The notes under the pieces: model-generated
What the model was told of the DNA's origin: nothing
What the model saw: only the letters and a program-made list of their open reading frames with translations
Database searches by the model: none
Assembly: GCF_029873215.1 (NCBI RefSeq)
Contig: NZ_CP123620.1
Span: forward strand, 62,001-126,000
Reading direction: 5' to 3'
Length of the DNA: 64,000 nt
Origin: Nocardioides sp. BP30
GTDB taxonomy: Bacteria; Actinomycetota; Actinomycetes; Propionibacteriales; Nocardioidaceae
Program-made: the position numbers and the translations under genes
Shown: piece by piece, positions 1 to 64,000 of the stretch
How positions within the stretch are numbered: position 1 is the first letter of the stretch
Layout: every line of letters starts with the position of its first letter

Positions 1-2577
1 ACTCTCGCCACGGTCGACGCGGACGTGACCACCGTCCGTCACCTGGCCGCCGATCAGCATCTTGGCCAGCTGGTCGCCGATCGCCGACTGCACCAGGCGG
101 CGCAGCGGACGGGCGCCGTACGCCGGGTCGTAGCCGACGTCGGCCAGCCACTCCTTGGCGGCCTGGCTGACCTCGATGGTGATCCGTCGCACCGCGAGTC
201 GCCTCTCCAGCGAGGCCAGCTGCAGGTCGACGATGTGCGTCAGCTGCTCCTTGGTCAGCGCCTCGAAGACCACGATCTCGTCCAGCCGGTTGAGCAGCTC
301 GGGCTTGAAGCTCTGCCGGACCACCGCCATCACCGAGTCGCGCTGCTTCTCCGGCTCCAGGGTGGGGTCGGTGAGGAACATCGAGCCGAGGTTGCTGGTC
401 ATGATGATGATCGTGTTGCGGAAGTCGACCGTGCGTCCCTGGCCGTCGGTCAACCGGCCGTCGTCGAGCACCTGCAGCAGGATGTCGAAGACCTCCGGGT
501 GCGCCTTCTCGACCTCGTCGAGCAGGACGACGGAGTACGGGCGCCGGCGGACCGCCTCGGTCAGCTGGCCGCCCTCGTCGTAGCCGATGTAGCCCGGAGG
601 GGCACCGACCAGGCGCGCGACCGAGTGCTTCTCGCCGTACTCCGACATGTCGATGCGCACGATCGCGCGCTCGTCGTCGAAGAGGAAGTCGGCCAGTGCC
701 TTGGCCAGCTCGGTCTTGCCCGTGCCGGTGGGCCCAAGGAAGAGGAAGGAACCGGTCGGCCGGTTCGGGTCGGCGATGCCGGCCCGGGAGCGGCGTACGG
801 CGTCGGCGACGGCCGTGACAGCCTCCCGCTGGCCGATCAGCCGGCGCCCGATGACCTGCTCCATCTCGAGCAGCTTGGCGGTCTCGCCCTGCAGCATCCG
901 GCCGGTCGGGATGCCGGTCCAGGCCTCGACGACCTCGGCGACCTGCTCGGCGCCGACCTCGTCGCCGACCAGCGGCTTGGTCTCCCCGCTCTCGAACGCC
1001 TTCTCGGTGTCCTTGGCCTGCTCGATCTGCCACTCCAGTGCCGGGATCCGTCCGTAGAGCAGCTCCGAGGCGCCGCCGAGGTCGCCCTCGCGCTGCAGCC
1101 GGTCGGCCTCGCTGCGCAACTGGTCGAGCTGGCGACGCAGCTCACCCTCGCCCTCGAGCGAGGACTTCTCCCGCTCCCAGCGGGCCTCCAGGCTGCGCAG
1201 CTCCTCCTCCCTGTCGGCGAGGTCCTGCTTGAGCGCCGCGAGCCGCTCCCGGGAGGCGTCGTCGCTCTCCTTGGCGAGTGCGAACTCCTCCATCTTCAGG
1301 CGGTCGACCTGGCGCCGCAGCTGGTCGATCTCCTCGGGGCTCGACTCGATCTCCATCCGGAGTCGCGAGGCGGCCTCGTCGATGAGGTCGATCGCCTTGT
1401 CGGGCAGCTGGCGGCCGGTGATGTAGCGATCGGAGAGCGTTGCCGCCGCGACGAGGGCCGCGTCGGTGATCCGCACCCCGTGGTGCGCCTCGTACTTCTC
1501 CTGGATCCCGCGCAGGATCTGGATCGTGTCCTCGACGGACGGCTCACCGACGAAGACCTGCTGGAAGCGGCGCTCCAGCGCCGGGTCCTTCTCGATCGAC
1601 TCGCGGTACTCGTCCAGCGTGGTGGCGCCGATCATGTGCAGCTCTCCGCGCGCGAGCATCGGCTTGAGCATGTTGCCCGCGTCCATCTGGCTGTCGCCGC
1701 CGGCACCCGCGCCGACGACGGTGTGCAGCTCGTCGATGAAGGTGATCACGCGGCCCTCGGACTGCTTGATCTCCTCCAGCACGGCCTTGAGCCGCTCCTC
1801 GAACTCGCCGCGGAACTTCGCCCCGGCGACCATCGCCGCGAGGTCGAGGCTGAGCACCCGACGGCCCTTGAGGGAGTCAGGTACGTCGCCGGCGACCACG
1901 CGCTGCGCCAGGCCCTCGACGACGGCGGTCTTGCCGACGCCGGGCTCGCCGATGAGGACGGGGTTGTTCTTGGTCCGGCGGGAGAGCACCTGGATCACCC
2001 GACGGATCTCCTGGTCGCGACCGATCACCGGGTCGAGGCGACCCTCTTCCGCCGCCTCGGTGAGGTCGACCGAGTACTTCTCCAGCGCCTCGTAGGTGGA
2101 CTCGGCGTCCTGGCTGGTGACGCGGCGGCTGCCGCGGATGGCGCTGAGCGACTCGCGCAGACCGTCGGCCGTGAGACCGGCCTCGGTCAGGACCCGCTTC
2201 GCGCTGCTGTCCACGGTGGCGATGCTGATCAGCAGGTGCTCGGTGGCGACGTACTCGTCCTTCATGGACTGGGCGAGCTCGAGAGCGCCGGCCAGGACGC
2301 GCGAGAGCACCCCGCTGCCGCTCGGCTGCCCCACCGTCTCGCCCGAGACCCGCGGCAGCGCGTCGCGCTGAGCGGCGGCGGCGCGCACCAGCGCGGGGGC
2401 GTCGGCGCCCGCCTTGCTGACCAGGTTCGCCGCGCTGCCGTCCTCCTGGAGGAGGAGCGCGACGAGGAGGTGGATCGGCTCGATCGTGGAGTTGCCGGCG
2501 GTGGTCGCCGACAGTTGGGCGGCCTCGATGGCCTCCCGGCTCTTGGTGGTGAACTTGTCGACCCCGAACTGACTCAT
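1..2577 (-). CDS. clpB: ClpB chaperone (C-terminus cut by window edge)
   Basis: Hsp100 disaggregase that works with DnaK-DnaJ-GrpE to rescue aggregated cytosolic proteins at the cost of ATP. The frame starts at ATG 2577 ([10 protein letters not shown]) and runs off the left edge, so 859 codons are present and only the extreme C-terminus is missing. Visible parts are the Clp N domain (about 1-150), a first AAA+ module with Walker A GEPGVGKT (about 210-217) and Walker B FIDELH, the E/R/L-rich middle coiled coil (about 410-530), and a second AAA+ module with GPTGTGKT near 615. A HAIR operator about 100 bp upstream places it in the HspR regulon together with the dnaK operon 8 kb away. Confidence 0.97.
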
Positions 2578-2679
2578 CTGTGTCTGGTTCTCCTGCTGAG
2601 GTGTGGACGTGTGACCCAGCACGGTCGGTGGCTGTCGTCACCGACCAGTGTGCTGCTCACTGTGCCCAACACACCAGAA

Positions 2680-2700
2680 GTTGAGTCCATTCCACTCAAC
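2680..2700. promoter_or_regulatory. HAIR operator (HspR box) of clpB
   Basis: Inverted repeat GTTGAGT-N7-ACTCAAC, matching the known HspR-associated inverted repeat CTTGAGT-N7-ACTCAAG except at the outermost base of each arm. It lies about 100 bp before the clpB start and between clpB and the divergent gene at 2793. HspR is encoded at 6304-6765. Confidence 0.9.
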
Positions 2701-2792
2701 TTCGAACGTGCGCCGTCCCACATTCTCTGGTCAACTGGGACTATTCACCTGGCCCGGATGCACTACTCCTTCACGTCCACACAAGGAGTCTC

Positions 2793-3440
2793 ATGCCGTT
2801 TCTCAGCTACGACCTGCCGGCCGGCGGTCGTCCGATCGTCCCGCCGTCGACGGCGCCGGCAGCCGGTGCCCGGACCCGCCTGCGGCAGTTGCTCCCGGTC
2901 GGCCTGCTCGTCGCAGCGGCCGGCGCCGGAGCCGCAGTCGCGTCCACGACGGGTGGCTCCCTGAGCGCCGAGGGTCGCGACGACACCGGCGGCCGGCCCA
3001 GCACCCAGGTCGGTCAGGCCGTCAGCCCCTCCCTCGTCCCGCCGACGCTCCTGAGGCGGTCGGACGCCGACCGCCCGGAGCTGACCTCGGCGGCGTACGT
3101 GCTGCCCTCGACGGGCCGGCACCGCGCGGCGACACCGGACGCGCACCGCACAGCGGGCACCGCGTCGACGGCCGCCGGAAAGCACCGCTCGGATGCCGAC
3201 CGGCATCACGTCACGGCGCACCCGAGCGCGCACCCGAGTGTCGCGACGGCGCACCCGACGGCCACGACCACCGCGACCACCACCGCGACAGCCACCGCGA
3301 CCACTGGTGCTGCCGAGTCCTCGAAGCCGACCGCCGAAGCCTCGAGCGCCGCCACCACCGAGGCGACGACGACGGGCCTGCTCACCGGTGTGGTCTCCAC
3401 CGTCACCGGGGCCGTCGGAAGCCTCCTCGGCACCCGCTGA
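2793..3440 (+). CDS. Ala/Thr-rich membrane-anchored or exported protein of unknown function
   Basis: A 215-residue protein that I do not recognise. ATG 2793 is preceded by a strong Shine-Dalgarno sequence (AAGGAG, 6 nt spacing), which supports it as a real gene. Residues about 33-52 form one hydrophobic segment (LLPVGLLVAAAGAGAAVA) that could be a signal anchor. The remainder is low complexity, rich in Thr, Ala, Ser and His, with runs such as TATTTATTTATATATT near residues 155-170, typical of an extracytoplasmic linker. The C-terminus is again Val/Gly/Thr rich. It is divergent from clpB across the HAIR operator, so heat control is possible but not shown. Confidence 0.6.
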   Translation: MPFLSYDLPAGGRPIVPPSTAPAAGARTRLRQLLPVGLLVAAAGAGAAVASTTGGSLSAEGRDDTGGRPSTQVGQAVSPSLVPPTLLRRSDADRPELTSAAYVLPSTGRHRAATPDAHRTAGTASTAAGKHRSDADRHHVTAHPSAHPSVATAHPTATTTATTTATATATTGAAESSKPTAEASSAATTEATTTGLLTGVVSTVTGAVGSLLGTR

Positions 3441-3446
3441 GCGACC

Positions 3447-4340
3447 TCACCCCTTCGGGGGCTCCGAGGTGTCCGCGGCCAGCGGAGCGGAGTGCTCGGG
3501 GAAGTCGGCGTCCGGGTCGTCGACCAGGCAGGCGCGGCAGAACCCGACGCCGAACGGGGTGAGCTGGATGGAGCGACGCACGACCCGGGTCGCCCGGGTG
3601 GCGTGCAGCGCGGCCAGCACATCGGGCTGGGCCTCCACCACCTGGTACTCCAACGGGTCCTTGAGTTGCTCGCGAGAGAACCAGATCAGCCCGAGCCGGA
3701 AGAGGTTGTTGAGGTAGGCCGGCACCTGGTCGACGTGCTTGAGGCCGGCCCGCGCACCGATCATGTTGAGCTGCGCGGCGATCAGGCTCGAACTCACCAT
3801 GCCGCTGCGTACGTCGACGCTGGGCTGCGGACCGCCCTCGACCAACAGCACCAGGATGCGGGCCTCGTCGGGCGCGAGCTCGCCGAGGATCCGCGCGTAC
3901 GCCGGGTGCGCGCCGTCGTCGTCCCACACGTCCCGGGAGCGGGCCAGCAGTGCCTCGCCCTGCTCCCGCAGCGAGCGGCGTGCCGCCAGGGCCTTCTCCT
4001 CGCGGCTGCGCGGGACCTCACGGTGCACCGGATGGCTCAGCGCCTGGCCGACTTGGGCGACGGCCTCACCGACCGTCATGCCGGAGCCGATGCCCTTGGC
4101 CAGGTCGGCCACCACGCCGGAGGCCGCTGCCACCCCCGCCGCGATGTCCACGGCCAGATGCGGCTTGGCCACGGCACCCGCGACCCGGCGCCCGGTGCGG
4201 ACGCCCGCCACCATCCCCCACTGCGCGGTCCGCAGCCACGACGTCGCCGCCAGCCGGGCGATGCCCGGCAGCGCCTCGACGGCCGCGCCGCGACGTACTG
4301 CCGGCAGGCCCTCCTCCGGCACGTCGTCGTACTCGCTCAC
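3447..4340 (-). CDS. Abi-alpha / DUF4393-like protein
   Basis: A 297-residue protein starting at GTG 4340 (VSEYDDVPEE). That start overlaps the stop of the upstream DUF445 gene as GTGA, so the two are probably translated together. The centre (HPAYARILGELAPDEARIL, then a section on a pair of alternative N-terminal and C-terminal segments) resembles the DUF4393 family, which is annotated as Abi-alpha after a phage abortive-infection protein. The N-terminal third has Ala/Gly/Val-rich helices around residues 50-90 that may touch the membrane. The C-terminus holds FCRACL and an acidic tail. The family match is from memory of the motif and is moderate; a defence role is only a name-based suggestion. 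Confidence 0.6.
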   Translation of the reverse strand: MSEYDDVPEEGLPAVRRGAAVEALPGIARLAATSWLRTAQWGMVAGVRTGRRVAGAVAKPHLAVDIAAGVAAASGVVADLAKGIGSGMTVGEAVAQVGQALSHPVHREVPRSREEKALAARRSLREQGEALLARSRDVWDDDGAHPAYARILGELAPDEARILVLLVEGGPQPSVDVRSGMVSSSLIAAQLNMIGARAGLKHVDQVPAYLNNLFRLGLIWFSREQLKDPLEYQVVEAQPDVLAALHATRATRVVRRSIQLTPFGVGFCRACLVDDPDADFPEHSAPLAADTSEPPKG

Positions 4341-5719
4341 CGTCCTCCTCCCAGGCCGAAGATCGAGAGGTGGATGAAGCCACCCACCACGCCCATGATC
4401 GCGCCGTGCGCGTAGAGCATCCATTCATCCTCCCTGATGGCCGAGCGCATCATCTCCACGAAGTCGCGCGGCGGCAGCTCCTTGGTGCGCTGCGCTATCA
4501 GCACCTCGATCCTCTTCGACTGCTGTCGGCTGAACTCCTCGTCCCGGAAGGGGGTCAGCGTCCGGTCGACGGCCTCGGTGGCGAACCCGGTCTTGATCGC
4601 CTCGTACGAGCGCGGGCCGAGCGCGATCCGGGCCGCGCCACGCGCCAGACCGGCCGCTCTGTCGATCGCCGGGCCCAGCGCGGTCATCAGCATCTGCCGG
4701 GTGCGGTCTCCACTCGGCCCCTCGATCAGGAAGTCACCGATCTGCTCCAGGGTGATCACATCGTCGGCGATGATCTGCGCGTAGATCTCGGCGGCCTCGT
4801 CCTGGCGGCGCAGGAACAGGCCGTGGAACCTGATGCCGAGGTAGCGCTTCGGCTCGACCGGCTCGAAGATCAGCCACATGCCGAGCAGGTTGGTCAGCCA
4901 GCCGACGGCGATGCCGAGGATGGGCAGCAGGTACCACTGGTGGAACCAGTGGTCGATGAAGGCGACCGGGACACCGAAGAGGAAGCCGAAGACGAACCCG
5001 ATGTTGACCATCGTGTTCAGCTCCTTCTGGCCGATGTCCTTGAAGACCCGCACGACCAGGTCGGGATGGGCGCGGAAGTGCTCGATCACCATGATCTTGG
5101 GATCCAGCAGCTGGTCGATGTGAGCACCGATCTCGTCGGTGATGCTGTGCACCACCCCGGGCAACTGGGCCTGGACCCGCGTCACGACCGCACGCTTGGC
5201 CGGCACCGGCAGGTCACGCCACGCGGCCGGGGTGGTGCGCCGCATGACGTCGTCGACCACTGCCGGGATCTCGGGCTCGAACATCGTGACGATGTGCTCG
5301 GCGATCCGGTCGGGCTCGAGCTGCTGGTAGAACTCCGCGGGCGTTCCCAGCTTGGCGATGGCCTTGTCGACGGCGATGCTGCCCATCTTGGCGGCCCGCG
5401 CTGGCACGATGCCCTGCCAGCCGATGCCGCCCTGCAGGATCCCGGGGACCTCCTGGATCTTGCGCGGCAGCAGGTGGGCGAGCTGGTCCATCCCCCTGAT
5501 CCGCAGGCCGTGGAACCGGATCGGGTGGAAGAGCATGATCAGGCCGGTCCAGTTGATCAGCCAGCCGATCACGCCGGTGAAGACCGGGATGGACAGGAAG
5601 CCGATCCAGTCCCCGGCGGTGTCCAACCTGCTGAGGTTCCAGTCGACGTCGGCGAGATGGTGCTGGAGATGCTCGAACGTCGCTCTCACCGCCTTCGTCG
5701 GCCGCCGACGACGCCCCAT
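4337..5719 (-). CDS. DUF445 family membrane protein
   Basis: A 460-residue membrane protein of unknown function. ATG 5719 (MGRRRRPTKA) is chosen; GTG 5746 is an in-frame alternative nine codons upstream. Two related membrane segments are visible: GWLINWTGLIMLFHPIRFHG near residue 60 and GWLTNLLGMWLIFEPVEPKR near residue 280, the internal duplication typical of DUF445 (YheB/YjiN-like) proteins. A third hydrophobic segment lies at the C-terminus (GAIMGVVGGFIHLSIFGLG). Between them are long amphipathic helices. It is the first gene of a pair with the Abi-alpha-like gene, linked by a GTGA overlap. Confidence 0.8.
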   Translation of the reverse strand: MGRRRRPTKAVRATFEHLQHHLADVDWNLSRLDTAGDWIGFLSIPVFTGVIGWLINWTGLIMLFHPIRFHGLRIRGMDQLAHLLPRKIQEVPGILQGGIGWQGIVPARAAKMGSIAVDKAIAKLGTPAEFYQQLEPDRIAEHIVTMFEPEIPAVVDDVMRRTTPAAWRDLPVPAKRAVVTRVQAQLPGVVHSITDEIGAHIDQLLDPKIMVIEHFRAHPDLVVRVFKDIGQKELNTMVNIGFVFGFLFGVPVAFIDHWFHQWYLLPILGIAVGWLTNLLGMWLIFEPVEPKRYLGIRFHGLFLRRQDEAAEIYAQIIADDVITLEQIGDFLIEGPSGDRTRQMLMTALGPAIDRAAGLARGAARIALGPRSYEAIKTGFATEAVDRTLTPFRDEEFSRQQSKRIEVLIAQRTKELPPRDFVEMMRSAIREDEWMLYAHGAIMGVVGGFIHLSIFGLGGGR

Positions 5720-5816
5720 GCCTCGTCGGCCGTGCCGGAGTGACACTAAGGCATGGCGCGCCCCGGGCGCGGCGGCGTCCTACTCGCGAGTCACCTCGAC
5801 CGGGCGAAGGGCGGGC

Positions 5817-6242
5817 TCAAGCGGCGGGATGGCCGAGAAGATGCTGCTTGACCAGCGACATGTCCTCCTGGAGCGGTCGGAGGTGAGCCTCGGTCAGGCT
5901 CGCCAGCGCGTCGATCTTCGCCTCCAGCCGGTGCTCCACGCCGCCGATCTTCGCCTCCAGCCGCTGCTCCACGCCATCGATCTTCGCGTCCAGCCGCTGC
6001 TCCACGCCATCGATCTTCGCCTCCAGCCGCTGCTCCACGCCGCCGATCTTCGCGTCCAGCCGCTGCTCCACGCCATCGATCTTCACGTCCAGCCGCTGCT
6101 CCACGCCATCGATGCGATCGTCGAGGCTGTCGAACCGAGCGTCGAAGCGTGAGTTCAGGGCACGCCAGAACATCCCCAGCAGCGTGCCGACGCCGACCAG
6201 GGTGCTCACGACGATCGTGATCGTCTGCGCCCAGGAGCCCAT
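5817..6242 (-). CDS. Membrane-anchored protein with six 11-residue coiled-coil repeats
   Basis: A 141-residue protein starting at ATG 6242 (MGSWAQTITI). Residues about 5-28 (AQTITIVVSTLVGVGTLLG) form a single membrane anchor. Residues 45-110 are six tandem copies of an 11-residue unit of the type DGVEQRLDAKI, with G for D and E for D in some copies, followed by a degenerate seventh unit and a C-terminal helix. An 11-residue (hendecad) period predicts a long, nearly untwisted coiled coil projecting from the membrane. It lies 61 bp after hspR on the same strand, so it may sit at the end of the heat-shock transcript. No function is recognised. Confidence 0.75.
   Translation of the reverse strand: MGSWAQTITIVVSTLVGVGTLLGMFWRALNSRFDARFDSLDDRIDGVEQRLDVKIDGVEQRLDAKIGGVEQRLEAKIDGVEQRLDAKIDGVEQRLEAKIGGVEHRLEAKIDALASLTEAHLRPLQEDMSLVKQHLLGHPAA
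5913..6110 (-). repeat. Six in-frame 33-bp tandem repeats
   Basis: Six 33-bp units encode the 11-residue hendecads of the coiled-coil protein at 5817-6242. Neighbouring units are nearly identical at DNA level (the units differ mainly at GCG/GTG, GAC/GAG and GAT/GGC codons), which suggests recent duplication and makes copy number variation likely. Confidence 0.85.
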
Positions 6243-6303
6243 GGGCTCAGGATAGGTGAGCAGCCGGCGAGGCGGGACCGACCGGGATCGGGCTGTGGAG
6301 AAC

Positions 6304-6761
6304 TCAGCGACCCCGGCGCCAGACGACGACCGACTGGCCCACCTCGGGCGGCCGGATGGCCGGGACCCGGGAAGCCGGCGGCGACGTCCGGCGTACGGCG
6401 ACCGCCTCGCGCAGCGCGTCGCGCGTCGCGGCCAGCTCGGCGGCGAGCTCCTCGTTGCGCGCCGACAGGGCCTCGACCTTGTTCTCCAGCTCGAGGATCC
6501 GGCGTACGCCCTCGATGCCGATCCCGGACCCGGTGAGGTCGGCGATGGTGCGCAGCAGCTCGATGTCGCGGTGCGAGTAGCGCCGACCACCGCCGCCGGT
6601 GCGTCCGGGCGTGATGAGGCCCATCCGCTCGTAGGTGCGCAGGGTCTGCGGGTGCAGCCCGGTCAGCTCGGCCGCCACCGAGATGACATAGACGGCCGCG
6701 TCGGGCGCAGGGGCGGGGGCCACCGGCCGACCGCCACCGTAGGAGGGGACGCGGGCGCTCA

Positions 6762-6765
<4 letters not shown>
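6304..6765 (-). CDS. hspR: HspR, MerR-family heat-shock repressor
   Basis: Represses the dnaK operon and clpB by binding HAIR operators, with DnaK acting as co-repressor in the characterised actinomycete systems. The 153-residue frame starts at GTG 6765 or at ATG 6762; the dnaJ stop codon overlaps either start. Residues about 25-95 are a MerR-type winged helix (YVISVAAELTGLHPQTLRTYE, then RRYSHRDIELLRTI), followed by a coiled coil (ELENKVEALSARNEELAAEL) for dimerisation and a Pro/Arg-rich tail. It is the last gene of dnaK-grpE-dnaJ-hspR, the order known in Streptomyces and mycobacteria. The HAIR sites at 2680 and 10538 are its expected targets. Confidence 0.95.
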
Positions 6766-7949
<1,184 letters not shown>

Positions 7950-7982
7950 TCCTTCTCCGCCTCGAAAAGTCACTCGGTTGCG

Positions 7983-8056
7983 CTCGAGGTGTCACCCCGT
8001 GACAGCCGAGGAAGCCACACAGCGACTTCTCGGCTGTCACAGAGTGACGTCTCGGG
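7983..8056. repeat. Intergenic palindrome, family A copy 1
   Basis: Inner arms GTGACAGCCGAG (7999-8010) and CTCGGCTGTCAC (8029-8040) are perfect complements. The outer arms 7983-7995 and 8044-8056 pair over 13 bases if G-U pairs are allowed. The right arm ends exactly at the grpE stop codon. The outer sequence GTGACGTCTCGG is shared with the palindrome at 19575-19653. It could act as an mRNA processing, attenuation or stabilising hairpin between grpE and dnaJ. Confidence 0.75.
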
Positions 8057-8622
8057 CTATTCGGGGTCGACCACCAGCACCTGCGCTGCCCTGACCACCC
8101 GATCGCCGATCCGGTAGCCGGCCTTCGCGAGCACCTTCACGGTGGTGACCTCGACCTCGGGATCGGTGCCCAGGTGGGACAGCGCCTCGTGCACCTGCGG
8201 GTCGAACGGCTCGCCCGCCTCGCCGAACTTGCTCAGTCCGAGGCTGGACACGATCCGCTCGAGCTGGTCGGCCACGGCCTTGAAGCCGCCCTCGACCTCG
8301 CCGTGCTCGCGGGCACGGTCGATCGTGTCGAGGACCTCCACGATGGGGGCCAGCACCTTGTACGTCGCGTTCTGCGCCACCAGCTCGCGATCGCGGTCGA
8401 CACGCTTGCGGTAGTTGACGTACTCGGCCTGGAGCCGCTGGAGGTCACCGGTCAGCTCGTCGATCTTGGCGGTCAGGCCGTCGCCCTCGGGCTGACCGGC
8501 GGCCTCCTCCACCACGTCGGCGGCCGGAGCCGCGTCACCGAGCGAGGCCTCGACCTCGTCGCCGCCCACGGAGCCGGTGTCGGGCTCCGTGGGCTGGACG
8601 CCGTCCCGGCCGTCGGGCTCGG

Positions 8623-8626
<4 letters not shown>
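8057..8626 (-). CDS. grpE: GrpE nucleotide exchange factor
   Basis: Releases ADP from DnaK and so completes the chaperone cycle. The 189-residue frame starts at GTG 8626, overlapping the dnaK stop as GTGA, so the two are translationally coupled. The N-terminal 50 residues are acidic and disordered, followed by the long dimerisation helix ([22 protein letters not shown]) and the C-terminal beta domain ([24 protein letters not shown] split over several strands, ending [13 protein letters not shown]). Length and order fit actinomycete GrpE. The stop codon directly abuts the palindrome 7983-8056. Confidence 0.95.
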
Positions 8627-10467
<1,841 letters not shown>

Positions 10468-10537
10468 GGGTGTTACCTCCGAAATGTTGTGGTGCTCTGC
10501 GGCCATCCTGACGCGCTGCGGCCAGTCTGACAAGCAA

Positions 10538-10558
10538 CTTGAGTCTGTTCAACTCAAC
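10538..10558. promoter_or_regulatory. HAIR operator (HspR box) of the dnaK operon
   Basis: CTTGAGT-CTGTTCA-ACTCAAC, one base from the perfect HAIR consensus CTTGAGT-N7-ACTCAAG. It lies 71 bp before the dnaK start. Confidence 0.93.
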
Positions 10559-10618
10559 TTTGCTCATGTGCCGCAACGCACTCCGGCGGGACGGCATTCC
10601 CGTCGACCGTCGAACCGC

Positions 10619-11722
10619 TCAGCGCGCCGCCACCGGGAGGCCGCCGACGACCTTGAAGACGGTGCCGTTCGAGGTGGCCGCGGTGCCGACATGGGCACCG
10701 TGCACCACCGCCGTGTAGGCCGGCGCGATCGAGACGTTGGGCGCGAAGCACACCAGGGCGCCCGCATACGGGCTGATCGGGGCGATCTCCGCGTCGTACT
10801 GCGGGGTGCCCGGTCCGTTCGCCGGCGAGATCCAGCCACCGAACCACGACTGCTGCGCGTCGGCCTCCTGACCTGGGGCGACGCCCTCGAGGTCCTGGTA
10901 CGGCGCCGCGTTGATGCCGAACCCCTGGGCGCCGGAGGCGGACGCCGCCGCAGCCGCCCGCAGGGCCGGCGCGACCAGGTCGCCGCCGTCGAAGACGAAC
11001 CGGGTGGGCCAGGCGGGTGCGCGCCGTACGCACGGCTTGGACGTCGCGTCCTGCCAGCGGAAGCCGGCGGGCACGCTCAGCACGAGGTCGCCGTTCGCCG
11101 CTCGAGTGAGGCGGACCTGGCCCGACGGCGGGGTCGCGGAGAGGTGGTAGACCTGGTCCGCGCCGGCGACCGCGTAGACGATGTCGCTGAGGTAGAGCGC
11201 GTCGTGCGCCTTTCGCGCCGCCGCCGAGCGCGCCGCGGCGATCGCGCGCTTCTCGGCCTTGCGCCGGGCCTTCTTCGAGGTCGCGGCGTGCCTCAGCGCG
11301 ACCGAGACGCGGCGAGCCGAGCGCCTGGCGTCCTTGCGGGCCGCCGCAGAGGTCCTGCCCTTGCCGGACACCGTGCGGTGCAGGACGCCGGTGCCGCTCG
11401 CCGTCTGGCTCGTGCTGACCGCGACGCCTGCGGCCCCGTCGGGACAGATGCCGGTGACCAGCCGGACGGAGGCACGGCCCTGGGTGAGGGTCAGCACGAC
11501 CCGAGCGACATAGGCGTGCTTGTGCCGCCGAGTGACGCTCGGCCGGCTCCGCATCACCTTCGCCCTCGCCGGCGCATGCGCGTGCGCCTCGGCGACCACC
11601 TGGCTGGGGGCGCAGGCAGCACCCGCCGAGGCGGTCCCGGCGCCGGGGAGGATCGCGAGCATGCCCGCGAGCAGGGGGAGGACGGCGCCGACGGCGAGCG
11701 TCCTGGGTGAGCGGATGTGCAT
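10619..11722 (-). CDS. Secreted protein of unknown function
   Basis: A 367-residue protein not recognised. ATG 11722 opens a signal peptide (MHIRSPRTLAVGAVLPLLAG, cleavage likely after GTASA near residue 33). The mature part begins with a Cys/His-containing stretch, then an Arg/Lys/Ala-rich, probably helical and very basic segment at about 120-170 (KKARRKAEKRAIAAARSAAARK). The C-terminal half is of mixed character with several YV, FV and VVHG strands and ends VFKVVGGLPVAAR. Three cysteines (CAPS, GICPDG, KPCVR) and CFAP could form disulfides outside the cell. It stands alone, transcribed away from dnaK. Confidence 0.7.
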   Translation of the reverse strand: MHIRSPRTLAVGAVLPLLAGMLAILPGAGTASAGAACAPSQVVAEAHAHAPARAKVMRSRPSVTRRHKHAYVARVVLTLTQGRASVRLVTGICPDGAAGVAVSTSQTASGTGVLHRTVSGKGRTSAAARKDARRSARRVSVALRHAATSKKARRKAEKRAIAAARSAAARKAHDALYLSDIVYAVAGADQVYHLSATPPSGQVRLTRAANGDLVLSVPAGFRWQDATSKPCVRRAPAWPTRFVFDGGDLVAPALRAAAAASASGAQGFGINAAPYQDLEGVAPGQEADAQQSWFGGWISPANGPGTPQYDAEIAPISPYAGALVCFAPNVSIAPAYTAVVHGAHVGTAATSNGTVFKVVGGLPVAAR

Positions 11723-11782
11723 CGGGGTCCCGAGCCCTTCGTGCGGCGAGTCACCGGCCCGAACGGCCGGTCGCTCAGGGAC

Positions 11783-12289
11783 TTACCCAGCCGCGGCTCG
11801 GCTCAACCGCAGACCGGTGTCGACCATGCTGGTGTGGGGCAGGTCGGCCACCGCTGCCAGCGGCACCCAGCGGGCCTCGTCGGTGGTGCCGTCGGTCTCG
11901 TTCGCGAGCGCGCCGCCGACGATGCGTGCGGAGAAGAAGACCCGGACCGCCTTGAGCGATCGTCCGGTGTCCGTGCGCCGCTCGGCCGGGTCGAACACGT
12001 CCGTCTCGATGCCGAGCAGCCCGGTGAGCTCGACGTCGTACCCGGTCTCCTCGCGGACCTCCCGGACCGCTCCCTCCTCGACCGTCTCGTGCAGCTCCAC
12101 GCCACCGCCGGGCAACGTCCACCGCTTGCGCTTCTCCTCGTTCCACAGCGCCAGCAGCACCTCGGGCTCTCCCGGCCCCGTCGACGGGGCCGCTGCGGGG
12201 CCGCTCGAAGCACGCACGATCACGGCGTAGGCGGCCAGGCGGGTGTCGTACGCGGTGTAGTGCGGAGCCGGGTCCGGGGCGTGGGTCAC
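11783..12289 (-). CDS. Nudix hydrolase
   Basis: Hydrolyses a nucleoside diphosphate linked to another group; the substrate cannot be read from the sequence. The 168-residue frame starts at GTG 12289 (MTHAPDPAPHYTAYDTRL). The Nudix box is complete at residues 61-84 (GGGVELHETVEEGAV, then REVREETGY), matching Gx5Ex7REUxEExGU. It is divergent from the aldo/keto reductase with only 17 bp between the start codons, and a GACAAT hexamer six bases before the start suggests a leaderless transcript. Confidence 0.88.
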   Translation of the reverse strand: MTHAPDPAPHYTAYDTRLAAYAVIVRASSGPAAAPSTGPGEPEVLLALWNEEKRKRWTLPGGGVELHETVEEGAVREVREETGYDVELTGLLGIETDVFDPAERRTDTGRSLKAVRVFFSARIVGGALANETDGTTDEARWVPLAAVADLPHTSMVDTGLRLSRAAAG

Positions 12290-12294
12290 CTGCC

Positions 12295-12301
12295 TATTGT
12301 C
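12295..12301. promoter_or_regulatory. Overlapping divergent -10 elements
   Basis: The sequence TATTGTC reads TATTGT on the plus strand, 6 nt before ATG 12307, and GACAAT on the minus strand, 6 nt before GTG 12289. Both distances fit leaderless transcription, and the overlap would make the two promoters mutually exclusive. Confidence 0.5.
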
Positions 12302-12306
12302 GCTGT

Positions 12307-13152
12307 ATGAGCGTTCCGTCGTTGACCCTCCACGATCAGACCACCATCCCGCAGTTCGGCCTCGGCGTGTGGCAGGTGCCGCCGGGCGACACCGAGCGCG
12401 TGGTGAACGAGGCCCTCGAGCTGGGCTACCGCCACGTCGACACCGCCCAGATGTACGGCAACGAGGCAGGGGTCGGCGCCGCGATCGCCGCCTCCGGCCT
12501 CGCCCGCGACGAGATCTATGTGACCACCAAGCTGAACAACAGCTTCCACCAGCCGGCCAAGGCGCGCGAGTCGCTGGAGCGGTCGCTGAGCGACCTGCGA
12601 CTCGACCAGGTCGACCTGTTCCTGATCCACTGGCCGCTGCCCACCCGGTACGACGGCGACTACGCGGCCACGTGGGCCGCCCTCGTCGAGCTGCGGGAGG
12701 CCGGACTGACCCGCTCGATCGGCGTCTCGAACTTCCAGCCCGCGCATCTGGACACGATCGTCGAGGCGACCGGGGTCGTGCCCGTGGTGAACCAGATCGA
12801 GGTGCATCCCTACTTCGACAACCCGGCCCGGCCCGCGACCCTCGCCCACGGCGCGCTGGTGCAGGCCTGGTCGCCGCTGGGCCAGGGCGGTGGCGAGCTG
12901 ACCGACCCGGTGGTGACAGCGCTGGCGGGCAAGCACGGCAAGAGCCCCGCCCAGGTGGTGCTGCGCTGGCACCTGGACCGCGGCGACATCATCTTCCCCA
13001 AGTCGACGCACCGCGAGCGGTTGGCGGAGAACATCGACATCTTCGACTTCGCTCTCAGCGCCGACGAGGTCACCGCGCTGAACGCGCTGGACAAGGGGGA
13101 GACAGCGCGCACCGGTCCCAACCCGGACACGTTCGACTGGATCCCGAGCTGA
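12307..13152 (+). CDS. Aldo/keto reductase
   Basis: NADPH-dependent cytosolic carbonyl reductase of the 2,5-diketo-D-gluconate reductase type. The 281-residue protein has the catalytic tetrad Asp45, Tyr50, Lys75 and His108 (HVDTAQMYGNE, VTTKLNN, LFLIHWPLP). Further family marks are GVSNFQPAHL and NQIEVHPYF, and the NADPH-binding C-terminus FPKSTHRERLAENIDIFDF. The natural substrate is unknown. TATTGT 6 nt before ATG 12307 suggests a leaderless mRNA; the Nudix gene is divergent. Confidence 0.92.
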   Translation: MSVPSLTLHDQTTIPQFGLGVWQVPPGDTERVVNEALELGYRHVDTAQMYGNEAGVGAAIAASGLARDEIYVTTKLNNSFHQPAKARESLERSLSDLRLDQVDLFLIHWPLPTRYDGDYAATWAALVELREAGLTRSIGVSNFQPAHLDTIVEATGVVPVVNQIEVHPYFDNPARPATLAHGALVQAWSPLGQGGGELTDPVVTALAGKHGKSPAQVVLRWHLDRGDIIFPKSTHRERLAENIDIFDFALSADEVTALNALDKGETARTGPNPDTFDWIPS

Positions 13153-13233
13153 CCGATGGCAGACGCGTCCGCCGAGCTTCCCCGGGCGCCTCGGGAGGCT
13201 CGGCGGGCGCACCGGCCGTGCCTGTCCGCGCGA

Positions 13234-13815
13234 TCAGCCGACCGTCACGCTGACCACGTTGGACACCAGGCCCGACGTGGTGTCGCGGACCCGGAACTTC
13301 TGCACGCCCAGCTGGCCGGTCTGCACGTACGTCGAGAACTGCCCGCCCGAGACGGCCGCGTCGACCGAGAGGAAGTCCTGCCAGGTGCCGTCGAGCTTGC
13401 GCTGCACCTGCAGGATCGCGCCCTCGCCACCCGGGTAGACGCCGCTGAGGTCGATCTGCTGCATCGGTGAGACGGACGTCTCGCCCGCCGAGAGCGTGAT
13501 CTGCTTCGCCGCCGAGGTGGTGGCGGTCGGGGACTCGCTCGGCGTCGGCTCGTCGGTCGGCAGGGCCGTACCCGACTGCTGGGGCGCGAGCGTCACCAGC
13601 GGGTCGCTGGGCGTCGGCGTCGGGGTCGGCGTCGGCAGGTAGAGGGTCTGGTCGGCGGAGGACGAGCCGTTGCCGTCGCTCCCGATGCCCAGCACGTGGG
13701 ACCCGACGAGGGTCACGACGCCCAGCACCAGGCCGACCGCGAGCGTCACCGAGACCAGCGCGATCAGGCCGGCGGTGATCGGGTGCTTCTCATCCTGGCG
13801 CGGCGGGTGTGGCAC
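13234..13815 (-). CDS. Membrane-anchored extracytoplasmic protein
   Basis: A 193-residue protein with a short basic cytoplasmic N-terminus, one membrane segment (about residues 15-40, LIALVSVTLAVGLVLGVVTLVG), a Thr/Pro/Ser-rich wall-spanning linker (TPTPTPTPSDP and TPSESPTATTS) and a C-terminal beta domain (about 103-193) that reads like an Ig- or Big-type fold (VSPMQQIDLSGVYPG, LDGTWQDFLSVD, FRVRDTTSGLVSNVVSV). Function not recognised. It lies 67 bp downstream of the Suc_Fer gene on the same strand and so could be a trailing gene of that operon, but nothing requires it. Confidence 0.75.
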   Translation of the reverse strand: MPHPPRQDEKHPITAGLIALVSVTLAVGLVLGVVTLVGSHVLGIGSDGNGSSSADQTLYLPTPTPTPTPSDPLVTLAPQQSGTALPTDEPTPSESPTATTSAAKQITLSAGETSVSPMQQIDLSGVYPGGEGAILQVQRKLDGTWQDFLSVDAAVSGGQFSTYVQTGQLGVQKFRVRDTTSGLVSNVVSVTVG

Positions 13816-13882
13816 GGAGGTCCTTCCTCGAGCAGGTCGGGCTCATCCTCTCAGGCATCGCCAACCGGAGGCGAACCGCTGG

Positions 13883-14809
13883 TCACACCCGCTCGATGCT
13901 CTCGATCTCGTGCTGCAGCGCCACCTGGTCGCGGACGGCGCGACACGTCAGCGCGACCGGGACGGAGTGGGTGCTGCGCACCCGCACGACGTACCCCTGC
14001 CCGTCGTGGGCGAAGGTCGCGTCGGTGACCAGCCCCGAACTCCTCGCATCGCCGGTCTGCACTCGGGCGGCCAGACGGATTCCACCGGGCGTGGACAGAC
14101 CGAGGTGGCGGCGCAGGGCTATCTCGGCGGCCTGGACCGGCATCGGATAGCAGCTGCGCCCCCGTAGGTGGTCGAGCTCGAGCTCGCCGGCGACGCGGGC
14201 CCTGGCGACGGCGACGGCGGACTCCGGATCGAGCCGGCCGTAGTAGAAGCCGTCCGGGGCCACGAGCATGTTCGCGGCGAACCGATCGCCGCCGAGGTGG
14301 GAGACCTCCCAGGTGTGCTCGGGCAGCGCACGTGCCAGCGCGGCGGCGACCGGGCGCCCACGCTCGGCACAGCAGGCGTCGTGGCGGCCGTGGGTGCAGA
14401 CGGCGAACACCGGCTCACCGTGCGCCTCCAACCCCAGCGACCGGCCCGCCCGGAGGGCGGCGAGATCCAGGTCGAGCACCTCGCGCGGGTCGCCCAGCCG
14501 CGCTGTCTCCGTCCAGGAGTACGGCGCTCGCGCGTGCACGGCGAAGATCCGGCGCGTCGACCGCTCCGGCTCACCGGCCGTGGTCGGGGTGCGGCCCGGG
14601 CGGCGGATCAGCAGCAACCGGACCCCGGCCGCCTGGGCGTGTGCGCGCAGCTCCTCGCCGACGCCGTCGGGCAATCGGGCATCGCGCAGCGCGTTCACCC
14701 CCCACGGGCCAGGGTGCTCCAGCAGCAGGAAGGCGGACACGGTCGAGGCGCTGCCGGCCAGGCTCTCGGTCCGAGCCTCACTGGCGGCCGAGCAGCGGAA
14801 CTCGCTCAG
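13883..14809 (-). CDS. Suc_Fer (sucrase/ferredoxin-like) thioredoxin-fold protein
   Basis: Probable [2Fe-2S] protein of the Suc_Fer family (relatives of yeast Apd1/Aim32). The motif CTHGRHDACC gives C-x8-C, the spacing of the cluster cysteines in that family, followed by SHLGGDRFAAN, where Apd1 has HxGGH; here the second histidine position is Asp. The first canonical start is GTG 14740, but the frame continues upstream as LSEFRCSAASEARTESLAGS, which looks like the normal family N-terminus, so I place the start at CTG 14809, overlapping the stop of the JmjC gene as CTGA. That gives 308 residues. It probably supplies electrons to or acts with the adjacent oxygenase; this is inferred from context. 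Confidence 0.8.
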   Translation of the reverse strand: MSEFRCSAASEARTESLAGSASTVSAFLLLEHPGPWGVNALRDARLPDGVGEELRAHAQAAGVRLLLIRRPGRTPTTAGEPERSTRRIFAVHARAPYSWTETARLGDPREVLDLDLAALRAGRSLGLEAHGEPVFAVCTHGRHDACCAERGRPVAAALARALPEHTWEVSHLGGDRFAANMLVAPDGFYYGRLDPESAVAVARARVAGELELDHLRGRSCYPMPVQAAEIALRRHLGLSTPGGIRLAARVQTGDARSSGLVTDATFAHDGQGYVVRVRSTHSVPVALTCRAVRDQVALQHEIESIERV

Positions 14810-15927
14810 CGCGCCACCTCGAGCATCCCCTCACGGACCAGCCGTCGGCACAGCACGAGCCGGCTCTGCTCGTCGAGTCCCAGCTCCGCGGGCGCGAACC
14901 TGGCTGCGGCCCGGATCTGCTCCAGCGCCGGCCGGGTGAAGGCCGGCAGGGTGAGCACGCGGTCGCCGAGCAGCACCTCGAGCCGGTCGCCGTCCACCTC
15001 GCGCAGCACGCAGGGCCGACCGGGCCGGCGGCGCAGCGCGGTGTCGTCGGCGATCTCGGTGACGGCGTCGAGGAGGCCGCCGGCGAAGCGCGGGGTGCGC
15101 GCGGTCAGGAACCGGCGTACCTCCGCCTCGGCCGCCTGCTGCGCGTCCACGGCCTCGATCCGGTCCGCCAGCTCGCGCAGGCGCCTGGCCAGGCCCGTCT
15201 GGAGCACGGCCGGCTCCTCGAGGTAGCCGGCCGGCAGGTGCTCGTCAGGGGGCAGGACACCCTCGACCGTACGGCGCAGCAGTCCGCGCCACGTCAGCTG
15301 GTTGATCCCGATGGTGACGTGCAGCGAGACCGTCTGCTGGGTCCGCGCCGCGTGCGGCGTGCCCGTCGGGAGGTAGAGCGAGAGACCGGGCGCCATCGTG
15401 ATCGCCTCGACGGTCGGACCGGCGTCGCGGGAGGTGGTGATCTCCCAGTCCTTGGTCCCGGCCGTCTGGAAGACGAAGACGTCGTGGGTGTCGCTGTGCA
15501 CCGCGAACCCTTGGGAGCCCGGCGGCGTCAGGTAGGCGTTGGCCTGGCAGGGATGCCCCAGCTCCAGCTCGAGCTCGGCGACGAGGTCGGCGAGGGGCTG
15601 GTGGTAGCGGTGCAGACCCTGGAAGACGATGGTGGCGCCCTCACGGAACAGCGCCAGCGCCTTCGCCGGGTCGACCAGGCCGCTGAGCTGCTGGCCGGCG
15701 ATGGTGGCGTGCCGGGTGAACCGCTTCTCGGGCAGGACGCTGCCGTCGCGCGCGATCCGCAGCGCGGGCGTGCGTAGCGCCGAGGAGGTCAGGAGCCTGT
15801 CGGCGTCCTCCAGCGAGAGCAGCCCCACCAGCGCGGCGGGGTCGGTGTGGTGCAGGTGCGTGCGGGACGCCCAGATCTTCTCGGTGAAGAGCCGGGCGTC
15901 CCCACTCAGCAGGTCGAGCGCGCTCAG
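14806..15927 (-). CDS. JmjC / cupin_4 (ribosomal-oxygenase type) dioxygenase
   Basis: Likely Fe(II)/2-oxoglutarate oxygenase of the cupin_4 (JmjC_2) family; known members such as E. coli RoxA/YcfD and human MINA53/NO66 hydroxylate residues in ribosomal proteins. The facial triad is visible: HSD (His144, Asp146 in the extended numbering) in AVHSDTHDVFVFQ and His192 in LPTGTPHAART; Lys in QTAGTKDWE is near the usual co-substrate site. The C-terminal half has the dimer and winged-helix-like regions. The first canonical start is GTG 15828, but the upstream frame LSALDLLSGDARLFTEKIWA is clearly the missing N-terminal helix, so CTG 15927 (CTGA overlap with the peptide gene stop) is preferred, giving 373 residues. 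Coupling to the peptide gene suggests that peptide as substrate. Confidence 0.82.
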   Translation of the reverse strand: MSALDLLSGDARLFTEKIWASRTHLHHTDPAALVGLLSLEDADRLLTSSALRTPALRIARDGSVLPEKRFTRHATIAGQQLSGLVDPAKALALFREGATIVFQGLHRYHQPLADLVAELELELGHPCQANAYLTPPGSQGFAVHSDTHDVFVFQTAGTKDWEITTSRDAGPTVEAITMAPGLSLYLPTGTPHAARTQQTVSLHVTIGINQLTWRGLLRRTVEGVLPPDEHLPAGYLEEPAVLQTGLARRLRELADRIEAVDAQQAAEAEVRRFLTARTPRFAGGLLDAVTEIADDTALRRRPGRPCVLREVDGDRLEVLLGDRVLTLPAFTRPALEQIRAAARFAPAELGLDEQSRLVLCRRLVREGMLEVAR

Positions 15928-16253
15928 GACAGGCCGCCCGCTGCGCCGTCGGTGCCGTCGGTGCCGTCGGTGCCGTCGCCGTCGGTGCCGTCGCCGTCGG
16001 TGCCGTCCGTGCCGTCGCCGTCGGTCCCGTCGCCGTCGGTGCCATCGGTGCCGTCGCCGTCGGTCCCGTCGCCGTCGGTGCCGTCCGTGCCGTCGCCGTC
16101 GGTGCCGTCCGTGCCGTCGCCGTCAGTGCCGTCGGTGCCGTCGCCGTCGGTGCCGTCGCCGTCGCTGCCACCCGGCTGGGCCGTGACGGCGGGGCTGCTG
16201 GCCGTCGTGGTGATGTCCTCGTCAGTGAGCGACTCGGCGGGAAGATCGGTCAT
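15924..16253 (-). CDS. Small peptide with Asp-Gly-Thr repeat tail (candidate modified-peptide precursor)
   Basis: A 109-residue protein from ATG 16253, with GGAGG placed 6 nt upstream. Residues 1-30 (MTDLPAESLTDEDITTTASS, then PAVTAQPGGS) look like a leader: acidic, Thr-rich and ending in Gly-Gly-Ser. Residues 31-103 consist only of 11 DG and 17 DGT units, giving 28 Asp, 28 Gly and 17 Thr in 73 residues, followed by AAGGLS. No signal peptide, membrane segment or cysteine is present. Its stop overlaps the JmjC oxygenase frame (CTGA) and the Suc_Fer gene follows. I infer a RiPP-like precursor whose Asp or Thr residues are hydroxylated; a metal-binding acidic repeat protein is the alternative. 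RTX and EF-hand consensus patterns do not fit. Confidence 0.7.
   Translation of the reverse strand: MTDLPAESLTDEDITTTASSPAVTAQPGGSDGDGTDGDGTDGTDGDGTDGTDGDGTDGTDGDGTDGDGTDGTDGDGTDGDGTDGTDGDGTDGDGTDGTDGTDGAAGGLS
15945..16163 (-). repeat. In-frame 6/9-bp tandem repeat array (DG and DGT codons)
   Basis: A 219-bp array built from GACGGC (DG) and GACGGCACC (DGT) units, almost all using identical codons. Uniform codons indicate expansion at DNA level by slippage or recombination. The order of units is irregular, with DGT-DGT-DG and DGT-DG alternating. Confidence 0.92.
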
Positions 16254-16373
16254 GGCTGCCTCCAAGCAGGTCGGTGGGTTGATCGAGAGGTTGTCCGCTT
16301 GCGACGGTACCCACCCGGGCATACGCACACACGCGCGCCCATGCCCGGGAGCGGGATGCGGCATGCTGCGGTC

Positions 16374-16976
16374 ATGGAGTTCCAGGACGTGGTACGCCGC
16401 CGCAAGATGGTGCGCCGATACACCGACCAGCCCGTTGCTCCCGAGCAGGTGGAGCGGGTGCTGAGCAACGCCGTACGCGCCCCGAACGCCGGCTTCTCGC
16501 AGGGGTGGTCGTTCCTGGTGCTCGACACTCCGGCCGACACCGCGCGCTACTGGGACCTCTTCGTCGGCGACGAGGAGTGGGAGGCCGACAGCTGGCTGCG
16601 CGGGATGCGCACCGCTCCGGTGCTGATCCTGCCCTGCTCGTCGAAGGCCGCCTACCTGAGCCGCTACGCGCAGAGCGACAAGGGCTGGACCGACGAGGAC
16701 GAGGCCCGCTGGCCGATGCCCTACTGGCACATGGACACCGCGATGGCGGTGATGCTGATGCTCCAGACCGTCGTCGACGAGGGGCTCGGCGCCTGCTACT
16801 TCGGCATCCCGCCGCGACACGAGACCCAGGTGCGCGAGACCTTCGGCATCCCGGAGGCCTGGGATCCGATCGGGGTCGTCTCGATCGGCCATCCCGATGG
16901 CGGCGGCGCGAAGGGATCCCCCAGCCGTCGCCGGCGGATCCCGATGTCCGAGGTGGTCCACCACGGCCGGTGGTGA
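16374..16976 (+). CDS. Nitroreductase family protein
   Basis: FMN-dependent NAD(P)H oxidoreductase of the nitroreductase fold. ATG 16374 (MEFQDVVRRRKMVRRY) gives 200 residues; longer upstream starts would add a non-homologous basic stretch. The RRRKMVRRYTDQPV motif binds FMN phosphate, NAVRAPNAGFSQGWSF matches the conserved R-AP-A-NxQPW-like region, and EGLGACYFGIP the glycine-rich C-terminal flavin contact. Substrate unknown. It is divergent from the DGT-peptide operon with 120 bp between the starts, so a regulatory link is possible but unproven. CATGCT 6 nt upstream of ATG may be a leaderless -10. Confidence 0.88.
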   Translation: MEFQDVVRRRKMVRRYTDQPVAPEQVERVLSNAVRAPNAGFSQGWSFLVLDTPADTARYWDLFVGDEEWEADSWLRGMRTAPVLILPCSSKAAYLSRYAQSDKGWTDEDEARWPMPYWHMDTAMAVMLMLQTVVDEGLGACYFGIPPRHETQVRETFGIPEAWDPIGVVSIGHPDGGGAKGSPSRRRRIPMSEVVHHGRW

Positions 16977-17016
16977 GCTCGATTCGGGCCTCCGTCCCGG
17001 TCGATTCGGGCCTCCG

Positions 17017-17538
17017 TCAACGCCGGCGGAACCAGCGCCGCCGGGGTGACGGCTCCGGCGCGGGCGGGCTCGCCGCCGCCCTCGCCGTACGCCGGGCGCG
17101 CCACGCGCTGATCGTCTCCTCCACATCGCGCGGCTGGGTGATCAGCGGCGGACCGGACGGGATCTGGTAGCGCGCCTGAAGCACCCTGGCGTTGAACTCC
17201 TCGACCAGCTCGCGCGCCGCCTGCTCGTGGACCTGTCGGTCGAGGAGGTCGTCGAGCTCGGCGTCGTCCTTGCGCAGCTGGATGCTCGGCGGCAGGACGA
17301 CGAGGCGCTCACGCTCCACGAGCTTCTTCAACCACCAGTCCGGGTCGTGCTCCTCGCCGAGCCCCTCGACCGGCCGCCCGGCTCCAGGCAGGTCGTCGAA
17401 CTCACCACGCGCGATCGCCTGCTGGATCTGCTGGTCTACCCAGGTGTGGATCTCGCGCTGGCGCCGGGCCGCCTCGGCCTTGGAGGCGGCGTCGCGCAGC
17501 GGCTCGATCCGGACCTCCTCGAACTCCTCCTCCGCCAT
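17017..17538 (-). CDS. DUF1992 (DnaJ-homologue subfamily C member 28-like) protein
   Basis: A 173-residue cytosolic protein from ATG 17538. The core WVDQQIQQAIARGEFDDLPG and GRPVEGLGEEHDPDWWLKK is the DUF1992 signature, also found in DNAJC28 of animals; no J domain is present. The family has no settled function. The C-terminus is Arg/Pro-rich (RRRWFRRR) and may bind nucleic acid. TAGGCT lies 7 nt before the start, consistent with a leaderless transcript. Divergent from the malyl-CoA lyase gene. Confidence 0.85.
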   Translation of the reverse strand: MAEEEFEEVRIEPLRDAASKAEAARRQREIHTWVDQQIQQAIARGEFDDLPGAGRPVEGLGEEHDPDWWLKKLVERERLVVLPPSIQLRKDDAELDDLLDRQVHEQAARELVEEFNARVLQARYQIPSGPPLITQPRDVEETISAWRARRTARAAASPPAPEPSPRRRWFRRR

Positions 17539-17609
17539 GCCCACCAGCCTACGAGCGCTCCCCGCGGGCCGGCCTCGGCGTGTGTGACAGACGCCTCATC
17601 CGCCCTTGG

Positions 17610-17623
17610 CTACCCGCCGGTAG
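17610..17623. promoter_or_regulatory. Palindrome at the malyl-CoA lyase promoter
   Basis: CTACCCGCCGGTAG overlaps the putative -10 TAGGCT (17621-17626) located 6 nt before ATG 17633. It resembles the TTAC-YS-NN-SR-GTA sites upstream of etfD, the acyl-CoA dehydrogenase and enoyl-CoA hydratase genes, but with C for the first T. Confidence 0.35.
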
Positions 17624-17632
17624 GCTCCGGCC

Positions 17633-18703
17633 ATGACCTACAAGTCGCCCAAGGACTTCTTCGCTCCGCTGGCCGTGGGTGCGCCCGCCCCACTGCGCGA
17701 GATCCCGGCTCGGCCCAGCCGCGCGATCCACTTCTTCGACCCGAGCAACCCGAAGATGGTCGACAAGATCCCGCAGATGGTCGGCGGCGTCGACGTACTC
17801 CTGGGCAACCTCGAGGACGCGGTCAAGGCCGACAACAAGGTCGCCGCACGCGAGGGCCTGGTGCGGATCGCGAAGAGCACTACCTTCGGCCCCACCCAGC
17901 TGTGGACGCGGATCAACAGCCTGGACAGCCCCTGGGTCCTCGACGACCTGATCACCCTGGTCACCGAGATCGGCGACAAGCTCGACGTGATCATGGTGCC
18001 GAAGGTGCAGGGGCCTGAGGACATCCACTACGTCGACCGGATCCTCGCCCAGCTCGAGGCTCGGGCGCAGCTCAGCCGTCCGATCCTCATCCACGCCATC
18101 CTCGAGACCGCTCGCGGCGTGGCGAACGTCGAGGCGATCGCGCTGGCCAGTCCGCGGATGCAGGGCATCAGCCTCGGGCCGGCCGACCTCGCGGCCGACC
18201 GCAAGATGAAGACCACACGCGTCGGCGGCGGCCACCCCGGCTACCTCGTCCGCCAGGACCCGGTCGACGGCGACATCCACGGCCAGCGCGCCGTCTTCCA
18301 GCAGGACCTGTGGCACTACACCATCGCCAAGATGGTCGATGCCTGCGCCGAGGCAGGGATCTACCCCTACTACGGCCCGTTCGGCGACATCACCGACGTG
18401 GTCGCGGCCGAGGACCAGTTCCGCAACGCCTTCCTGCTCGGCTGCGTCGGCACCTGGTCGCTGCACCCCAAGCAGATCGAGATCGCCAACCGGGTCTTCT
18501 CCCCCAGCGTCGAGGACATCAGGCACGCCCGGCGGGTGGTCGCCGCGATGGGCGACGGCACCGGCGCCGTCATGCTCGACGGCAAGATGGAGGACGACGC
18601 CTCGCTCAAGCAGTGCCTGGTCCTCGTCGAGCTGGCCGAGGAGCTGGCCACCATCGATCCGCAGCTCAAGGAGCAGTACGACGCGATCGAGGTGGAGGCC
18701 TGA
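17633..18703 (+). CDS. Malyl-CoA / beta-methylmalyl-CoA lyase-like (HpcH/HpaI family)
   Basis: C-C lyase that would cleave malyl-, beta-methylmalyl- or citramalyl-CoA to a 2-oxoacid and an acyl-CoA. The 356-residue protein has the Mcl-type N-terminus FFAPLAVGAPAPLREIPARPSRAIHFF, the Arg and Glu/Asp metal site in LWTRINSLDSPW and HAILETARGVANVEA, and SLGPADLAADRK. It is about 70 residues longer than CitE proteins and similar in layout to Mcl of Chloroflexus and Rhodobacter. It overlaps the next gene by one base (TGATG). The pair suggests acetate assimilation by the ethylmalonyl-CoA route or C5 dicarboxylate breakdown; the other pathway genes are not in the window. Confidence 0.85.
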   Translation: MTYKSPKDFFAPLAVGAPAPLREIPARPSRAIHFFDPSNPKMVDKIPQMVGGVDVLLGNLEDAVKADNKVAAREGLVRIAKSTTFGPTQLWTRINSLDSPWVLDDLITLVTEIGDKLDVIMVPKVQGPEDIHYVDRILAQLEARAQLSRPILIHAILETARGVANVEAIALASPRMQGISLGPADLAADRKMKTTRVGGGHPGYLVRQDPVDGDIHGQRAVFQQDLWHYTIAKMVDACAEAGIYPYYGPFGDITDVVAAEDQFRNAFLLGCVGTWSLHPKQIEIANRVFSPSVEDIRHARRVVAAMGDGTGAVMLDGKMEDDASLKQCLVLVELAEELATIDPQLKEQYDAIEVEA

Positions 18704-19572
18704 TGAGCGAGCAGACGTTCCGCCCCCGCCGCTCGGTCCTCTACATGCCCAGCTCCAACGAGCGGGCGTTGGAGAAGGCCAAGACGCTGCCCGTCGATGC
18801 GCTCATCCTCGACCTCGAGGACGCCGTCGCCCCCGACGCCAAGGCAGCCGCCCGGGCCAACGCGGTGGCCGCCGTGCAGAGCGGGGAGTACGGCGCCAAG
18901 GAGCTCACCATCCGGATCAACGGGATCGGCACGCAGTGGCACGCCGCCGACATCGCCGCGGCTGCCGCCGCCGGCCCCGACGCCATCGTCGTACCCAAGG
19001 TGAACACCGCCGAGCAGGTCCGCGGCCTGGTGACGGCGCTCGAGTGGGCCGGCGCGCCCGAGCACACGAGGCTGTGGGCGATGATCGAGACGCCGGAGGC
19101 GATCTTCAACGCGCGCGAGATCGCCGCGGCCCACGAGCGGCTCACCGTCCTGGTGCTCGGCACCAACGACCTGGTCAAGGAGCTGTACGTCGAGCACGTT
19201 CCGGGACGCACCAACCTCGTGACCGCACTGCAGCTCGCCGTCCTCGCGGCCCGTGCCACGGGCACGGCGGTCCTGGACGGCGTCTACAACGACGTCAAGG
19301 ACCTCGACGGCTACCTCGCCGAGGTCGCCCAGGGCCGTGACTTCGGCTTCGACGGCAAGACGATCATCCACCCCGGCCAGATCGAGGGCGCCAACGCCGG
19401 CTTCGCTCCGGATGCCGCGGCCGTCGAGAACGCCCAGGGATTGATCGCCGCGTGGGAGGAGGGCGCGGGCAAGGGCGTCGTCACCTACAACGGCAAGATG
19501 GTCGAGAGCCTCCACGTCGAGTCGGCCCGCCGCACGCTCGCCATCGCCGAGGCCATCGCCGCCCTCCCCTGA
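18703..19572 (+). CDS. CitE-like lyase or malyl-CoA thioesterase (HpcH/HpaI family)
   Basis: A 289-residue paralogue of the upstream lyase, starting at ATG 18703 inside TGATG. Motifs are RRSVLYMPSSNERALEKA, DALILDLEDAVAPDAK (metal and CoA), ELTIRINGIGTQWHAAD, WAMIETPEAIFNAREIAA and FDGKTIIHPGQIEGAN. In bacteria that use the ethylmalonyl-CoA pathway, an Mcl1 lyase is paired with an Mcl2 (3S)-malyl-CoA thioesterase of this size, which is the reading I favour; citramalyl-CoA lyase is the alternative. A long perfect palindrome begins 3 nt after its stop codon. Confidence 0.85.
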   Translation: MSEQTFRPRRSVLYMPSSNERALEKAKTLPVDALILDLEDAVAPDAKAAARANAVAAVQSGEYGAKELTIRINGIGTQWHAADIAAAAAAGPDAIVVPKVNTAEQVRGLVTALEWAGAPEHTRLWAMIETPEAIFNAREIAAAHERLTVLVLGTNDLVKELYVEHVPGRTNLVTALQLAVLAARATGTAVLDGVYNDVKDLDGYLAEVAQGRDFGFDGKTIIHPGQIEGANAGFAPDAAAVENAQGLIAAWEEGAGKGVVTYNGKMVESLHVESARRTLAIAEAIAALP

Positions 19573-19574
19573 CC

Positions 19575-19653
19575 CGCCGAGACGTCACCTTTCGCAGGTC
19601 GAGTGTCCATGGGGGGGACGGACACTCGACCTGCGAAAGGTGACGTCTCGGCG
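19575..19653. repeat. Intergenic palindrome, family A copy 2 (34-bp perfect arms)
   Basis: Arms 19575-19608 and 19620-19653 are perfectly complementary over 34 bp around an 11-nt G-rich loop. The outer end reads CGCCGAGACGTCACC and shares CCGAGACGTCAC with the palindrome next to grpE. It starts three bases after the CitE-like gene and precedes the MFS gene. It could terminate or stabilise the transcript, but there is no T-run. Confidence 0.92.
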
Positions 19654-19677
19654 TTTGTGCCTCATACCGCAAGCGCT

Positions 19678-19706
19678 GAATCTCACATAATAAGATTTGA
19701 ATCTCA
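19678..19706. promoter_or_regulatory. Direct-repeat operator candidate in AT-rich promoter
   Basis: Two copies of GAATCTCA (19678-19685 and 19699-19706) are spaced 21 bp apart, two helical turns, in an unusually AT-rich stretch directly before the MFS gene. The spacing favours a dimeric regulator bound to one face of the helix. Regulator unknown. Confidence 0.4.
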
Positions 19707-19736
19707 TTTTGTGGGACAACGGTCTTTACTGAGCGG

Positions 19737-20933
19737 GTGCCCGCGAACGTCGTTGATCCCCTGTCCGTCAGCGAGTCCCGTCGCTGGGCGATGCTCGCTG
19801 CCAGCACGTTCGCCCAGGCCGCCGGCGTGGTCGCGAACAACGGCGTCGCCTACCTCATCCCCACCCTGCACCGGCACGAGGGCTACTCCCTCTCGACCGC
19901 CGGCGCCATCGCTGCGGCGCCGTCCTTCGGCGTGATGGCGGCGCTCGTCGGCTGGGGCTGGCTCGCCGACCACCGCGGCGAACGCGTGGTGCTGCTCGCC
20001 GGCGCCGGCCTGACGACCGTCTTCAGTGCGGCCGCCGCCCTCTCGCACGGTGTCGCCCTGCTGTGGCTGTTCCTCTTCCTCGGTGGCGCGGCCTCGGCGG
20101 CGGCCAACTCCGCTTCGGGCCGGGTGGTGGTGGGCTGGTTCCCGCCGCACCGGCGCGGGCTGGCGATGGGCATCCGGCAGATGGGCCAGCCGATGGGCAT
20201 GGCGATCGCCGCCGTCACGATCGCCCTGGTCGCCGCTCACCACGGTGTGCACGCGGCATTGTGGGTGCCGGCGATCGGTTGCCTGGTCGCCGCGGCCGCC
20301 GTCGCCCTGGTGGTGCTGGATCCGCCGAGGCCGCCGCGCCGCGCCGGCAGCGCCCCGAACCCGTACCGGCAGGACTCCTACCTGGCCCGCATCCACGGCG
20401 TCTCGGTGCTGCTGGTCGTGCCCCAGTTCGTCATCGGGACGTTCATGCTGCTGTGGCTCACCGACGCGCGCGGGTGGAGCACTGGCGCGGCCGGTGCGCT
20501 GGTCGCCGTCGCCAACATCCTGGGAGCCGTCGGCCGGATCGCCGTCGGACACCTCTCCGATCTGGCCGGCAACCGGATGGGGCCGTTGCGCTGGGTGGCC
20601 GTGGCGGCCTGCGCGGTGATGGTCCTCCTCGGCATCACCGCCGGCCTGGACTGGGTCGTCGCCGTGCCGCTGATCGTGCTGGCCTCCGTGCTCACCGTGG
20701 CCGACAACGGCCTGGCGTTCACGGCGGTGGCCGAGCGCGCCGGGCCGTTCTGGTCGGGTCGCGCGCTGGGCCTGCAGAACACGGCGCAATTCCTCACCGC
20801 CGCTGCCGCGGCCCCGATCGGCGGCCTGGCGATCGCCCACCTCGGCTACGCCTGGACGTACGTGCTCACCGGCGTCCTGCCGATGCTCGCCGTCGGGCTG
20901 GTGCCGGTCCGCGGGGAGCGACGGGTCAGCTGA
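19737..20933 (+). CDS. MFS transporter
   Basis: Major facilitator carrier of 398 residues from GTG 19737 with about twelve hydrophobic segments. The loop after TM2 has GWLADHRGERVVLL (the MFS signature GxLaDrxGrkxxl), repeated in the second half as GHLSDLAGNRMGPL. The loop FPPHRRGLAMGIRQMGQPMG is typical of organic-acid or sugar-acid carriers. It follows the two HpcH/HpaI genes and may import a dicarboxylate used by them. Its stop is adjacent to the convergent ureohydrolase stop (TGATCA). Confidence 0.88.
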   Translation: MPANVVDPLSVSESRRWAMLAASTFAQAAGVVANNGVAYLIPTLHRHEGYSLSTAGAIAAAPSFGVMAALVGWGWLADHRGERVVLLAGAGLTTVFSAAAALSHGVALLWLFLFLGGAASAAANSASGRVVVGWFPPHRRGLAMGIRQMGQPMGMAIAAVTIALVAAHHGVHAALWVPAIGCLVAAAAVALVVLDPPRPPRRAGSAPNPYRQDSYLARIHGVSVLLVVPQFVIGTFMLLWLTDARGWSTGAAGALVAVANILGAVGRIAVGHLSDLAGNRMGPLRWVAVAACAVMVLLGITAGLDWVVAVPLIVLASVLTVADNGLAFTAVAERAGPFWSGRALGLQNTAQFLTAAAAAPIGGLAIAHLGYAWTYVLTGVLPMLAVGLVPVRGERRVS

Positions 20934-21893
20934 TCAGCCGGCCCGGGTCGCCAGGTGGCGCTTGGCCAGCAGCGAGACCAGGTCGTAGGCCACGTGCGAG
21001 GCGGCGATGCCCGTGATCTCCGCATGGTCGTACGGCGGGGACACCTCGACCACGTCCGCGCCGATCAGGTTCAACCCGTCCAGCCCCCGCAGGATCTCGA
21101 GCAGCTCGCGTGAGGTCATGCCGCCGGCTTCCGGGGTGCCCGTGCCGGGGGCGTGTGCGGGGTCGAGCACGTCGATGTCGACGGAGACGTAGAGAGGTCG
21201 CTCACCGATCCGCTGCCGGACCCGGTCGATCACCTCGACCACGCCCTGGTGGTAGACGTCGGCGGCCGTGACGATGCCGAAGCCGAAGCGGCGGTCGTCC
21301 TCCAGATCCTTCTTGCCGTAGAGCGGTCCGCGCGTACCGAGGTGGCAGAGCGCCTCGGTGTCGAGGATGCCCTCCTCGAAGGCGCGGCGGAACGGCGTGC
21401 CGTGCGTGTAGTCGGCGCCGAAGTAGGTGTCCCAGGTGTCGAGGTGGGCGTCGAAGTGCAGGAGCGCGATCTCGCCGTGCTGGGCCTTGGCCGCCCGCAG
21501 CAGCGCCAGCGTGATGGTGTGGTCGCCGCCGACGGTGAGCAGCCGGGTCCCGTCGGCGGTGAGCTCACGCGCCGTCGCCTCGACGGTGTCGAGCGCCTCG
21601 CGGATGTCGAACGGGTTCACCGCGACGTCGCCGGCGTCGGCGACCTGGGCGACCTCGAACGGGGAGACGTCCAGACCCGGGTGGTAGGGCCGCAGCAGCC
21701 GCGAGGACTCGCGTACGTGCGCCGGCGCGAACCGCGCGCCGGGACGGTAGGACACACCCGCGTCGAACGGCACGCCGGCGACCACGATGTCGGCGCTGCC
21801 GACCTCGTCGAGGCGGGGAAGCCGGGCGAAGGTCGCCGGTCCGGCGAAGCGCGGGACGCGGGAGCTGTCGGTGGGCCCGAGAGGAGTCGTCAT
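20934..21893 (-). CDS. Ureohydrolase (agmatinase/guanidino-acid hydrolase family)
   Basis: Mn-dependent hydrolase that removes urea from a guanidino compound. The 319-residue protein starts at ATG 21893 and has all metal ligands: GGDH (122-125), DAHLD (148-152) and [10 protein letters not shown] (Asp239, Asp241), plus THGTPFRRA and [10 protein letters not shown]. The family includes agmatinase, guanidinobutyrase, guanidinopropionase and guanidine hydrolase, and motifs alone do not choose between them. It sits in one unit with an NCS1 permease (5-nt gap) and a SnoaL-like gene, which suggests uptake and hydrolysis of a guanidino or ureido compound as nitrogen source. Confidence 0.92.
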
Positions 21894-21898
21894 GTCAG

Positions 21899-23443
21899 TC
21901 AGCCGTTCGTGATGATCGAGTTGTGCGAGGCGGGGCCGGCCGGCACGAAGCGCGGGCCCTCGGGTCCGAAGGCGTCGGCCGGCTCGGGGAAGAGGAGCAG
22001 GAGTGCGGGATAGAGGATCGCCGCCAGGCCGATGCCGATCGGGATGCTCAGGTCGATGCCGTTGTCCAGGGCGAGATAGCCGACGAACTGGCCCGGGAGG
22101 TTGACGAAGCAGATCGCCAGCGCCGCAGGCACCAGCCAGCCGAGCAGCCCCCGCCAGTTCCAGCCGTGCGCGAACCAGTAGCGGCCGCCGACCTGGCGCC
22201 GGTTGAAGACCTGCAGCGAGTCCGAGTCGTACCACCCGCGGCGCACGACCCAGCCGATCACCATCACCACCATCCACGGCGCGGTGCAGCTGACGATGAG
22301 GACCGAGAACGTCGAGATGCTCTGCACCACGTTGAAGGCGAAGCGGCCGACGAAGATGAAGGCGATCGCTATCACGCCGATGAACAGGGTGGCCTGCACG
22401 CGGTTGAACCTCGGGAAGACGCTGGAGAAGTCCAACCCGGTGCCGTAGAGCGCCGTCGTACCGGTGGACATGCCGCCGATGAGGGCGATCAGGCAGACCG
22501 GGACGAAGTACCAGGTCGGCGAGACCGACAGCAGCCCGCCCACGTAGTCGCCGTCGGCGATGAACCGCGGCGCGTCGGTGGCGATCACGGTCGCGGTGAC
22601 CAGACCGAAGAAGAACGGCACCAGCGTGGCGACCTGCGCGAGGAAGGCGGCGCTCATCAGCCGGCGCTTGGGGGTGTTCTCCGGGATGTAGCGCGACCAG
22701 TCCCCGAGGAAGGCACCGAAGGAGACCGGGTTGGACATCGCGATCAGGGCGGCACCGAAGAACGACGGCCAGAACATCGCCTTGGTGGCGGCATCCGCAC
22801 CGGCGCCGTAGATGCCCGGGTAGGAGGAGTCGAAGGGTCCGAAGAAGGCGAACGCGCCCAGCACGAAGAGCAGCGTCGCGGCGATCACCGCGACCTTGTT
22901 GACGAGCAGCATGAAGCGGAAGCCGTAGATGCAGACCGTCAGGACGAGCACCGCGAACACCCCGTACGCCACGCCGAGGGTTGCGTCGTTGTTCGGCAGG
23001 TGCACGGCCCGGTGGGCAGCGCCCACCAGTGCGTCGCCCGAGGACCAGACGGAGATCGAGAAGAAGGCGAACGCCGTCAGCAGCGAGAGGAACGACCCGA
23101 CCACGCGGCCGTGCACGCCGAGGTGGGCGGAGGAGGAGACGGCGTTGTTGGTGCCGCTGCGCGGGCCGAAGATCGCCATCGGGGACAACACCAGACCGCC
23201 CACGACGACACCGAGGACCGTCGCGGCGGCGCCCTGCCAGAAGCTCAGGCCGAAGATGATCGGGAAGCTGCCCAGCACGACGGTGGCGAAGGTGTTGGCG
23301 CCGCCGAAGATCAGCCGGAACAGGTCGAGCGGCCCGGCGGTGCGCTCCTCGGCCGGGATCGGCTCCACGCCGTGGGCCTCGACCTCGGTGGCCTTGGGGG
23401 CGCCGAGCGGACCCGCGTCGGCGCTCTCGTTGAGGATGGACAT
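21899..23443 (-). CDS. NCS1-family permease (cytosine/purine/hydantoin type)
   Basis: A 514-residue membrane carrier with about twelve helices. [15 protein letters not shown] and [20 protein letters not shown] near the N-terminus, and [21 protein letters not shown] in the middle, are typical NCS1 signatures. NCS1 carriers import nucleobases, allantoin, hydantoins or related cations with H+ or Na+. Placed between the ureohydrolase and the SnoaL gene and divergent from the Lrp regulator, it likely brings in the ureohydrolase substrate or its precursor. ATG 23443 is the start. Confidence 0.9.
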
Positions 23444-23452
23444 CGGTTTCCT

Positions 23453-23851
23453 TCAGTCGTCGGCCGGAGCCGGGGACAGGTGCTCGTGGACGGCGACCAG
23501 GTCGTCACCGTCGCGGACGAAGACGATCGACTCACGCTCGTACGTCGTGGTGCGTTCGCCGCCGACCGAGGTGACGGTGCGGACGCTGTGGCTGAGGATG
23601 CCGGTCTCGCCGTGCACCTGCACGAGCCGCTCGGTGCTCTCGCACTCCTCGACCCGCCACCCGTCGGCGATCCAGCCGGCCCACAGGGACTCGTAGGCGG
23701 CCCGGTCGTCGAGGCGACGCGCCTCCGGGTGGAAGACGAACGTCGCGGAGTCGGCGAAGCATGCGAAGTAGGCGTCGGTATCGGTGTCGGCGAACGCCTT
23801 CACCAGTCGGTCGGTCGCCTCGAGCACCTCGTCGATGGTCAGTTCCGGCAT
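23453..23851 (-). CDS. SnoaL/NTF2-like small protein
   Basis: A 132-residue cone-shaped alpha+beta fold of the NTF2/SnoaL superfamily ([37 protein letters not shown], then the beta sheet ending [19 protein letters not shown]). ATG 23851 has AAGGAGA upstream. Such proteins bind small molecules or act as isomerases and lyases; the precise role here is unknown. It is the first gene of the SnoaL-NCS1-ureohydrolase unit, with 9 nt between its stop and the permease start. Confidence 0.85.
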
Positions 23852-24019
23852 CGCCGTCTCCTTGCTGCTGAGTGATTCGCCGCAGAATCTAAGAACAGCA
23901 GCGGCTCCTGGCAAGCAGTTCCTGAGCGCGGACGAGACTTCCGATCACGATCCTCCTGTCATGACGGCACAAGACGTATCATCAGCGCCATCCAGGCGCC
24001 TCCTCCGTCACTGAGTGAT

Positions 24020-24071
24020 GGCGGACACAGCGCGAAATTCATCGAGAAAACTTCGGGCGGACACAGCGCGA
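24020..24071. promoter_or_regulatory. 16-bp direct repeat overlapping the lrp start
   Basis: GGCGGACACAGCGCGA occurs at 24020-24035 and again at 24056-24071, 36 bp apart, with the second copy reaching the ATG. An inverted CGCCATC/GATGGCG pair lies just upstream. It may be the autoregulatory site of the Lrp-type protein, or a duplication that created the present start. Confidence 0.45.
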
Positions 24072-24961
24072 TGGACGAGACCGACCAGGCGATCGTGCGC
24101 CTGCTGCAGGCGGACGGGCGACTCGGCCACCGCGAGATCGCCGAGATCGTCGGGCTCTCCCGCTCGGCGGCCGCCGGGCGGATCAACCGGCTCATCGAGA
24201 GCGGCCAGGTCATCGTGCGCGGGGTGGTGCACCCCGCCGTCCTGGACCGCAACTCGCTGGCCCACGTCGGCCTGGTGGTGCGCGGTCCGGCCGAGCCCGT
24301 GGCTGCCCTGATCGCCGCACGGGAGGACTGCCCCTTCGTCTCGCTGACGTCCGGCCCCCACGCCATCGTCGCCGAGCTGCGGACCTCCTCGGCACACGAG
24401 CTCGACGAGGCGCTCTCCGGGCTGCGCGGACTCGACGGCGTGCAAGGTGTGGAGACGCTCTCCTACATCGAGGTGCTGCGTGACGTCGTCGGGCCGGTCG
24501 GAGAGACCGATCACCGCATCGACGACGTCGACGCGGCGCTGCTGCACGTGCTGCAGAGCGACGGGCGGGCGTCGTACGTCGACCTCGCCGCGCACGTGCG
24601 CCTCACCCCCGCCGGCGTACGGCGTCGCGTCCTGCGACTGCTCGACGCGGGAGTGGTCCGGATCGGAGCGCTGGTGCGCCAGCCGGGTCGCGACGGCCAG
24701 GCGGCGATGGGCATCGGGCTGCGGGTGAGCGGCGATCCGCGCGATCTGCTCGAACAGCTCGGCGCACTGCCGCAGGCGAGCTTCCTCGCCCGCACCCTGG
24801 GGCGCTACGACCTCATCCTCACGCTGCGGGCCTACGACCCGGCCGAGATGCTGCACGGCCTGGAGCAGGTGCGCGGCCTCGACGGCGTCACCGAGACGGT
24901 CTCCTGGACGCATCTGCGGGTGGTGAAGGAGACCTATGCCTTCGAGGGCCTGGCGCCCTAG
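24071..24961 (+). CDS. Double-domain Lrp/AsnC family regulator
   Basis: A 296-residue transcription factor made of two tandem Lrp units. The first HTH is residues about 1-50 (DETDQAIVRLLQADGRLGHR, then [14 protein letters not shown]) with its ligand domain to about 140. The second HTH is about 148-195 (DDVDAALLHVLQSDGRASYV, then RRRVLRLLDAGVV) with an AsnC_trans-type domain to about 290. Single-unit Lrps are near 150 residues, so this is the fused form. It diverges from the SnoaL-NCS1-ureohydrolase unit, its most likely target. No good ribosome site precedes ATG 24071. Confidence 0.9.
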   Translation: MDETDQAIVRLLQADGRLGHREIAEIVGLSRSAAAGRINRLIESGQVIVRGVVHPAVLDRNSLAHVGLVVRGPAEPVAALIAAREDCPFVSLTSGPHAIVAELRTSSAHELDEALSGLRGLDGVQGVETLSYIEVLRDVVGPVGETDHRIDDVDAALLHVLQSDGRASYVDLAAHVRLTPAGVRRRVLRLLDAGVVRIGALVRQPGRDGQAAMGIGLRVSGDPRDLLEQLGALPQASFLARTLGRYDLILTLRAYDPAEMLHGLEQVRGLDGVTETVSWTHLRVVKETYAFEGLAP

Positions 24962-24998
24962 CGGCGGTGCCGGTGAGGGCGACCTCACTGTCACGAGA

Positions 24999-25014
24999 AA
25001 GTTACTCGCGGGTA
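24999..25014. promoter_or_regulatory. Candidate beta-oxidation operator before etfD
   Basis: AAGTTACTCGCGGGTA fits TTAC-YS-NN-SR-GTA, the same imperfect palindrome as upstream of the acyl-CoA dehydrogenase (47614) and enoyl-CoA hydratase (53937) genes. It lies 100 bp before the etfD start. Confidence 0.5.
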
Positions 25015-25114
25015 CAGTGCGTCGACAGTGGGATTTCTAACGCTTCCCACCCTGGTGAGCAGCACCTAGGCTCACCTAGCCCCGCAGAACCAGCACAGCC
25101 AAGGAGGCCTGCGC

Positions 25115-28100
25115 ATGCTGCAGACCATCGCAATCGTCGTGGCGCTCGTCCTGACTGTCGTCACCGCCGTCGTCGTGGTGAAGGCACTCCGGTCCATGCT
25201 CGGCGTCCTCAGGGTGGGTCAGCCCGCCATCGGCCGCACCGACCACCCCGCGAGCCGGTGGGCGACCATGCTCAAGGAGACGTTCGGGCACACCCGGATG
25301 TTCCAGTGGCGCTGGGTCGGCGTCATGCATTGGTTCGTGTACTTCGGCTTCCTGATCCTGGCCACCGCCGTGGCGACCGGCTTCGTGCAGCTCTTCGACC
25401 CGAAGTGGCAGATCCCGATCATCGGGCACTGGTTCGTCTACGAGTGGATCTGCGAGGGCATCGGCGTCCTGTCCACTGTCGGCATCATCTTCTTGATCGT
25501 CTACCGCCAGCTGCACATGCCCAAGGCGTTGGGCCGCCGGAGCCGGTTCTTCGGCTCGACGTTCTGGCAGGCCTACTTCGTCGAGTTCATGGCGCTGCTG
25601 GAGGGTGCGGCGATCCTGTTCATCCGCGGCGCCGAGCACCGGTGGGACCACCTCAAGGGCGAGACCGGCGGCCACGCCAGCACCTTCCACTTCCCGATCT
25701 CGCACCTGCTTTCCGGCATGTACGGCGACACGCCGCACACCGCCCGCAACTGGGTGATCGTGATCGCCTTCATCAAGGTCGCATCGGCCCTGGCCTGGCT
25801 GATCGTGGTCGCGCTGAACCTGACCATGGGCATTGCCTGGCACCGCTTCACCGCCTGGTTCAACATCTACTTCAAGCGTGAGTCGCAGGGTCGCGACACC
25901 GACGGCGCCACCACCGCGCTCGGTGCGATGAAGCCGCTGACGTCGAACGGCAAGGCGATCACCCTCGACGACATCGACGACCTCGACGAGGACGCCAAGC
26001 TCGGCGTGGGCACGATCGAGGACTTCTCCTGGAAGGGCATCCTCGACTTCACCACCTGCACCGAGTGCGGTCGCTGCCAGTCACAGTGCCCCGCCTGGAA
26101 CACCGAGAAGCCGCTCTCGCCCAAGCACCTGGTGATGAGCCTGCGCGAGCACGCGTACGCCTCCGCGCCGTACCTGGAGGGCGGTGCGGAGCGACGTGAG
26201 CTGCCGCTGGTCGGCAAGACCGACGCCGACCCCTCGCTCGGCGAGGGTGAGGAGGTCCTCGACTGGTTCTACAACCCCGACGCCGAGCACGGCGGTGGCG
26301 GATTCGTCATCGACGAGGACGTGCTGTGGTCGTGCACCTCGTGTGGGGCATGCGTGCAGCAGTGCCCGGTCGACATCGAGCACGTCGACCACATCATGGA
26401 CATGCGCCGCTACCAGGTGCTGGTCGAGTCGAACTTCCCCTCCGAGCTCAACGGGCTGTTCAAGGGCCTGGAGAACAAGGGCAATCCGTGGAACATGTCC
26501 CCGAACGCGCGGCTGGACTGGGCCAAGGACCTGCCCTTCGACGTCAAGGTCGTCGGTGAGGACCTCGAGTCGCTGGAGTCGGTCGACTGGCTGTTCTGGG
26601 TGGGTTGCGCCGGCGCCTACGAGGACCGCGCGAAGAAGACCACCCGGGCCGTCGCCGAGCTCCTCGACACCGCCGGGATCTCCTTCGGCGTGCTCGGCAA
26701 CGGAGAGACCTGTACCGGTGACCCGGCCCGCCGTGCGGGCAACGAGTTCGTCTTCCAGGGCCTCGCGCAGCAGAACGTGGAGACGTTCAAGGAGTTCAAG
26801 GTCAAGAAGGCCGTGACGACCTGTGCGCACTGCTTCAACACCTTGAAGAACGAGTACAAGCAGTTCGGCATCGAGCTCGAGGTCGTCCACCACACCCAGC
26901 TGCTCAACCGGCTCGTGCGCGAGGGCAAGCTGACCCCCGTCGCCGACGGCGCCGGCGCGCACAAGCGCTCCATCACCTACCACGACCCCTGCTACATCGG
27001 CCGGCACAACGGCGTCTACACCCCACCACGCGAGCTCCTCCAGGTGCTGCCCGGAGCGGAGTACGTCGAGATGCCGCGCAACTCCGAGCGCTCCTTCTGC
27101 TGCGGTGCCGGCGGCGCCCGGATGTGGATGGAGGAGAAGATCGGCCAGCGGATCAACCGCAACCGCACCGACGAGGCCGTGGGCACCGGGGCCGACCAGA
27201 TCGCTGTCGGCTGTCCGTTCTGCCGTGTGATGCTCTCCGACGGTCTCACCGCCGCGCAGGCCGACGGTACGGCGCGGGAGTCGGTCGAGGTGCTCGACGT
27301 CGCGCAGATGCTGCTCGCCTCGGTCAAGGGCGAGCAGGCCACCAAGCTGCTGCCCGGCGAGGGCGCCCCCGCTGGTGCGCCCGCGGCCCCGGCCGCGAAG
27401 AAGGCCGACGTGGCAACGAAGGCCGAACCGTCTCCGGGCGATGTGACAGTCACCGAGAACACGATCACCGAGACCGCCGACGCGGGTCCGGCCGCGAAGG
27501 CCAGCCAGGGTGCCGGGGGCGGCTCCTCGCTCTTCGATGAGGCGCCGGCCCAGGAGGCTGCTCAGGAGACTGCTCAGCCGGCTGCCGAGGCGGCTACTCC
27601 TGCGGCTCCGGCTTCCGGGGGGTCGCTGTTCGACAACCCGTCGTCGCTGTTCGACACGCCGGCGAAGGCTCCTGAATCGGCGCCGGCCCCGGCCGAGCCC
27701 GCAGCAGGCACAGCGGCGGAGCCGGCAGGGTCGGGGGGATCGTCGCTCTTCGACATCCCCGCGACGAAGCCGGCCCCGGCCGCCGCTTCGCCGAAGCCGG
27801 CGGAGGCGACGGAGGCAGCGCCCGCGGCGGACCTCGGTTCGGGCGGCTCGCTGTTCGACGTACCTGCCACCGCTCCCGCAGGGACCGAGCCCGCCCCGGC
27901 CGCCGCTGCACCGCAGGCCCCGGCTCCGCAGGCACCCGCCACCGAGGACACGGCTGCCCCGGCTGCCCCGGCGAACCCTGCGGTCGACCTCAACGCGGGC
28001 GGCTCGCTGTTCGACATCCCGGTCCAGGCTCCGGCAGCGGCCGCGTCACCTGCCGCGACCCCGGCACCCGCTGCCACCGAGCCGGCCGAGGCACCGCAGG

Positions 28101-28729
28101 CCGCGGCCCCGCAGGCACCCGCCACCGAGAACACGGCGGCCCCGGCGTCCCCGGCGGCCCCGGCGGTCGACCTCAATGCGGGCGGCTCCCTGTTCGACAT
28201 CCCGGCGACGCCGGCGTCCCCGTCGGCGGCCACCGCTGCTCCCGCAGCGGCGGAGCCCGAGCCGAGCACGGTCGCCGCAGAGCCGAGCAAGCCCGAGCCC
28301 GAGCCCGAGCCGAGCAAGCCCGAGCCCTCGACCGCCGCCCCGGCCGGGTCCGCCAGCTCCGGCGCCGCACACTCGCCGCGATCCGACGTCGCGATCGAGG
28401 GGGTGTCCTCGCTGTTCGACATCGAGGCCCCGGCGCCCACCGTGGTCGCGCCGCCGGCCACGGCAACCGCGGCCGCATCGGCACCCGCGGAGGAAGCAGC
28501 AGAGGAAGCACCGGCTGAGGAAGCACCGGCTGAGGAAGCACCGGCTGAGGAAGCACCGGCTGAGGAAGCACCGGCTGAGGAAGCCGTCGGTCGGGCGGAC
28601 CCCGAGCCGGCGCCCGACCCCGAGCCGGCGGCTCAGAAGCAGGCCACGCCGCCGGCTGCTTCGGGAGCGACCAACACCCCGCGCACCGACGCGGACATCC
28701 ACGGGGCCGGATCGCTCTTCGACCTCTGA
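25115..28729 (+). CDS. etfD: EtfD-type membrane iron-sulfur reductase with long SLFD-repeat tail
   Basis: Heterodisulfide-reductase-like protein resembling mycobacterial EtfD (Rv0338c), which passes electrons from ETF to the quinone pool during beta-oxidation. ATG 25115 follows AAGGAGG. Residues 1-250 hold about five membrane helices of the nitrate-reductase-gamma type; CTECGRCQSQCP (about 315) and CTSCGACVQQCP (about 407) bind two [4Fe-4S] clusters; two CCG domains follow (CAHCFN, DPCYIGRHN, FCCGAGGARMW). The catalytic part ends near 765. Residues 770-1204 are a Pro/Ala/Glu-rich tail with nine SLFD motifs (starting at 805, 837, 844, 877, 912, 964, 1025, 1099 and 1200), the last being the C-terminus SLFDL. 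The tail makes it longer than the roughly 880 residues I recall for mycobacterial EtfD. Confidence 0.9.
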   Translation: MLQTIAIVVALVLTVVTAVVVVKALRSMLGVLRVGQPAIGRTDHPASRWATMLKETFGHTRMFQWRWVGVMHWFVYFGFLILATAVATGFVQLFDPKWQIPIIGHWFVYEWICEGIGVLSTVGIIFLIVYRQLHMPKALGRRSRFFGSTFWQAYFVEFMALLEGAAILFIRGAEHRWDHLKGETGGHASTFHFPISHLLSGMYGDTPHTARNWVIVIAFIKVASALAWLIVVALNLTMGIAWHRFTAWFNIYFKRESQGRDTDGATTALGAMKPLTSNGKAITLDDIDDLDEDAKLGVGTIEDFSWKGILDFTTCTECGRCQSQCPAWNTEKPLSPKHLVMSLREHAYASAPYLEGGAERRELPLVGKTDADPSLGEGEEVLDWFYNPDAEHGGGGFVIDEDVLWSCTSCGACVQQCPVDIEHVDHIMDMRRYQVLVESNFPSELNGLFKGLENKGNPWNMSPNARLDWAKDLPFDVKVVGEDLESLESVDWLFWVGCAGAYEDRAKKTTRAVAELLDTAGISFGVLGNGETCTGDPARRAGNEFVFQGLAQQNVETFKEFKVKKAVTTCAHCFNTLKNEYKQFGIELEVVHHTQLLNRLVREGKLTPVADGAGAHKRSITYHDPCYIGRHNGVYTPPRELLQVLPGAEYVEMPRNSERSFCCGAGGARMWMEEKIGQRINRNRTDEAVGTGADQIAVGCPFCRVMLSDGLTAAQADGTARESVEVLDVAQMLLASVKGEQATKLLPGEGAPAGAPAAPAAKKADVATKAEPSPGDVTVTENTITETADAGPAAKASQGAGGGSSLFDEAPAQEAAQETAQPAAEAATPAAPASGGSLFDNPSSLFDTPAKAPESAPAPAEPAAGTAAEPAGSGGSSLFDIPATKPAPAAASPKPAEATEAAPAADLGSGGSLFDVPATAPAGTEPAPAAAAPQAPAPQAPATEDTAAPAAPANPAVDLNAGGSLFDIPVQAPAAAASPAATPAPAATEPAEAPQAAAPQAPATENTAAPASPAAPAVDLNAGGSLFDIPATPASPSAATAAPAAAEPEPSTVAAEPSKPEPEPEPSKPEPSTAAPAGSASSGAAHSPRSDVAIEGVSSLFDIEAPAPTVVAPPATATAAASAPAEEAAEEAPAEEAPAEEAPAEEAPAEEAPAEEAVGRADPEPAPDPEPAAQKQATPPAASGATNTPRTDADIHGAGSLFDL
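28502..28576 (+). repeat. Five perfect 15-bp tandem repeats in etfD
   Basis: GAGGAAGCACCGGCT repeated five times without a mismatch, encoding EEAPA units in the tail of EtfD. It uses GAA and GCA codons that are otherwise rare in this GC-rich gene, which indicates very recent expansion. Confidence 0.95.
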
Positions 28730-28748
28730 TCAAAAGGCTCCGGCCGCC

Positions 28749-28783
28749 GACAGCGCCCGACTCGCACCGAGTCGGGCGCTGTC
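28749..28783 (+). terminator. Hairpin terminator after etfD
   Basis: A perfect 16-bp stem (GACAGCGCCCGACTCG and its complement) with a CAC loop lies 19 nt after the etfD stop. There is no T-run, as is common for actinomycete terminators. Confidence 0.75.
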
Positions 28784-28850
28784 GCGTGTTCGTGGAGTCA
28801 CCTCGGAACCGGACCCCGCCGTCCAAGCGTCAACAAGGCAAGGAGGTCAC

Positions 28851-29852
28851 ATGAGGCTCATCGACCGTGCCGCCACAGCGCTCGCTCTCGCCCTGGTCGC
28901 GACCGGCGTGACGGCCTGCGACGGCGCCTGGACCTCGACAACGCCCTCCGGCGCCTCTCCCAGCCTGACCGCCACCGACCTGGCCACCGACGACCCCGCC
29001 TTCCGGCTCGGCCCCGATCAGGTCCCCTCGATCGCCGGCCTGGACGCCGACGAGGCCGCGGACCTGCTGGGGAGCCACGGCTACCTGGTGCGGATCGACC
29101 GGCGACCCGGCTGCGCGACCGCGCAGGACGAGCTCGCCGTCGAGCCGCGGACCGGCACCATCCTCCCTCCGGGCTCGTCGGTGGCGCTGAGCGAGGTCGT
29201 CGCTCCCGCCGGAGCGGACTGCGCCGAGGTCGATCACCCCGACCGCAGCGTCGTGAGCCTGCTCGCGTGGGCGCGCGGCCTCGGTCCGCGACCGCGGTTC
29301 GAGGACCGGGTGACGGTCGAGTTCCGCACGCAGACCGCCAGCGGCGGCGACACCAGGACGCTGCAGGGCGCCGCCCTCGCCGACCGGGAGGACTGGCCCG
29401 GGCTGGGTTCGCTGGCCGACGTGCTCGCCGTACCGGCACGTGACGGTGAGGAACTCGTTCCCCTGGTGGTGACCCGGGACAGCTCCTGCTCCTCCGCCTC
29501 GGCGCCCAGCTGCGCGCTGATGCGCGGGGCCGTGATCGGCGGCTCGGCGACGTACACGAACCACCGGGTCGACACCGCTGGGCTCTTCACCGTGGCGCTC
29601 TGGGTCGATCACCGAGGCCGGGTCGGGCGGGTCCTGCTCTCGGACGAGCGCGTGCCGGCGGCGGTGGACGCACCCGACGTCGTCGGCGACTCGGCGGCCT
29701 TCGCGGCGGCGCGCCTCCATGCGTTCGGCTTCGGCGTCACCACCCGCCGCGTCCCTGGCTGTGCTCAGCGTGGCGAGGTCACCGGTGTGCGCAGCGATGG
29801 CACCCACGCGACCATCGAGGTCAGCGACGGCACCGCCGCCTGCGCGGCCTGA
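28851..29852 (+). CDS. Lipoprotein with PASTA-like segments
   Basis: A 333-residue lipoprotein from ATG 28851 with AAGGAGG upstream. Residues 1-24 are a lipoprotein signal ending in VTAC, so Cys24 should be lipidated. Two stretches resemble PASTA units: VPSIAGLDADEAADLLGSHGYLVRI near residue 60 and a C-terminal one starting APDVVGDSAAFAAARLHAFG near 280. The centre (about 130-260) is an uncharacterised domain with SCSSASAPSC, a probable disulfide. Extracytoplasmic wall-associated role likely; substrate unknown. It is followed by the convergent XRE gene, with stops adjacent. Confidence 0.7.
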   Translation: MRLIDRAATALALALVATGVTACDGAWTSTTPSGASPSLTATDLATDDPAFRLGPDQVPSIAGLDADEAADLLGSHGYLVRIDRRPGCATAQDELAVEPRTGTILPPGSSVALSEVVAPAGADCAEVDHPDRSVVSLLAWARGLGPRPRFEDRVTVEFRTQTASGGDTRTLQGAALADREDWPGLGSLADVLAVPARDGEELVPLVVTRDSSCSSASAPSCALMRGAVIGGSATYTNHRVDTAGLFTVALWVDHRGRVGRVLLSDERVPAAVDAPDVVGDSAAFAAARLHAFGFGVTTRRVPGCAQRGEVTGVRSDGTHATIEVSDGTAACAA

Positions 29853-30377
29853 TCAGCCCGGCGAGCGGATCGTCAGCACGGCGTCGGCGGCCATCCCACC
29901 GAGCGCCTCGTACGCGTGCTCGGCATCGCTGACCCACACAGCCGTCTCGCCGACCGCGAGGTCACGCTCCTGGCCGAGCACCCCGACCCGAGCGCGACCG
30001 TGGGTGAGGAGCAGATACTCGGTGACCCCCGGCCCGTGTGCCCCCGAACGATGGACCACGCCGGGCTCCAGGTGCAGCAGGTACACCTCGACAGTCGCAC
30101 CGTCCTCGTGTCGCCGGGCGTCGAGCAGCCGCGCGACGATCCCCGGCGAGGCGACCTGCACCCCCGGCTCGACGAGCAGCGTCGCGAGCGGTACGTCGAG
30201 CGCGCCGGCGAGGGCATAGAGCGTCGACAGCGTCGGGTTGCGGGTGCCGTTCTCGATCTCGGAGAGGGAGCCCTTGCCCACGCCCGCGCGGCTGGCGAGC
30301 CCTCCGACGGACCAGCCGGCACGCCGCCGGGCAGCGCGCACCCGCGTTCCCACGGCGGCGGCGAGATCGGCATCCAC
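29853..30377 (-). CDS. XRE-family regulator with C-terminal cupin
   Basis: A 174-residue repressor or activator: HTH_3 at about 8-62 (VGTRVRAARRRAGWSVGGLA, then KGSLSEIENGTRNPTLSTLY) and a cupin_2 sensor at about 90-174 (HLEPGVVHRSGAHGPGVTEY, VGETAVWVSDAEH). GTG 30377 is the start; TAGGCT lies 7 nt upstream, implying a leaderless mRNA. Only 27 bp separate it from the divergent BenE carrier gene, which it most likely controls in response to the carried aromatic or organic acid. Confidence 0.9.
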   Translation of the reverse strand: MDADLAAAVGTRVRAARRRAGWSVGGLASRAGVGKGSLSEIENGTRNPTLSTLYALAGALDVPLATLLVEPGVQVASPGIVARLLDARRHEDGATVEVYLLHLEPGVVHRSGAHGPGVTEYLLLTHGRARVGVLGQERDLAVGETAVWVSDAEHAYEALGGMAADAVLTIRSPG

Positions 30378-30384
30378 GGTCCCG

Positions 30385-30397
30385 AGCCTAGTAGGGT
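30385..30397. promoter_or_regulatory. Back-to-back leaderless -10 elements
   Basis: In the 27-bp gap between two divergent start codons, AGCCTA (TAGGCT on the minus strand, 30385-30390) and TAGGGT (plus strand, 30392-30397) lie 7 nt from GTG 30377 and ATG 30405 respectively. The -35 regions of each promoter must therefore lie inside the other gene. Confidence 0.6.
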
Positions 30398-30404
30398 TCT
30401 GTTT

Positions 30405-31562
30405 ATGGAACGCTGGCACGTCGCGACCTCCGGGGTCGTCACCGCTCTGGTCGGGTTCGCGAGCTCGGCCCTGGTGGTCATCGCCGGGCTGCGCGCGGTC
30501 GGCGCCAGCACGACCGAGGCGGCCTCCGGCCTGCTCGCGCTCAGTCTCGCCCAGGGGGTCGGCACCCTCGTGCTCAGCCACCGTCACCGCATCCCGGTGC
30601 TTCTGGCGTGGTCCACGCCGGGCGCGGCGCTGCTCGCCTCCGCGGGCCACGTCGACGGTGGTTGGGCGGCAGCCGTCGGTGCGTTCCTCGTGGTCGGCGT
30701 GCTGATCCTCCTGACCGCGCTCTGGCCGCGGCTGGGCACCCTGATCGCCTCGATCCCGCCGGCCCTGGCCCAGGCGATGCTCGCCGGCGTCCTCCTCGAG
30801 CTGTGCCTCGCGCCCGTCCACGGGGCCATCGCCCACCCGGCCCTGCTCGCTCCGCCACTGCTGCTCTGGCTCGCACTGCTGCGCTGGGCGCCTCGATGGG
30901 CGGTCCCGGCGGCCTTCGTGGCAGCGATGGTCACGCTAGGGCTCTGGCTCACCCAGCACGGCGGCCTGTCCGGACCGCTACTCCCCCGCGTCGAGCTGAC
31001 CGCGCCGACGCTGACCGGTGGCGCGGTCCTCACCCTGGCCCTACCCCTGTACGTCGTCACGATGGCCTCGCAGAACGTGCCGGGGGTCGCGGTGCTCGCC
31101 TCGTTCGGGTACGAGGCCCCGTGGCGCCCGGCGATGACCACGACCGGCATCGGCACGATCGCCGCCGCGTGTCTCGGTGGTCATGCGATCAACCTGGCGG
31201 CCATCACCGCCGCGCTGGCCGCCTCGCCGCAGGCCCACCCGGACCCGGAGAGGCGCTGGCGGGTCGCGGTGGCCGCCGGCTGGACCTACCTGGTGCTGGC
31301 ACTGGGCGCCGCGGCGCTGACCACCCTGGTCGCGGCAGCGCCCGCGGGCGTGGCGACCGGCGTCGCCGGACTGGCACTGCTCGGCACGCTGGCCGCCTCG
31401 CTCGGCGCGGCCCTCACCGGAGAGCGTGACCGACTGCCTGCCGTGGTCACGTTCGTCGTCGCGGCCAGCGGGGTCACCGCGCTCGGCATCGGCGCGGCGT
31501 TCTGGGCGCTCCTCGCCGGGCTGGTGCTGCGCGTCGCCACGACGCAGCGGGCCGGGCGCTGA
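30405..31562 (+). CDS. BenE-family transporter
   Basis: A 385-residue membrane protein of the benzoate:H+ symporter (BenE/YdcO) family with about twelve hydrophobic helices. Signatures include VVTALVGFASSALVVIAGLRAVGA near the N-terminus, TPGAALLAS, and PLYVVTMASQNVPGVAVLAS with the following GTIAAACLGGHAINLAAITAA, which is the conserved region of the family. Benzoate is the classical substrate of the E. coli type, but the actual ligand here is not evident because no aromatic degradation genes are nearby. Confidence 0.9.
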   Translation: MERWHVATSGVVTALVGFASSALVVIAGLRAVGASTTEAASGLLALSLAQGVGTLVLSHRHRIPVLLAWSTPGAALLASAGHVDGGWAAAVGAFLVVGVLILLTALWPRLGTLIASIPPALAQAMLAGVLLELCLAPVHGAIAHPALLAPPLLLWLALLRWAPRWAVPAAFVAAMVTLGLWLTQHGGLSGPLLPRVELTAPTLTGGAVLTLALPLYVVTMASQNVPGVAVLASFGYEAPWRPAMTTTGIGTIAAACLGGHAINLAAITAALAASPQAHPDPERRWRVAVAAGWTYLVLALGAAALTTLVAAAPAGVATGVAGLALLGTLAASLGAALTGERDRLPAVVTFVVAASGVTALGIGAAFWALLAGLVLRVATTQRAGR

Positions 31563-31593
31563 CTGCGCCCGGCCCGCTCATCGACAGATACTG

Positions 31594-31836
31594 CTACCTG
31601 TTCTCCTGCGACGGCTGCTCGGCCACCACGATCGGACGCAGCCTGGCCCAGGCCAGGAAGACGACGCCGACCACGAGCAGCGCACCGCCGCCCCACCAGT
31701 TGTCGCTGTTGTGGGTGCCCTTCGGCGCCCCGTTGTGGAACGCCGCCGTGAGCAGCAGGATGACGCCGTACAGCGCCAGGAGGCCGCCGATCACGTTGCG
31801 GATGTCGAAGGCACCGGCTGTCTTGGGTTCGCTCAT
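31594..31836 (-). CDS. Small two-helix membrane protein paired with the symporter
   Basis: An 80-residue protein with helices at about 13-32 (VIGGLLALYGVILLLTAAF) and 48-68 (GGGALLVVGVVFLAWARL), both probably spanning the membrane. ATG 31836 lies 9 nt after the symporter stop with AGGAGTCGG upstream, so the two form an operon. It may be a symporter accessory subunit; no family name is recognised. Confidence 0.75.
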   Translation of the reverse strand: MSEPKTAGAFDIRNVIGGLLALYGVILLLTAAFHNGAPKGTHNSDNWWGGGALLVVGVVFLAWARLRPIVVAEQPSQENR

Positions 31837-31845
31837 GACCGACTC

Positions 31846-33573
31846 CTAGAAGATCACGTTGAGGACGATGACGAGGACCAGCGCCACCCCGGCGAGCGGG
31901 ACCGGGCGACGGAACCACGGGAAGTTGGCAGCGTCGGCGTCGACCAGCGAGCTGCGCGGCGTCTCGGAGTAGACCAGCCCGGTCAACTCCTCGGCCGGCT
32001 TGGGCCGCGTCGCCAACGAGACGATCACGGAGAGCACCACGTCGACGACGAATGCCGCGCCTGCCGCCACGAACGAGGCGCCCTGGCCCGACAGGTTCAA
32101 GGTGCCGGTCGACCAGGAGCCGAAGGCGTCCTGGCTCAGGAACGCCACCACGACCGCCGACAGCGTGCCGCAGACCAGGCCCACCCACCCGGCCGTCGCC
32201 GTCATCCGCTTCCAGAACATCCCCAGGATGAACGTCGCGAACAGCGGCGCGTTGAAGAACCCGAACAGGGTCTGCAGGTAGTTCATGATGTTGGAGAAGT
32301 TCGACGCCAGCGACGCGGTGAACACCGCGATGACCGTGGCGGCGACGGTGGCCAGGCGGCCGATCCGCAGGTAGTAGTCGTCACTGCGGTCCTTGACGAT
32401 GTAGCGCTCCCACAGGTCGTAGGAGAGCACCGTGTTGAAGGCGGAGATGTTGGCCGCCATGCCGGCCATGAACGAGGCCAGCAGACCGGTGATCGCCACG
32501 CCCAGCAGACCGTTGGGCAGCAGATCTCGCATCATGAAGATGAGCGAGTCGTTGAACGTCACCCCGTCACCCGACGACCCCCCTGGCACGGAACCGCCGG
32601 CCTTGATCTTGGCGATCTCGGTGATCAGGACAGCGGCGATCATGCCGGGCAGGATCGTGATGAAGGGGATGAAGATCTTCGGGAAGGCGCCGATGATGGG
32701 CGTCGTCCGGGCGGCGGTGATGGACTGCGAGGCCATCGCCCGCTGGACCTCGACGAAGTTCGTCGTCCAGTAGCCGAAGGACAGCACGAAGCCGAGGCCG
32801 AAGACGATGCCGATGACCGAGAGGAAGTCGGAGGAGAAACCGGTCAGGTTCGTACCCGGCCACGAGTGCAGCTGCTGGGCAGCCGTCGACGACGCTCCCG
32901 GATGGGAGGCGGCCTCGGTGATCTTGTCCTTCAGGCCGCTCCAGCCGCCGACGCGGTGCAGACCGATGATGGTCAGCGGCGCGAGCGCAGCGACGATCAC
33001 GAAGAACTGCAGCACCTCGTTGTAGATCGCCGCCTTGAGGCCGCCCAGGGTGATGTAGGAGAGCACGATCAGGGCCGCCACGATCAGCGCGACCCACAGC
33101 GGCCACCCGAGCAGGGCGTGCACGATCGCGCCCAGCAGATACAGGTTGATGCCAGCGATGAGCAGCTGGGCGATGGCGAACGAGATCGCGTTGACCAGGT
33201 GGGCGCCGGGCCCGAAGCGCCGGAGCATGAACTCCGGCACCGACCGGACCTTGGAGCCGTAGTAGAACGGCATCATCACCACGCCCAGGAAGAGCATGGC
33301 CGGAATGGCTCCGATCCAGAAGTAATGAACACTCGGAAGCCCGTACTGCGCGCCGTTCGCGCTCATCCCCATGATCTCGACAGCGCCGAGGTTTGCGGAG
33401 ATGAAGGCCAGGCCGGTGACCCAAGCAGGCAGCGAGCGCCCGGACAGGAAGAAGTCCACCGAGTCCGAGACGCCGCGGCTGGCCAGGATGCCGATGCCGA
33501 GAACGAAGGCGAAGTACAGGGCGATGATCACGTAGTCGATCCAGGATGCCTGGATCAGAGTCAGGCTGTACAC
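31846..33573 (-). CDS. Sodium:solute symporter (SSS family)
   Basis: A 575-residue carrier with about fourteen membrane helices. DYVIIALYFAFVLGIGILAS at the N-terminus, SVDFFLSGRSLPAWVTGLAFISANLGAVEIMG, and GGLKAAIYNEVLQFFVIV are typical of the SGLT-like branch. Two inserted loops (around residues 230-260 and 335-355) are Ser/Gly-rich. SGLT relatives import sugars, inositol or organic acids with Na+; the substrate is not evident. GTG 33573 is the start. The small membrane protein gene follows within 9 nt. Confidence 0.9.
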   Translation of the reverse strand: MYSLTLIQASWIDYVIIALYFAFVLGIGILASRGVSDSVDFFLSGRSLPAWVTGLAFISANLGAVEIMGMSANGAQYGLPSVHYFWIGAIPAMLFLGVVMMPFYYGSKVRSVPEFMLRRFGPGAHLVNAISFAIAQLLIAGINLYLLGAIVHALLGWPLWVALIVAALIVLSYITLGGLKAAIYNEVLQFFVIVAALAPLTIIGLHRVGGWSGLKDKITEAASHPGASSTAAQQLHSWPGTNLTGFSSDFLSVIGIVFGLGFVLSFGYWTTNFVEVQRAMASQSITAARTTPIIGAFPKIFIPFITILPGMIAAVLITEIAKIKAGGSVPGGSSGDGVTFNDSLIFMMRDLLPNGLLGVAITGLLASFMAGMAANISAFNTVLSYDLWERYIVKDRSDDYYLRIGRLATVAATVIAVFTASLASNFSNIMNYLQTLFGFFNAPLFATFILGMFWKRMTATAGWVGLVCGTLSAVVVAFLSQDAFGSWSTGTLNLSGQGASFVAAGAAFVVDVVLSVIVSLATRPKPAEELTGLVYSETPRSSLVDADAANFPWFRRPVPLAGVALVLVIVLNVIF

Positions 33574-33610
33574 GCTCCTCAGTGAACCACTAAAACACCT
33601 TTCAAACCTG

Positions 33611-33651
33611 TGATGTCACCTGAGGCTTGTGGTGACATCATTGTGATGTCA
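33611..33651. promoter_or_regulatory. TGATGTCA operator cluster
   Basis: TGATGTCA (33611-33618), TGACATCA (33633-33640) and TGATGTCA (33644-33651) are three copies of one octamer, the last two forming an inverted repeat around TTG. The last copy overlaps CATAGT (33650-33655), a -10 candidate 7 nt before ATG 33663. A ribbon-helix-helix protein is encoded immediately downstream and is the obvious binder. Confidence 0.65.
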
Positions 33652-33662
33652 TAGTGATGCTC

Positions 33663-34199
33663 ATGGACATCACGCCGTACGTCGAGAGCCTGCGCCGCGA
33701 CCTGCTCGCCGCGGCCGAGGCAGCTGGTCCCGAGGCCCGTGACACCACCGAGCGGCTGAGCTATGCGCTGGCTCCCTCCGCCCGCCTGGCCCTCATGGAG
33801 GCCATCTCGCAGGCAGCCGCCGAGATCACCGCCGAGCTGCCGGCGGGCAGTGTCGACGTACGCCTCAACGGCCGCGAGCTGGAGTTCGGCGTACACCTGC
33901 CACCGCCGGCCGAGACCGCCGCGCCGGCCCCCGTCGAGGTCGAGTCCGAGGAGGTCGACGAGGGCAACCTGGCACGGATCACCCTGCGCATCCCGGAGTC
34001 GGTCAAGACCAGGGCGGAGGAGTACGCCGCCCGCTCGGGCAGCTCGCTGAACACCTGGCTGGTCAACGTGGTGCGGGCGGCCACCCGCGCCGAGGCGATC
34101 AACATCGACCTCGACCTGTCCTCCATCAGCGCGACCATCAACTCCGCGCTCGGCGACCGCACAGACCGCGGCGGCCGACGCATGACCGGCTGGATCTGA
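33663..34199 (+). CDS. HicB-like / ribbon-helix-helix regulator
   Basis: A 178-residue protein; ATG 33663 is chosen over GTG 33654 and ATG 33657 because of the -10 spacing. Residues 1-80 are a helical and beta unit (DITPYVESLRRDLLAAAEAA, AGSVDVRLNGRELEFGV) and about 98-135 a ribbon-helix-helix (RITLRIPESVKTRAEEYAAR, then SLNTWLVNVVRAA) of the Arc/HicB type. Pairs of this gene with a DUF4097 gene are common in actinomycetes. It probably represses its own transcript through the TGATGTCA cluster. No HicA toxin is next to it. Confidence 0.8.
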   Translation: MDITPYVESLRRDLLAAAEAAGPEARDTTERLSYALAPSARLALMEAISQAAAEITAELPAGSVDVRLNGRELEFGVHLPPPAETAAPAPVEVESEEVDEGNLARITLRIPESVKTRAEEYAARSGSSLNTWLVNVVRAATRAEAINIDLDLSSISATINSALGDRTDRGGRRMTGWI

Positions 34200-34208
34200 G
34201 GAGCACCC

Positions 34209-35027
34209 ATGACCACCTACGACTACGAGACCCACGGTCCGGTCGAGCTCTCGGTCGAGCTCGCGAAGGGCCGGCTCACCATCGACACCACGGAGAGCAA
34301 CCATGCCCACATCGAGATCAGCGGCCGCGACGCCGACCGCGTCCGGGTCCAGCAGCGGGGCGACCGGCTCGACATCGCCGACCCCAACGCCCGGCGTCCG
34401 TTCAGTTTCAGCCATCTTGACATCACGGTCGTGGTGCCCGCTGCGAGTGGTCTTGCGCTGAGGACCGGCACCGCCGAGGTGGAGGTCACCGGGACCGTCG
34501 GAGCTGCCGTCGTGCACACCGGGACCGGCCCCGTCCGGCTCGACCACGTCGCCGGCTCCGCGGCGGTGCAGAGCGGCAGCGGCGCCGTCACGATCGCCTC
34601 GGTCGACGGCGACCTGCGCGCCAAGTCGGGCTCCGGCGACATCACCGTCGGCACCGCCCAGGACGCGGTCGTCGTCTCGACCGGTTCCGGCGACGTGGCC
34701 GTGCGGACCGCCAACGGTCCGATCACTGTCAAGACGGGCAACGGCGACCTGCGCGTCGCCGAGGCCCACGGCGACGTGAGCCTCACCACCGGCTCGGGCT
34801 CGCTGGAGGTCGGCAACGCCCATCGTGGCCGGGTGGTCGGCAAGGCCGCGTCGGGCCACATCCGGGTCGGCATCCCCGCCGGCACGCCGGTGTGGACCGA
34901 CATCACGACCCTCACCGGGCACATCCGTTCGGGTCTGCGTCCGGTCGGCCAGCCGCTGGAGGGTCAGGGACATGTGGAGCTGCGCGCGCGGACCGTCAGC
35001 GGCGACGTGACGCTGGTCGAGGTCTGA
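34209..35027 (+). CDS. DUF4097 beta-helix adhesin-like protein
   Basis: A 272-residue cytosolic protein without signal peptide, starting 9 nt after the RHH gene with GAGGAG upstream. From residue 75 on it is a run of short beta strands with a repeated pattern xGSGxVTVxTxxGDLxVxx (TGTGPVRLDHVAGSAAVQSG, SGSGDITVGTAQD, TGSGDVAVRTANG, TGNGDLRVAEAHG, TGSGSLEVGNAHRG), the parallel beta-helix of DUF4097. The family is linked in many bacteria to envelope stress modules, but here it is controlled with an RHH protein. Function unknown. Confidence 0.85.
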   Translation: MTTYDYETHGPVELSVELAKGRLTIDTTESNHAHIEISGRDADRVRVQQRGDRLDIADPNARRPFSFSHLDITVVVPAASGLALRTGTAEVEVTGTVGAAVVHTGTGPVRLDHVAGSAAVQSGSGAVTIASVDGDLRAKSGSGDITVGTAQDAVVVSTGSGDVAVRTANGPITVKTGNGDLRVAEAHGDVSLTTGSGSLEVGNAHRGRVVGKAASGHIRVGIPAGTPVWTDITTLTGHIRSGLRPVGQPLEGQGHVELRARTVSGDVTLVEV

Positions 35028-35042
35028 GGCCAGCGCTGTGGC

Positions 35043-35109
35043 GGGGTAGTCCGGGGCGCAAATCAGCACTTCTGGTCCTCGACCCCTGATTTGCGCCCCG
35101 GACTACCCC
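35043..35109. repeat. Intergenic palindrome, family B copy 1
   Basis: Perfect 24-bp arms (35043-35066 and 35086-35109) around a 19-nt loop, between the convergent DUF4097 and SIP genes. The arm begins GGGGTAGTCCGGGGCGC and ends AAATCAG. The right arm ends one base before the SIP stop codon. A second copy is at 60497-60563. It could serve as a two-way terminator. Confidence 0.92.
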
Positions 35110-35110
35110 T

Positions 35111-36046
35111 TCACGCCCGCATCGCCACGCCCTCGCGCCAGTAACCCATGAAGGCGACCTGGTGCCGAGGCATGCCGAGCTCGCCGACGAGGTGGCGGCG
35201 CAGCGTCGTCACCATGCCCGACTCCCCCGCGATCCAGGCGTAGCGCCCGTCCACCGCCGGCGCATCGATCACCTCCTCGCCCAGGGCGGAGTACGTCGGG
35301 GTCTCCCACGGCATGTCATCGAGAGCGCCGAGCGCGGCCCCGGCCGGCTCGCTGGCCCCGGCCGGCTCGGCGGCGGGCAGCGGGGTGGGGGCGAAGCCGA
35401 GGTGCGCCGAGACCGCCTCGATCACCGGCTCGCCGACGGAGCGGTCGCCGCGGGGCAGCCAGGTGACCTCGACGCCATCGATCGCAGGCAGGTCGCAGAT
35501 GTCCTCGGCACACGGCACCTCGACGAAGACCGCGCCGGTACGCCCGCCCTCACGCTCGGGCAGCTGGCGCAGGATCTGGTGGATGGCCGGCAGCGCCGTC
35601 TCGTCGCCGACCAGCAGCAGCCGCTCCGCGTCGCCGGGGTCGAACTCGATCCCGCCGCCCGCGCTGCCGCGCCGAGGCAGCGCGGCGAGCACCTCGTCGC
35701 CGACGGCCGCGTGCTCGGCCCAGTCCGAACCAGGTCCGTGCGCGCCGGAGTGAAGGACGAAGTCGACCAGGATCCGGGTGTCGGCGCCCTCGCCGAGCAC
35801 GTCGGCGATGGTGTAGGTCCGGACCGCTCCGCGGGTCTCCTCCGGCAGCGCGCTGTAGTCGCTCCACCAGCTCTCCTCCGAGAGCTGCGGCAGGCCGCCC
35901 GGGCCGGGGAGCAGCAGCTTGAACCGCTGGTCGAACAGCGGGCCCTCGACGCCGAAGTCCGCCAGCTGCGGGCCGCCGAGCTCGATCCGGGCGAAGGAGG
36001 GCGTCGGGCGGGCGACCGAGCGGACGCGCAGGTGGGCGAGCAGCAT
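35111..36046 (-). CDS. Siderophore-interacting protein (ferric-siderophore reductase)
   Basis: A 311-residue FAD/NAD(P)H reductase that would release iron from imported ferric siderophore in the cytosol. It begins at ATG 36046, overlapping the ATPase stop as TGATG. The FAD domain shows RTYTIADV (the conserved R-x-Y-T/S) and HGPGSDWAEHAAVGDEV; the C-terminal part has LLLVGDETALPAIHQILRQLP and WIAGESGMVTTLRRHLVGEL, the SIP-family GDETALPA signature. An Ala/Pro-rich insert lies near 225-250. It is the last gene of the iron-uptake operon. Confidence 0.92.
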   Translation of the reverse strand: MLLAHLRVRSVARPTPSFARIELGGPQLADFGVEGPLFDQRFKLLLPGPGGLPQLSEESWWSDYSALPEETRGAVRTYTIADVLGEGADTRILVDFVLHSGAHGPGSDWAEHAAVGDEVLAALPRRGSAGGGIEFDPGDAERLLLVGDETALPAIHQILRQLPEREGGRTGAVFVEVPCAEDICDLPAIDGVEVTWLPRGDRSVGEPVIEAVSAHLGFAPTPLPAAEPAGASEPAGAALGALDDMPWETPTYSALGEEVIDAPAVDGRYAWIAGESGMVTTLRRHLVGELGMPRHQVAFMGYWREGVAMRA

Positions 36047-36861
36047 CAGGAGACCTTTGCGGGTGTGGGGGTGGCGGGGGTGTGATGGCGCCCGATCGGC
36101 ACCACCAGCGGGGTGCCCGAGACCGGGTCCGGGACGACCTGGGAGTCCAGGCCGAAGACGTCTCGGACCAGCTCCGGGGTGACGATCCGCGAAGGAGCGC
36201 CGGCGGCCAGCACCTTGCCGTCGCACATCGCGACCAGGTGGTCGGCGTACCGGGCGGCCAGGTTGAGGTCGTGCAGCACCATCACGACGGTGGTGCCCCG
36301 CTCGACGCGCAGGGTGTGCAGCAGGTCGAGCAGGTCGATCTGGTGGGCGACGTCGAGGAAGGTGGTCGGCTCGTCCAGCAGCAGGATCTCCGGCTGCTGC
36401 GCGAGGGCCAGCGCGATCCACACCCGCTGGCGCTGACCGCCGGACAGCTCCTCGACCGGGCGCGCTGCGAGCTCCAGCGTCCCGGTCATCTCGAGTGCCG
36501 CCGTCACCGCGGCCTCGTCCGCCGCCGACCAGCGCGAGAGCGCGCTGCGGTGCGGCTGGCGGCCCCGGGAGACGAGGTCGACGACAGTGATGCCCTCCGG
36601 CGAGAGCGGCTGCTGCGGCAGCAGGCCGAGGATCCGCGCGACCTCACGGGTCGGGCGCTGGTGCACTGCCTCGCCGTCGAGCAGGCACGCACCGTGGATC
36701 GGTCTGAGCAACCGGGCCAGGCCGCGCAGCAGCGTCGACTTGCCACAGCCGTTGGCGCCGACGATGACGGTGGTGGCGGCGTCGGGGATGTCCAGGGTGA
36801 CCCGGTCGACGATGGTCGTCGCGCCGTACCCGAGGGTGACGCTGTCGGTGGTGAGCCTCAT
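36046..36861 (-). CDS. ABC transporter ATP-binding protein, ferric-siderophore type
   Basis: A 271-residue FecE/FepC-type ATPase that powers the two permeases upstream. Walker A is GANGCGKST (residues 36-44), the Q-loop LLPQQPLSP, signature LSGGQRQRVWIALAL, Walker B ILLLDEPTTFLD and switch histidine VLHDLN. The start at ATG 36861 overlaps the permease stop by 4 nt (ATGA). Confidence 0.94.
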   Translation of the reverse strand: MRLTTDSVTLGYGATTIVDRVTLDIPDAATTVIVGANGCGKSTLLRGLARLLRPIHGACLLDGEAVHQRPTREVARILGLLPQQPLSPEGITVVDLVSRGRQPHRSALSRWSAADEAAVTAALEMTGTLELAARPVEELSGGQRQRVWIALALAQQPEILLLDEPTTFLDVAHQIDLLDLLHTLRVERGTTVVMVLHDLNLAARYADHLVAMCDGKVLAAGAPSRIVTPELVRDVFGLDSQVVPDPVSGTPLVVPIGRHHTPATPTPAKVS

Positions 36862-37889
36862 GCAGACCTCCGGGAGACGGTGAGGAGCCAGAGCAGGAAC
36901 GGTGCGCCGAAGGCACCGGTGACGACGCCGACCGGCAGGTTCACGTCGTGGAAGGCGTAGGCGCCGACGTAGTCGGCGGCGACGGTGACGGCGCCGCCCA
37001 CGAGGGCCGCACCGACGAACGTCGCCCGGCCGCCGTTGAGCGCCCGGGCGATCGGGCCGGCGACGAACGCGACGAACGAGACCGGGCCCGCGGCCGCCGT
37101 CGCGGAGGCCACCAGCAGCACCCCGCACAGCAGCAGGGCGTCGGCTCGTCGCTGCCCGACGCCCAGGCCGGCGGCGACCTCGTCCCCGAGCTCGAGCGCA
37201 CGGGCGGAGCGTACGGCGAGCGCCGTCGCCGGGAGCAGCACCACCAACGCGGCCGTCAGAGCCCGGATGGTGGGCCAGGAGGCGTCGCTGACCGATCCCG
37301 TCATCCAGCGCAGCGCGAGCTGGGCGTCGTAGACGTCGGCGCGGGTGAAGAGGTACTGGATGATCGCGCCCAGGCCGGCCGCCACGGTGACGCCGACCAG
37401 GACCAACCGCTGCCCCGCGTTGGCACCGGCCAGGAACCGGACCAGCAGGGAGGTGCCGACCGCCCCGACCAGCGCGAGCACGGCCAGACCCCAGCCGGCG
37501 GCCGACCAGACGACGATGCCGAGGACGGCCGCAGCGCTGGCACCCATGCTGACGCCGATCACATCCGGGCTCGCCAGCGGGTTGCGCAGCGTGGTCTGGA
37601 AGATCGCCCCGCCCACGCCGAGCGCGAGGCCGACCAGGACCGACTCGCAGGCACGCGGCAGCTTCGACTCGGTGAGGATGAAGCTGGCGCCGGGGATCTG
37701 CTTGCCGAAGACGATCCGCCAGAAGTCGCCGAAGGTGATCGTGTAGTCGCCGCCGAGCACCCGCAGCCAGAACAGCGCGATCACGGCAGCGGCCAGGCCG
37801 GCCACCACCCACCACAGCCGGCGGCGCGGTCGACGCCGGGCGGCGCGGACGACGGCGACGGAGCTCGCCGGGATCATCGGGCTGCTCAT
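36858..37889 (-). CDS. FecCD-family permease, second subunit
   Basis: A 343-residue membrane permease of the iron-siderophore (FecCD/BtuC) family with about nine helices. The segment ESKLPRACESVLVGLALGVGGAIFQTTLRNPLASPDVIGVSMGA (given here as a span, residues about 72-115) contains the family motif RNPLAxPxxxG. GPVSFVAFVAGPIAR and FHDVNLPVGVVTGAFGAPFLLWLL are further marks. It overlaps both neighbours by 4 nt, so the permeases and ATPase are translated together. Confidence 0.92.
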   Translation of the reverse strand: MSSPMIPASSVAVVRAARRRPRRRLWWVVAGLAAAVIALFWLRVLGGDYTITFGDFWRIVFGKQIPGASFILTESKLPRACESVLVGLALGVGGAIFQTTLRNPLASPDVIGVSMGASAAAVLGIVVWSAAGWGLAVLALVGAVGTSLLVRFLAGANAGQRLVLVGVTVAAGLGAIIQYLFTRADVYDAQLALRWMTGSVSDASWPTIRALTAALVVLLPATALAVRSARALELGDEVAAGLGVGQRRADALLLCGVLLVASATAAAGPVSFVAFVAGPIARALNGGRATFVGAALVGGAVTVAADYVGAYAFHDVNLPVGVVTGAFGAPFLLWLLTVSRRSA

Positions 37890-38956
37890 ACCGCCCCCAG
37901 CCGCCCGCGACGCAGGAACCAGCAGAACACCGGCACACCCACGACGGCTGTCATGATGCCGACCTGGACCTCGGTCGGCGGCAGGATCACCCGGCCCACC
38001 ACGTCGGCGACGGTGACCAGGACGGCGCCGTAGAGCGCGGCGAGCGGAAGCACCCGGGTGTAGGCGGCGGTGCCGGTCGCTCGGACCAGGTGCGGGGCCA
38101 GCAGGCCGACGAAGCCGACCGGTCCGGCCAGCGCCGTGGCGGTGCCGGCGAGCAACACGATGGCCGCCCCGATCACCAGCCGGTCGAGGGCCACCCGTCG
38201 CCCCAGACCACGAGCCAGGTCGTCGCCGAGCGCGAGGGCGTCGAGCGTGCGGGACCCGGCCAACGCGAGGATCGCACCGACCGCCAGGAAGGGAGCGCCG
38301 GCGGCGACCGCCGACCAGTCCCGGCCCCCGACGGTGCCCACCTCCCAGCGCCGGTAGACGTCCATGGTGTGGTGCTGGAGCAGCAGTACGCCGGAGGTCC
38401 ACGAGGTCAGCCCGGCCGTGACGGCGGCTCCGACGAGGACGAGCTTGCCCGGTGTGGCGCCGTCGCGGCCGAGGGAGGCCAGTCCGTGCACGAGCAGTGC
38501 CGCGACAGCGGCCCCGACGAACGCGAACCACAGGTAGGTGTGCAGCGAGCTGACGCCGACGTACCCGATGGCGAGCACCATCGCGAAGGAGGCGCCGGCG
38601 TTGACGCCCAGCAGACCCGGGTCGGCGAGGGGGTTGCGGGTCAGTCCCTGCAGGCAGCCACCGGCGACGCCGAGGGCCGCGCCGACGAGCAGCGCCAGCG
38701 CGGTGCGCGGCAGCCGTGCTTCGAGGATGGCGTGACCGGGGGCGTGGGCGTCGAACAGCCCGGCGGGCCCGACCATCCGGGAGCCGATCATCACCGAGGC
38801 GACCGCCACGGCGAGGACGCCCAGGATCCCGATCATGAGCGGAAGGGTCCGGGAGGGCGTGCCGACAGGGCACAGGGGGGCGGCACCGTCAGCACCCCCT
38901 CCCGGTATGCCCGGGCCCCGTGTGGCAACGGCGGGCCGAGCAAGCTTCGAGGACAC
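37886..38956 (-). CDS. FecCD-family permease, first subunit
   Basis: A 356-residue paralogue of the next permease. GTG 38956 follows 12 nt after the binding-protein stop; a later in-frame start would drop a Gly/Pro-rich N-terminus of about 35 residues that is not conserved in the family. RLPRTALALLVGAALGVAGG and LTRNPLADPGLLGVNAGA carry the FecCD motif. The two permeases should form a heterodimeric channel. Confidence 0.92.
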   Translation of the reverse strand: MSSKLARPAVATRGPGIPGGGADGAAPLCPVGTPSRTLPLMIGILGVLAVAVASVMIGSRMVGPAGLFDAHAPGHAILEARLPRTALALLVGAALGVAGGCLQGLTRNPLADPGLLGVNAGASFAMVLAIGYVGVSSLHTYLWFAFVGAAVAALLVHGLASLGRDGATPGKLVLVGAAVTAGLTSWTSGVLLLQHHTMDVYRRWEVGTVGGRDWSAVAAGAPFLAVGAILALAGSRTLDALALGDDLARGLGRRVALDRLVIGAAIVLLAGTATALAGPVGFVGLLAPHLVRATGTAAYTRVLPLAALYGAVLVTVADVVGRVILPPTEVQVGIMTAVVGVPVFCWFLRRGRLGAV

Positions 38957-38968
38957 GTCGAGCTCAGA

Positions 38969-40012
38969 TCACTGAAGGGCTTCGACGACCTTCGGGACGA
39001 AGTGGTCGATCGCATAGGGGATCGCGAGCACGTCGGGCGAGCTGCCGGCCAGCGCCGTCGCGTCGGCCAGGAACGTCGCCAGGTGGCCGGCCTTGATCGC
39101 CGGGATCTGGCCGATCAGCTTGTCGTTGCTGAAGGTCTGAGCGTCGGCGGCCTTCTCGCCGTAGGTGAGGAAGACGTCGGACCTGAGGTCGGCGTACCGC
39201 TCGGCCGAGACCGTGCCGTAGAACTGGCCCTTCTTCGACAGCTTCTCGATGATCGGCGCGTTGACCATGCCCAGCGAGGTCAGGAACTCCGGCCGGCCGT
39301 CCTCGGGGGTGTAGTAGGAGACGCTGGACAGATCGGTGGTCTCCAGCGCGCCCCAGATGAAGGTCTTGCCGGCCAGCTCGGGGTTGGCGGCCTTCGCGTC
39401 GGCGACGTCCTGCTCGGTCCGGGCGAGGACCTGCTGGCCCTGCGACTCCAGGCCGAGCGCCTTGGCGTCGAGGGTGAGGCTGTCCTGCCAGCTCGTGGTC
39501 CAGGGCGCACCGGGGTAGGCGATGACCGGCGCGATCTTGGAGAGCTGGCTGTACTGCTGCTTGGTCAGGCTGTAGTTGGTCGCCAGGATCAGGTCGGGAG
39601 CGACCTTGGCGATCTCGTCGATCGGCACGCTGTCGCTGTCGTCGTACTGGGCGGGCATGGTGCCGCCGAGCTCGGCCAGCTTGTCCTCGAACCACGGGGT
39701 GGAGCCCTTGCCGTCCCCACCCCAGGTGATCTTGGTGACGCCCACCGGGACGATGCCGAGGGCGAGGAGGTTGTCACCGTCCTGGGAGCCGAGGGCTGCC
39801 ACGCGGGTGGGCTGCTTGTCGATCGTCACGGCGCCGAAGTTGGCGTTGTCGATCGTCACGGGGAAGGCGCTCGCCTGAGCGCCGGCGCTCGCCGAGGAGC
39901 CGGTCCCGACGGTGTCGGCCGAGTCGGTCTCGGTCGAGCCGGTCGAGCAGGCGGTGAGAGCGGCAGCGGCGAGCGTGGTGGCGGCGGCGATGCCGAAGGT
40001 ACGACGGAGCAC
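38969..40012 (-). CDS. Iron-siderophore binding lipoprotein
   Basis: A 347-residue class III periplasmic-type binding protein. The signal MLRRTFGIAAATTLAAAALT ends in the lipobox LTAC, so Cys22 should anchor it to the outer face of the membrane. The mature part has VTIDNANFGAVTIDKQPTRV, the usual opening of FepB/FhuD-type proteins, GSQDGDNLLALGIVPVGV, PDLILATNYSLTKQQ and the C-terminal lobe. It opens the five-gene operon behind an iron-type operator. Confidence 0.93.
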   Translation of the reverse strand: MLRRTFGIAAATTLAAAALTACSTGSTETDSADTVGTGSSASAGAQASAFPVTIDNANFGAVTIDKQPTRVAALGSQDGDNLLALGIVPVGVTKITWGGDGKGSTPWFEDKLAELGGTMPAQYDDSDSVPIDEIAKVAPDLILATNYSLTKQQYSQLSKIAPVIAYPGAPWTTSWQDSLTLDAKALGLESQGQQVLARTEQDVADAKAANPELAGKTFIWGALETTDLSSVSYYTPEDGRPEFLTSLGMVNAPIIEKLSKKGQFYGTVSAERYADLRSDVFLTYGEKAADAQTFSNDKLIGQIPAIKAGHLATFLADATALAGSSPDVLAIPYAIDHFVPKVVEALQ

Positions 40013-40040
40013 AGCGGAGCCTAATCTGGTGAGGGGAGCC

Positions 40041-40080
40041 TTAGTGAGGACAGCCTAACCATAGTTAGGCTTGCCTTAAC
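40041..40080. promoter_or_regulatory. IdeR/DtxR-like iron box
   Basis: AGCCTAAC-CATA-GTTAGGCT (40052-40071) is a perfect 8-bp inverted repeat, flanked by TTAG (40041) and CCTTAAC. The pieces TTAGGCTTGCCTTA agree well with the IdeR consensus TWAGGTWAGSCTWACCTWA. The position 40-60 bp before the binding-protein start fits iron-dependent repression of the uptake operon. The idea that two IdeR dimers bind here is an inference. Confidence 0.75.
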
Positions 40081-40125
40081 AAGCCCCTGTCCACGGCCCC
40101 TCGTGTGCCGGACGCCGGACCGTGC

Positions 40126-40701
40126 TCAGATGGCGGTGCGGTGGAAGTTCTGGAAGCTTCGCGACGCCGTCGGACCGCGCTGGCCCTGGTAACGGCTGCC
40201 GTACTTCTCCGAGCCGTACGGGTGCTCGCTCGGCGAGGTCAGCCGGAAGAAGCAGAACTGGCCGATCTTCATGCCCGGGTAGAGCTTGATGGGGAGCGTC
40301 GCGACATTGGCCAGCTCGAGCGTCACGTGGCCGGAGAAGCCCGGGTCCACGAAGCCGGCGGTGGCGTGGGTGAGCAGACCCAACCGGCCCAGCGAGGACT
40401 TGCCCTCCACCCGGGCGGCGATGTCGTCGGGCAGGGTGACGGCCTCGTACGTCGAGCCGAGCACGAACTCCCCCGGGTGCAGGATGAACGGGTCGTCCCC
40501 CTCGGTCTCGACCCGGCGAGTCAGGTCGGACTGGTCGACCGCCGGGTCGATGGTGGCGTACTTGTGGTTGTCGAAGACGCGGAAGAACCGGTCGAGCCGG
40601 ACGTCGATGCTCGAGGGTTGGAGCATGGCCTGCTCCCAGGGGTCGAGCACGATCCGCCCGTCGTCGATCTGGGCCAGGATGTCCTTGTCGCTCAGCAGCA
40701 C
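40126..40701 (-). CDS. dcd: dCTP deaminase
   Basis: Converts dCTP to dUTP, or directly to dUMP in the bifunctional actinomycete enzymes, for thymidylate synthesis. The 191-residue protein starts at GTG 40701, with TAGGTT 6 nt upstream (leaderless type). Visible motifs are [63 protein letters not shown] and the C-terminal [18 protein letters not shown]. The [12 protein letters not shown] stretch resembles mycobacterial Dcd, which also has dUTPase activity. Confidence 0.96.
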
Positions 40702-40770
40702 GGGGCCAACCTAGCCGCTCGCCCGCCCCTGTGTGTTCGCGCGCACGAGGCATCTCGCACAATGAGGACC

Positions 40771-41553
40771 ATGGGTTTCAAGCGGTTCGTGGCACTGGGC
40801 GACTCCTTCACCGAGGGCGTCGGGGACCCGGATCCCACCCGACCCAACGGCGTGCGCGGATGGGCGGACCGGGTCGCCGACGTGCTCGCGACCCACGAGC
40901 CCGACTTCGGCTACGCCAACCTCGCGATCCGCGGGCGCAAGCTGCCGCAGATCCTGGCCGAGCAGGTCGAGCCCGCGCTGGCGCTGCGGCCCGACCTGAT
41001 CAGCATCCACGGCGGCGGCAACGACGTGCTGCGGCCCAGCGTCGACGTCGACGAGCTCGCCGCGGCGTACGACGAGGCGATCGGCGTGCTGTCGGCCACC
41101 GGTGCCCGGGTCGTCATGTTCACCGTCGCCGACCCCGGCCTCAACCCCGTGCTCAAGGTGATCCGCGGCCGCACCGCCATCTTCAACGAGTGGGTGCGCG
41201 AGATCGCCGACAAGCACGGCGCGACGGTCGTCGACATGTGGCGGATGCGCGGCTGGAAGGTCGCCGAGGTGCTCGACGCGGACCGGCTGCACCTCAACGC
41301 CGTCGGCCACCAGGCGATCGCCATCGCCACCCTCGACGCGCTCGGCGTCGAGCACGACCTGCAGGAGCTGCCACCTCCGGTGGTCGCCGAGCTGACCGCC
41401 CGCGAGCAGCGCGCCGCCGACCTGGCCTGGGCGCGCACCCACCTCGCGCCCTGGGTGAAGCGGCGCCTGACCGGCCGCTCCTCGGGCGACGGCGTCAGCC
41501 CGAAGTACCCCGTACTGACGCCACTGCACCACCCTGCCGGGCGGGTGGGGTAG
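40771..41553 (+). CDS. Cytosolic SGNH/GDSL hydrolase
   Basis: A 260-residue esterase-like protein without signal peptide. Block I is FVALGDSFTEGVGD (nucleophile Ser13), block III is ISIHGGGNDV and block V is DRLHLNAVGHQAIA with the catalytic Asp and His. ATG 40771 is preferred to ATG 40762 because CACAAT sits 7 nt upstream. The C-terminal 50 residues (LTAREQRAADLAWARTHLAP, WVKRRLTGRSSGDG) form an extra helical tail. Substrate unknown. A tRNA-Gly gene follows 33 bp later. Confidence 0.88.
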   Translation: MGFKRFVALGDSFTEGVGDPDPTRPNGVRGWADRVADVLATHEPDFGYANLAIRGRKLPQILAEQVEPALALRPDLISIHGGGNDVLRPSVDVDELAAAYDEAIGVLSATGARVVMFTVADPGLNPVLKVIRGRTAIFNEWVREIADKHGATVVDMWRMRGWKVAEVLDADRLHLNAVGHQAIAIATLDALGVEHDLQELPPPVVAELTAREQRAADLAWARTHLAPWVKRRLTGRSSGDGVSPKYPVLTPLHHPAGRVG

Positions 41554-41586
41554 CATCCTCACCGCGATCCGTCCTACGGGTCGCCT

Positions 41587-41662
41587 GCGGATGTAGCTCA
41601 GTTGGTAGAGCGCGACCTTCCCAAGGTCGATGTCGCGAGTTCGAGTCTCGTCATCCGCTCCA
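41587..41662 (+). tRNA. tRNA-Gly (anticodon CCC)
   Basis: Complete cloverleaf: acceptor GCGGATG (41587-41593) pairs with CATCCGC (41652-41658), D stem GCTC/GAGC, anticodon stem CGACC/GGTCG with loop TTCCCAA, so the anticodon CCC is at 41620-41622, and T arm GCGAG-TTCGAGT-CTCGT. The discriminator is T and CCA is encoded at 41660-41662. A short GGCCC-GGAA-GGGCC hairpin follows at 41666. Confidence 0.97.
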
Positions 41663-41814
41663 ACAGGCCCGGAAGGGCCCCGTAAGTGCTCGAGCGCGAC
41701 GCCTCGCCGCTCCCTCCCGCGCCCCACACCCAGCAGGCGCGGCCGCCTCATCCATCCCTCCCCATCGGTCACCGTGCCCGGTTCCTGAGCACTGCCTGCG
41801 GGATACCTGTGTGA

Positions 41815-41822
41815 CACATGTG
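41815..41822. promoter_or_regulatory. Palindrome CACATGTG before the C39-like gene
   Basis: An exact 8-bp palindrome within GTGACACATGTGGCA, followed by the related ACATTTGTG 16 bp later. It lies about 100 bp before the secreted protease-like gene in an otherwise empty 257-bp gap and may be a regulator site. The evidence is weak. Confidence 0.25.
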
Positions 41823-41919
41823 GCAGTTGCGACATTTGTGAATCCGGCCGATAGTGGAGCGTCGAGAAGTCCCCTTCTCGACCGACCAGGCACCTTCCCC
41901 CAGCCTCTCGGAGTACGCC

Positions 41920-43248
41920 ATGCACCGCCCTCGTCCCCGCACCGTCGCCGCCGGCGCACTCGTGCTGCTGCTCGCCGCCGCGCCGTTCATCCCCCGCGGC
42001 AGCGGCGACCACGGCGCCATCAGCCCGTCGGGCGAGCAGCCCACGTTCGCGCCGCGCGAGGCCGCCGCCGTCGGGTACGGCGCCGTGACGCCCGCGATGC
42101 GCCAGGAGATCGACCGGGCGGTCGCGGCGACCACCTCGCTGCCCCGGCAGCACGGCCGGATCACCGCCCGCGCCGCGAGCACGCTGACGCAGTGCGCCGA
42201 CCTCGAGGGCCAGACCTACTGCCTGGGTGAGGGCTGGACCCAGGACGACCAGGCCAGCGTGCAGGCCCGGGTCGCCACCGAGGTCGCCCCGCCGGCGGCG
42301 CGCCGTACGGCACAGCGGCAGAAGAAGCTGCGCCAGACCGGGGACCTCTCGCCGAAGGCAGCGCTCGCGCGACTGGCGAAGATGAGCCCGAAGGCACGCG
42401 CCAAGGCCGAGCGAGCGGAGCTCACCCAGGCCGCCCGCTCGGTGGCCAAGGTGTGGATGATCCGCAACGAGATCCAGGGCACGCCGCTGCCGGCCGGATT
42501 CCTGGCCGCACATCCGGAGGCCCGCGTCACCGTCGGCGCCGGCCGGGTCGCTGCCACCACGCCCAGCGCCACGCCGTCCAAGCTGCCGACGGTGAAGCCC
42601 AGCACGACCCTCGCCGCCGTCGCCACCAGCGCCGCACCGACGGCTGTCGCCAGCACGTCGGTCGCCGCGTCCGTGCCGACGACGTACCCGGTCAAGGCCA
42701 AGATCCTGAAGAACAAGCAGACCGCCGAGCAGGTCCGCACCTACTGGTGCGGGCCGACCTCGATGCAGATGATCGCCTGGGGCTGGAAGCAGAAGGACAA
42801 GGGCGCCGCACACTGGGCCGCCAAGCTCGGCACCACCAGCGCCGGCACCGCGATCTCGGACATGGTCCGGGTGACGAACCACAACACCGGCTGGGACACC
42901 CTCGCCGGCCCCTATGTCACCCTCGACGTGAAGAGCTTCACCACCGCACAGTTCTGGGCGCTGCTGCAGAAGCACATCGCGCAGTACAAGGCGCCGATCA
43001 TCCTGCACCCGCAGCTGCTCACCCGCTACTTCCCCTACCTGGACCACAGCGGCAGCGGCCACTTCCAGGTCGGCCGCGGCTACCGGACCACGAAGACCAC
43101 CCACACCCAGGAGATCGGCTACTACGAGCCGTGGAACCAGCAGCGGTTCCACCCCTCGGAGCCCTACATCTCGCGGGTGCAGTGGTTGCCGGTCGACCGT
43201 GAGCTGAGCGCGGTCAAGGCGAACGCGTTCCACAACATCGGCGTCTGA
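41920..43248 (+). CDS. Secreted C39-like cysteine protease
   Basis: A 442-residue exported protein; ATG 41920 (MHRPRPRTVAAGALVLLLAA) has GGAG 8 nt upstream and opens a signal peptide. Residues about 95-210 are a helical Ala/Arg/Lys-rich region with one probable disulfide (QCADLEGQTYCLG). A Thr/Ala/Pro linker (about 215-255) leads to a C39_2-like papain fold: YWCGPTSMQMIAWGW with Cys277 as nucleophile and GHFQVGRGYR with His381. No GG-type leader or ABC transporter is present, so it is not a bacteriocin exporter protease. The lipoprotein gene overlaps its stop (TGATG), suggesting a functional pair. Confidence 0.75.
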   Translation: MHRPRPRTVAAGALVLLLAAAPFIPRGSGDHGAISPSGEQPTFAPREAAAVGYGAVTPAMRQEIDRAVAATTSLPRQHGRITARAASTLTQCADLEGQTYCLGEGWTQDDQASVQARVATEVAPPAARRTAQRQKKLRQTGDLSPKAALARLAKMSPKARAKAERAELTQAARSVAKVWMIRNEIQGTPLPAGFLAAHPEARVTVGAGRVAATTPSATPSKLPTVKPSTTLAAVATSAAPTAVASTSVAASVPTTYPVKAKILKNKQTAEQVRTYWCGPTSMQMIAWGWKQKDKGAAHWAAKLGTTSAGTAISDMVRVTNHNTGWDTLAGPYVTLDVKSFTTAQFWALLQKHIAQYKAPIILHPQLLTRYFPYLDHSGSGHFQVGRGYRTTKTTHTQEIGYYEPWNQQRFHPSEPYISRVQWLPVDRELSAVKANAFHNIGV

Positions 43249-44411
43249 TGCGAGGCCTCCGACGAGGAGCGGTGGCCAGCTGCGCGCTGGTCGTGCTCGC
43301 GGCCACGGCCGCCGGCTGCACGAAGGCCGACGACCAGCCGGGTGACGCCGCCTCGCCGGGCGAGCAGCCCTCGCTCGCGTCCAGCAGCCCCTCCGGTACG
43401 CCGAGTGCTGCGACGACGAGCGCACCCGCCTCTCCTACCCAGCCGGCGGCGACCGGAACGACCACTGCCACCGCCACCTCGGCACCGCTGCACTGGAAGG
43501 CGCTGCCAGGCGCCGCCGGCGACACCGTCTCCACCAACGGCACCTGGACGCTGACCGTCGGCCAGCAGGGCGACTGGTGGTCGCTGGGTCGCACCTCGGC
43601 GGAGTCTGGCTCGGCGAAGCGGACCAGCGCTCCCGCCGGCCTGGAGGTGACCGACACCCAGCTGTCGGACACCACGGCTGTCGTGGTCTACAGCGACCCC
43701 GACGGCAACAAGCGGCAGCGCGCTGTCATCACCGCACTCGCCGGCGGGAAGGTGACCACCCTCGACAAGACCAGCGACCTGCCGCCGTCGACCGACGGCT
43801 CCTGGTCGCTGGACGGCACCACCCTGTGGCACGCGACCGACCACGCCGGCGCCTACTGCCTGGCGGCCACCGACGTCACCACGATGACCTCGACGCTCGG
43901 CTGGTGCGCGCCGGCCCGGCACGGCTTCACCAACGTCCTGGCCGCCGACGGCCAGACTTCGATGATGACCTTCGACGACCAGCAGCCCTCGTGCCGCACG
44001 GTGGTGACGGTCAGCGGCACGCAGACCTCGCCGTACGCGGACGTGCCACGGTGCAAGGGAGCCGAGGGAGCGGTCCTGGGGACGGGGCAGGCGGCGACCC
44101 GGGTCTGGTCGGTGGTGCCGAACGAGCACCGGTACCAGCAGGTGCACGTCTACGCCTCCACCGCCACCGGCATGGTCGACCTCGGCCTCGGCGTGAACAG
44201 CACGCTCACCGTGTGCGGCGCGGCGGCCTACTGGGCGCGGGACGCGGCGGGCGCGACGCCGGCAGCACTGATGCGCTGGGACGGCTCGCACCTCACGCTG
44301 GCCTACCAGGCGAAGGGCTTCCTCGGCCAGCCGCTGTGCGCCGGCCACGTGTTGAGCATCGTGGACTCCGGCGACAGCGGCGACCGACAGTTCAGCGCGA
44401 CCGTGTCGTGA
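43248..44411 (+). CDS. Lipoprotein of unknown function coupled to the C39-like protease
   Basis: A 387-residue lipoprotein whose signal ends AATAAGC, with Cys24 as lipidation site. A Ser/Thr/Pro linker (about 28-80) is followed by a domain rich in short beta strands with GDWWSLGRT, GSWSLDGTTLWHATDHAGAY and ATRVWSVVPNEHRYQQVHVY, which reads like a beta-propeller. Eight cysteines in the mature part suggest disulfides. No family is recognised. Its start lies in the TGATG overlap with the protease-like gene. The 3' end overlaps the convergent gene by 20 bp. Confidence 0.7.
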   Translation: MRGLRRGAVASCALVVLAATAAGCTKADDQPGDAASPGEQPSLASSSPSGTPSAATTSAPASPTQPAATGTTTATATSAPLHWKALPGAAGDTVSTNGTWTLTVGQQGDWWSLGRTSAESGSAKRTSAPAGLEVTDTQLSDTTAVVVYSDPDGNKRQRAVITALAGGKVTTLDKTSDLPPSTDGSWSLDGTTLWHATDHAGAYCLAATDVTTMTSTLGWCAPARHGFTNVLAADGQTSMMTFDDQQPSCRTVVTVSGTQTSPYADVPRCKGAEGAVLGTGQAATRVWSVVPNEHRYQQVHVYASTATGMVDLGLGVNSTLTVCGAAAYWARDAAGATPAALMRWDGSHLTLAYQAKGFLGQPLCAGHVLSIVDSGDSGDRQFSATVS

Positions 44412-44802
44412 GCGCGGCTCGCTGCCGGGCTGCGCGACGAAGCGTCAGCACCGCTGCCACGGTGGCGATCGCCTCCGCGGTGATGGCGGGATAGCCCAGC
44501 GACTCCGACCAGTTGCCGATGTCGTCGTGGATCTGGGGCAGCCCGACGGTGCGCGAGACCAGGAACGCGAGCACCGAGGCGGCGCCCACGACCCCCGTCA
44601 TGGCCCAGACCGCCGGCGTGTCGGCGACGACCAGGGCGACGGCGAGCAGCACCGCCACCACGCTGAGTGCGATGAAGAGCCACCCGACGTACGGCGCCTC
44701 TTGGAGGTGCTCGCGGATCAGCGGCACGTGCGTGCCGGAGGTGACCAGCAGGGCCAGGACCGCTGCGGCGCGGTCCGGGCTGTGCAGTGCGGAACGAATC
44801 AT
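44392..44802 (-). CDS. Small multi-spanning membrane protein of unknown function
   Basis: A 136-residue protein from ATG 44802 with four probable membrane helices (AAAVLALLVTSGTHVPLI, WLFIALSVVAVLLAVALVV, AVWAMTGVVGAASVLAFLV, and PAITAEAIATVAAVLTLRRA). The loop SRTVGLPQIHDDIGNWSESLG has the pattern seen in small DoxX- or DUF-type actinomycete membrane proteins, but no family is certain. It overlaps the convergent lipoprotein gene by 20 bp at the 3' end. Confidence 0.65.
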   Translation of the reverse strand: MIRSALHSPDRAAAVLALLVTSGTHVPLIREHLQEAPYVGWLFIALSVVAVLLAVALVVADTPAVWAMTGVVGAASVLAFLVSRTVGLPQIHDDIGNWSESLGYPAITAEAIATVAAVLTLRRAARQRAALTTRSR

Positions 44803-44860
44803 GACGAGGCTCGCTTCCCTACCGGGGTGGGCGCGCCGCCACGCGCCCACCCCGGAGCTC

Positions 44861-45541
44861 TCACTTCACTGAGAAGAACAGGAACAGGTTGGTCGGGATC
44901 GCCGCGGTGGTCCGGCCGGCCTTGATCTCCTTCTTCAGGAAGGCGGCCGAGCGGTGGGCGGTGATCTTGTTGTACTCGGACTTCTTGGTGACGCCGACGA
45001 CCTTGACGTCCCACCAGATCCGCTTGCCGTGCGCGCGGGTGGTGATGAAGTGCTGGTGACCCGGCGTCGCCGCGTTCTGCAGCGCGGCGGTCAGCTGGGC
45101 GTCGGTCAGCTTCGGGTAGAGCGGCTTGAGCGCCGGCTCGATCCGGGTCAGGTCGATCGTTCCGGGGTGGTCGACGCAGACGAGCCCGTCGGGGCAGTCC
45201 ATCTTCGACTTCTTCACCGTGAAACCGAGCGGCACGGTGATGAAGAGCGGCTCGACCCGCTTGGCCGGCTTGTTGTTGGCCTTGGCCCCGACCTCACAGC
45301 CCGAGGTCGCCGCCGAGGACACCGAGGTGTCACAGAAGTAGCCCTTGCTGTAGGTGAAGCTGAGGGCCTTGCCGTCGTAGAACGCCTTGGTCATGCCGAA
45401 CTCGTCGACGCCATGACCCATGCTCATCGCGTTGCTCGGCGGATCCGCCGAGGCAGAGACCACGGCTCCCACGCCGCCCGCGACGGCCATCGCCGTCGCT
45501 GCCGCCAAGAGCCGCAGGTTGGTGCGTCCGACCTTCTTCAT
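44861..45541 (-). CDS. Secreted protein of unknown function
   Basis: A 226-residue protein from ATG 45541 with AAGGAG upstream. The first 32 residues are a signal peptide ending ASA. The mature protein has SMGHGVDEFGMTKAFYDGKA, a cysteine pair (YFCDTSVSSAATSGCE) and another (MDCPDGLVCVDHP), so two disulfides are likely, then a Lys-rich half (GHQHFITTRAHGKRIWWDVK) ending FLFFSVK. It resembles uncharacterised secreted actinomycete proteins; the histidine-rich motif could bind metal. It is probably in one unit with the membrane protein gene downstream. Confidence 0.7.
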   Translation of the reverse strand: MKKVGRTNLRLLAAATAMAVAGGVGAVVSASADPPSNAMSMGHGVDEFGMTKAFYDGKALSFTYSKGYFCDTSVSSAATSGCEVGAKANNKPAKRVEPLFITVPLGFTVKKSKMDCPDGLVCVDHPGTIDLTRIEPALKPLYPKLTDAQLTAALQNAATPGHQHFITTRAHGKRIWWDVKVVGVTKKSEYNKITAHRSAAFLKKEIKAGRTTAAIPTNLFLFFSVK

Positions 45542-45885
45542 AGCCTTCTCCTTCGCTAGCCGGATGTGATGCACATCTCCCTGCATTCGGAGCGGGGCGT
45601 TCGACCGGATGGGGTGCTGGGAAGAATTTTTCAGGCACTCGCCCGACCGTTCGTCGGGGGAGGCCGCGGCCGTCGGGCCGCCTTCGACATAGGGCGATGC
45701 GCCGACCCTCGGCCCGCCCGACAGCGCTTTGCCGCAGGATGTCGGTCGTTGCCGCCCCAGAGCAGAGATCCACCGCCGGACACCGTATGGGCATCACGGT
45801 GTGCGAGCGCACCGCGTCGCTGCTGAGGAACCAGGCCGGTAAATCTGCGGCTTGCCCGGCCCTACGCGCATCACGTGGCTGCGTG
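45542..45885. other. Non-coding stretch beside the IS relic
   Basis: About 340 bp with no convincing gene. Short frames exist on both strands but lack ribosome sites and show mixed codon use. The part from about 45,850 may already belong to the insertion sequence. Confidence 0.5.
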
Positions 45886-46302
45886 ATGTCGTCACTGCCG
45901 ACGATCTGGTGAACCACAAGTTCCATCGGCTGGGTCCAACGAGTTGCGGGTCATCGATATCACGCAGCACGGAACCTGAGAGGGGTGGCTGTACCGCGCA
46001 CCGGTGCTCGACGTGGTCATCCGCAACCGTCGGCCGAGCCCGGAGGGATCGTCCACGGACCGCGGCACCCAGTTCACCTCGTGTGTCCTCGGCGAGAAGT
46101 TCCGCTCAGCCGGGCTGCTGCCCTCGTTCGGAACCGTCGGCGACGGCCTGGACAATACGATGATGGAGCTTCTGGTCCTCGATGCAGGTCGAGCTTTTGG
46201 ATCGCAGGACCAGAGTCGAGTTGGCAAACGCGATCTTCGAACACATCGAGATCTCCACAGCCGTCAGCGTCGGCACTCCGCGCTGGGCTACCGCGTCTAG
46301 AA
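45886..46302 (+). pseudogene. IS3-family transposase (orfB) remnant
   Basis: Pieces of an IS3 transposase are readable in shifting frames: VVTADDLVNHKFHRLGP, then after a frameshift NELRVIDITQHGT and a stop, then LDVVIRNRRPSPEGSSTDRG, TQFTSCVLGEKFRSAGLLPS, FGTVGDGLDNTMME, and after another shift ELANAIFEHIEIS and HSRQRRHSALGYRV. These match the rve/DDE core (DRGTQF, D-N-MMES, NRQRRHSALGY). The part between LDVV and the ENRxPSPG region is deleted and no intact orfA or terminal repeats are visible, so it is dead. Confidence 0.85.
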
Positions 46303-46858
46303 CCCGAACGGTGGGTCAGGTCACCCTGTAACCCGATCGTGCAGCAGTCCCCACCACCAGCTCACACCGGAAGAGCCGGCAACTCCGCTCACGCCGGCGC
46401 CGCCCCGGCCTTGGCGGGAAGAGCACGCAGTTTACTTGCGGCCGACAGTGTTCCCTCCGCAAATGTCACTTCGGGAAGTCAGCTTTTCTCGACTTAACCG
46501 AACGCTTGTCAGAGCTAGCGAACCGGGCAGCCGTCTCCGGGGTCCAGCCGTCCACAACATGAGCTTGCTGCACGCGGGCCGCGGCCTCCGAGGTCATACG
46601 TGAGCGCGATCTGGTCGGGTTTCACGCGGTCTCGAACAGCGCGAGCGTCGGCCGACTCAGGTAGCTGATGGTGTGAGGGCGCCACCGATTCCGAGGGGAC
46701 CAAGCGACGCGGCCGATCGGCTGACAGGTCGCTCGTTCATCGTGGCCGTGAAGGTCGTGGTCCTCGAGACCAACCCGGCAGCGGTCGTCTCCGGTGAGGT
46801 CGAGGACGGGCGCGTTGCTCACCGACGGTCCCCACGAGCGCTCTGAGACGATGGCGGC
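46303..46858. other. Gene-free island after the IS relic
   Basis: About 550 bp without a supported gene. GC content drops locally (for example GCAGTTTACTTGCGG and GTCAGCTTTTCTCGACTTAA), unlike the flanks, and minus-strand open frames here are extensions of the shadow of the next gene. It may be further decayed insertion material. Confidence 0.5.
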
Positions 46859-47491
46859 ATGACGTTCGAGGGCATCCCGGTCGCGGCGCTGGACTTCTAC
46901 GACGACCTGGAGATGGACAACACCCGGTCGTTCTGGGAGGCGCACAAGCACGTCTACGCCGAGTCCGTGCTCGCCCCGATGAAGGCGCTGACCGGCGCCC
47001 TGGAGCCGGAGTTCGGCACGGCGAAGGTGTTCCGGCCCTATCGCGACGTGCGGTTCGCGAAGGACAAGACGCCGTACAAGACGCACCAGGGTGCCTTCGT
47101 CGCCGTCGCCCCCGAGACGGGCTTCTACGTCGAGGTGTCCCCGCGCGGAGTGCGCACCGGCGGCGGCTGCTACTGGTTCAACCCGGGCCGGCTGGCGGCC
47201 TTCCGCGCCGCGATCGTCCACGACCAGTACGGCGCCGAGCTCGAGCGGCTGCTCGCCGAGGTCACCGGCTCCGGCTACGAGCTCGGCGGCGAGCGGCTCA
47301 AGACCTCGCCGCGGGGCTTCGACAAGGAGCACCCCCGCATCGAGCTGCTGCGGCACAAGTCGCTCACCATCGGCCGGATGATCGGCTTCGAACCCGTCAT
47401 CCACACCGCCGAGCTGCTGGAGCTGGTGCGCGCCGACTGGCAGGCGATCCGGCCGACGGTGGACTGGATCCAGCGCAACGCGAACGCCTGA
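46859..47491 (+). CDS. DUF2461 family protein
   Basis: A 210-residue cytosolic protein of the TIGR02453/DUF2461 family. Signatures are ALDFYDDLEMDNTRSFWEAH, FRPYRDVRFAKDKTPYKTHQG, GFYVEVSPRGVRTGGGCYWF and LKTSPRGFDKEHPRIELLRHK. The function is not established. It starts with ATG 46859, just beyond the IS island, and GACGAT 6 nt upstream could be a leaderless -10. Confidence 0.9.
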   Translation: MTFEGIPVAALDFYDDLEMDNTRSFWEAHKHVYAESVLAPMKALTGALEPEFGTAKVFRPYRDVRFAKDKTPYKTHQGAFVAVAPETGFYVEVSPRGVRTGGGCYWFNPGRLAAFRAAIVHDQYGAELERLLAEVTGSGYELGGERLKTSPRGFDKEHPRIELLRHKSLTIGRMIGFEPVIHTAELLELVRADWQAIRPTVDWIQRNANA

Positions 47492-47613
47492 CCGGGCAGC
47501 GCCGGCTGGCCTCGGGTGGGTCCTGCCACGACACCGTTCTGTGCCGCCCGCCACATCGGTGAACTCTCCGGTAACCCCGGTGTTGCCTCGGAGGGGACGC
47601 CTTCCTATCATTG

Positions 47614-47629
47614 AAGTTACCGGCCAGTA
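47614..47629. promoter_or_regulatory. Candidate beta-oxidation operator before the acyl-CoA dehydrogenase
   Basis: AAGTTACCGGCCAGTA fits TTAC-YS-NN-SR-GTA. It directly follows TATCAT (47606-47611), a -10-like hexamer, so a bound repressor would block initiation. See the related sites at 24999 and 53937. Confidence 0.55.
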
Positions 47630-47661
47630 GCCGAGTGACCCCCGAGACAGAAGGTGGAGCA

Positions 47662-49533
47662 GTGAGCCACTACAAGAGCAACCTGCGCGACGTGGAGTTC
47701 AACCTCTTCGAGGTGTTCGGTCGCGAGAAGGTCTACGGCGCCGGCCCGTTCGCCGAGATCGACGCTGAGACCGCCAAGGAGCTCCTCAGCGAGATCGAGC
47801 GGATCTCGCGCGAGGACCTCGCCGCCTCCTACGAGGACAGCGACCGCAATCCGCCGGTCTTCGACCCGACAACCAACTCCGCGCCGGTCACGGCCAGCTT
47901 CAAGAAGTCCTACGACGCCTGGATGGACTCGGGGATGTGGGCGATCCAGACGCCCGCCGCCCTCGGTGGCCAGGACGCGCCGCCGAGCCTGATCTGGTCC
48001 TCCGCCGAGTTCATCCTGGGCGCCAACGCGCCCATCTGGATGTACGCCGCCGGCCCCTTCTTCGCCTCGGTCGTGCACAAGAACGCCAACGGCGTCGAGC
48101 GCGACCTCAAGATCGCCAAGCACATGGTCGAGCGGCTCTGGGGCGCGACCATGGTGCTGACCGAGCCCGACGCCGGCTCCGACGTCGGCGCCGGCAAGAC
48201 CTTCGCCACCGACAACGGCGACGGCACCTGGAACATCTCGGGCGTCAAGCGCTTCATCACCAGCGCCGAGTCCGACCTCCAGGAGAACATCATGCACCTG
48301 GTGCTCGCCCGCCCCCGCGGCGTCGACGGCGTCGGCGGCCCGGGCACCAAGGGCCTGTCGCTGTTCCTGGTGCCGAAGTACCACTTCGACATCGAGACCG
48401 GTGAGCTGACCGGCGAGCGCAACGGTGCCTACGTCACCAACGTCGAGCACAAGATGGGCATCAAGGTCTCCAACACCTGCGAGGTCACCTTCGGCGACCC
48501 GCAGGTCGGCGGCGGCGAGCCGGCCCGCGGCTGGCTGCTGGGTGAGGTGCACGACGGCATCCGGCAGATGTTCGACGTCATCGAGAACGCCCGCATGATG
48601 GTCGGCACCAAGGCGATCGCGACCCTGTCCACCGGCTACCTCAACGCGCTCGAGTACGCCAAGAGCCGCGTCCAGGGCGCCGACCTGACCGACTCGGCCA
48701 AGGACGCTCCGCGCGTCACGATCACCCACCACCCCGACGTACGTCGCTCGCTGCTCGTCCAGAAGTCCTTCGCCGAGGCGATGCGCGCCCTGGTGATCTA
48801 CACCGCCACCTGGCAGGACGAGGTGCAGGCAGCACGCCTGGCAGGCGAGGGTGACGCCGAGAGGCTCACGCTGGCCGAGGCGGTCAACGACCTGCTGCTG
48901 CCGATCGTGAAGGGGTACGGCTCGGAGCGGTCGTGGACCCTGCTCGGCACCGAGGGTCTGCAGACCTTCGGCGGCTCGGGCTTCCTGCAGGACTACCCGC
49001 TCGAGCAGTACGTCCGCGACGCGAAGATCGACTCGATCTACGAGGGCACCACGGCGATCCAGGGTCAGGACTTCTTCTTCCGCAAGATCGTGAAGAACCA
49101 GGGTCAGGCCCTCGGTCACATCGCCGGTGAGATCAAGGCGTTCCTGGAGGCCGAGGGCAACGCCGAGCTGAAGGAGAGCCGCGCGCTGCTCACCAGCGCT
49201 CTCGAGGACGTCAACGCCATCGCCGGCCACATGTTCAACGACCTGATGTCCTCCCAGGAGGAGATCAGCAACATCTACAAGGTCGCCCAGAACACCAGCC
49301 GCCTGCTGATGGCCGTCGGCGACGTGGTCTGCGGCTGGCTGCTGCTGCGCCAGGCCGAGGTGGCGTTGGAGAAGCTCGCCGGGGACCCCGGCAAGGACAA
49401 GGACTTCTACACCGGCAAGGTCGCGGCGGCGAAGTTCTTCGCCTCCTACAACCTGCCGAAGTTGTCCGCAGAGCGGGCCATCGCCGAGGCGATCGACAAC
49501 TCGATCATGGAGCTCGACGAGAGCGCCTTCTGA
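47662..49533 (+). CDS. Acyl-CoA dehydrogenase (long FadE/DmdC-like type)
   Basis: FAD enzyme that oxidises an acyl-CoA to the 2-enoyl-CoA and passes electrons to ETF. GTG 47662 ([20 protein letters not shown]) with AGGTGGAG upstream gives 623 residues, the long type with an extra N- and C-terminal part as in 3-methylmercaptopropionyl-CoA dehydrogenases. [10 protein letters not shown] and [11 protein letters not shown] are the flavin/substrate motifs, [33 protein letters not shown] (a span near residue 435-465) holds the catalytic Glu region. EtfD at 25 kb is its likely electron outlet through ETF. A TTAC-type palindrome lies 33 nt upstream. Confidence 0.93.
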
Positions 49534-49555
49534 GCGAGCGCCAACCCCGCAACAC

Positions 49556-49598
49556 GTGCGCTGAGCCTGTCGAGGTCTCCTCGACAGGCTCGGCGCAC
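49556..49598. terminator. 19-bp inverted repeat after the acyl-CoA dehydrogenase
   Basis: GTGCGCTGAGCCTGTCGAG and its complement (one mismatch) around the loop GTCTC, 22 nt after the stop. The core GAGCCTGTCGAG is of a kind I know as a repeated element in actinomycete genomes. It probably acts as terminator or a REP-like repeat. Confidence 0.75.
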
Positions 49599-49705
49599 GT
49601 CTCTTCAGCCCCACGACTCACATCCGATTCACAGCCCGAATGACCGCGCCGGCCGCCGGCCGCGGTTAGCCTCAAGACTCCTTCAGCCGTCTCGGAGTCG
49701 AATTC

Positions 49706-51082
49706 ATGCAGCTCGTTCCCTCCCGCCCACGTCCCGGTCGTCGCGCGCGACGGGTCCTCGTGACGGTGGCGGTCCTGCTCACCTGCGCCGTACCCGCGGC
49801 CGTGGCGATCCGCCCGGTCCCGCTCGACTGGAAGCACACCGTGGGCGACCCGAGCGTGGTCAAGACGACGAAGAACTACGTCGTGATCGCGACCGGCGCG
49901 AAGGTGAACAGGGCGCTGTCGAAGAACGGCAAGGTGTGGAAGTGGAAGTCCTCCGCACTGCCGAACCTGCCAAGCTGGGCGAAGGTCGGCGGCGGTGACA
50001 TCTGGGCCGCCGACATGGAGAAGGTCGGCTCGCGGTACGTCCTCTACTTCGCCGCACCGGTCAAGGGCAAGACCGGCACCAGCCGGTGCATCGGTGTGGC
50101 GACCTCGAGCAGCGCCAAGGGCACGTTCGTCCCGGTAGGTACGGCGCCGCTGGTCTGCCCGAGCACGTTCAAGAGCGTCCCGACCGCCGGGGACCGCGTC
50201 ATCGACCAGTCGGTCCTGGACGGGTACACCTCGGCCGTCCAGAGCCAGGCGGCCGCCAGCCGCACCTGGGCCGAGTGCAAGTCGAGCGCCGCGAGCCCGA
50301 CGACGAGCGTCCCGACCAGCCCCACGACCGGCCCCACGTCGGGCACGTCGAGCACGTCGAGCGCGACGACGTCGACGTCGCCGAGCCAGACCGGGTCCCC
50401 GACGCCGACCGGCGCGCCGACCAGCACGCCGCCGGTGACCGGCCCGACGGTGTATCCCGACACCTGCGGCCCGAGCCCGTCGGCCAAGCCGACCAAGCCG
50501 GCCACCCCGCCGAACGTGATCGGCGCCATCGACCCGTCGTTCTTCCTCGACAGCGACGGCACGCCGTACCTGCTCTACAAGACCGACGGACGACCCTCCT
50601 CGATCCGCATCCTGAAGCTCAGCGCCGACGGGCTGCACCCTGCGGCGGGTGCCTACAGCGAGGAGCTGGTCGACGACGCCGGGGTGCTGGAGAACCCGGT
50701 GATGGTCGAGCGCGACGGCATCTACTACCTGTTCAACTCCTACGGCGACTACTCGCGGTGCAGCTATGCCACGGTGTGGCGCGCCTCGGGGTCGCTGCAC
50801 GACTGGAGCGGATCGCCGGCGCACAGCCTGCTCACCCGCAAGAGCACCCACAAGCTGTGCGGTCCCGGCGGCGCCGACGTGCTGGTGCAGCCGAAGAAGA
50901 CCACCATGTACTTCGAGGCCTGGACCTGCAACCGCAGCTACAAGCCGTGCGGGGCGCACTTCTGGGCCTACGGCCGCAAGTACGAGCGCAAGCACCCCGT
51001 GCGCGCGCTGTACGCCGTCAAGCTCGGCTTCGCCAACGGGGCGCCGTACGTGAAGAAGTACCTGAAGGGCTCCAAGCACTGA
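49706..51082 (+). CDS. Secreted GH43-like beta-propeller protein
   Basis: A 458-residue exported protein with a twin-arginine-like basic N-terminus (PRPGRRARRVLVTVAVLLTC) and cleavage near residue 34. The five-bladed propeller signature of GH43 enzymes appears twice: HTVGDPSVVKTTKNYVVIAT near 45-60 (Asp48) and GAIDPSFFLDSDGTPYLLYK near 270, with ENPVMVERDGIYYLFNSYGD as a candidate acid region. A Ser/Thr/Pro-rich insert (about 190-250) interrupts the propeller. It may cleave an arabinose- or xylose-containing polymer. Start ATG 49706; no sugar gene neighbours. Confidence 0.75.
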   Translation: MQLVPSRPRPGRRARRVLVTVAVLLTCAVPAAVAIRPVPLDWKHTVGDPSVVKTTKNYVVIATGAKVNRALSKNGKVWKWKSSALPNLPSWAKVGGGDIWAADMEKVGSRYVLYFAAPVKGKTGTSRCIGVATSSSAKGTFVPVGTAPLVCPSTFKSVPTAGDRVIDQSVLDGYTSAVQSQAAASRTWAECKSSAASPTTSVPTSPTTGPTSGTSSTSSATTSTSPSQTGSPTPTGAPTSTPPVTGPTVYPDTCGPSPSAKPTKPATPPNVIGAIDPSFFLDSDGTPYLLYKTDGRPSSIRILKLSADGLHPAAGAYSEELVDDAGVLENPVMVERDGIYYLFNSYGDYSRCSYATVWRASGSLHDWSGSPAHSLLTRKSTHKLCGPGGADVLVQPKKTTMYFEAWTCNRSYKPCGAHFWAYGRKYERKHPVRALYAVKLGFANGAPYVKKYLKGSKH

Positions 51083-51126
51083 CCGGTCCGTGCTCGGGGG
51101 CGGGCGACCACCGGTAATCTCCCCGG

Positions 51127-51729
51127 GTGCTGCAAGCCTCGGCGGCCGGCCTGCTCGCCGGTCTCACCCTCATCGTCGCGATCGGCGCTCAGAACGCGTA
51201 CGTGCTGCGCCAGGGCCTCCTGCGTTCGCACATCGGACCGGTGGTGGCGGTGTGCGCCCTCTCCGACCTGATCCTGATCGCGGCGGGCGTCAGCGGGATC
51301 GGCGCCATCGTGGCGCACGCCGGCTGGGTGCTGACGGTGGTGCGTTGGTTCGGGGTCGCCTTCCTGGTCTGGTACGCCGTCGGCTCGCTGCGCAGGGCCC
51401 GGCACGCGGAGTCGCTGGCCGCGGCCGCCGAGGCACGCCAGGACAGCCGCGGCCGGGTGCTGGCCCGGGTGGTGGCGCTGACCTGGCTCAACCCGCACGT
51501 CTACCTCGACACGGTGCTGCTGCTCGGCTCGATCGCGCAGGGCTACCACGGCCAGCGATGGTGGTTCGCCGTCGGCGCCGGGCTGGCGAGCATCGTGTGG
51601 TTCTCCGCGCTCGGCTTCGGTGCCCGGCTGGCTGCACCGGTGCTGGCGCTGCCGCGCGCGTGGCAGGTGCTCGAGGTGCTCATCGGGCTGACCATGCTGC
51701 TGATCGCGGTCAAGCTCGCGCTGGGCTGA
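51127..51729 (+). CDS. LysE/ArgO-type amino acid exporter
   Basis: A 200-residue membrane protein with six helices. GLTLIVAIGAQNAYVLRQGL at the N-terminus is the LysE family signature, and LTWLNPHVYLDTVLLLGSIA is the conserved central motif of the lysine/arginine branch. It exports basic amino acids, protecting against build-up from peptides. GTG 51127 is the start, with TAATCT 6 nt upstream, a leaderless-type promoter. No LysG-like LysR gene is next to it. Confidence 0.92.
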   Translation: MLQASAAGLLAGLTLIVAIGAQNAYVLRQGLLRSHIGPVVAVCALSDLILIAAGVSGIGAIVAHAGWVLTVVRWFGVAFLVWYAVGSLRRARHAESLAAAAEARQDSRGRVLARVVALTWLNPHVYLDTVLLLGSIAQGYHGQRWWFAVGAGLASIVWFSALGFGARLAAPVLALPRAWQVLEVLIGLTMLLIAVKLALG

Positions 51730-51754
51730 CCGGGACCCACCTAGGTTGGGAGCT

Positions 51755-52678
51755 ATGACCTGGACGACCGCCGACCTCGGCGACCTGAGCGGCCTGACGG
51801 CCGTGGTGACCGGCCCCTCCCGCGGAGGGATCGGCTACGAGACGGCCCTGGAGCTGGCCAGGCACGGTGCCCGGGTGGTGCTCGCAGGCCGCTCCGAGGG
51901 CAAGCTCGACGACGCGGCGAGAGGCATCCACGGCGAGGTGCCCGAGGCCCGCCTGGAGCAGGTCGTCCTCGACCTCAGCGACCTCTCCTCGGTACGCACC
52001 GCCGCAGCGGCGATCGCCGAGCTCGGCCCCATCGACCGGCTCGTCAACAACGCCGGGGTGATGGCCACGCCGTACCGCCGGACCGGCGACGGTCTGGAGC
52101 TGCAGCTGGCCACCAACCACCTCGGGCCGTTCCTGCTGACAGGGCTGCTGCTGCCCTCGCTGGTGGCGGCTGCCTCGCCGCAGGCGAGCAGTCGCGTGGT
52201 CACGGTGGCGAGCATCGGGCACCGGCTCGCGCCCCGGGCGCCGCTGGGCGACCCGCGGGAGAAGGGTCGCTACCTGCGCTGGCCGACCTACTTCCAGACC
52301 AAGCTGGCCAACCTGTTGTTCACCTACGAGCTCGACCGTCGCCTGCGCGCGGCCGGGCTGCCGGTCAGCGCGCTCGCGGCGCATCCCGGCCTGGTGAGCA
52401 GTCACCTGATCAGCAACGGCGGCTCCTTCGGGCCGCTGTCGCGGATCGCCGACGTGGCCTATCCGGTCGTCTCGCAGAAGCCCGCGCAAGGCGCCTGGCC
52501 CACCCTGATGGCGGCGACCGCGGACCTGCCCGGAGGCACCTACGTCGGGCCGTCGGGACTGGCCGAGACGCAGGGCGCTCCCCAGGTGGTCGGCTCGTCC
52601 GCGCTCTCCCACGACGAGGAGGCGCAGCGTCGGCTCTGGGAGCTCTCGCAGCGCACCACCGGGCTCTCCTACCCCTGA
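51755..52678 (+). CDS. Short-chain dehydrogenase/reductase
   Basis: NAD(P)-dependent oxidoreductase of 307 residues from ATG 51755, with TAGGTT 7 nt upstream. The cofactor loop is TGPSRGGIG, the motif NNAGVM follows, and the active site is Ser in VVTVASIGH with Tyr and Lys in TYFQTKLANLLF. It resembles retinol-dehydrogenase-like SDRs of actinomycetes; the substrate is unknown. The 3' end overlaps the convergent frameshifted gene by 10 bp. Confidence 0.9.
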   Translation: MTWTTADLGDLSGLTAVVTGPSRGGIGYETALELARHGARVVLAGRSEGKLDDAARGIHGEVPEARLEQVVLDLSDLSSVRTAAAAIAELGPIDRLVNNAGVMATPYRRTGDGLELQLATNHLGPFLLTGLLLPSLVAAASPQASSRVVTVASIGHRLAPRAPLGDPREKGRYLRWPTYFQTKLANLLFTYELDRRLRAAGLPVSALAAHPGLVSSHLISNGGSFGPLSRIADVAYPVVSQKPAQGAWPTLMAATADLPGGTYVGPSGLAETQGAPQVVGSSALSHDEEAQRRLWELSQRTTGLSYP

Positions 52679-53132
52679 CCGCGCCCCGGCGGCCAGACGT
52701 AGGGCAGGTCGTCGGGCACGTCGGTGAACAGCGGCCCGTAGTGGTCGGGGTCCTTGCGCAGCAGCGCCGAGCGGTGACTGCGGTGGAACGCCGGATCGCC
52801 CAGCCAGCCGGGCAGCTCGCCGGCCTCGGCCAGCTCGGCCTGGTCACGCACGCGCGTGACGCCGGCAGCCGCCAGGTCCGCGCGGATCGTCTCGGCGCAG
52901 GTGTCGGCGAACCCGGCCGCCACCCAGGTCCGCGCACAGACCAGCCCATAGCAGCCGAGCGCCTCCAGCCAGCCCGACCACATCGTCACCGCCGGATGGT
53001 GACGCCAGCCGTAGCCGGGCCGGACCAGGCCGCGGACGACCTGGATCGTCTCGACACGCTGCTTGCCCAGGCGCTTGCGGTCGAGGACGGCCAGGTGCGC
53101 TCGAAGTCGGGGTAGGGCAGGAAGGTCTGCAC
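52669..53132 (-). pseudogene. Pyr_excise / MSMEG_6728-like gene with a frameshift
   Basis: Homologous to the pyrimidine-dimer DNA glycosylase-like family (PF03013). GTG 53132 starts VQTFLPYPDFERT, the usual N-terminus of the family, but near 53094 the frame is lost, and the rest continues in another frame as LAVLDRKRLGKQRVETIQVV and GYGWRHHPAVTMWSGWLEAL to the TAG at 52669. One missing base between ACC and TGGCC explains it: 464 bp are present where 465 would encode 154 residues. Either a real mutation or a sequencing error. Confidence 0.8.
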
Positions 53133-53141
53133 GCGCTCCGG

Positions 53142-53936
53142 TTACCGCTGGCGCGGACGATAGACCGGCCGCTCCCGGCGGAAGGCGGCCTTCTGCGCGA
53201 TCTTGGTGTTGGTGCCCAGGAGCAGTCGAAGCTGCTCGATCCGCTCCCGGGCGAAGGTGCGTCGGGGCGAGGCGTTCCAGGTGGTGTCGAACAGCCGCTT
53301 GGCAGCGGCGAGGGCGTCCGGCGAGCGCTCCGAGAGCTGGCGTGCGAAGGCGGTGGCCGCCACCACCGGATCGGCCGCGACCTCGGTGACCAGGCCGAGG
53401 GCGTGGGCCTCGGTCCCGCTGAGCATCGCCGCCGTCATCGTCAGCCGCTTCGCCGTGTCGATGCCGACCACCTGGGCGAGCGAGCGGATGCCGCTCATGT
53501 CCGGGATGATCCCCCACTTGCCCTCCAGCACCGACCACGTCGAGTCGGGGGCGGCGAAGCGGAAGTCGGCGCCGAGCGCGATCTGGACGCCGCCGCCCAG
53601 GCAGTGGCCCTCGACCGCGGCGATCACCGGGACCGGCACGCGGCGCCACGCCCAGGCCGCCTCCTGGAAGGTGTTGGTGCCGCGCCACGGGCGCGGGGTG
53701 AAGCTCGTCCACATCTTCCGCTGCTCGCCGAGGACCGAGGCGAAGTCCAGTCCTGCGCAGAACGAGGCGCCCTCACCGGCCAGCACGACGGCGCGCAGGT
53801 CGCGGTCCCGGCCCAGCCGGTGCGCGGTGGAGACGAGCTCGGCCAGGAGGTCGAGGGTGAGCGCGTTGAGCTTCTCGGGGCGGTTGAGCCGCACCTGTGC
53901 GATGCCGTCGGTGACGGTGGCGGTGACCAGGGACAT
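53142..53936 (-). CDS. Enoyl-CoA hydratase/isomerase (crotonase)
   Basis: Hydrates or isomerises an unsaturated acyl-CoA. The 264-residue protein starts at ATG 53936 (MSLVTATVTDG). The CoA/oxyanion motifs are GEGASFCAGLDFAS and EGHCLGGGVQIALGADFRFA, followed by LEGKWGIIPDMSGIRSL; an Asp replaces Glu at one common catalytic position (IIPDMSG), as in several isomerase-like members, so strict hydratase activity is not certain. A TTAC-type operator directly abuts the start codon. Confidence 0.9.
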   Translation of the reverse strand: MSLVTATVTDGIAQVRLNRPEKLNALTLDLLAELVSTAHRLGRDRDLRAVVLAGEGASFCAGLDFASVLGEQRKMWTSFTPRPWRGTNTFQEAAWAWRRVPVPVIAAVEGHCLGGGVQIALGADFRFAAPDSTWSVLEGKWGIIPDMSGIRSLAQVVGIDTAKRLTMTAAMLSGTEAHALGLVTEVAADPVVAATAFARQLSERSPDALAAAKRLFDTTWNASPRRTFARERIEQLRLLLGTNTKIAQKAAFRRERPVYRPRQR

Positions 53937-53950
53937 GTACTGAAGAGTAA
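53937..53950. promoter_or_regulatory. Candidate beta-oxidation operator before the enoyl-CoA hydratase
   Basis: On the minus strand TTACTCTTCAGTAC immediately precedes ATG 53936 and fits TTAC-YS-NN-SR-GTA. Sites of the same form lie before etfD and the acyl-CoA dehydrogenase gene. Confidence 0.5.
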
Positions 53951-53995
53951 CCAAGCCCCCGCGTGAGCCGGGCGGGTCTCGGGCACCATGGAGCC

Positions 53996-55651
53996 ATGGC
54001 TGATCCTCGCGCCGGCACTCCCGCCACCCTGGCCGACCTGGTCGACGTCCCCCAGCTGGTGACGGCGTACTTCGCCCGCACCCCCGATCCCGACGATCCG
54101 GCCCAGCAGGTGGTCTTCGGCACCTCCGGCCACCGCGGCTCGTCGCTGAAGACCTCGTTCAACGAGCACCACATCGTCGCCACTACCCAGGCGATCTGCG
54201 AGTACCGCAGGAACCAGGGGTACGACGGGCCACTCTTCCTCGGCCGCGACACGCACGCGCTCTCGGTGCCGGCGTACGTCTCGGCCGTCGAGGTGCTCAT
54301 CGGCAACGACGTCACCGTGCTGTTCCAGGACGGCTACCAGCCCACCCCGGCGGTGTCGCTGGCGATCATCGCCGCCAACCGCGGCAAGACCACGACGGGC
54401 TCGATCGCCGAGCGTTCGAGCGGGCTGGCCGACGGTATCGTGGTGACGCCCTCCCACAATCCGCCGACCGACGGCGGCTTCAAGTACAACCCGCCGCACG
54501 GCGGACCGGCCGACACCGACGCCACCGCCTGGATCGCCCGTCGGGCCAACGAGATCATCCGGGACGGCCTGCGCGACGTGCGGCGGGTGCCGTGGGCACG
54601 CGCCCGCACGCAGGCTCACGAGTACGACTTCCTCGGCCAGTACGTCGCAGCGCTCCCCGGCGTCCTGGATCTGGACGCGATCCGCTCCGCAGGCGTCCGG
54701 ATCGGCGCGGACCCGCTCGGCGGCGCGTCGGTCGAGTACTGGGCCCGGATCGCCGAGGCGCACCACCTGGACCTGACCGTCGTCAACCCCGTCGTCGATC
54801 CCACCTGGCGCTTCATGACCCTCGACTGGGACGCCAAGATCCGGATGGACTGCTCCTCGCCGTACTCGATGGCGTCGCTCGTCGAGCGCCGCGCCGATTT
54901 CGACATCAGCACCGGCAACGACGCCGACGCCGACCGGCACGGCATCGTCACCCCCGACGCCGGGCTGCTCAACCCGAACCACTTCCTCGCGGTCGCCATC
55001 GACCACCTCTTCGGCGGGGCGCGGCCGGACTGGCCGCAGGGCGCCCGGATCGGCAAGACCCTCGTCTCGTCCTCCATGATCGACCGGGTGGCCACCGCGC
55101 TGGGCAAGCCGCTGGTCGAGGTCCCGGTCGGCTTCAAGTGGTTCGTCGACGGCCTGCAGGACGGCTCCTTCGGCTTCGGCGGCGAGGAGTCGGCCGGCGC
55201 GTCGTTCCTGCGCAAGGACGGCAGCGCCTGGACCACCGACAAGGACGGCATCATCCTGGCGCTGCTGGCCTCGGAGATCCTGGCGACCAGCGGCAAGACG
55301 CCCTCGCAGCGGTATGCCGAGCTGGTCGCCGAGCACGGCGATCCGGCGTACGCGCGCATCGATGCGGCTGCCACGCCCGAGGAGAAGGCGGCGCTGGGCC
55401 GGCTCTCCCCGGACGCCGTGAGCGCCACCGAGCTGGCCGGCGAGGCGATCACCGCCAAGCTCACCCGTGCTCCGGGCAACGACGCCCCGATCGGCGGGCT
55501 GAAGGTGACGACCGAGTCGGCGTGGTTCGCCGCGCGTCCCTCGGGCACCGAGGACGTGTACAAGATCTACGCCGAGTCCTTCCGCGGGCCCGAGCATCTC
55601 GCCCAGGTGCAGGAGGAGGCGAAGTCGGTGGTCGCGGCAGCGCTGGGCTGA
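53996..55651 (+). CDS. pgm: Phosphoglucomutase
   Basis: Interconverts glucose 1-phosphate and glucose 6-phosphate, feeding glycogen, trehalose and cell-wall sugar nucleotides. ATG 53996 gives 551 residues, typical for the alpha-glucose specific type. VVFGTSGHRGSSLKTSFNEH opens the fold, the phosphoserine is in VVTPSHNPPTDGGFKYN, the metal loop is GNDADADRHG, the sugar loop GGEESAGASF and the phosphate loop ARPSGTEDVYKIYAES. An alternative start at GTG 53963 would add eleven residues. Confidence 0.96.
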   Translation: MADPRAGTPATLADLVDVPQLVTAYFARTPDPDDPAQQVVFGTSGHRGSSLKTSFNEHHIVATTQAICEYRRNQGYDGPLFLGRDTHALSVPAYVSAVEVLIGNDVTVLFQDGYQPTPAVSLAIIAANRGKTTTGSIAERSSGLADGIVVTPSHNPPTDGGFKYNPPHGGPADTDATAWIARRANEIIRDGLRDVRRVPWARARTQAHEYDFLGQYVAALPGVLDLDAIRSAGVRIGADPLGGASVEYWARIAEAHHLDLTVVNPVVDPTWRFMTLDWDAKIRMDCSSPYSMASLVERRADFDISTGNDADADRHGIVTPDAGLLNPNHFLAVAIDHLFGGARPDWPQGARIGKTLVSSSMIDRVATALGKPLVEVPVGFKWFVDGLQDGSFGFGGEESAGASFLRKDGSAWTTDKDGIILALLASEILATSGKTPSQRYAELVAEHGDPAYARIDAAATPEEKAALGRLSPDAVSATELAGEAITAKLTRAPGNDAPIGGLKVTTESAWFAARPSGTEDVYKIYAESFRGPEHLAQVQEEAKSVVAAALG

Positions 55652-55728
55652 GCCACGATCGTGTCGTGATGCCCAGGGTGACCCGGAGGTCACGGTGGGC
55701 ATCACAGGACTCGACTACGGTGAGGCCC

Positions 55729-56427
55729 GTGCGGGGGACGATCGTGACACTGGGCGGCGGCGGCTTCTCGATGGCCGACACCGGGATCACCCCCATCGAC
55801 GAGCTCTTGCTGGGGCTCACCGGGAAGCGGCGGCCACGGGTCTGCTTCGTCGGCACGGCCAGCGGCGACGCGGCGAGCTACCGCGAGCGGTTCTTCGACG
55901 CGTTCGGGGCCCGCGCCCACGCGAGCGCACTGGTGCTGTTCGGGCAGGCCACGCATGCCTTCACCGCCCCGCAGATCCTGCTCGAGCAGGATCTGGTGTA
56001 CGTCGGCGGCGGGTCGACCGCCAACCTCCTGGCGCTGTGGCGACTGCACGGCGTGCCGGCGCTCCTGGAGCAGGCGGCGGCCGGCGGCACGGTCCTGGCA
56101 GGCATCTCCGCCGGCATGAACTGCTGGTACGAGGGCTCCTCGACCGATTCCTTCGCTCCGCTGGCCCCGCTGCGCGACGGTCTGGGCTGGCTGCCCGGCA
56201 GCGCCTGTCCGCACTACTTCGCCGAGCCGGGCCGCGCCGAGCGGTTCGGGGAGTGGGTCGCCGACGGCACCCTCCCGCCGGGGTACGCCGCTGACGACGG
56301 GGTAGCCCTGGTCTGGCGCGACGGTGCGCTGGCCGAGGTCGTCAGCGAACGGCCGGGCGGGCAGGCGTTCGCCGTGACGGCGGCGGGCGAGACGCCGCTC
56401 GAGGTGCGGCTGCTGGCGCGGTTCTGA
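55729..56427 (+). CDS. Peptidase E-like protein (S51 family)
   Basis: A 232-residue protein with the class-I-glutamine-amidotransferase-like fold of dipeptidase E and cyanophycinase. The nucleophile elbow is GISAGMNCW (Ser127). The N-terminal TIVTLGGGGFSM and DLVYVGGGSTANLLALWR are characteristic of the family, and PHYFAEPGRAERF provides the usual His region. It would cleave Asp-containing dipeptides. GTG 55729 (TACGGT 7 nt upstream) is chosen; GTG 55720 is a near alternative. Confidence 0.87.
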   Translation: MRGTIVTLGGGGFSMADTGITPIDELLLGLTGKRRPRVCFVGTASGDAASYRERFFDAFGARAHASALVLFGQATHAFTAPQILLEQDLVYVGGGSTANLLALWRLHGVPALLEQAAAGGTVLAGISAGMNCWYEGSSTDSFAPLAPLRDGLGWLPGSACPHYFAEPGRAERFGEWVADGTLPPGYAADDGVALVWRDGALAEVVSERPGGQAFAVTAAGETPLEVRLLARF

Positions 56428-56460
56428 CCCCTGGGGGTCAACACCGCCGCCAGAGCCGCC

Positions 56461-56856
56461 TCACAGGTGATCCGGCACGATCAGCGCGTCGGGGTCCTGC
56501 CGCGGGGGCAGCGATCCGAGCGCACGCTTGACCAGCGCGACCCGGGTCAGCAGGAGCGCCTTACGGCGCAGCCTGCTCTCCTCGCCGAGTCGCTCCTCCA
56601 CCGCCGCGGTGATCTGGGCGTCGGTGAAGACCGGTCGCTGCCCGACGGCGACCTCGACGTCGGGCAGCGCGACGAGCACCGGAAGGATCTGGTCGCCGAG
56701 ACCGTCGAGCACGAGGAAGCGCTGGTAGCGGCTGACCGACTCCCACAGCTCGTCCTCGGTCATCCGGCCCTTGCGGACCCGCTTGTCGCGCGCGGCCAGC
56801 ACGCTCTTGGCCGCGCCGGTCAGCGCAGCCGTGAGCTCCCGCTCGGTGAGCCGCAT
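56461..56856 (-). CDS. Hypothetical protein at the end of the desaturase operon
   Basis: A 131-residue, mainly helical cytosolic protein, not recognised. ATG 56856 lies one base after the desaturase stop, so it is translated with that gene. The centre RMTEDELWESVSRYQRFLVLDG, LPVLVALPDVEVAVGQRPVF and DAQITAAVEERLGEESRLRR read like a small helical adaptor, and the end is LGSLPPRQDPDALIVPDHL. Context suggests a role in lipid desaturation, for example as a regulator or assembly factor; this is only inference. Confidence 0.75.
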   Translation of the reverse strand: MRLTERELTAALTGAAKSVLAARDKRVRKGRMTEDELWESVSRYQRFLVLDGLGDQILPVLVALPDVEVAVGQRPVFTDAQITAAVEERLGEESRLRRKALLLTRVALVKRALGSLPPRQDPDALIVPDHL

Positions 56857-56857
56857 G

Positions 56858-58084
56858 TCAGGCCAGGTAGGCGGCCTCGAGGTCCAGCCGCTCCTGGAGC
56901 CGACGCCGCTCGGCACGCGAGCCACGAGCCATTTTCCACAGGACCTTCACCTGCGAGGGCAGGTTGCTCGGCCGGGTGGTGGCCAGCCAGTTGTTCGGGA
57001 ACGAGAGGCGCACGACCTTGTGCCAGGCCGAGTAGACCTGCTGCGGCAACGGCGCGGCGTGGTAGTGCAGGCCGTACTTCTCGAAGAGCGCCTGCACCTT
57101 CGGCGCGACCTCGGCGTACCGGTTCGAGGGCAGGTCGGGCCACAGGTGGTGCTCGATCTGGTGCGACAGGTTCCCGCTCATGATGTGCATCGCCTTGGAG
57201 CCGGAGATGTTGGCCGAGCCGAGCATCTGGCGCAGGTACCACTCGCCGCGGGTCTCGTCCGGGTCGATGGCCGCCTTCTCGTAGGTCTCCACGCCCTCGG
57301 GGAAATGGCCGCACATGATCACGCTGTGCGACCACACGTTCCGCACGACGTTGGCGGTGACGTTGGCGGCCAGGGTGGTGAGGAAGGACGGGCCCGAGAG
57401 GAGCGGGTGGACGACGTAGTCCTTGGTCGCCTGCTTGCGGATCTTCCTCAGCGTCTTGCGAACGTTCTCCTTGAACTCCGCCGACGGCTCGATGCCGCGC
57501 TTCTTCTTGCGGATGGTGGCGCCGAGCTCGAGGTCGTAGGCAGCGATGCCGTACTCGAAGACCAGCATGTTGACGAAGTTGTAGACCGGCTGCAGCAGGC
57601 TGGCTGGTGTCCAACGCTGGTCCTCGTCGACGCGCATGATGCCGTAGCCGAGGTCGTTGTCCTTGCCGATGATGTTCGTGTACGTGTGGTGCAGCTCGTT
57701 GTGGCTGTGCTTCCAGCTCTCGGCGGTTGAGGCGCTGTCCCACTCCCACACGGTCGAGTGGATCTTCGGGTCGCGCATCCAGTCCCACTGGCCGTGCAGG
57801 ATGTTGTGGCCGATCTCCATGTTGTCCAGGATCTTGGCAACGGAGAGACCAGCGGTGCCGACGATCCAGGCCGGCGGGAAGATCGAGGCGAGCAGCACCG
57901 CGCGCGAGCCGAGCTCGAGGTAGCGCTGGGTCTTGATCACGCGACGGATGTAGCGCGCGTCGGACTCGCCCCGGGAGTCGATCACCGACTGCCGGATCGC
58001 GTCGAGCTCCCGCCCGAGTTCCTCGATGTCCTCGGGCGTGAGGTGGGCGATCGCGCTGTCGGGCTTCTTGGTGATGACGGTCAT
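56858..58084 (-). CDS. Fatty acid (acyl-CoA) desaturase, DesA3-like
   Basis: Membrane di-iron desaturase of 408 residues. The three His boxes are HNILHGQW (93-97), HSHNELHHTYTN (126-133) and HQIEHHLWP, with helices at about 60-85 and further hydrophobic segments near 155-175 and 215-235. Similar mycobacterial DesA3 proteins make oleoyl-CoA with electrons from the Rv3230c reductase, and a reductase of that type is encoded directly upstream with an ATGA overlap. ATG 58084. Confidence 0.93.
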   Translation of the reverse strand: MTVITKKPDSAIAHLTPEDIEELGRELDAIRQSVIDSRGESDARYIRRVIKTQRYLELGSRAVLLASIFPPAWIVGTAGLSVAKILDNMEIGHNILHGQWDWMRDPKIHSTVWEWDSASTAESWKHSHNELHHTYTNIIGKDNDLGYGIMRVDEDQRWTPASLLQPVYNFVNMLVFEYGIAAYDLELGATIRKKKRGIEPSAEFKENVRKTLRKIRKQATKDYVVHPLLSGPSFLTTLAANVTANVVRNVWSHSVIMCGHFPEGVETYEKAAIDPDETRGEWYLRQMLGSANISGSKAMHIMSGNLSHQIEHHLWPDLPSNRYAEVAPKVQALFEKYGLHYHAAPLPQQVYSAWHKVVRLSFPNNWLATTRPSNLPSQVKVLWKMARGSRAERRRLQERLDLEAAYLA

Positions 58085-59268
58085 CGGACTCGCTCCTTGT
58101 GCTCGATCGTGCAGGCGCCGGCGGCGGCGCTGATGCAGGTCTGGACGGGAAGGCCGGCGACCGGCGTCTCCCCCGGTACGGCGACGGTCACGTCGCCGGT
58201 GCGCAGGTCGCGCACCGCACCCTCCTTCAGCGGGAGGATGCAACCCATGCAGATGCCCATCCGGCACCCGCTGGGCATCAGGACACCCGCCTCCTCGGCG
58301 GCGTCCAGGATCGTGGTGGCGCCGTCGAGCTCGAGCGTCTGCCCGGCGATCGACAGCGTGCCGCCCTCGCCGGCCTCGACCGCGCCCACCCGGAACTGCT
58401 CGGTGTAGAGCTCCAGGCCGCGCTCGGCGTGGTGCGCCTCGAGCGCATCGAGCAGCCCGTGCGGGCCGCACGCGTACGTGGTGCGCTCGGCCAGGTCGGG
58501 CACCAGCTCCTCGAGCGTGGCGACGTCGAAGACACCGTGGGTGTCGTCGTACCGAGGGATCAGGTTGATCGCGCCCGCCGCGTGCAGCTCGGCGAGGTTG
58601 CGCCGGAAGATCGTCTGCGGCTCGCTCGGCGCGAGGTGGACGACGGTGATGGAGAGCGGCTTCGGCTCGCCCCTGTCTCGGCCGGCGGCGTCCCACAGGA
58701 CACCCGAGTCGGTGACGGGGAAGAGGTTGCGCAGCATGCCGATCACCGGGGTGATGCCGGAGCCGGCGGTGACGAAGAGCAGCTTGCGGTGAGTGTGGTC
58801 GAGTACGAACTCGCCCGCTGCCTGCTCCAGGTGGACCAGCGTGCCGGGCTTGGCCTGGTGCACCAGGAAGGGGCTCACCACGCCGCCGGGGACGGCCTTG
58901 ACGGTGATCGAGATGTGCCCATCGGGTCGCGGACCGTGCGTCAGGGAGTAGGCGCGCCACTGCCGGCGGCCGTCGACGTCGATGCCGATCCGGATGTACT
59001 GCCCCGGGACGTGGCCGGCCCAGTCCTTGCCGGGCTGGAGCTCGATCGTGGCCGCGTCGGAGGTCTCGGCCCGCACCGCGACGATGCGCGCGCGCAGGTC
59101 AGCGCCGCGGCGCAGCGGGTGGAAGAGGTCGAGGACGTCGGAGGGCTCCAGCGGAGTCACCGCTGCGGAGACGACCGTGTGCAGCCGCTCTCGGAGAGAG
59201 CGCCGCAGGCCGCCGGAACGCGAGGACGTCGCGCGCTGGGTCGTCGAGCGAAGGGCTGCACTGCTCAT
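58081..59268 (-). CDS. Ferredoxin reductase for the desaturase
   Basis: A 395-residue fusion of an FAD/NAD(P)H reductase and a C-terminal plant-type [2Fe-2S] ferredoxin. GQYIRIGIDVDGRRQWRAYSLTHG binds FAD, VTAGSGITPVIGMLRNL binds NADPH, and CRMGICMGC plus a later Cys in PVQTCISAA (Cx4Cx2CxnC) hold the cluster. It passes electrons from NADPH to the desaturase. ATG 59268. The gene is divergent from the PucR regulator with 86 bp between the starts. Confidence 0.93.
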   Translation of the reverse strand: MSSAALRSTTQRATSSRSGGLRRSLRERLHTVVSAAVTPLEPSDVLDLFHPLRRGADLRARIVAVRAETSDAATIELQPGKDWAGHVPGQYIRIGIDVDGRRQWRAYSLTHGPRPDGHISITVKAVPGGVVSPFLVHQAKPGTLVHLEQAAGEFVLDHTHRKLLFVTAGSGITPVIGMLRNLFPVTDSGVLWDAAGRDRGEPKPLSITVVHLAPSEPQTIFRRNLAELHAAGAINLIPRYDDTHGVFDVATLEELVPDLAERTTYACGPHGLLDALEAHHAERGLELYTEQFRVGAVEAGEGGTLSIAGQTLELDGATTILDAAEEAGVLMPSGCRMGICMGCILPLKEGAVRDLRTGDVTVAVPGETPVAGLPVQTCISAAAGACTIEHKERVR

Positions 59269-59282
59269 GACCTCTAGATTGC

Positions 59283-59297
59283 TACGCGCTGGGCGTA
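59283..59297. promoter_or_regulatory. Inverted repeat in the desaturase/PucR intergenic region
   Basis: TACGC-GCTGG-GCGTA is an inverted repeat with 5-bp arms, 15 nt before the reductase start and about 60 nt before the PucR start. It may be the PucR target and part of a lipid-responsive switch. Short arms keep confidence modest. Confidence 0.4.
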
Positions 59298-59354
59298 AAC
59301 TCCTGTGTTGCGCACGTGAATGTCCGCCTCACAATTGTTCGTCGGAGACAAAGA

Positions 59355-60503
59355 ATGACGAGAACCGAGCCGACGCTCCTGCTGCCACCCGACATCGTCG
59401 ACCGGCTCCGCGAGATCCTCCCACGGGTCGGCGAGGACGTGGTCGCGGCGGTGATCAACGAGGTTCCGCCCTACCGCGGGGCCTGGTCGGACCAGATGAG
59501 CCTGACCATCCAGACGGCCGTCAAGGTGGCCCTCGGGGGCTTCCTGTCGGTCGCATCGGGTGAGATGGCCGATGCCGGCCAGGCCACGCCGCCGGCCGTG
59601 CAGGGCGCTTATGAACTGGGCCGGGGCGAGGCCCGGAGCGGCCGGACCACCGAGGCGATCCTGGCGGCGTACCGGATCGGCGCGCGGGTGGCGTGGCGCG
59701 AGCTCTCTCGGTGCGCCGTGGAGGCCGGCCTGCCGGCCGAGTCGCTGGTGGAGCTCGCGGCGCTGGTCTTCGCCTGGATCGACGAGGTCTCCGACGCCTC
59801 CGTGGCCGGGCACGCCGACGAGCTCGCCACCGCGGGCCGGGTGCGCCAGCAGCTGCTCTCCCGGCTGGGCCGGATGCTGCTGCGCGGGGACGCGCCCGAC
59901 GCGCTCGACGCCGCCGCCGACCGGGCCGGCTGGATCAAACCCAGCACCTTGACCGCCGCGCTCGTGCCGGCCGCCCAGGTGGGACCGGTGCTCGCCATGG
60001 TCTCCCAGGCCACCCTGGTCATCAACGACGTCGCCGACCTCGAGGACGTCACCCTGCTGCTCGTCCCCGACGTCCACGACCGCGGCCGCGGTGCCCTGCT
60101 GCGCGTTCTGGAAGGGCGCGGCGCCGTCTGCGGTCCGGCCAAGCCGTGGCGCGACGCCCGGGTGTCGGTGGAGCGCGCGCTGCGGGCCCGTTCCGCCGAC
60201 CTCGGCCCGGACACCGACCAGACGCTGGTACCCCTGGTGCTCGACGCGGATCCCGACGCGCGTGCCGACCTGCGCGCCGCCGTGCTCAGGCCGCTGGCCG
60301 ACCTGCGCCCCAACACCGTCGAGAAGCTGACCGAGACGTTGCGCTCCTGGCTGCTGCACCAGGGCCGGCGCGAGGAGGTCGCTGCCGAGCTGTTCGTCCA
60401 CCCGCAGACGGTGCGCTACCGCATCAGCCAGCTGCGCGAGGTGTACGGCGACAAGCTGGAGGACCCGGCCTGGTTGTTGGCGCTGACCGTGGCGCTGGGG
60501 TAG
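59355..60503 (+). CDS. PucR/CdaR-family transcriptional regulator
   Basis: A 382-residue regulator, start ATG 59355; a longer start at 59316 would add a basic stretch. The N-terminal half is an uncharacterised helical sensor (TTEAILAAYRIGARVAWREL), then a GGDEF-like CdaR segment, and the C-terminal HTH_30 motif is VEKLTETLRSWLLHQGRREE and ELFVHPQTVRYRISQLREV. It diverges from the desaturase operon and is the likely regulator. Its TAG stop (60501) lies inside the left arm of a palindrome. Confidence 0.88.
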   Translation: MTRTEPTLLLPPDIVDRLREILPRVGEDVVAAVINEVPPYRGAWSDQMSLTIQTAVKVALGGFLSVASGEMADAGQATPPAVQGAYELGRGEARSGRTTEAILAAYRIGARVAWRELSRCAVEAGLPAESLVELAALVFAWIDEVSDASVAGHADELATAGRVRQQLLSRLGRMLLRGDAPDALDAAADRAGWIKPSTLTAALVPAAQVGPVLAMVSQATLVINDVADLEDVTLLLVPDVHDRGRGALLRVLEGRGAVCGPAKPWRDARVSVERALRARSADLGPDTDQTLVPLVLDADPDARADLRAAVLRPLADLRPNTVEKLTETLRSWLLHQGRREEVAAELFVHPQTVRYRISQLREVYGDKLEDPAWLLALTVALG

Positions 60504-60563
60504 TCCGGGGCACAAATCAGCGTTCGGGCGCGTGGAGAGCTGATCTGCGCCCCGGACTATCCC
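60497..60563. repeat. Intergenic palindrome, family B copy 2
   Basis: Arms 60497-60520 and 60540-60563 pair over 24 bases with three mismatches around a 19-nt loop. The left arm differs by one base from that of the copy at 35043 and includes the PucR stop codon TAG. The arm reads GGGGTAGTCCGGGGCAC then AAATCAG. Confidence 0.9.
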
Positions 60564-60599
60564 GGCACTGCCCCTGGCCCCGCCGCCTACGGTGGGAGC

Positions 60600-61505
60600 A
60601 TGCGCCGCGCACCTGTCCTCGCCGTGTTGGCCCTCGGGACCGCGTTGCTGGCGGGGTGCGGGAGTGGATCGCATTCGGCGGACCCGAGCGGGCAGCAGTC
60701 GGACGGCGCATCGGCGAGCGCCACCGCCGCTGGCACCGCCGGAGGCACGGCGGGCCCGGCGATCACCGGCGGCTACGTGGCGCTGGGTGACTCCTACTCG
60801 GCCGCGCCCGGCGTACCGACCGTCCAGTTCGCCTCCGGATGCGTGCGCTCGACCAACAACTATCCCCATCTGATCGCCGCCGCCTTGCCGGGCCTCGCGC
60901 TCACCGACGTGACCTGCTCGGCTGCGACCACCTCCTCACTCAGCGCCGCTCAGCACACGGCCGCAGCGCTGAGCCTGCACGTGCCGCCGCAGCTGGACGC
61001 CCTCAGCGCCACCACCCGCTACGTCACCGTCGGCATCGGCGGCAACGACGTCGGCCTGTTCAACGCTCTGGTCGGCTGCATGACCAAGGGCGACTGCAAG
61101 GCGACGTACGGCGACCAGGCCGACTCGGCCGTCGAGACCATCGGGGAGCACGTCACCGCCGCGCTGCAGGCCGTGCACGCCAAGGCTCCCCACGCCGAGG
61201 TCGCGCTGGTGGGCTACCCGCAGCTGGTCCCCGCCTCGGGCAGCTGCGCGGCGCTGCCACTCCAGGAGGCGGACAGGGCGTTCCTGCACCAGCTCTTCAT
61301 CGACATCTCGCAACGGATGGCGCAGGCGGCCAAGGACGCCGACGCCCGGTTCGTGGACGTGCTCGACGCCAGCCGGGGCCACGACATCTGCTCCGCCGAT
61401 CCGTGGATCAACGGGCCGCACAACACCGCCCAGGCCTTCGCCTTCCACCCGTTCGAGGAGGAGCAGCGGGCGGTGGCTGCGCTGGTGGTGAAGGCGCTCG
61501 GCTAG
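60600..61505 (+). CDS. Secreted SGNH hydrolase lipoprotein
   Basis: A 301-residue esterase/lipase of the SGNH family on the cell surface. The signal ends LLAGC, so Cys20 is lipidated, followed by a Ser/Ala/Gly linker to about 55. The catalytic blocks are YVALGDSYSAAP (Ser), VTVGIGGNDVGLF (Gly, Asn) and FAFHPFEEEQ (His). Three disulfide pairs are likely (SGCVRS, DVTCSAA, VGCMTKGDC). Similar Streptomyces enzymes act on lipids. TACGGT 6 nt before ATG 60600 gives a leaderless-type promoter. Confidence 0.92.
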   Translation: MRRAPVLAVLALGTALLAGCGSGSHSADPSGQQSDGASASATAAGTAGGTAGPAITGGYVALGDSYSAAPGVPTVQFASGCVRSTNNYPHLIAAALPGLALTDVTCSAATTSSLSAAQHTAAALSLHVPPQLDALSATTRYVTVGIGGNDVGLFNALVGCMTKGDCKATYGDQADSAVETIGEHVTAALQAVHAKAPHAEVALVGYPQLVPASGSCAALPLQEADRAFLHQLFIDISQRMAQAAKDADARFVDVLDASRGHDICSADPWINGPHNTAQAFAFHPFEEEQRAVAALVVKALG

Positions 61506-61523
61506 GCGTCCGGCACCGTCGAC

Positions 61524-63188
61524 TCAGGCCTCGGCCACCCGCCCGTCCTCCACCTGCAGCCGCCGCGTGGTCCGTACCGCCGAGAGCATCCGGCGATCGT
61601 GGGTCACCAGCAGCAACGTGCCGGGGTAGGAGTCGAGCGCCTTCTCCAGCTGCTCGATGGCCGGCAGGTCGAGATGGTTGGTCGGCTCGTCGAGCACCAG
61701 CAGGTTCACCCCGCGCGCCTGCAGCAGCGCCAGCGCGGCGCGGGTGCGCTCGCCGGGGCTGAGGCTGGCGGCGGGCCGGGTGACGTGCTCGGCCTTCAGG
61801 CCGTACTTGGCCAGCAGGGTGCGGATCTCCTCCGGTGCGAGATCGGGCACCTGCGCAGCGAAGGCGTCCACGAGGGCCGGCTCCGCCCCCGGGCGCCCGG
61901 CCTCGAACAGCGCGCGAGCCTGGTCCACCTCGCCGACGACGACCCCCGGACCCAGGTGGGCAATGCCCTCGTCGAGCGGGATCCGGCCCAGGAGCGCGCC
62001 CAGCAGGGTGGTCTTGCCCGAGCCGTTCGGACCGGTGATCGCCACCTTCTCCGCCCAGCCGATCTCCAGGTCGACGGGACCGAACGTGAACCCGCCGCGG
62101 CGTACGACCGCTCCCCGCAAAGCGGCGGTGACGGCTCCCGAGCGCGGCGCCGCGGCGATCTCCATGCGCAGCTCCCACTCCTTGCGCGGCTCCTCGACGG
62201 CATGGCGCTCGAGCCGCTCGATCGCCTTCTCGGACTGGCGCACCTTCGCGGCCTGCTTCTCGGCGGAGTCGGCGGCGAAGTTCTTCACGAACTTGTCCCG
62301 CTCGGTGGCCTGCTTGCGGCGCGCGTTCCGGACACCCTGGGTGGCCCAGTTGCGCTGGGTCACCATCCTGTCCTTCAGGCCGCCGAGCTTGTCGGCGTAC
62401 TCCTCGTAGGCCTCGCGGGCATGCTCGCGAGCGATCTCGCGCTCGCGGAGGTAGGCCTCATAGCCGCCGCCGTACAGGTTGATCTGGTGCTGGTGCAGGT
62501 CCAGCTCCAGGACCCTGGTGACGGTGCGCGCCAGGAACTCGCGGTCGTGGCTGACGACCACCACGCCCGCCCGCAGACCGGTCACGAACCGTTCGAGGCG
62601 CTCCAGCCCGTCGAGGTCGAGGTCGTTGGTGGGCTCGTCGAGCAGGAAGACGTCGTAGCGGCTCAGCAGCAGCGAGGCCAGGTTCGCCCGGGCGGCCTGG
62701 CCGCCGGACAGTCCCGTCATCAGGGCGTCGAGGCCGACGGCGAGCCCGAGGTCGGCGACCACCTGCTCGGCACGCTCCTCCAGGTCGGCGCCACCGAGCG
62801 CGAGCCAGTGGTCGAGCGCCTCGGCGAACTCGTCCTGCACCGGGCCCGCCGGGTCGGCCTCGTAGGCGGCGGTCGCCGCGTCGTACCGCGCCTGCGCCGC
62901 CGCGACACCGGTGCGCCGTGCCAGGAAGTCGCGCACGGTCTCCCCCGCGCGGCGCTCGGTCTCCTGGGGCAGGTAGCCGACCGCGGCCGTCGGCGGCGTG
63001 AGCGCGATCGAGCCCTCCTCGGGCTCGAGCTCACCGGCCAGCGTGCGCAGCAGGGTGGACTTTCCGGCGCCGTTCGGCCCGACCAGACCCACCACATCAC
63101 CGGGCGCGACGACCAGGTCGAGGGCGTCGAAGAGGGCTCTCGCGCCGAACCCGGCCGCTAGTTCACGGACCTGCAAGGTGGCGCTCAT
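61524..63188 (-). CDS. ABC-F family ATPase
   Basis: A 554-residue protein with two nucleotide-binding domains and no membrane part, hence a translation factor or antibiotic-resistance type ABC-F. The first NBD has Walker A GPNGAGKST, signature LSGGQAARANLASLLL and DEPTNDLD; the linker (about 245-330) is long, charged and helical (AREAYEEYADKLGGLKDRMV, ERDKFVKNFAADSAEK); the second NBD has GPNGSGKTT, LSPGERTRAALALLQ and DEPTNHLDLPAIEQLE. Its role in ribosome protection or translation cannot be read from the sequence. ATG 63188. Confidence 0.92.
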   Translation of the reverse strand: MSATLQVRELAAGFGARALFDALDLVVAPGDVVGLVGPNGAGKSTLLRTLAGELEPEEGSIALTPPTAAVGYLPQETERRAGETVRDFLARRTGVAAAQARYDAATAAYEADPAGPVQDEFAEALDHWLALGGADLEERAEQVVADLGLAVGLDALMTGLSGGQAARANLASLLLSRYDVFLLDEPTNDLDLDGLERLERFVTGLRAGVVVVSHDREFLARTVTRVLELDLHQHQINLYGGGYEAYLREREIAREHAREAYEEYADKLGGLKDRMVTQRNWATQGVRNARRKQATERDKFVKNFAADSAEKQAAKVRQSEKAIERLERHAVEEPRKEWELRMEIAAAPRSGAVTAALRGAVVRRGGFTFGPVDLEIGWAEKVAITGPNGSGKTTLLGALLGRIPLDEGIAHLGPGVVVGEVDQARALFEAGRPGAEPALVDAFAAQVPDLAPEEIRTLLAKYGLKAEHVTRPAASLSPGERTRAALALLQARGVNLLVLDEPTNHLDLPAIEQLEKALDSYPGTLLLVTHDRRMLSAVRTTRRLQVEDGRVAEA

Positions 63189-63238
63189 GGGTCAGAACGC
63201 TACCCACGACCGCCACCGAATTTCGTACGGTGACGGCC

Positions 63239-64000
63239 ATGGGGAACCGACCGAGCGCCAGCGAGCTGATCAGCCTCGTCCTCGACGAGGGGTCCTGGGA
63301 GTCGTGGGACAGCCCGCCCGAGTACGGCGAGGTCGACGACGGCTATGGCGCTGACCTGCGGTCGGCACGGGCTCGCTCGGGGACCGACGAGGCAGTGATC
63401 ACCGGCGCCGGCCTGATGCGTGGACGCCGGGTGGCGGTGGTCGCCAGCGAGTTCCGATTCCTCGCCGGCTCCATCGGGCGGGCCACCGCCGAGCGCCTCA
63501 TCGCGGCGATCAAGCGGGCGACGGCGGAGGGGCTGCCGCTGCTCGCCGCACCGGCCTCGGGCGGCACCCGGATGCAGGAGGGGACGCCCGCGTTCGTTCA
63601 GATGGTCCGGATCGGCGAGGCCGTCGCCGCGCACAAGGCTGCCGGCCTGCCGTACCTGGTCTACCTCCGCCATCCCACCACCGGCGGCGTGATGGCCTCG
63701 TGGGGATCGCTCGGGCACGTCACCGTCGCCGAGCCCGGCGCACTGCTGGGTTTTCTTGGGCCGAAGGTCTACGAGGTGCTCCAGGGCTCCCCGTTCCCGG
63801 CCGGGGTGCAGCAGGCCGAGAACCTCTATGCCCACGGCATCATCGACGGCGTGGTCCCTCCCGAGGAGATCGCCGCGCTGCTCGACCGAGTGCTGACGAT
63901 CCTGACGGTCCGGCCCGGCCCCGGCTCCGCCCAGCCCGACGTCGCCTGCACAGGCGCGGGCCCCTCGTACGCCGAGCCCGTCGCGGTGGACCGCACCTGG
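63239..64000 (+). CDS. Acyl-CoA carboxylase carboxyltransferase-like protein (cut by window edge)
   Basis: 254 codons from ATG 63239, open to the right edge. The frame reads MGNRPSASELISLVLDEGSW and then shows VVASEFRFLAGSIGRATAER and LLAAPASGGTRMQEGTPAFV, the crotonase-like fold with the ASGGTRMQEG CoA-binding motif of AccD-type carboxyltransferases. The N-terminal zinc finger of E. coli AccD is absent. The missing right half probably holds the AccA-like partner domain. TACGGT 7 nt upstream suggests a leaderless mRNA. The divergent gene is the ABC-F ATPase. Confidence 0.88.
   Translation, partial: MGNRPSASELISLVLDEGSWESWDSPPEYGEVDDGYGADLRSARARSGTDEAVITGAGLMRGRRVAVVASEFRFLAGSIGRATAERLIAAIKRATAEGLPLLAAPASGGTRMQEGTPAFVQMVRIGEAVAAHKAAGLPYLVYLRHPTTGGVMASWGSLGHVTVAEPGALLGFLGPKVYEVLQGSPFPAGVQQAENLYAHGIIDGVVPPEEIAALLDRVLTILTVRPGPGSAQPDVACTGAGPSYAEPVAVDRTW

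Follow-up and report, generated by a model that had tools for sequence, protein, structure and literature searches.

The question raised by this locus is what a short repeat peptide encoded directly before an oxygenase and a ferredoxin-like protein is for, and whether it is the substrate of that oxygenase. The locus lies in a window of 64,000 nt from Nocardioides sp. BP30 (the whole stretch of DNA that was analysed). The three frames described in a first-pass annotation are all present on the minus strand (13883..16253), joined end to end by CTGA overlaps. The repeat peptide (15924..16253, minus strand; 109 aa, ATG start, TGA stop), the presumed precursor and substrate, has homologous peptides elsewhere. 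It is followed by a NO66-like JmjC_2 (cupin_4) Fe(II)/2-oxoglutarate oxygenase (14806..15927, minus strand; 373 aa from CTG), recognised by Pfam, PDB and an AF2 model, and by a Suc_Fer (thioredoxin-like ferredoxin) protein (13883..14809, minus strand; 308 aa from CTG), recognised by Pfam, alignment and an AF2 model (pLDDT 94.8). The Pfam matches were JmjC_2 PF08007 (E 6.8e-18) and Suc_Fer-like PF06999 (E 1e-16). PADLOC gave no match to a defence system among the three window proteins.

The CTGA at 15924..15927 (minus strand) unites the TGA stop of the peptide with the only plausible JmjC start, and that at 14806..14809 (minus strand) the JmjC stop with the only plausible Suc_Fer start. Because the conserved N-termini of both window frames are without ATG, GTG or TTG, the CTG within each CTGA is the plausible start codon. 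Of 17 DGT-type loci in the genus, 6 likewise lack all three codons at the JmjC start. At the junction of JmjC and Suc_Fer, relatives carry ATGA or GTGA in place of the CTGA (e.g., L006, L003). Peptide, JmjC protein and Suc_Fer protein would be translationally coupled.

The first 30 residues of the peptide (16164..16253, minus strand) are leader-like and contain the motif L-T-D-E-D-I-T-T (residues 9-16; 16206..16229, minus strand). The core (residues 31-103; 15945..16163, minus strand) comprises 73 aa and only DG and DGT units (28 D, 28 G, 17 T). Arg and Lys are absent from the peptide, which has a charge of −33. Tandem Repeats Finder scored the array at 303. Synonymous variants were found in 7 of 72 core codons, and therefore the reading frame has been kept.

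An Asp-rich peptide is encoded just upstream and on the same strand in 160 of 162 family JmjC loci having upstream sequence (136 by a strict composition detector and 24 more recognised on inspection), so that a short putative precursor stands beside a predicted modifying enzyme, the arrangement used as a criterion for RiPPs. Family membership was set at 220 bits, a cut-off chosen after inspecting the score distribution. L031-L033, L183 and L184 were excluded from the counts, and the short fragment G348:C232 was also left out. Some loci occur in both collections (the window, for instance, is L001 as well as L115), and the counts therefore refer to locus records, not independent genomes. The strict detector was positive in 136/166 family loci versus 15/1657 control windows, and a symmetric repeat test in 155/162 family loci versus 0/13 distant JmjC_2 loci and 17/1657 control windows. 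The upstream ORF of L128 is D-rich but non-repetitive, L167 has no peptide, and the peptides of L068, L148, L162, L164 and L165 are Asp-rich and failed the repeat test.

The linkage was also seen in reverse. In 58 related genomes, 33 of 35 sites with the DGT-type array pattern lay at the cassette; the other two belong to a cassette-free genome (G020) and were rejected as cassettes, with neither a JmjC nor a Suc_Fer match within 6 kb. In all 13 genomes where at least two DGGADGGA sites fall within 1 kb, these sites lie at the JmjC gene. In the genome of the window itself, all nine matches to a degenerate array pattern fall inside this array, and the second JmjC_2 (2.8966 Mb, 28 bits) has no Asp-rich peptide within 7 kb. 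A JmjC match was obtained in 63 of 396 sampled genomes, and 55 of the 63 fall in the peptide-associated branch. Across Actinomycetota, peptide and JmjC gene are thus conserved as a unit and linked in both directions, and to this extent the interpretation in the first-pass annotation is supported. The peptides appear to be a family of modified peptides that has not been described. A name of its own for the oxygenase-peptide pair was absent from the libraries scanned and from the protein names encountered, and the main texts of the open-access literature yielded no paper on the cassette and one general hint (PMC12710340).

Across loci the leader motif recurs as L-x-D-[DE]-[DE]-[IM]-x-T, while the cores vary. 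A loose regular expression found it in 109 of 132 loci; with strict placement (37 residues round the core start) it was present in 69 of 140, versus a rate of 0.015 in shuffled sequences. Several DGGA-type peptides lack it (L020, L024, L116, L126). Peptide start codons picked automatically were unreliable, with frequent false starts, so they served for reading only and entered none of the counts. Asp is the residue common to all core types. In 95 DGGA-type cores the mean Thr fraction was 0.041 (six had no Thr at all) versus 0.169 for Asp, even though the core slices used for Thr can take in the TT of the leader. Threonine, which had been named beside Asp as a possible hydroxylation target, is for this reason unlikely as a general one.

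The core type tracks the JmjC clade and not the species, even inside one genus. In the tree, 31 DGGA rows fall on one JmjC branch (support 100/99). The loop between the metal ligands has 54-55 residues in all 112 DGGA-type loci and 30-56 residues in the DGT-type loci measured (30-35 in 31 of 42).

The iron triad of the JmjC protein, H144-x-D146 ... H192, with the invariant K159 in between (15352..15498, minus strand), aligns with that of NO66 and is unchanged in 35 of 35 aligned sequences. The best PDB matches were NO66 (4y4r, E 4.6e-44, profile positions 8-390) and MINA53 (2xdv, E 2.2e-34); the L16 arginine hydroxylase 4lit also matched (E 2.6e-15). The histidyl hydroxylase NO66, and not FIH as assumed earlier, is therefore the closest solved relative. 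In the AF2 model (pLDDT 93.6) the protein has the features of a ROX enzyme, namely the HxD...H triad in a JmjC fold, predicted helices at 239-275 (the dimerisation region) and a predicted C-terminal winged helix (residues 298-371, in a domain assigned to residues 297-373; 14809..15039, minus strand). As read from the DSSP string of the model, the latter consists of strands 298-300, 307-310, 315-319 and 324-328 and helices 329-340, 346-348 (short) and 353-365. This predicted order corresponds to the strand-then-helix order by which a RiPP recognition element (RRE) is defined (PMC12710340). The winged helix is non-specific as a sign of an RRE, because MINA, NO66 and YcfD have one too (PMC6182338), and ten C-terminal JmjC pieces gave no match to a PqqD/RRE profile (Pfam, E up to 10). 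The catalytic part is acidic (mean net charge −11 in 35 sequences) and the winged helix about neutral.

The Suc_Fer gene adjoins the JmjC gene in 147 of 166 loci. The first-pass annotation had named JmjC-Suc_Fer pairs without a small repeat peptide as evidence against its interpretation, and such evidence did not emerge: of the 147 pairs only L061, L075 and L160 show no peptide, and at these three contig ends cut the peptide side. The proposed redox partner is the usual neighbour of the oxygenase, but an accessory one. An adjacent same-strand copy is missing from 19 of 166 loci (L050 and L150 lie at contig ends, and L165 has a Suc_Fer gene nearby on the opposite strand), and 5 of 10 genomes searched among those lacking an adjacent copy hold none anywhere, which rules out an obligatory partner. 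The motif reads C134-x8-C143 ... H167-x3-D171 in the 304-aa reading (14797..13886). The CX8C and the first H are invariant, and the last ligand position is Asp in at least 90% of 28 sequences.

What we observed are the genes, their conservation and reciprocal linkage, the conserved residues of the active site and the joint inheritance of enzyme type and core type; from these we infer all of the chemistry. Our preferred reading, to which we assign a probability of roughly 0.6, is a RiPP-like cassette in which a leader-recognised peptide is oxidised at the Asp of its repeat by the JmjC enzyme, with help from the Suc_Fer protein. Because the peptide is almost always encoded directly before this JmjC branch, the enzyme very probably modifies the Asp of the peptide. 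It would recognise the short acidic N-terminal motif, probably via its C-terminal winged helix. With Fe(II), 2-oxoglutarate and O2 it would then oxidise the side chains along the repeat, most likely by beta-hydroxylation of Asp. The thioredoxin-like [2Fe-2S] Suc_Fer protein would assist and be dispensable, perhaps keeping the JmjC iron reduced or supplied. This would yield a long polypeptide of Asp and Gly, poly-hydroxylated and strongly anionic, that may act as a cation binder in the cytosol. More tentative, with the odds somewhat against it, is the wider proposal of an undescribed class throughout the phylum, in which NO66-type JmjC enzymes poly-hydroxylate dozens of Asp in leader-recognised Asp-Gly/Ala repeats to give a cation binder resembling poly-3-hydroxyaspartate. 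Against the preferred reading stand the acidic catalytic part, which suits a substrate of charge −33 poorly, the missing PqqD/RRE sequence match, the non-specific winged helix, the patchy leader motif, the few loci whose upstream frame deviates (L128, L167 and the five that failed the repeat test) and the lack of a recurrent protease or exporter. The last point agrees with the first-pass annotation, which saw neither adjoining the unit: in 29 loci (flanks up to ~6 kb, proteins of at least 110 aa) neither proteases nor exporters formed a family found repeatedly next to it, and the families present in at least three genera near these loci reflect only synteny within Geodermatophilaceae and two scattered groups of transporter-like proteins.

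The peptide might instead be a disordered acidic adaptor or sensor bound by JmjC, the real substrate being another protein, e.g., a ribosomal one. This is unlikely, although the closest solved relatives NO66, MINA and YcfD are ribosomal-protein hydroxylases and maturation genes are not recurrent. The wide variation of repeat number and unit beside a recurring leader motif is substrate-like and not regulator-like, and the core type goes with the metal-ligand loop; the gene context argues for the peptide over a ribosomal protein as JmjC substrate. We consider it improbable, too, that JmjC oxidises the repeat by other chemistry, at a Gly or Ala carbon (backbone cleavage, amidation), at Thr, or with the hydroxyl as a mere intermediate on the way to a crosslink or dehydration. 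The Asp-Gly bond is chemically labile, which counts for such chemistry, and Gly and Ala are nearly as regular as Asp, since Gly follows 1733 and Ala 364 of the 2918 Asp in 140 cores. However, the 29 loci showed no further recurrent modifying enzyme around the unit apart from Suc_Fer, and JmjC relatives act on side chains, on His at C-3 (PMC9994133) or, in YcfD, on Arg (PMC6182338). That the repeat merely reflects slippage in GC-rich sequence or forms a plain acidic linker, sharing no function with its neighbours, is very improbable and in its simple form already hard to hold: the array is GC-rich and tandem and its unit number differs among relatives, but control windows, distant JmjC loci and the reverse genome test rule out chance repeat or slippage, the frame is kept, and two unit types and a third, a 22-residue tandem unit (L168, L172), occupy the same position.

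For the preferred reading of Asp oxidation in a leader-recognised peptide, the interest lies in a dedicated oxygenase-peptide pair retained in many Actinomycetota families, including the soil genera Nocardioides and Kribbella. If it is poly-hydroxylated, the peptide would represent a polyanion that is genetically encoded and binds metal, and would provide a new tool for Asp hydroxylation; owing to the repeat, the prediction lends itself unusually well to testing, since it calls for a +16 Da ladder. A testable role would also follow for the winged helix of ribosomal oxygenases. Under the wider and more tentative proposal, this domain would bind peptide leaders, and NO66 and MINA might have a common origin with bacterial enzymes that modify peptides.

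Among known systems, the enzyme resembles NO66 (RIOX1), MINA53 and YcfD in its aligned iron ligands and C-terminal winged helix. The targets of those enzymes are His or Arg residues in ribosomal proteins, whereas here the gene is in an operon with a repeat peptide; in the window branch, moreover, an invariant H-D follows the HxD (HxDxHDV), and NO66 has HYDDIEA at this position. A precedent for the preferred reading comes from BipG, BpmG and PbsQ, which are JmjC proteins or related cupins and hydroxylate Orn in RiPP precursors (PMC12707348, PMC12257519). They, too, are JmjC/cupin-type Fe(II)/2OG enzymes encoded in peptide clusters. Their target is Orn derived from arginase action, in multi-enzyme clusters with an MNIO, a radical SAM enzyme and a protease, whereas here such partners are non-recurrent and the presumed substrate is an Asp repeat. 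JmjC (PF08007)-RRE-like folds have been reported from fish and algae, with bacterial homologs (~30% identity) 'in RiPP-like genomic contexts' (PMC12710340); the main-text part of that account on JmjC-RRE mentions neither a peptide, a repeat or a leader motif nor a Suc_Fer partner or a taxon. The window Suc_Fer protein shares PF06999 and the C-x8-C followed by H, in the same order, with Apd1 and Aim32, the cluster motif of the latter being CX8CXnHX3H (PMC8482512). Unlike in these proteins, the last ligand position in its family is Asp, so it lacks their bis-His pattern. CinX of cinnamycin, which belongs to a different enzyme family, makes 3-hydroxyaspartate in a ribosomal peptide at one Asp only; the outcome predicted here would be the same residue in a ribosomal peptide, but at dozens of Asp.

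At 16253..13883 the window carries, end to end and all on its minus strand, the peptide gene, a JmjC_2 oxygenase gene and a Suc_Fer-like gene. The peptide is 109 residues long and opens with a stretch of 30 (MTDLPAESLTDEDITTTASSPAVTAQPGGS); its core of 73 residues consists of 28 Asp, 28 Gly and 17 Thr and nothing else, and AAGGLS closes the sequence. The second and third products match PF08007 (E 6.8e-18) and PF06999 (E 1e-16). Both junctions read CTGA (peptide/JmjC at 15924-15927, JmjC/Suc_Fer at 14806-14809, both minus strand), which confirms the three-gene unit with overlapping stops described in the first-pass annotation. These junctions may represent a frameshift fusion instead of CTG starts. 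Since neither conserved N-terminus in the window offers an ATG, GTG or TTG, JmjC and Suc_Fer likely start at CTG over, and coupled to, the preceding stop. Among the 17 loci of the genus with the DGT-type core, the core type of the window, six have a JmjC without ATG, GTG or TTG start (L001, the window itself, L002 and L014-L017), while the other 11 start with GTG or ATG; Suc_Fer relatives (e.g., L003, L006) have GTGA or ATGA at the position of the window's CTGA.

The JmjC protein was matched in 32 of 58 related genomes, and an Asp/Gly-rich ORF precedes JmjC in the same orientation at all 30 loci fetched from these, with Suc_Fer downstream in 29 (tblastn; L026 gave a weak HMM match). In a scan of named genomes, the best 80 of at least 578 JmjC relatives were retained; these include Kribbella, Pseudonocardia, Actinokineospora, Umezawaea, Saccharopolyspora, Actinomycetospora, Modestobacter, Blastococcus, Geodermatophilus, Motilibacter, Virgisporangium and others. 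JmjC matches occurred in 63 of 396 sampled genomes of the phylum, and 69 places from this sample were used as loci, leaving out a short fragment in genome G348. In total, 166 of 179 locus records (from two overlapping collections, hence not independent genomes) reached 220 bits or more with the family model, a limit picked after the scores were seen.

A strict composition detector picked up the peptide at 136 of the 166 family loci; it also fired in 15 of 1657 control windows drawn from those loci. Direct reading of the 30 misses revealed an Asp-rich peptide in 24 (L020, L022, L023, L028, L037, L038, L049, L054, L055, L063, L068, L071, L077, L082, L083, L118-L122, L127, L132, L168, L172); L061, L075, L145 and L160 are truncated by contig ends. 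The exceptions are L128, with a D-rich non-repetitive ORF before JmjC, and L167, whose JmjC sits on a long branch and has no peptide and no Suc_Fer beside it. The search for the arrangement in actinomycetes proposed in the first-pass annotation thus bore it out, with an Asp-rich peptide in 160 of the 162 family loci having upstream sequence (detector plus direct reading) and a neighbouring Suc_Fer gene in the same orientation in 147 of 166. Because direct reading favours family loci, one repeat test was run alike on all loci. It gave a D-containing upstream repeat for 155 of 162 family loci, 0 of 13 distant loci (under 220 bits) and 17 of 1657 control windows, and missed L128, L167 and the short or little-repeated Asp-rich peptides of L068, L148, L162, L164 and L165. 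The 13 distant loci all lack a Suc_Fer next to JmjC; at one of them (L181) the composition detector was triggered by a non-repetitive stretch. The link between peptide and JmjC is genuine.

It also stands when searched from the array side. Of the 58 genomes, 11 contain matches to a degenerate DGT-type pattern, with 35 sites in all; 33 of these coincide with the cassette, including all nine in the window's own genome, and the remaining two are in G020, where no cassette is present. DGGADGGA clusters (at least two sites within 1 kb) occurred in 13 of 58 genomes, every time at the JmjC gene matched there, and isolated sites elsewhere look like background. One genome (G070) holds two family JmjC genes, L137 with peptide and Suc_Fer, and L145 with a cut-off Asp-rich ORF and no Suc_Fer within about 2.5 kb downstream.

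The 19 family loci without adjacent Suc_Fer include two at contig ends (L050, L150) and one with a nearby copy on the other strand (L165). In five of ten searched genomes of such loci (G384, G249, G300, G301, G386), no Suc_Fer was found genome-wide (E up to 0.001). For these reasons the protein, previously proposed as the redox partner, keeps the role of usual helper but is dispensable. L008, L013, L015, L016 and L017 carry an additional Suc_Fer-like gene, located ahead of the peptide and in the same orientation (about 260-1150 of the re-oriented locus), so that two Suc_Fer genes flank the cassette.

The N-terminal peptide motif L-x-D-[DE]-[DE]-[IM]-x-T is found on both sides of the deepest split, as LTDEDITT in the window, LSDDDMTT in other Nocardioides, LNDDDMTT in Kribbella, LDDDDMT[TS] in Pseudonocardia and Modestobacter, and LTDADIET or LSDEDIQT in distant families. 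A loose regular expression found it in 109 of 132 loci, and strict placement near the core start in 69 of 140, versus 0.015 in shuffled sequence; it is truly absent from some DGGA-type peptides (L020, L024, L116, L126). Cores consist of DGT/DGD/DAT units, of EGPADGGA...DGGADGGA units, or, in L168 and L172, of a unit of about 22 residues (PTEDDENLDAPGEHSQDTGDE-like) present twice in tandem; the latter two loci have a DNDIT leader ahead of the core and lack an adjacent Suc_Fer. Mean Asp fractions are 0.31 (DGT-type) and 0.17 (DGGA-type), those of Thr 0.145 and 0.041, with no Thr in 6 of 95 DGGA-type cores. Where Asp or Thr had been suggested as target, this scarcity of Thr points to Asp as the common target residue, but Gly or Ala after Asp (1733 and 364 of 2918) is nearly as regular.

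In the enzyme, H144, D146, H192 and K159 do not vary among the 35 aligned sequences, and the first three are putative iron ligands by alignment with NO66. The JmjC profile aligns to NO66 over nearly its full length (4y4r, E 4.6e-44), followed by MINA53 and the YcfD-type L16 hydroxylase. The catalytic part has a mean net charge of -11, the winged helix is near neutral and the peptide carries -33, which lends no support to recruitment by simple charge attraction.

Of the 179 JmjC proteins, 67 were placed in a tree, where the 31 DGGA-type rows make up one side of a branch (support 100/99). The window's genus contains both types (L001-L017 versus L020, L021, L023, L024, L028), so core type tracks the enzyme, not the species, and the cassette apparently moves as one piece. 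From HxDxHDV to the distal His motif, all 112 DGGA-type loci have 54-55 residues, L128 being counted among them on a single chance motif; for the DGT type, 42 of 47 loci were measured, with a spacing of 30-56 residues (30-35 in 31 of the 42). This match of loop length and core type is a single deep split, not multiple independent events. The Nocardioides DGT-type JmjC (L001-L017) nests among distant families of the phylum (compare L136), and other Nocardioides carry the DGGA type; the tree position suggests that the whole cassette was transferred between families.

Among 29 long loci (proteins of at least 110 aa), no neighbour family recurred in three or more genera, except for synteny within Geodermatophilaceae and two scattered transporter-like groups. 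The window's neighbours, a divergent nitroreductase (16299..16976), a DnaJ-C28-domain protein, an aldo/keto reductase and a 193-aa protein that seems, by eye, to have a membrane segment, are taken to be unrelated. Elsewhere, a 1204-aa protein (25115-28729, plus strand) has iron-sulphur-type cysteine motifs (by eye) and a long Ala/Pro-rich C-terminal tail in which GGSLFDxP/SSLFD motifs recur, along with a perfect 15-bp repeat (28502-28584). In a 257-aa ORF (5817-6590, minus strand) with an apparent membrane segment, a 33-bp array (5911-6113) encodes coiled-coil-like repeats of 11 residues (IDGVEQRLDAK).

We propose that the dedicated JmjC oxygenase would modify the repeat peptide, and put the probability that the peptide is its substrate at about 0.8. 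Beta-hydroxylation of Asp is the most likely modification, held with somewhat less confidence as the main reaction; cation binding or stress buffering by the product is a guess. NCBIfam, Pfam and PADLOC scans and literature searches aimed at the cassette returned no description of it, and the names of the 120 of 3479 homologs listed include 'cupin', 'JmjC', 'NO66', 'mannose-6-phosphate isomerase-like' and 'L16 Arg81 hydroxylase'. JmjC-type hydroxylases of RiPP clusters are already described as acting on ornithine in biphenomycins (PMC12707348, PMC12257519). The consulted part of PMC12710340 places bacterial homologs of JmjC-RRE proteins in RiPP-like contexts, does not name the present cassette in section 6, and defines RiPP recognition elements by strand-then-helix order. 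The same order appears at the C-terminus of the AlphaFold2 model of JmjC (pLDDT 93.6; strands 298-300, 307-310, 315-319, 324-328; helices 329-340, 346-348, 353-365); ten C-terminal pieces of this kind, searched by sequence, did not match PqqD (RRE). This C-terminal winged helix is common to MINA, NO66 and YcfD and is described as of unclear role in PMC6182338. In Suc_Fer (confident predicted model, pLDDT 94.8), C134-x8-C143 and H167 agree with the Aim32 motif CX8CXnHX3H as given in the part of PMC8482512 consulted, but the final His is replaced by Asp171 in at least 90% of 28 sequences. Given the known precedents and the lack of a found description, we rate the cassette as a RiPP-like oxygenase-peptide pair, with a real chance that it forms a class of its own.
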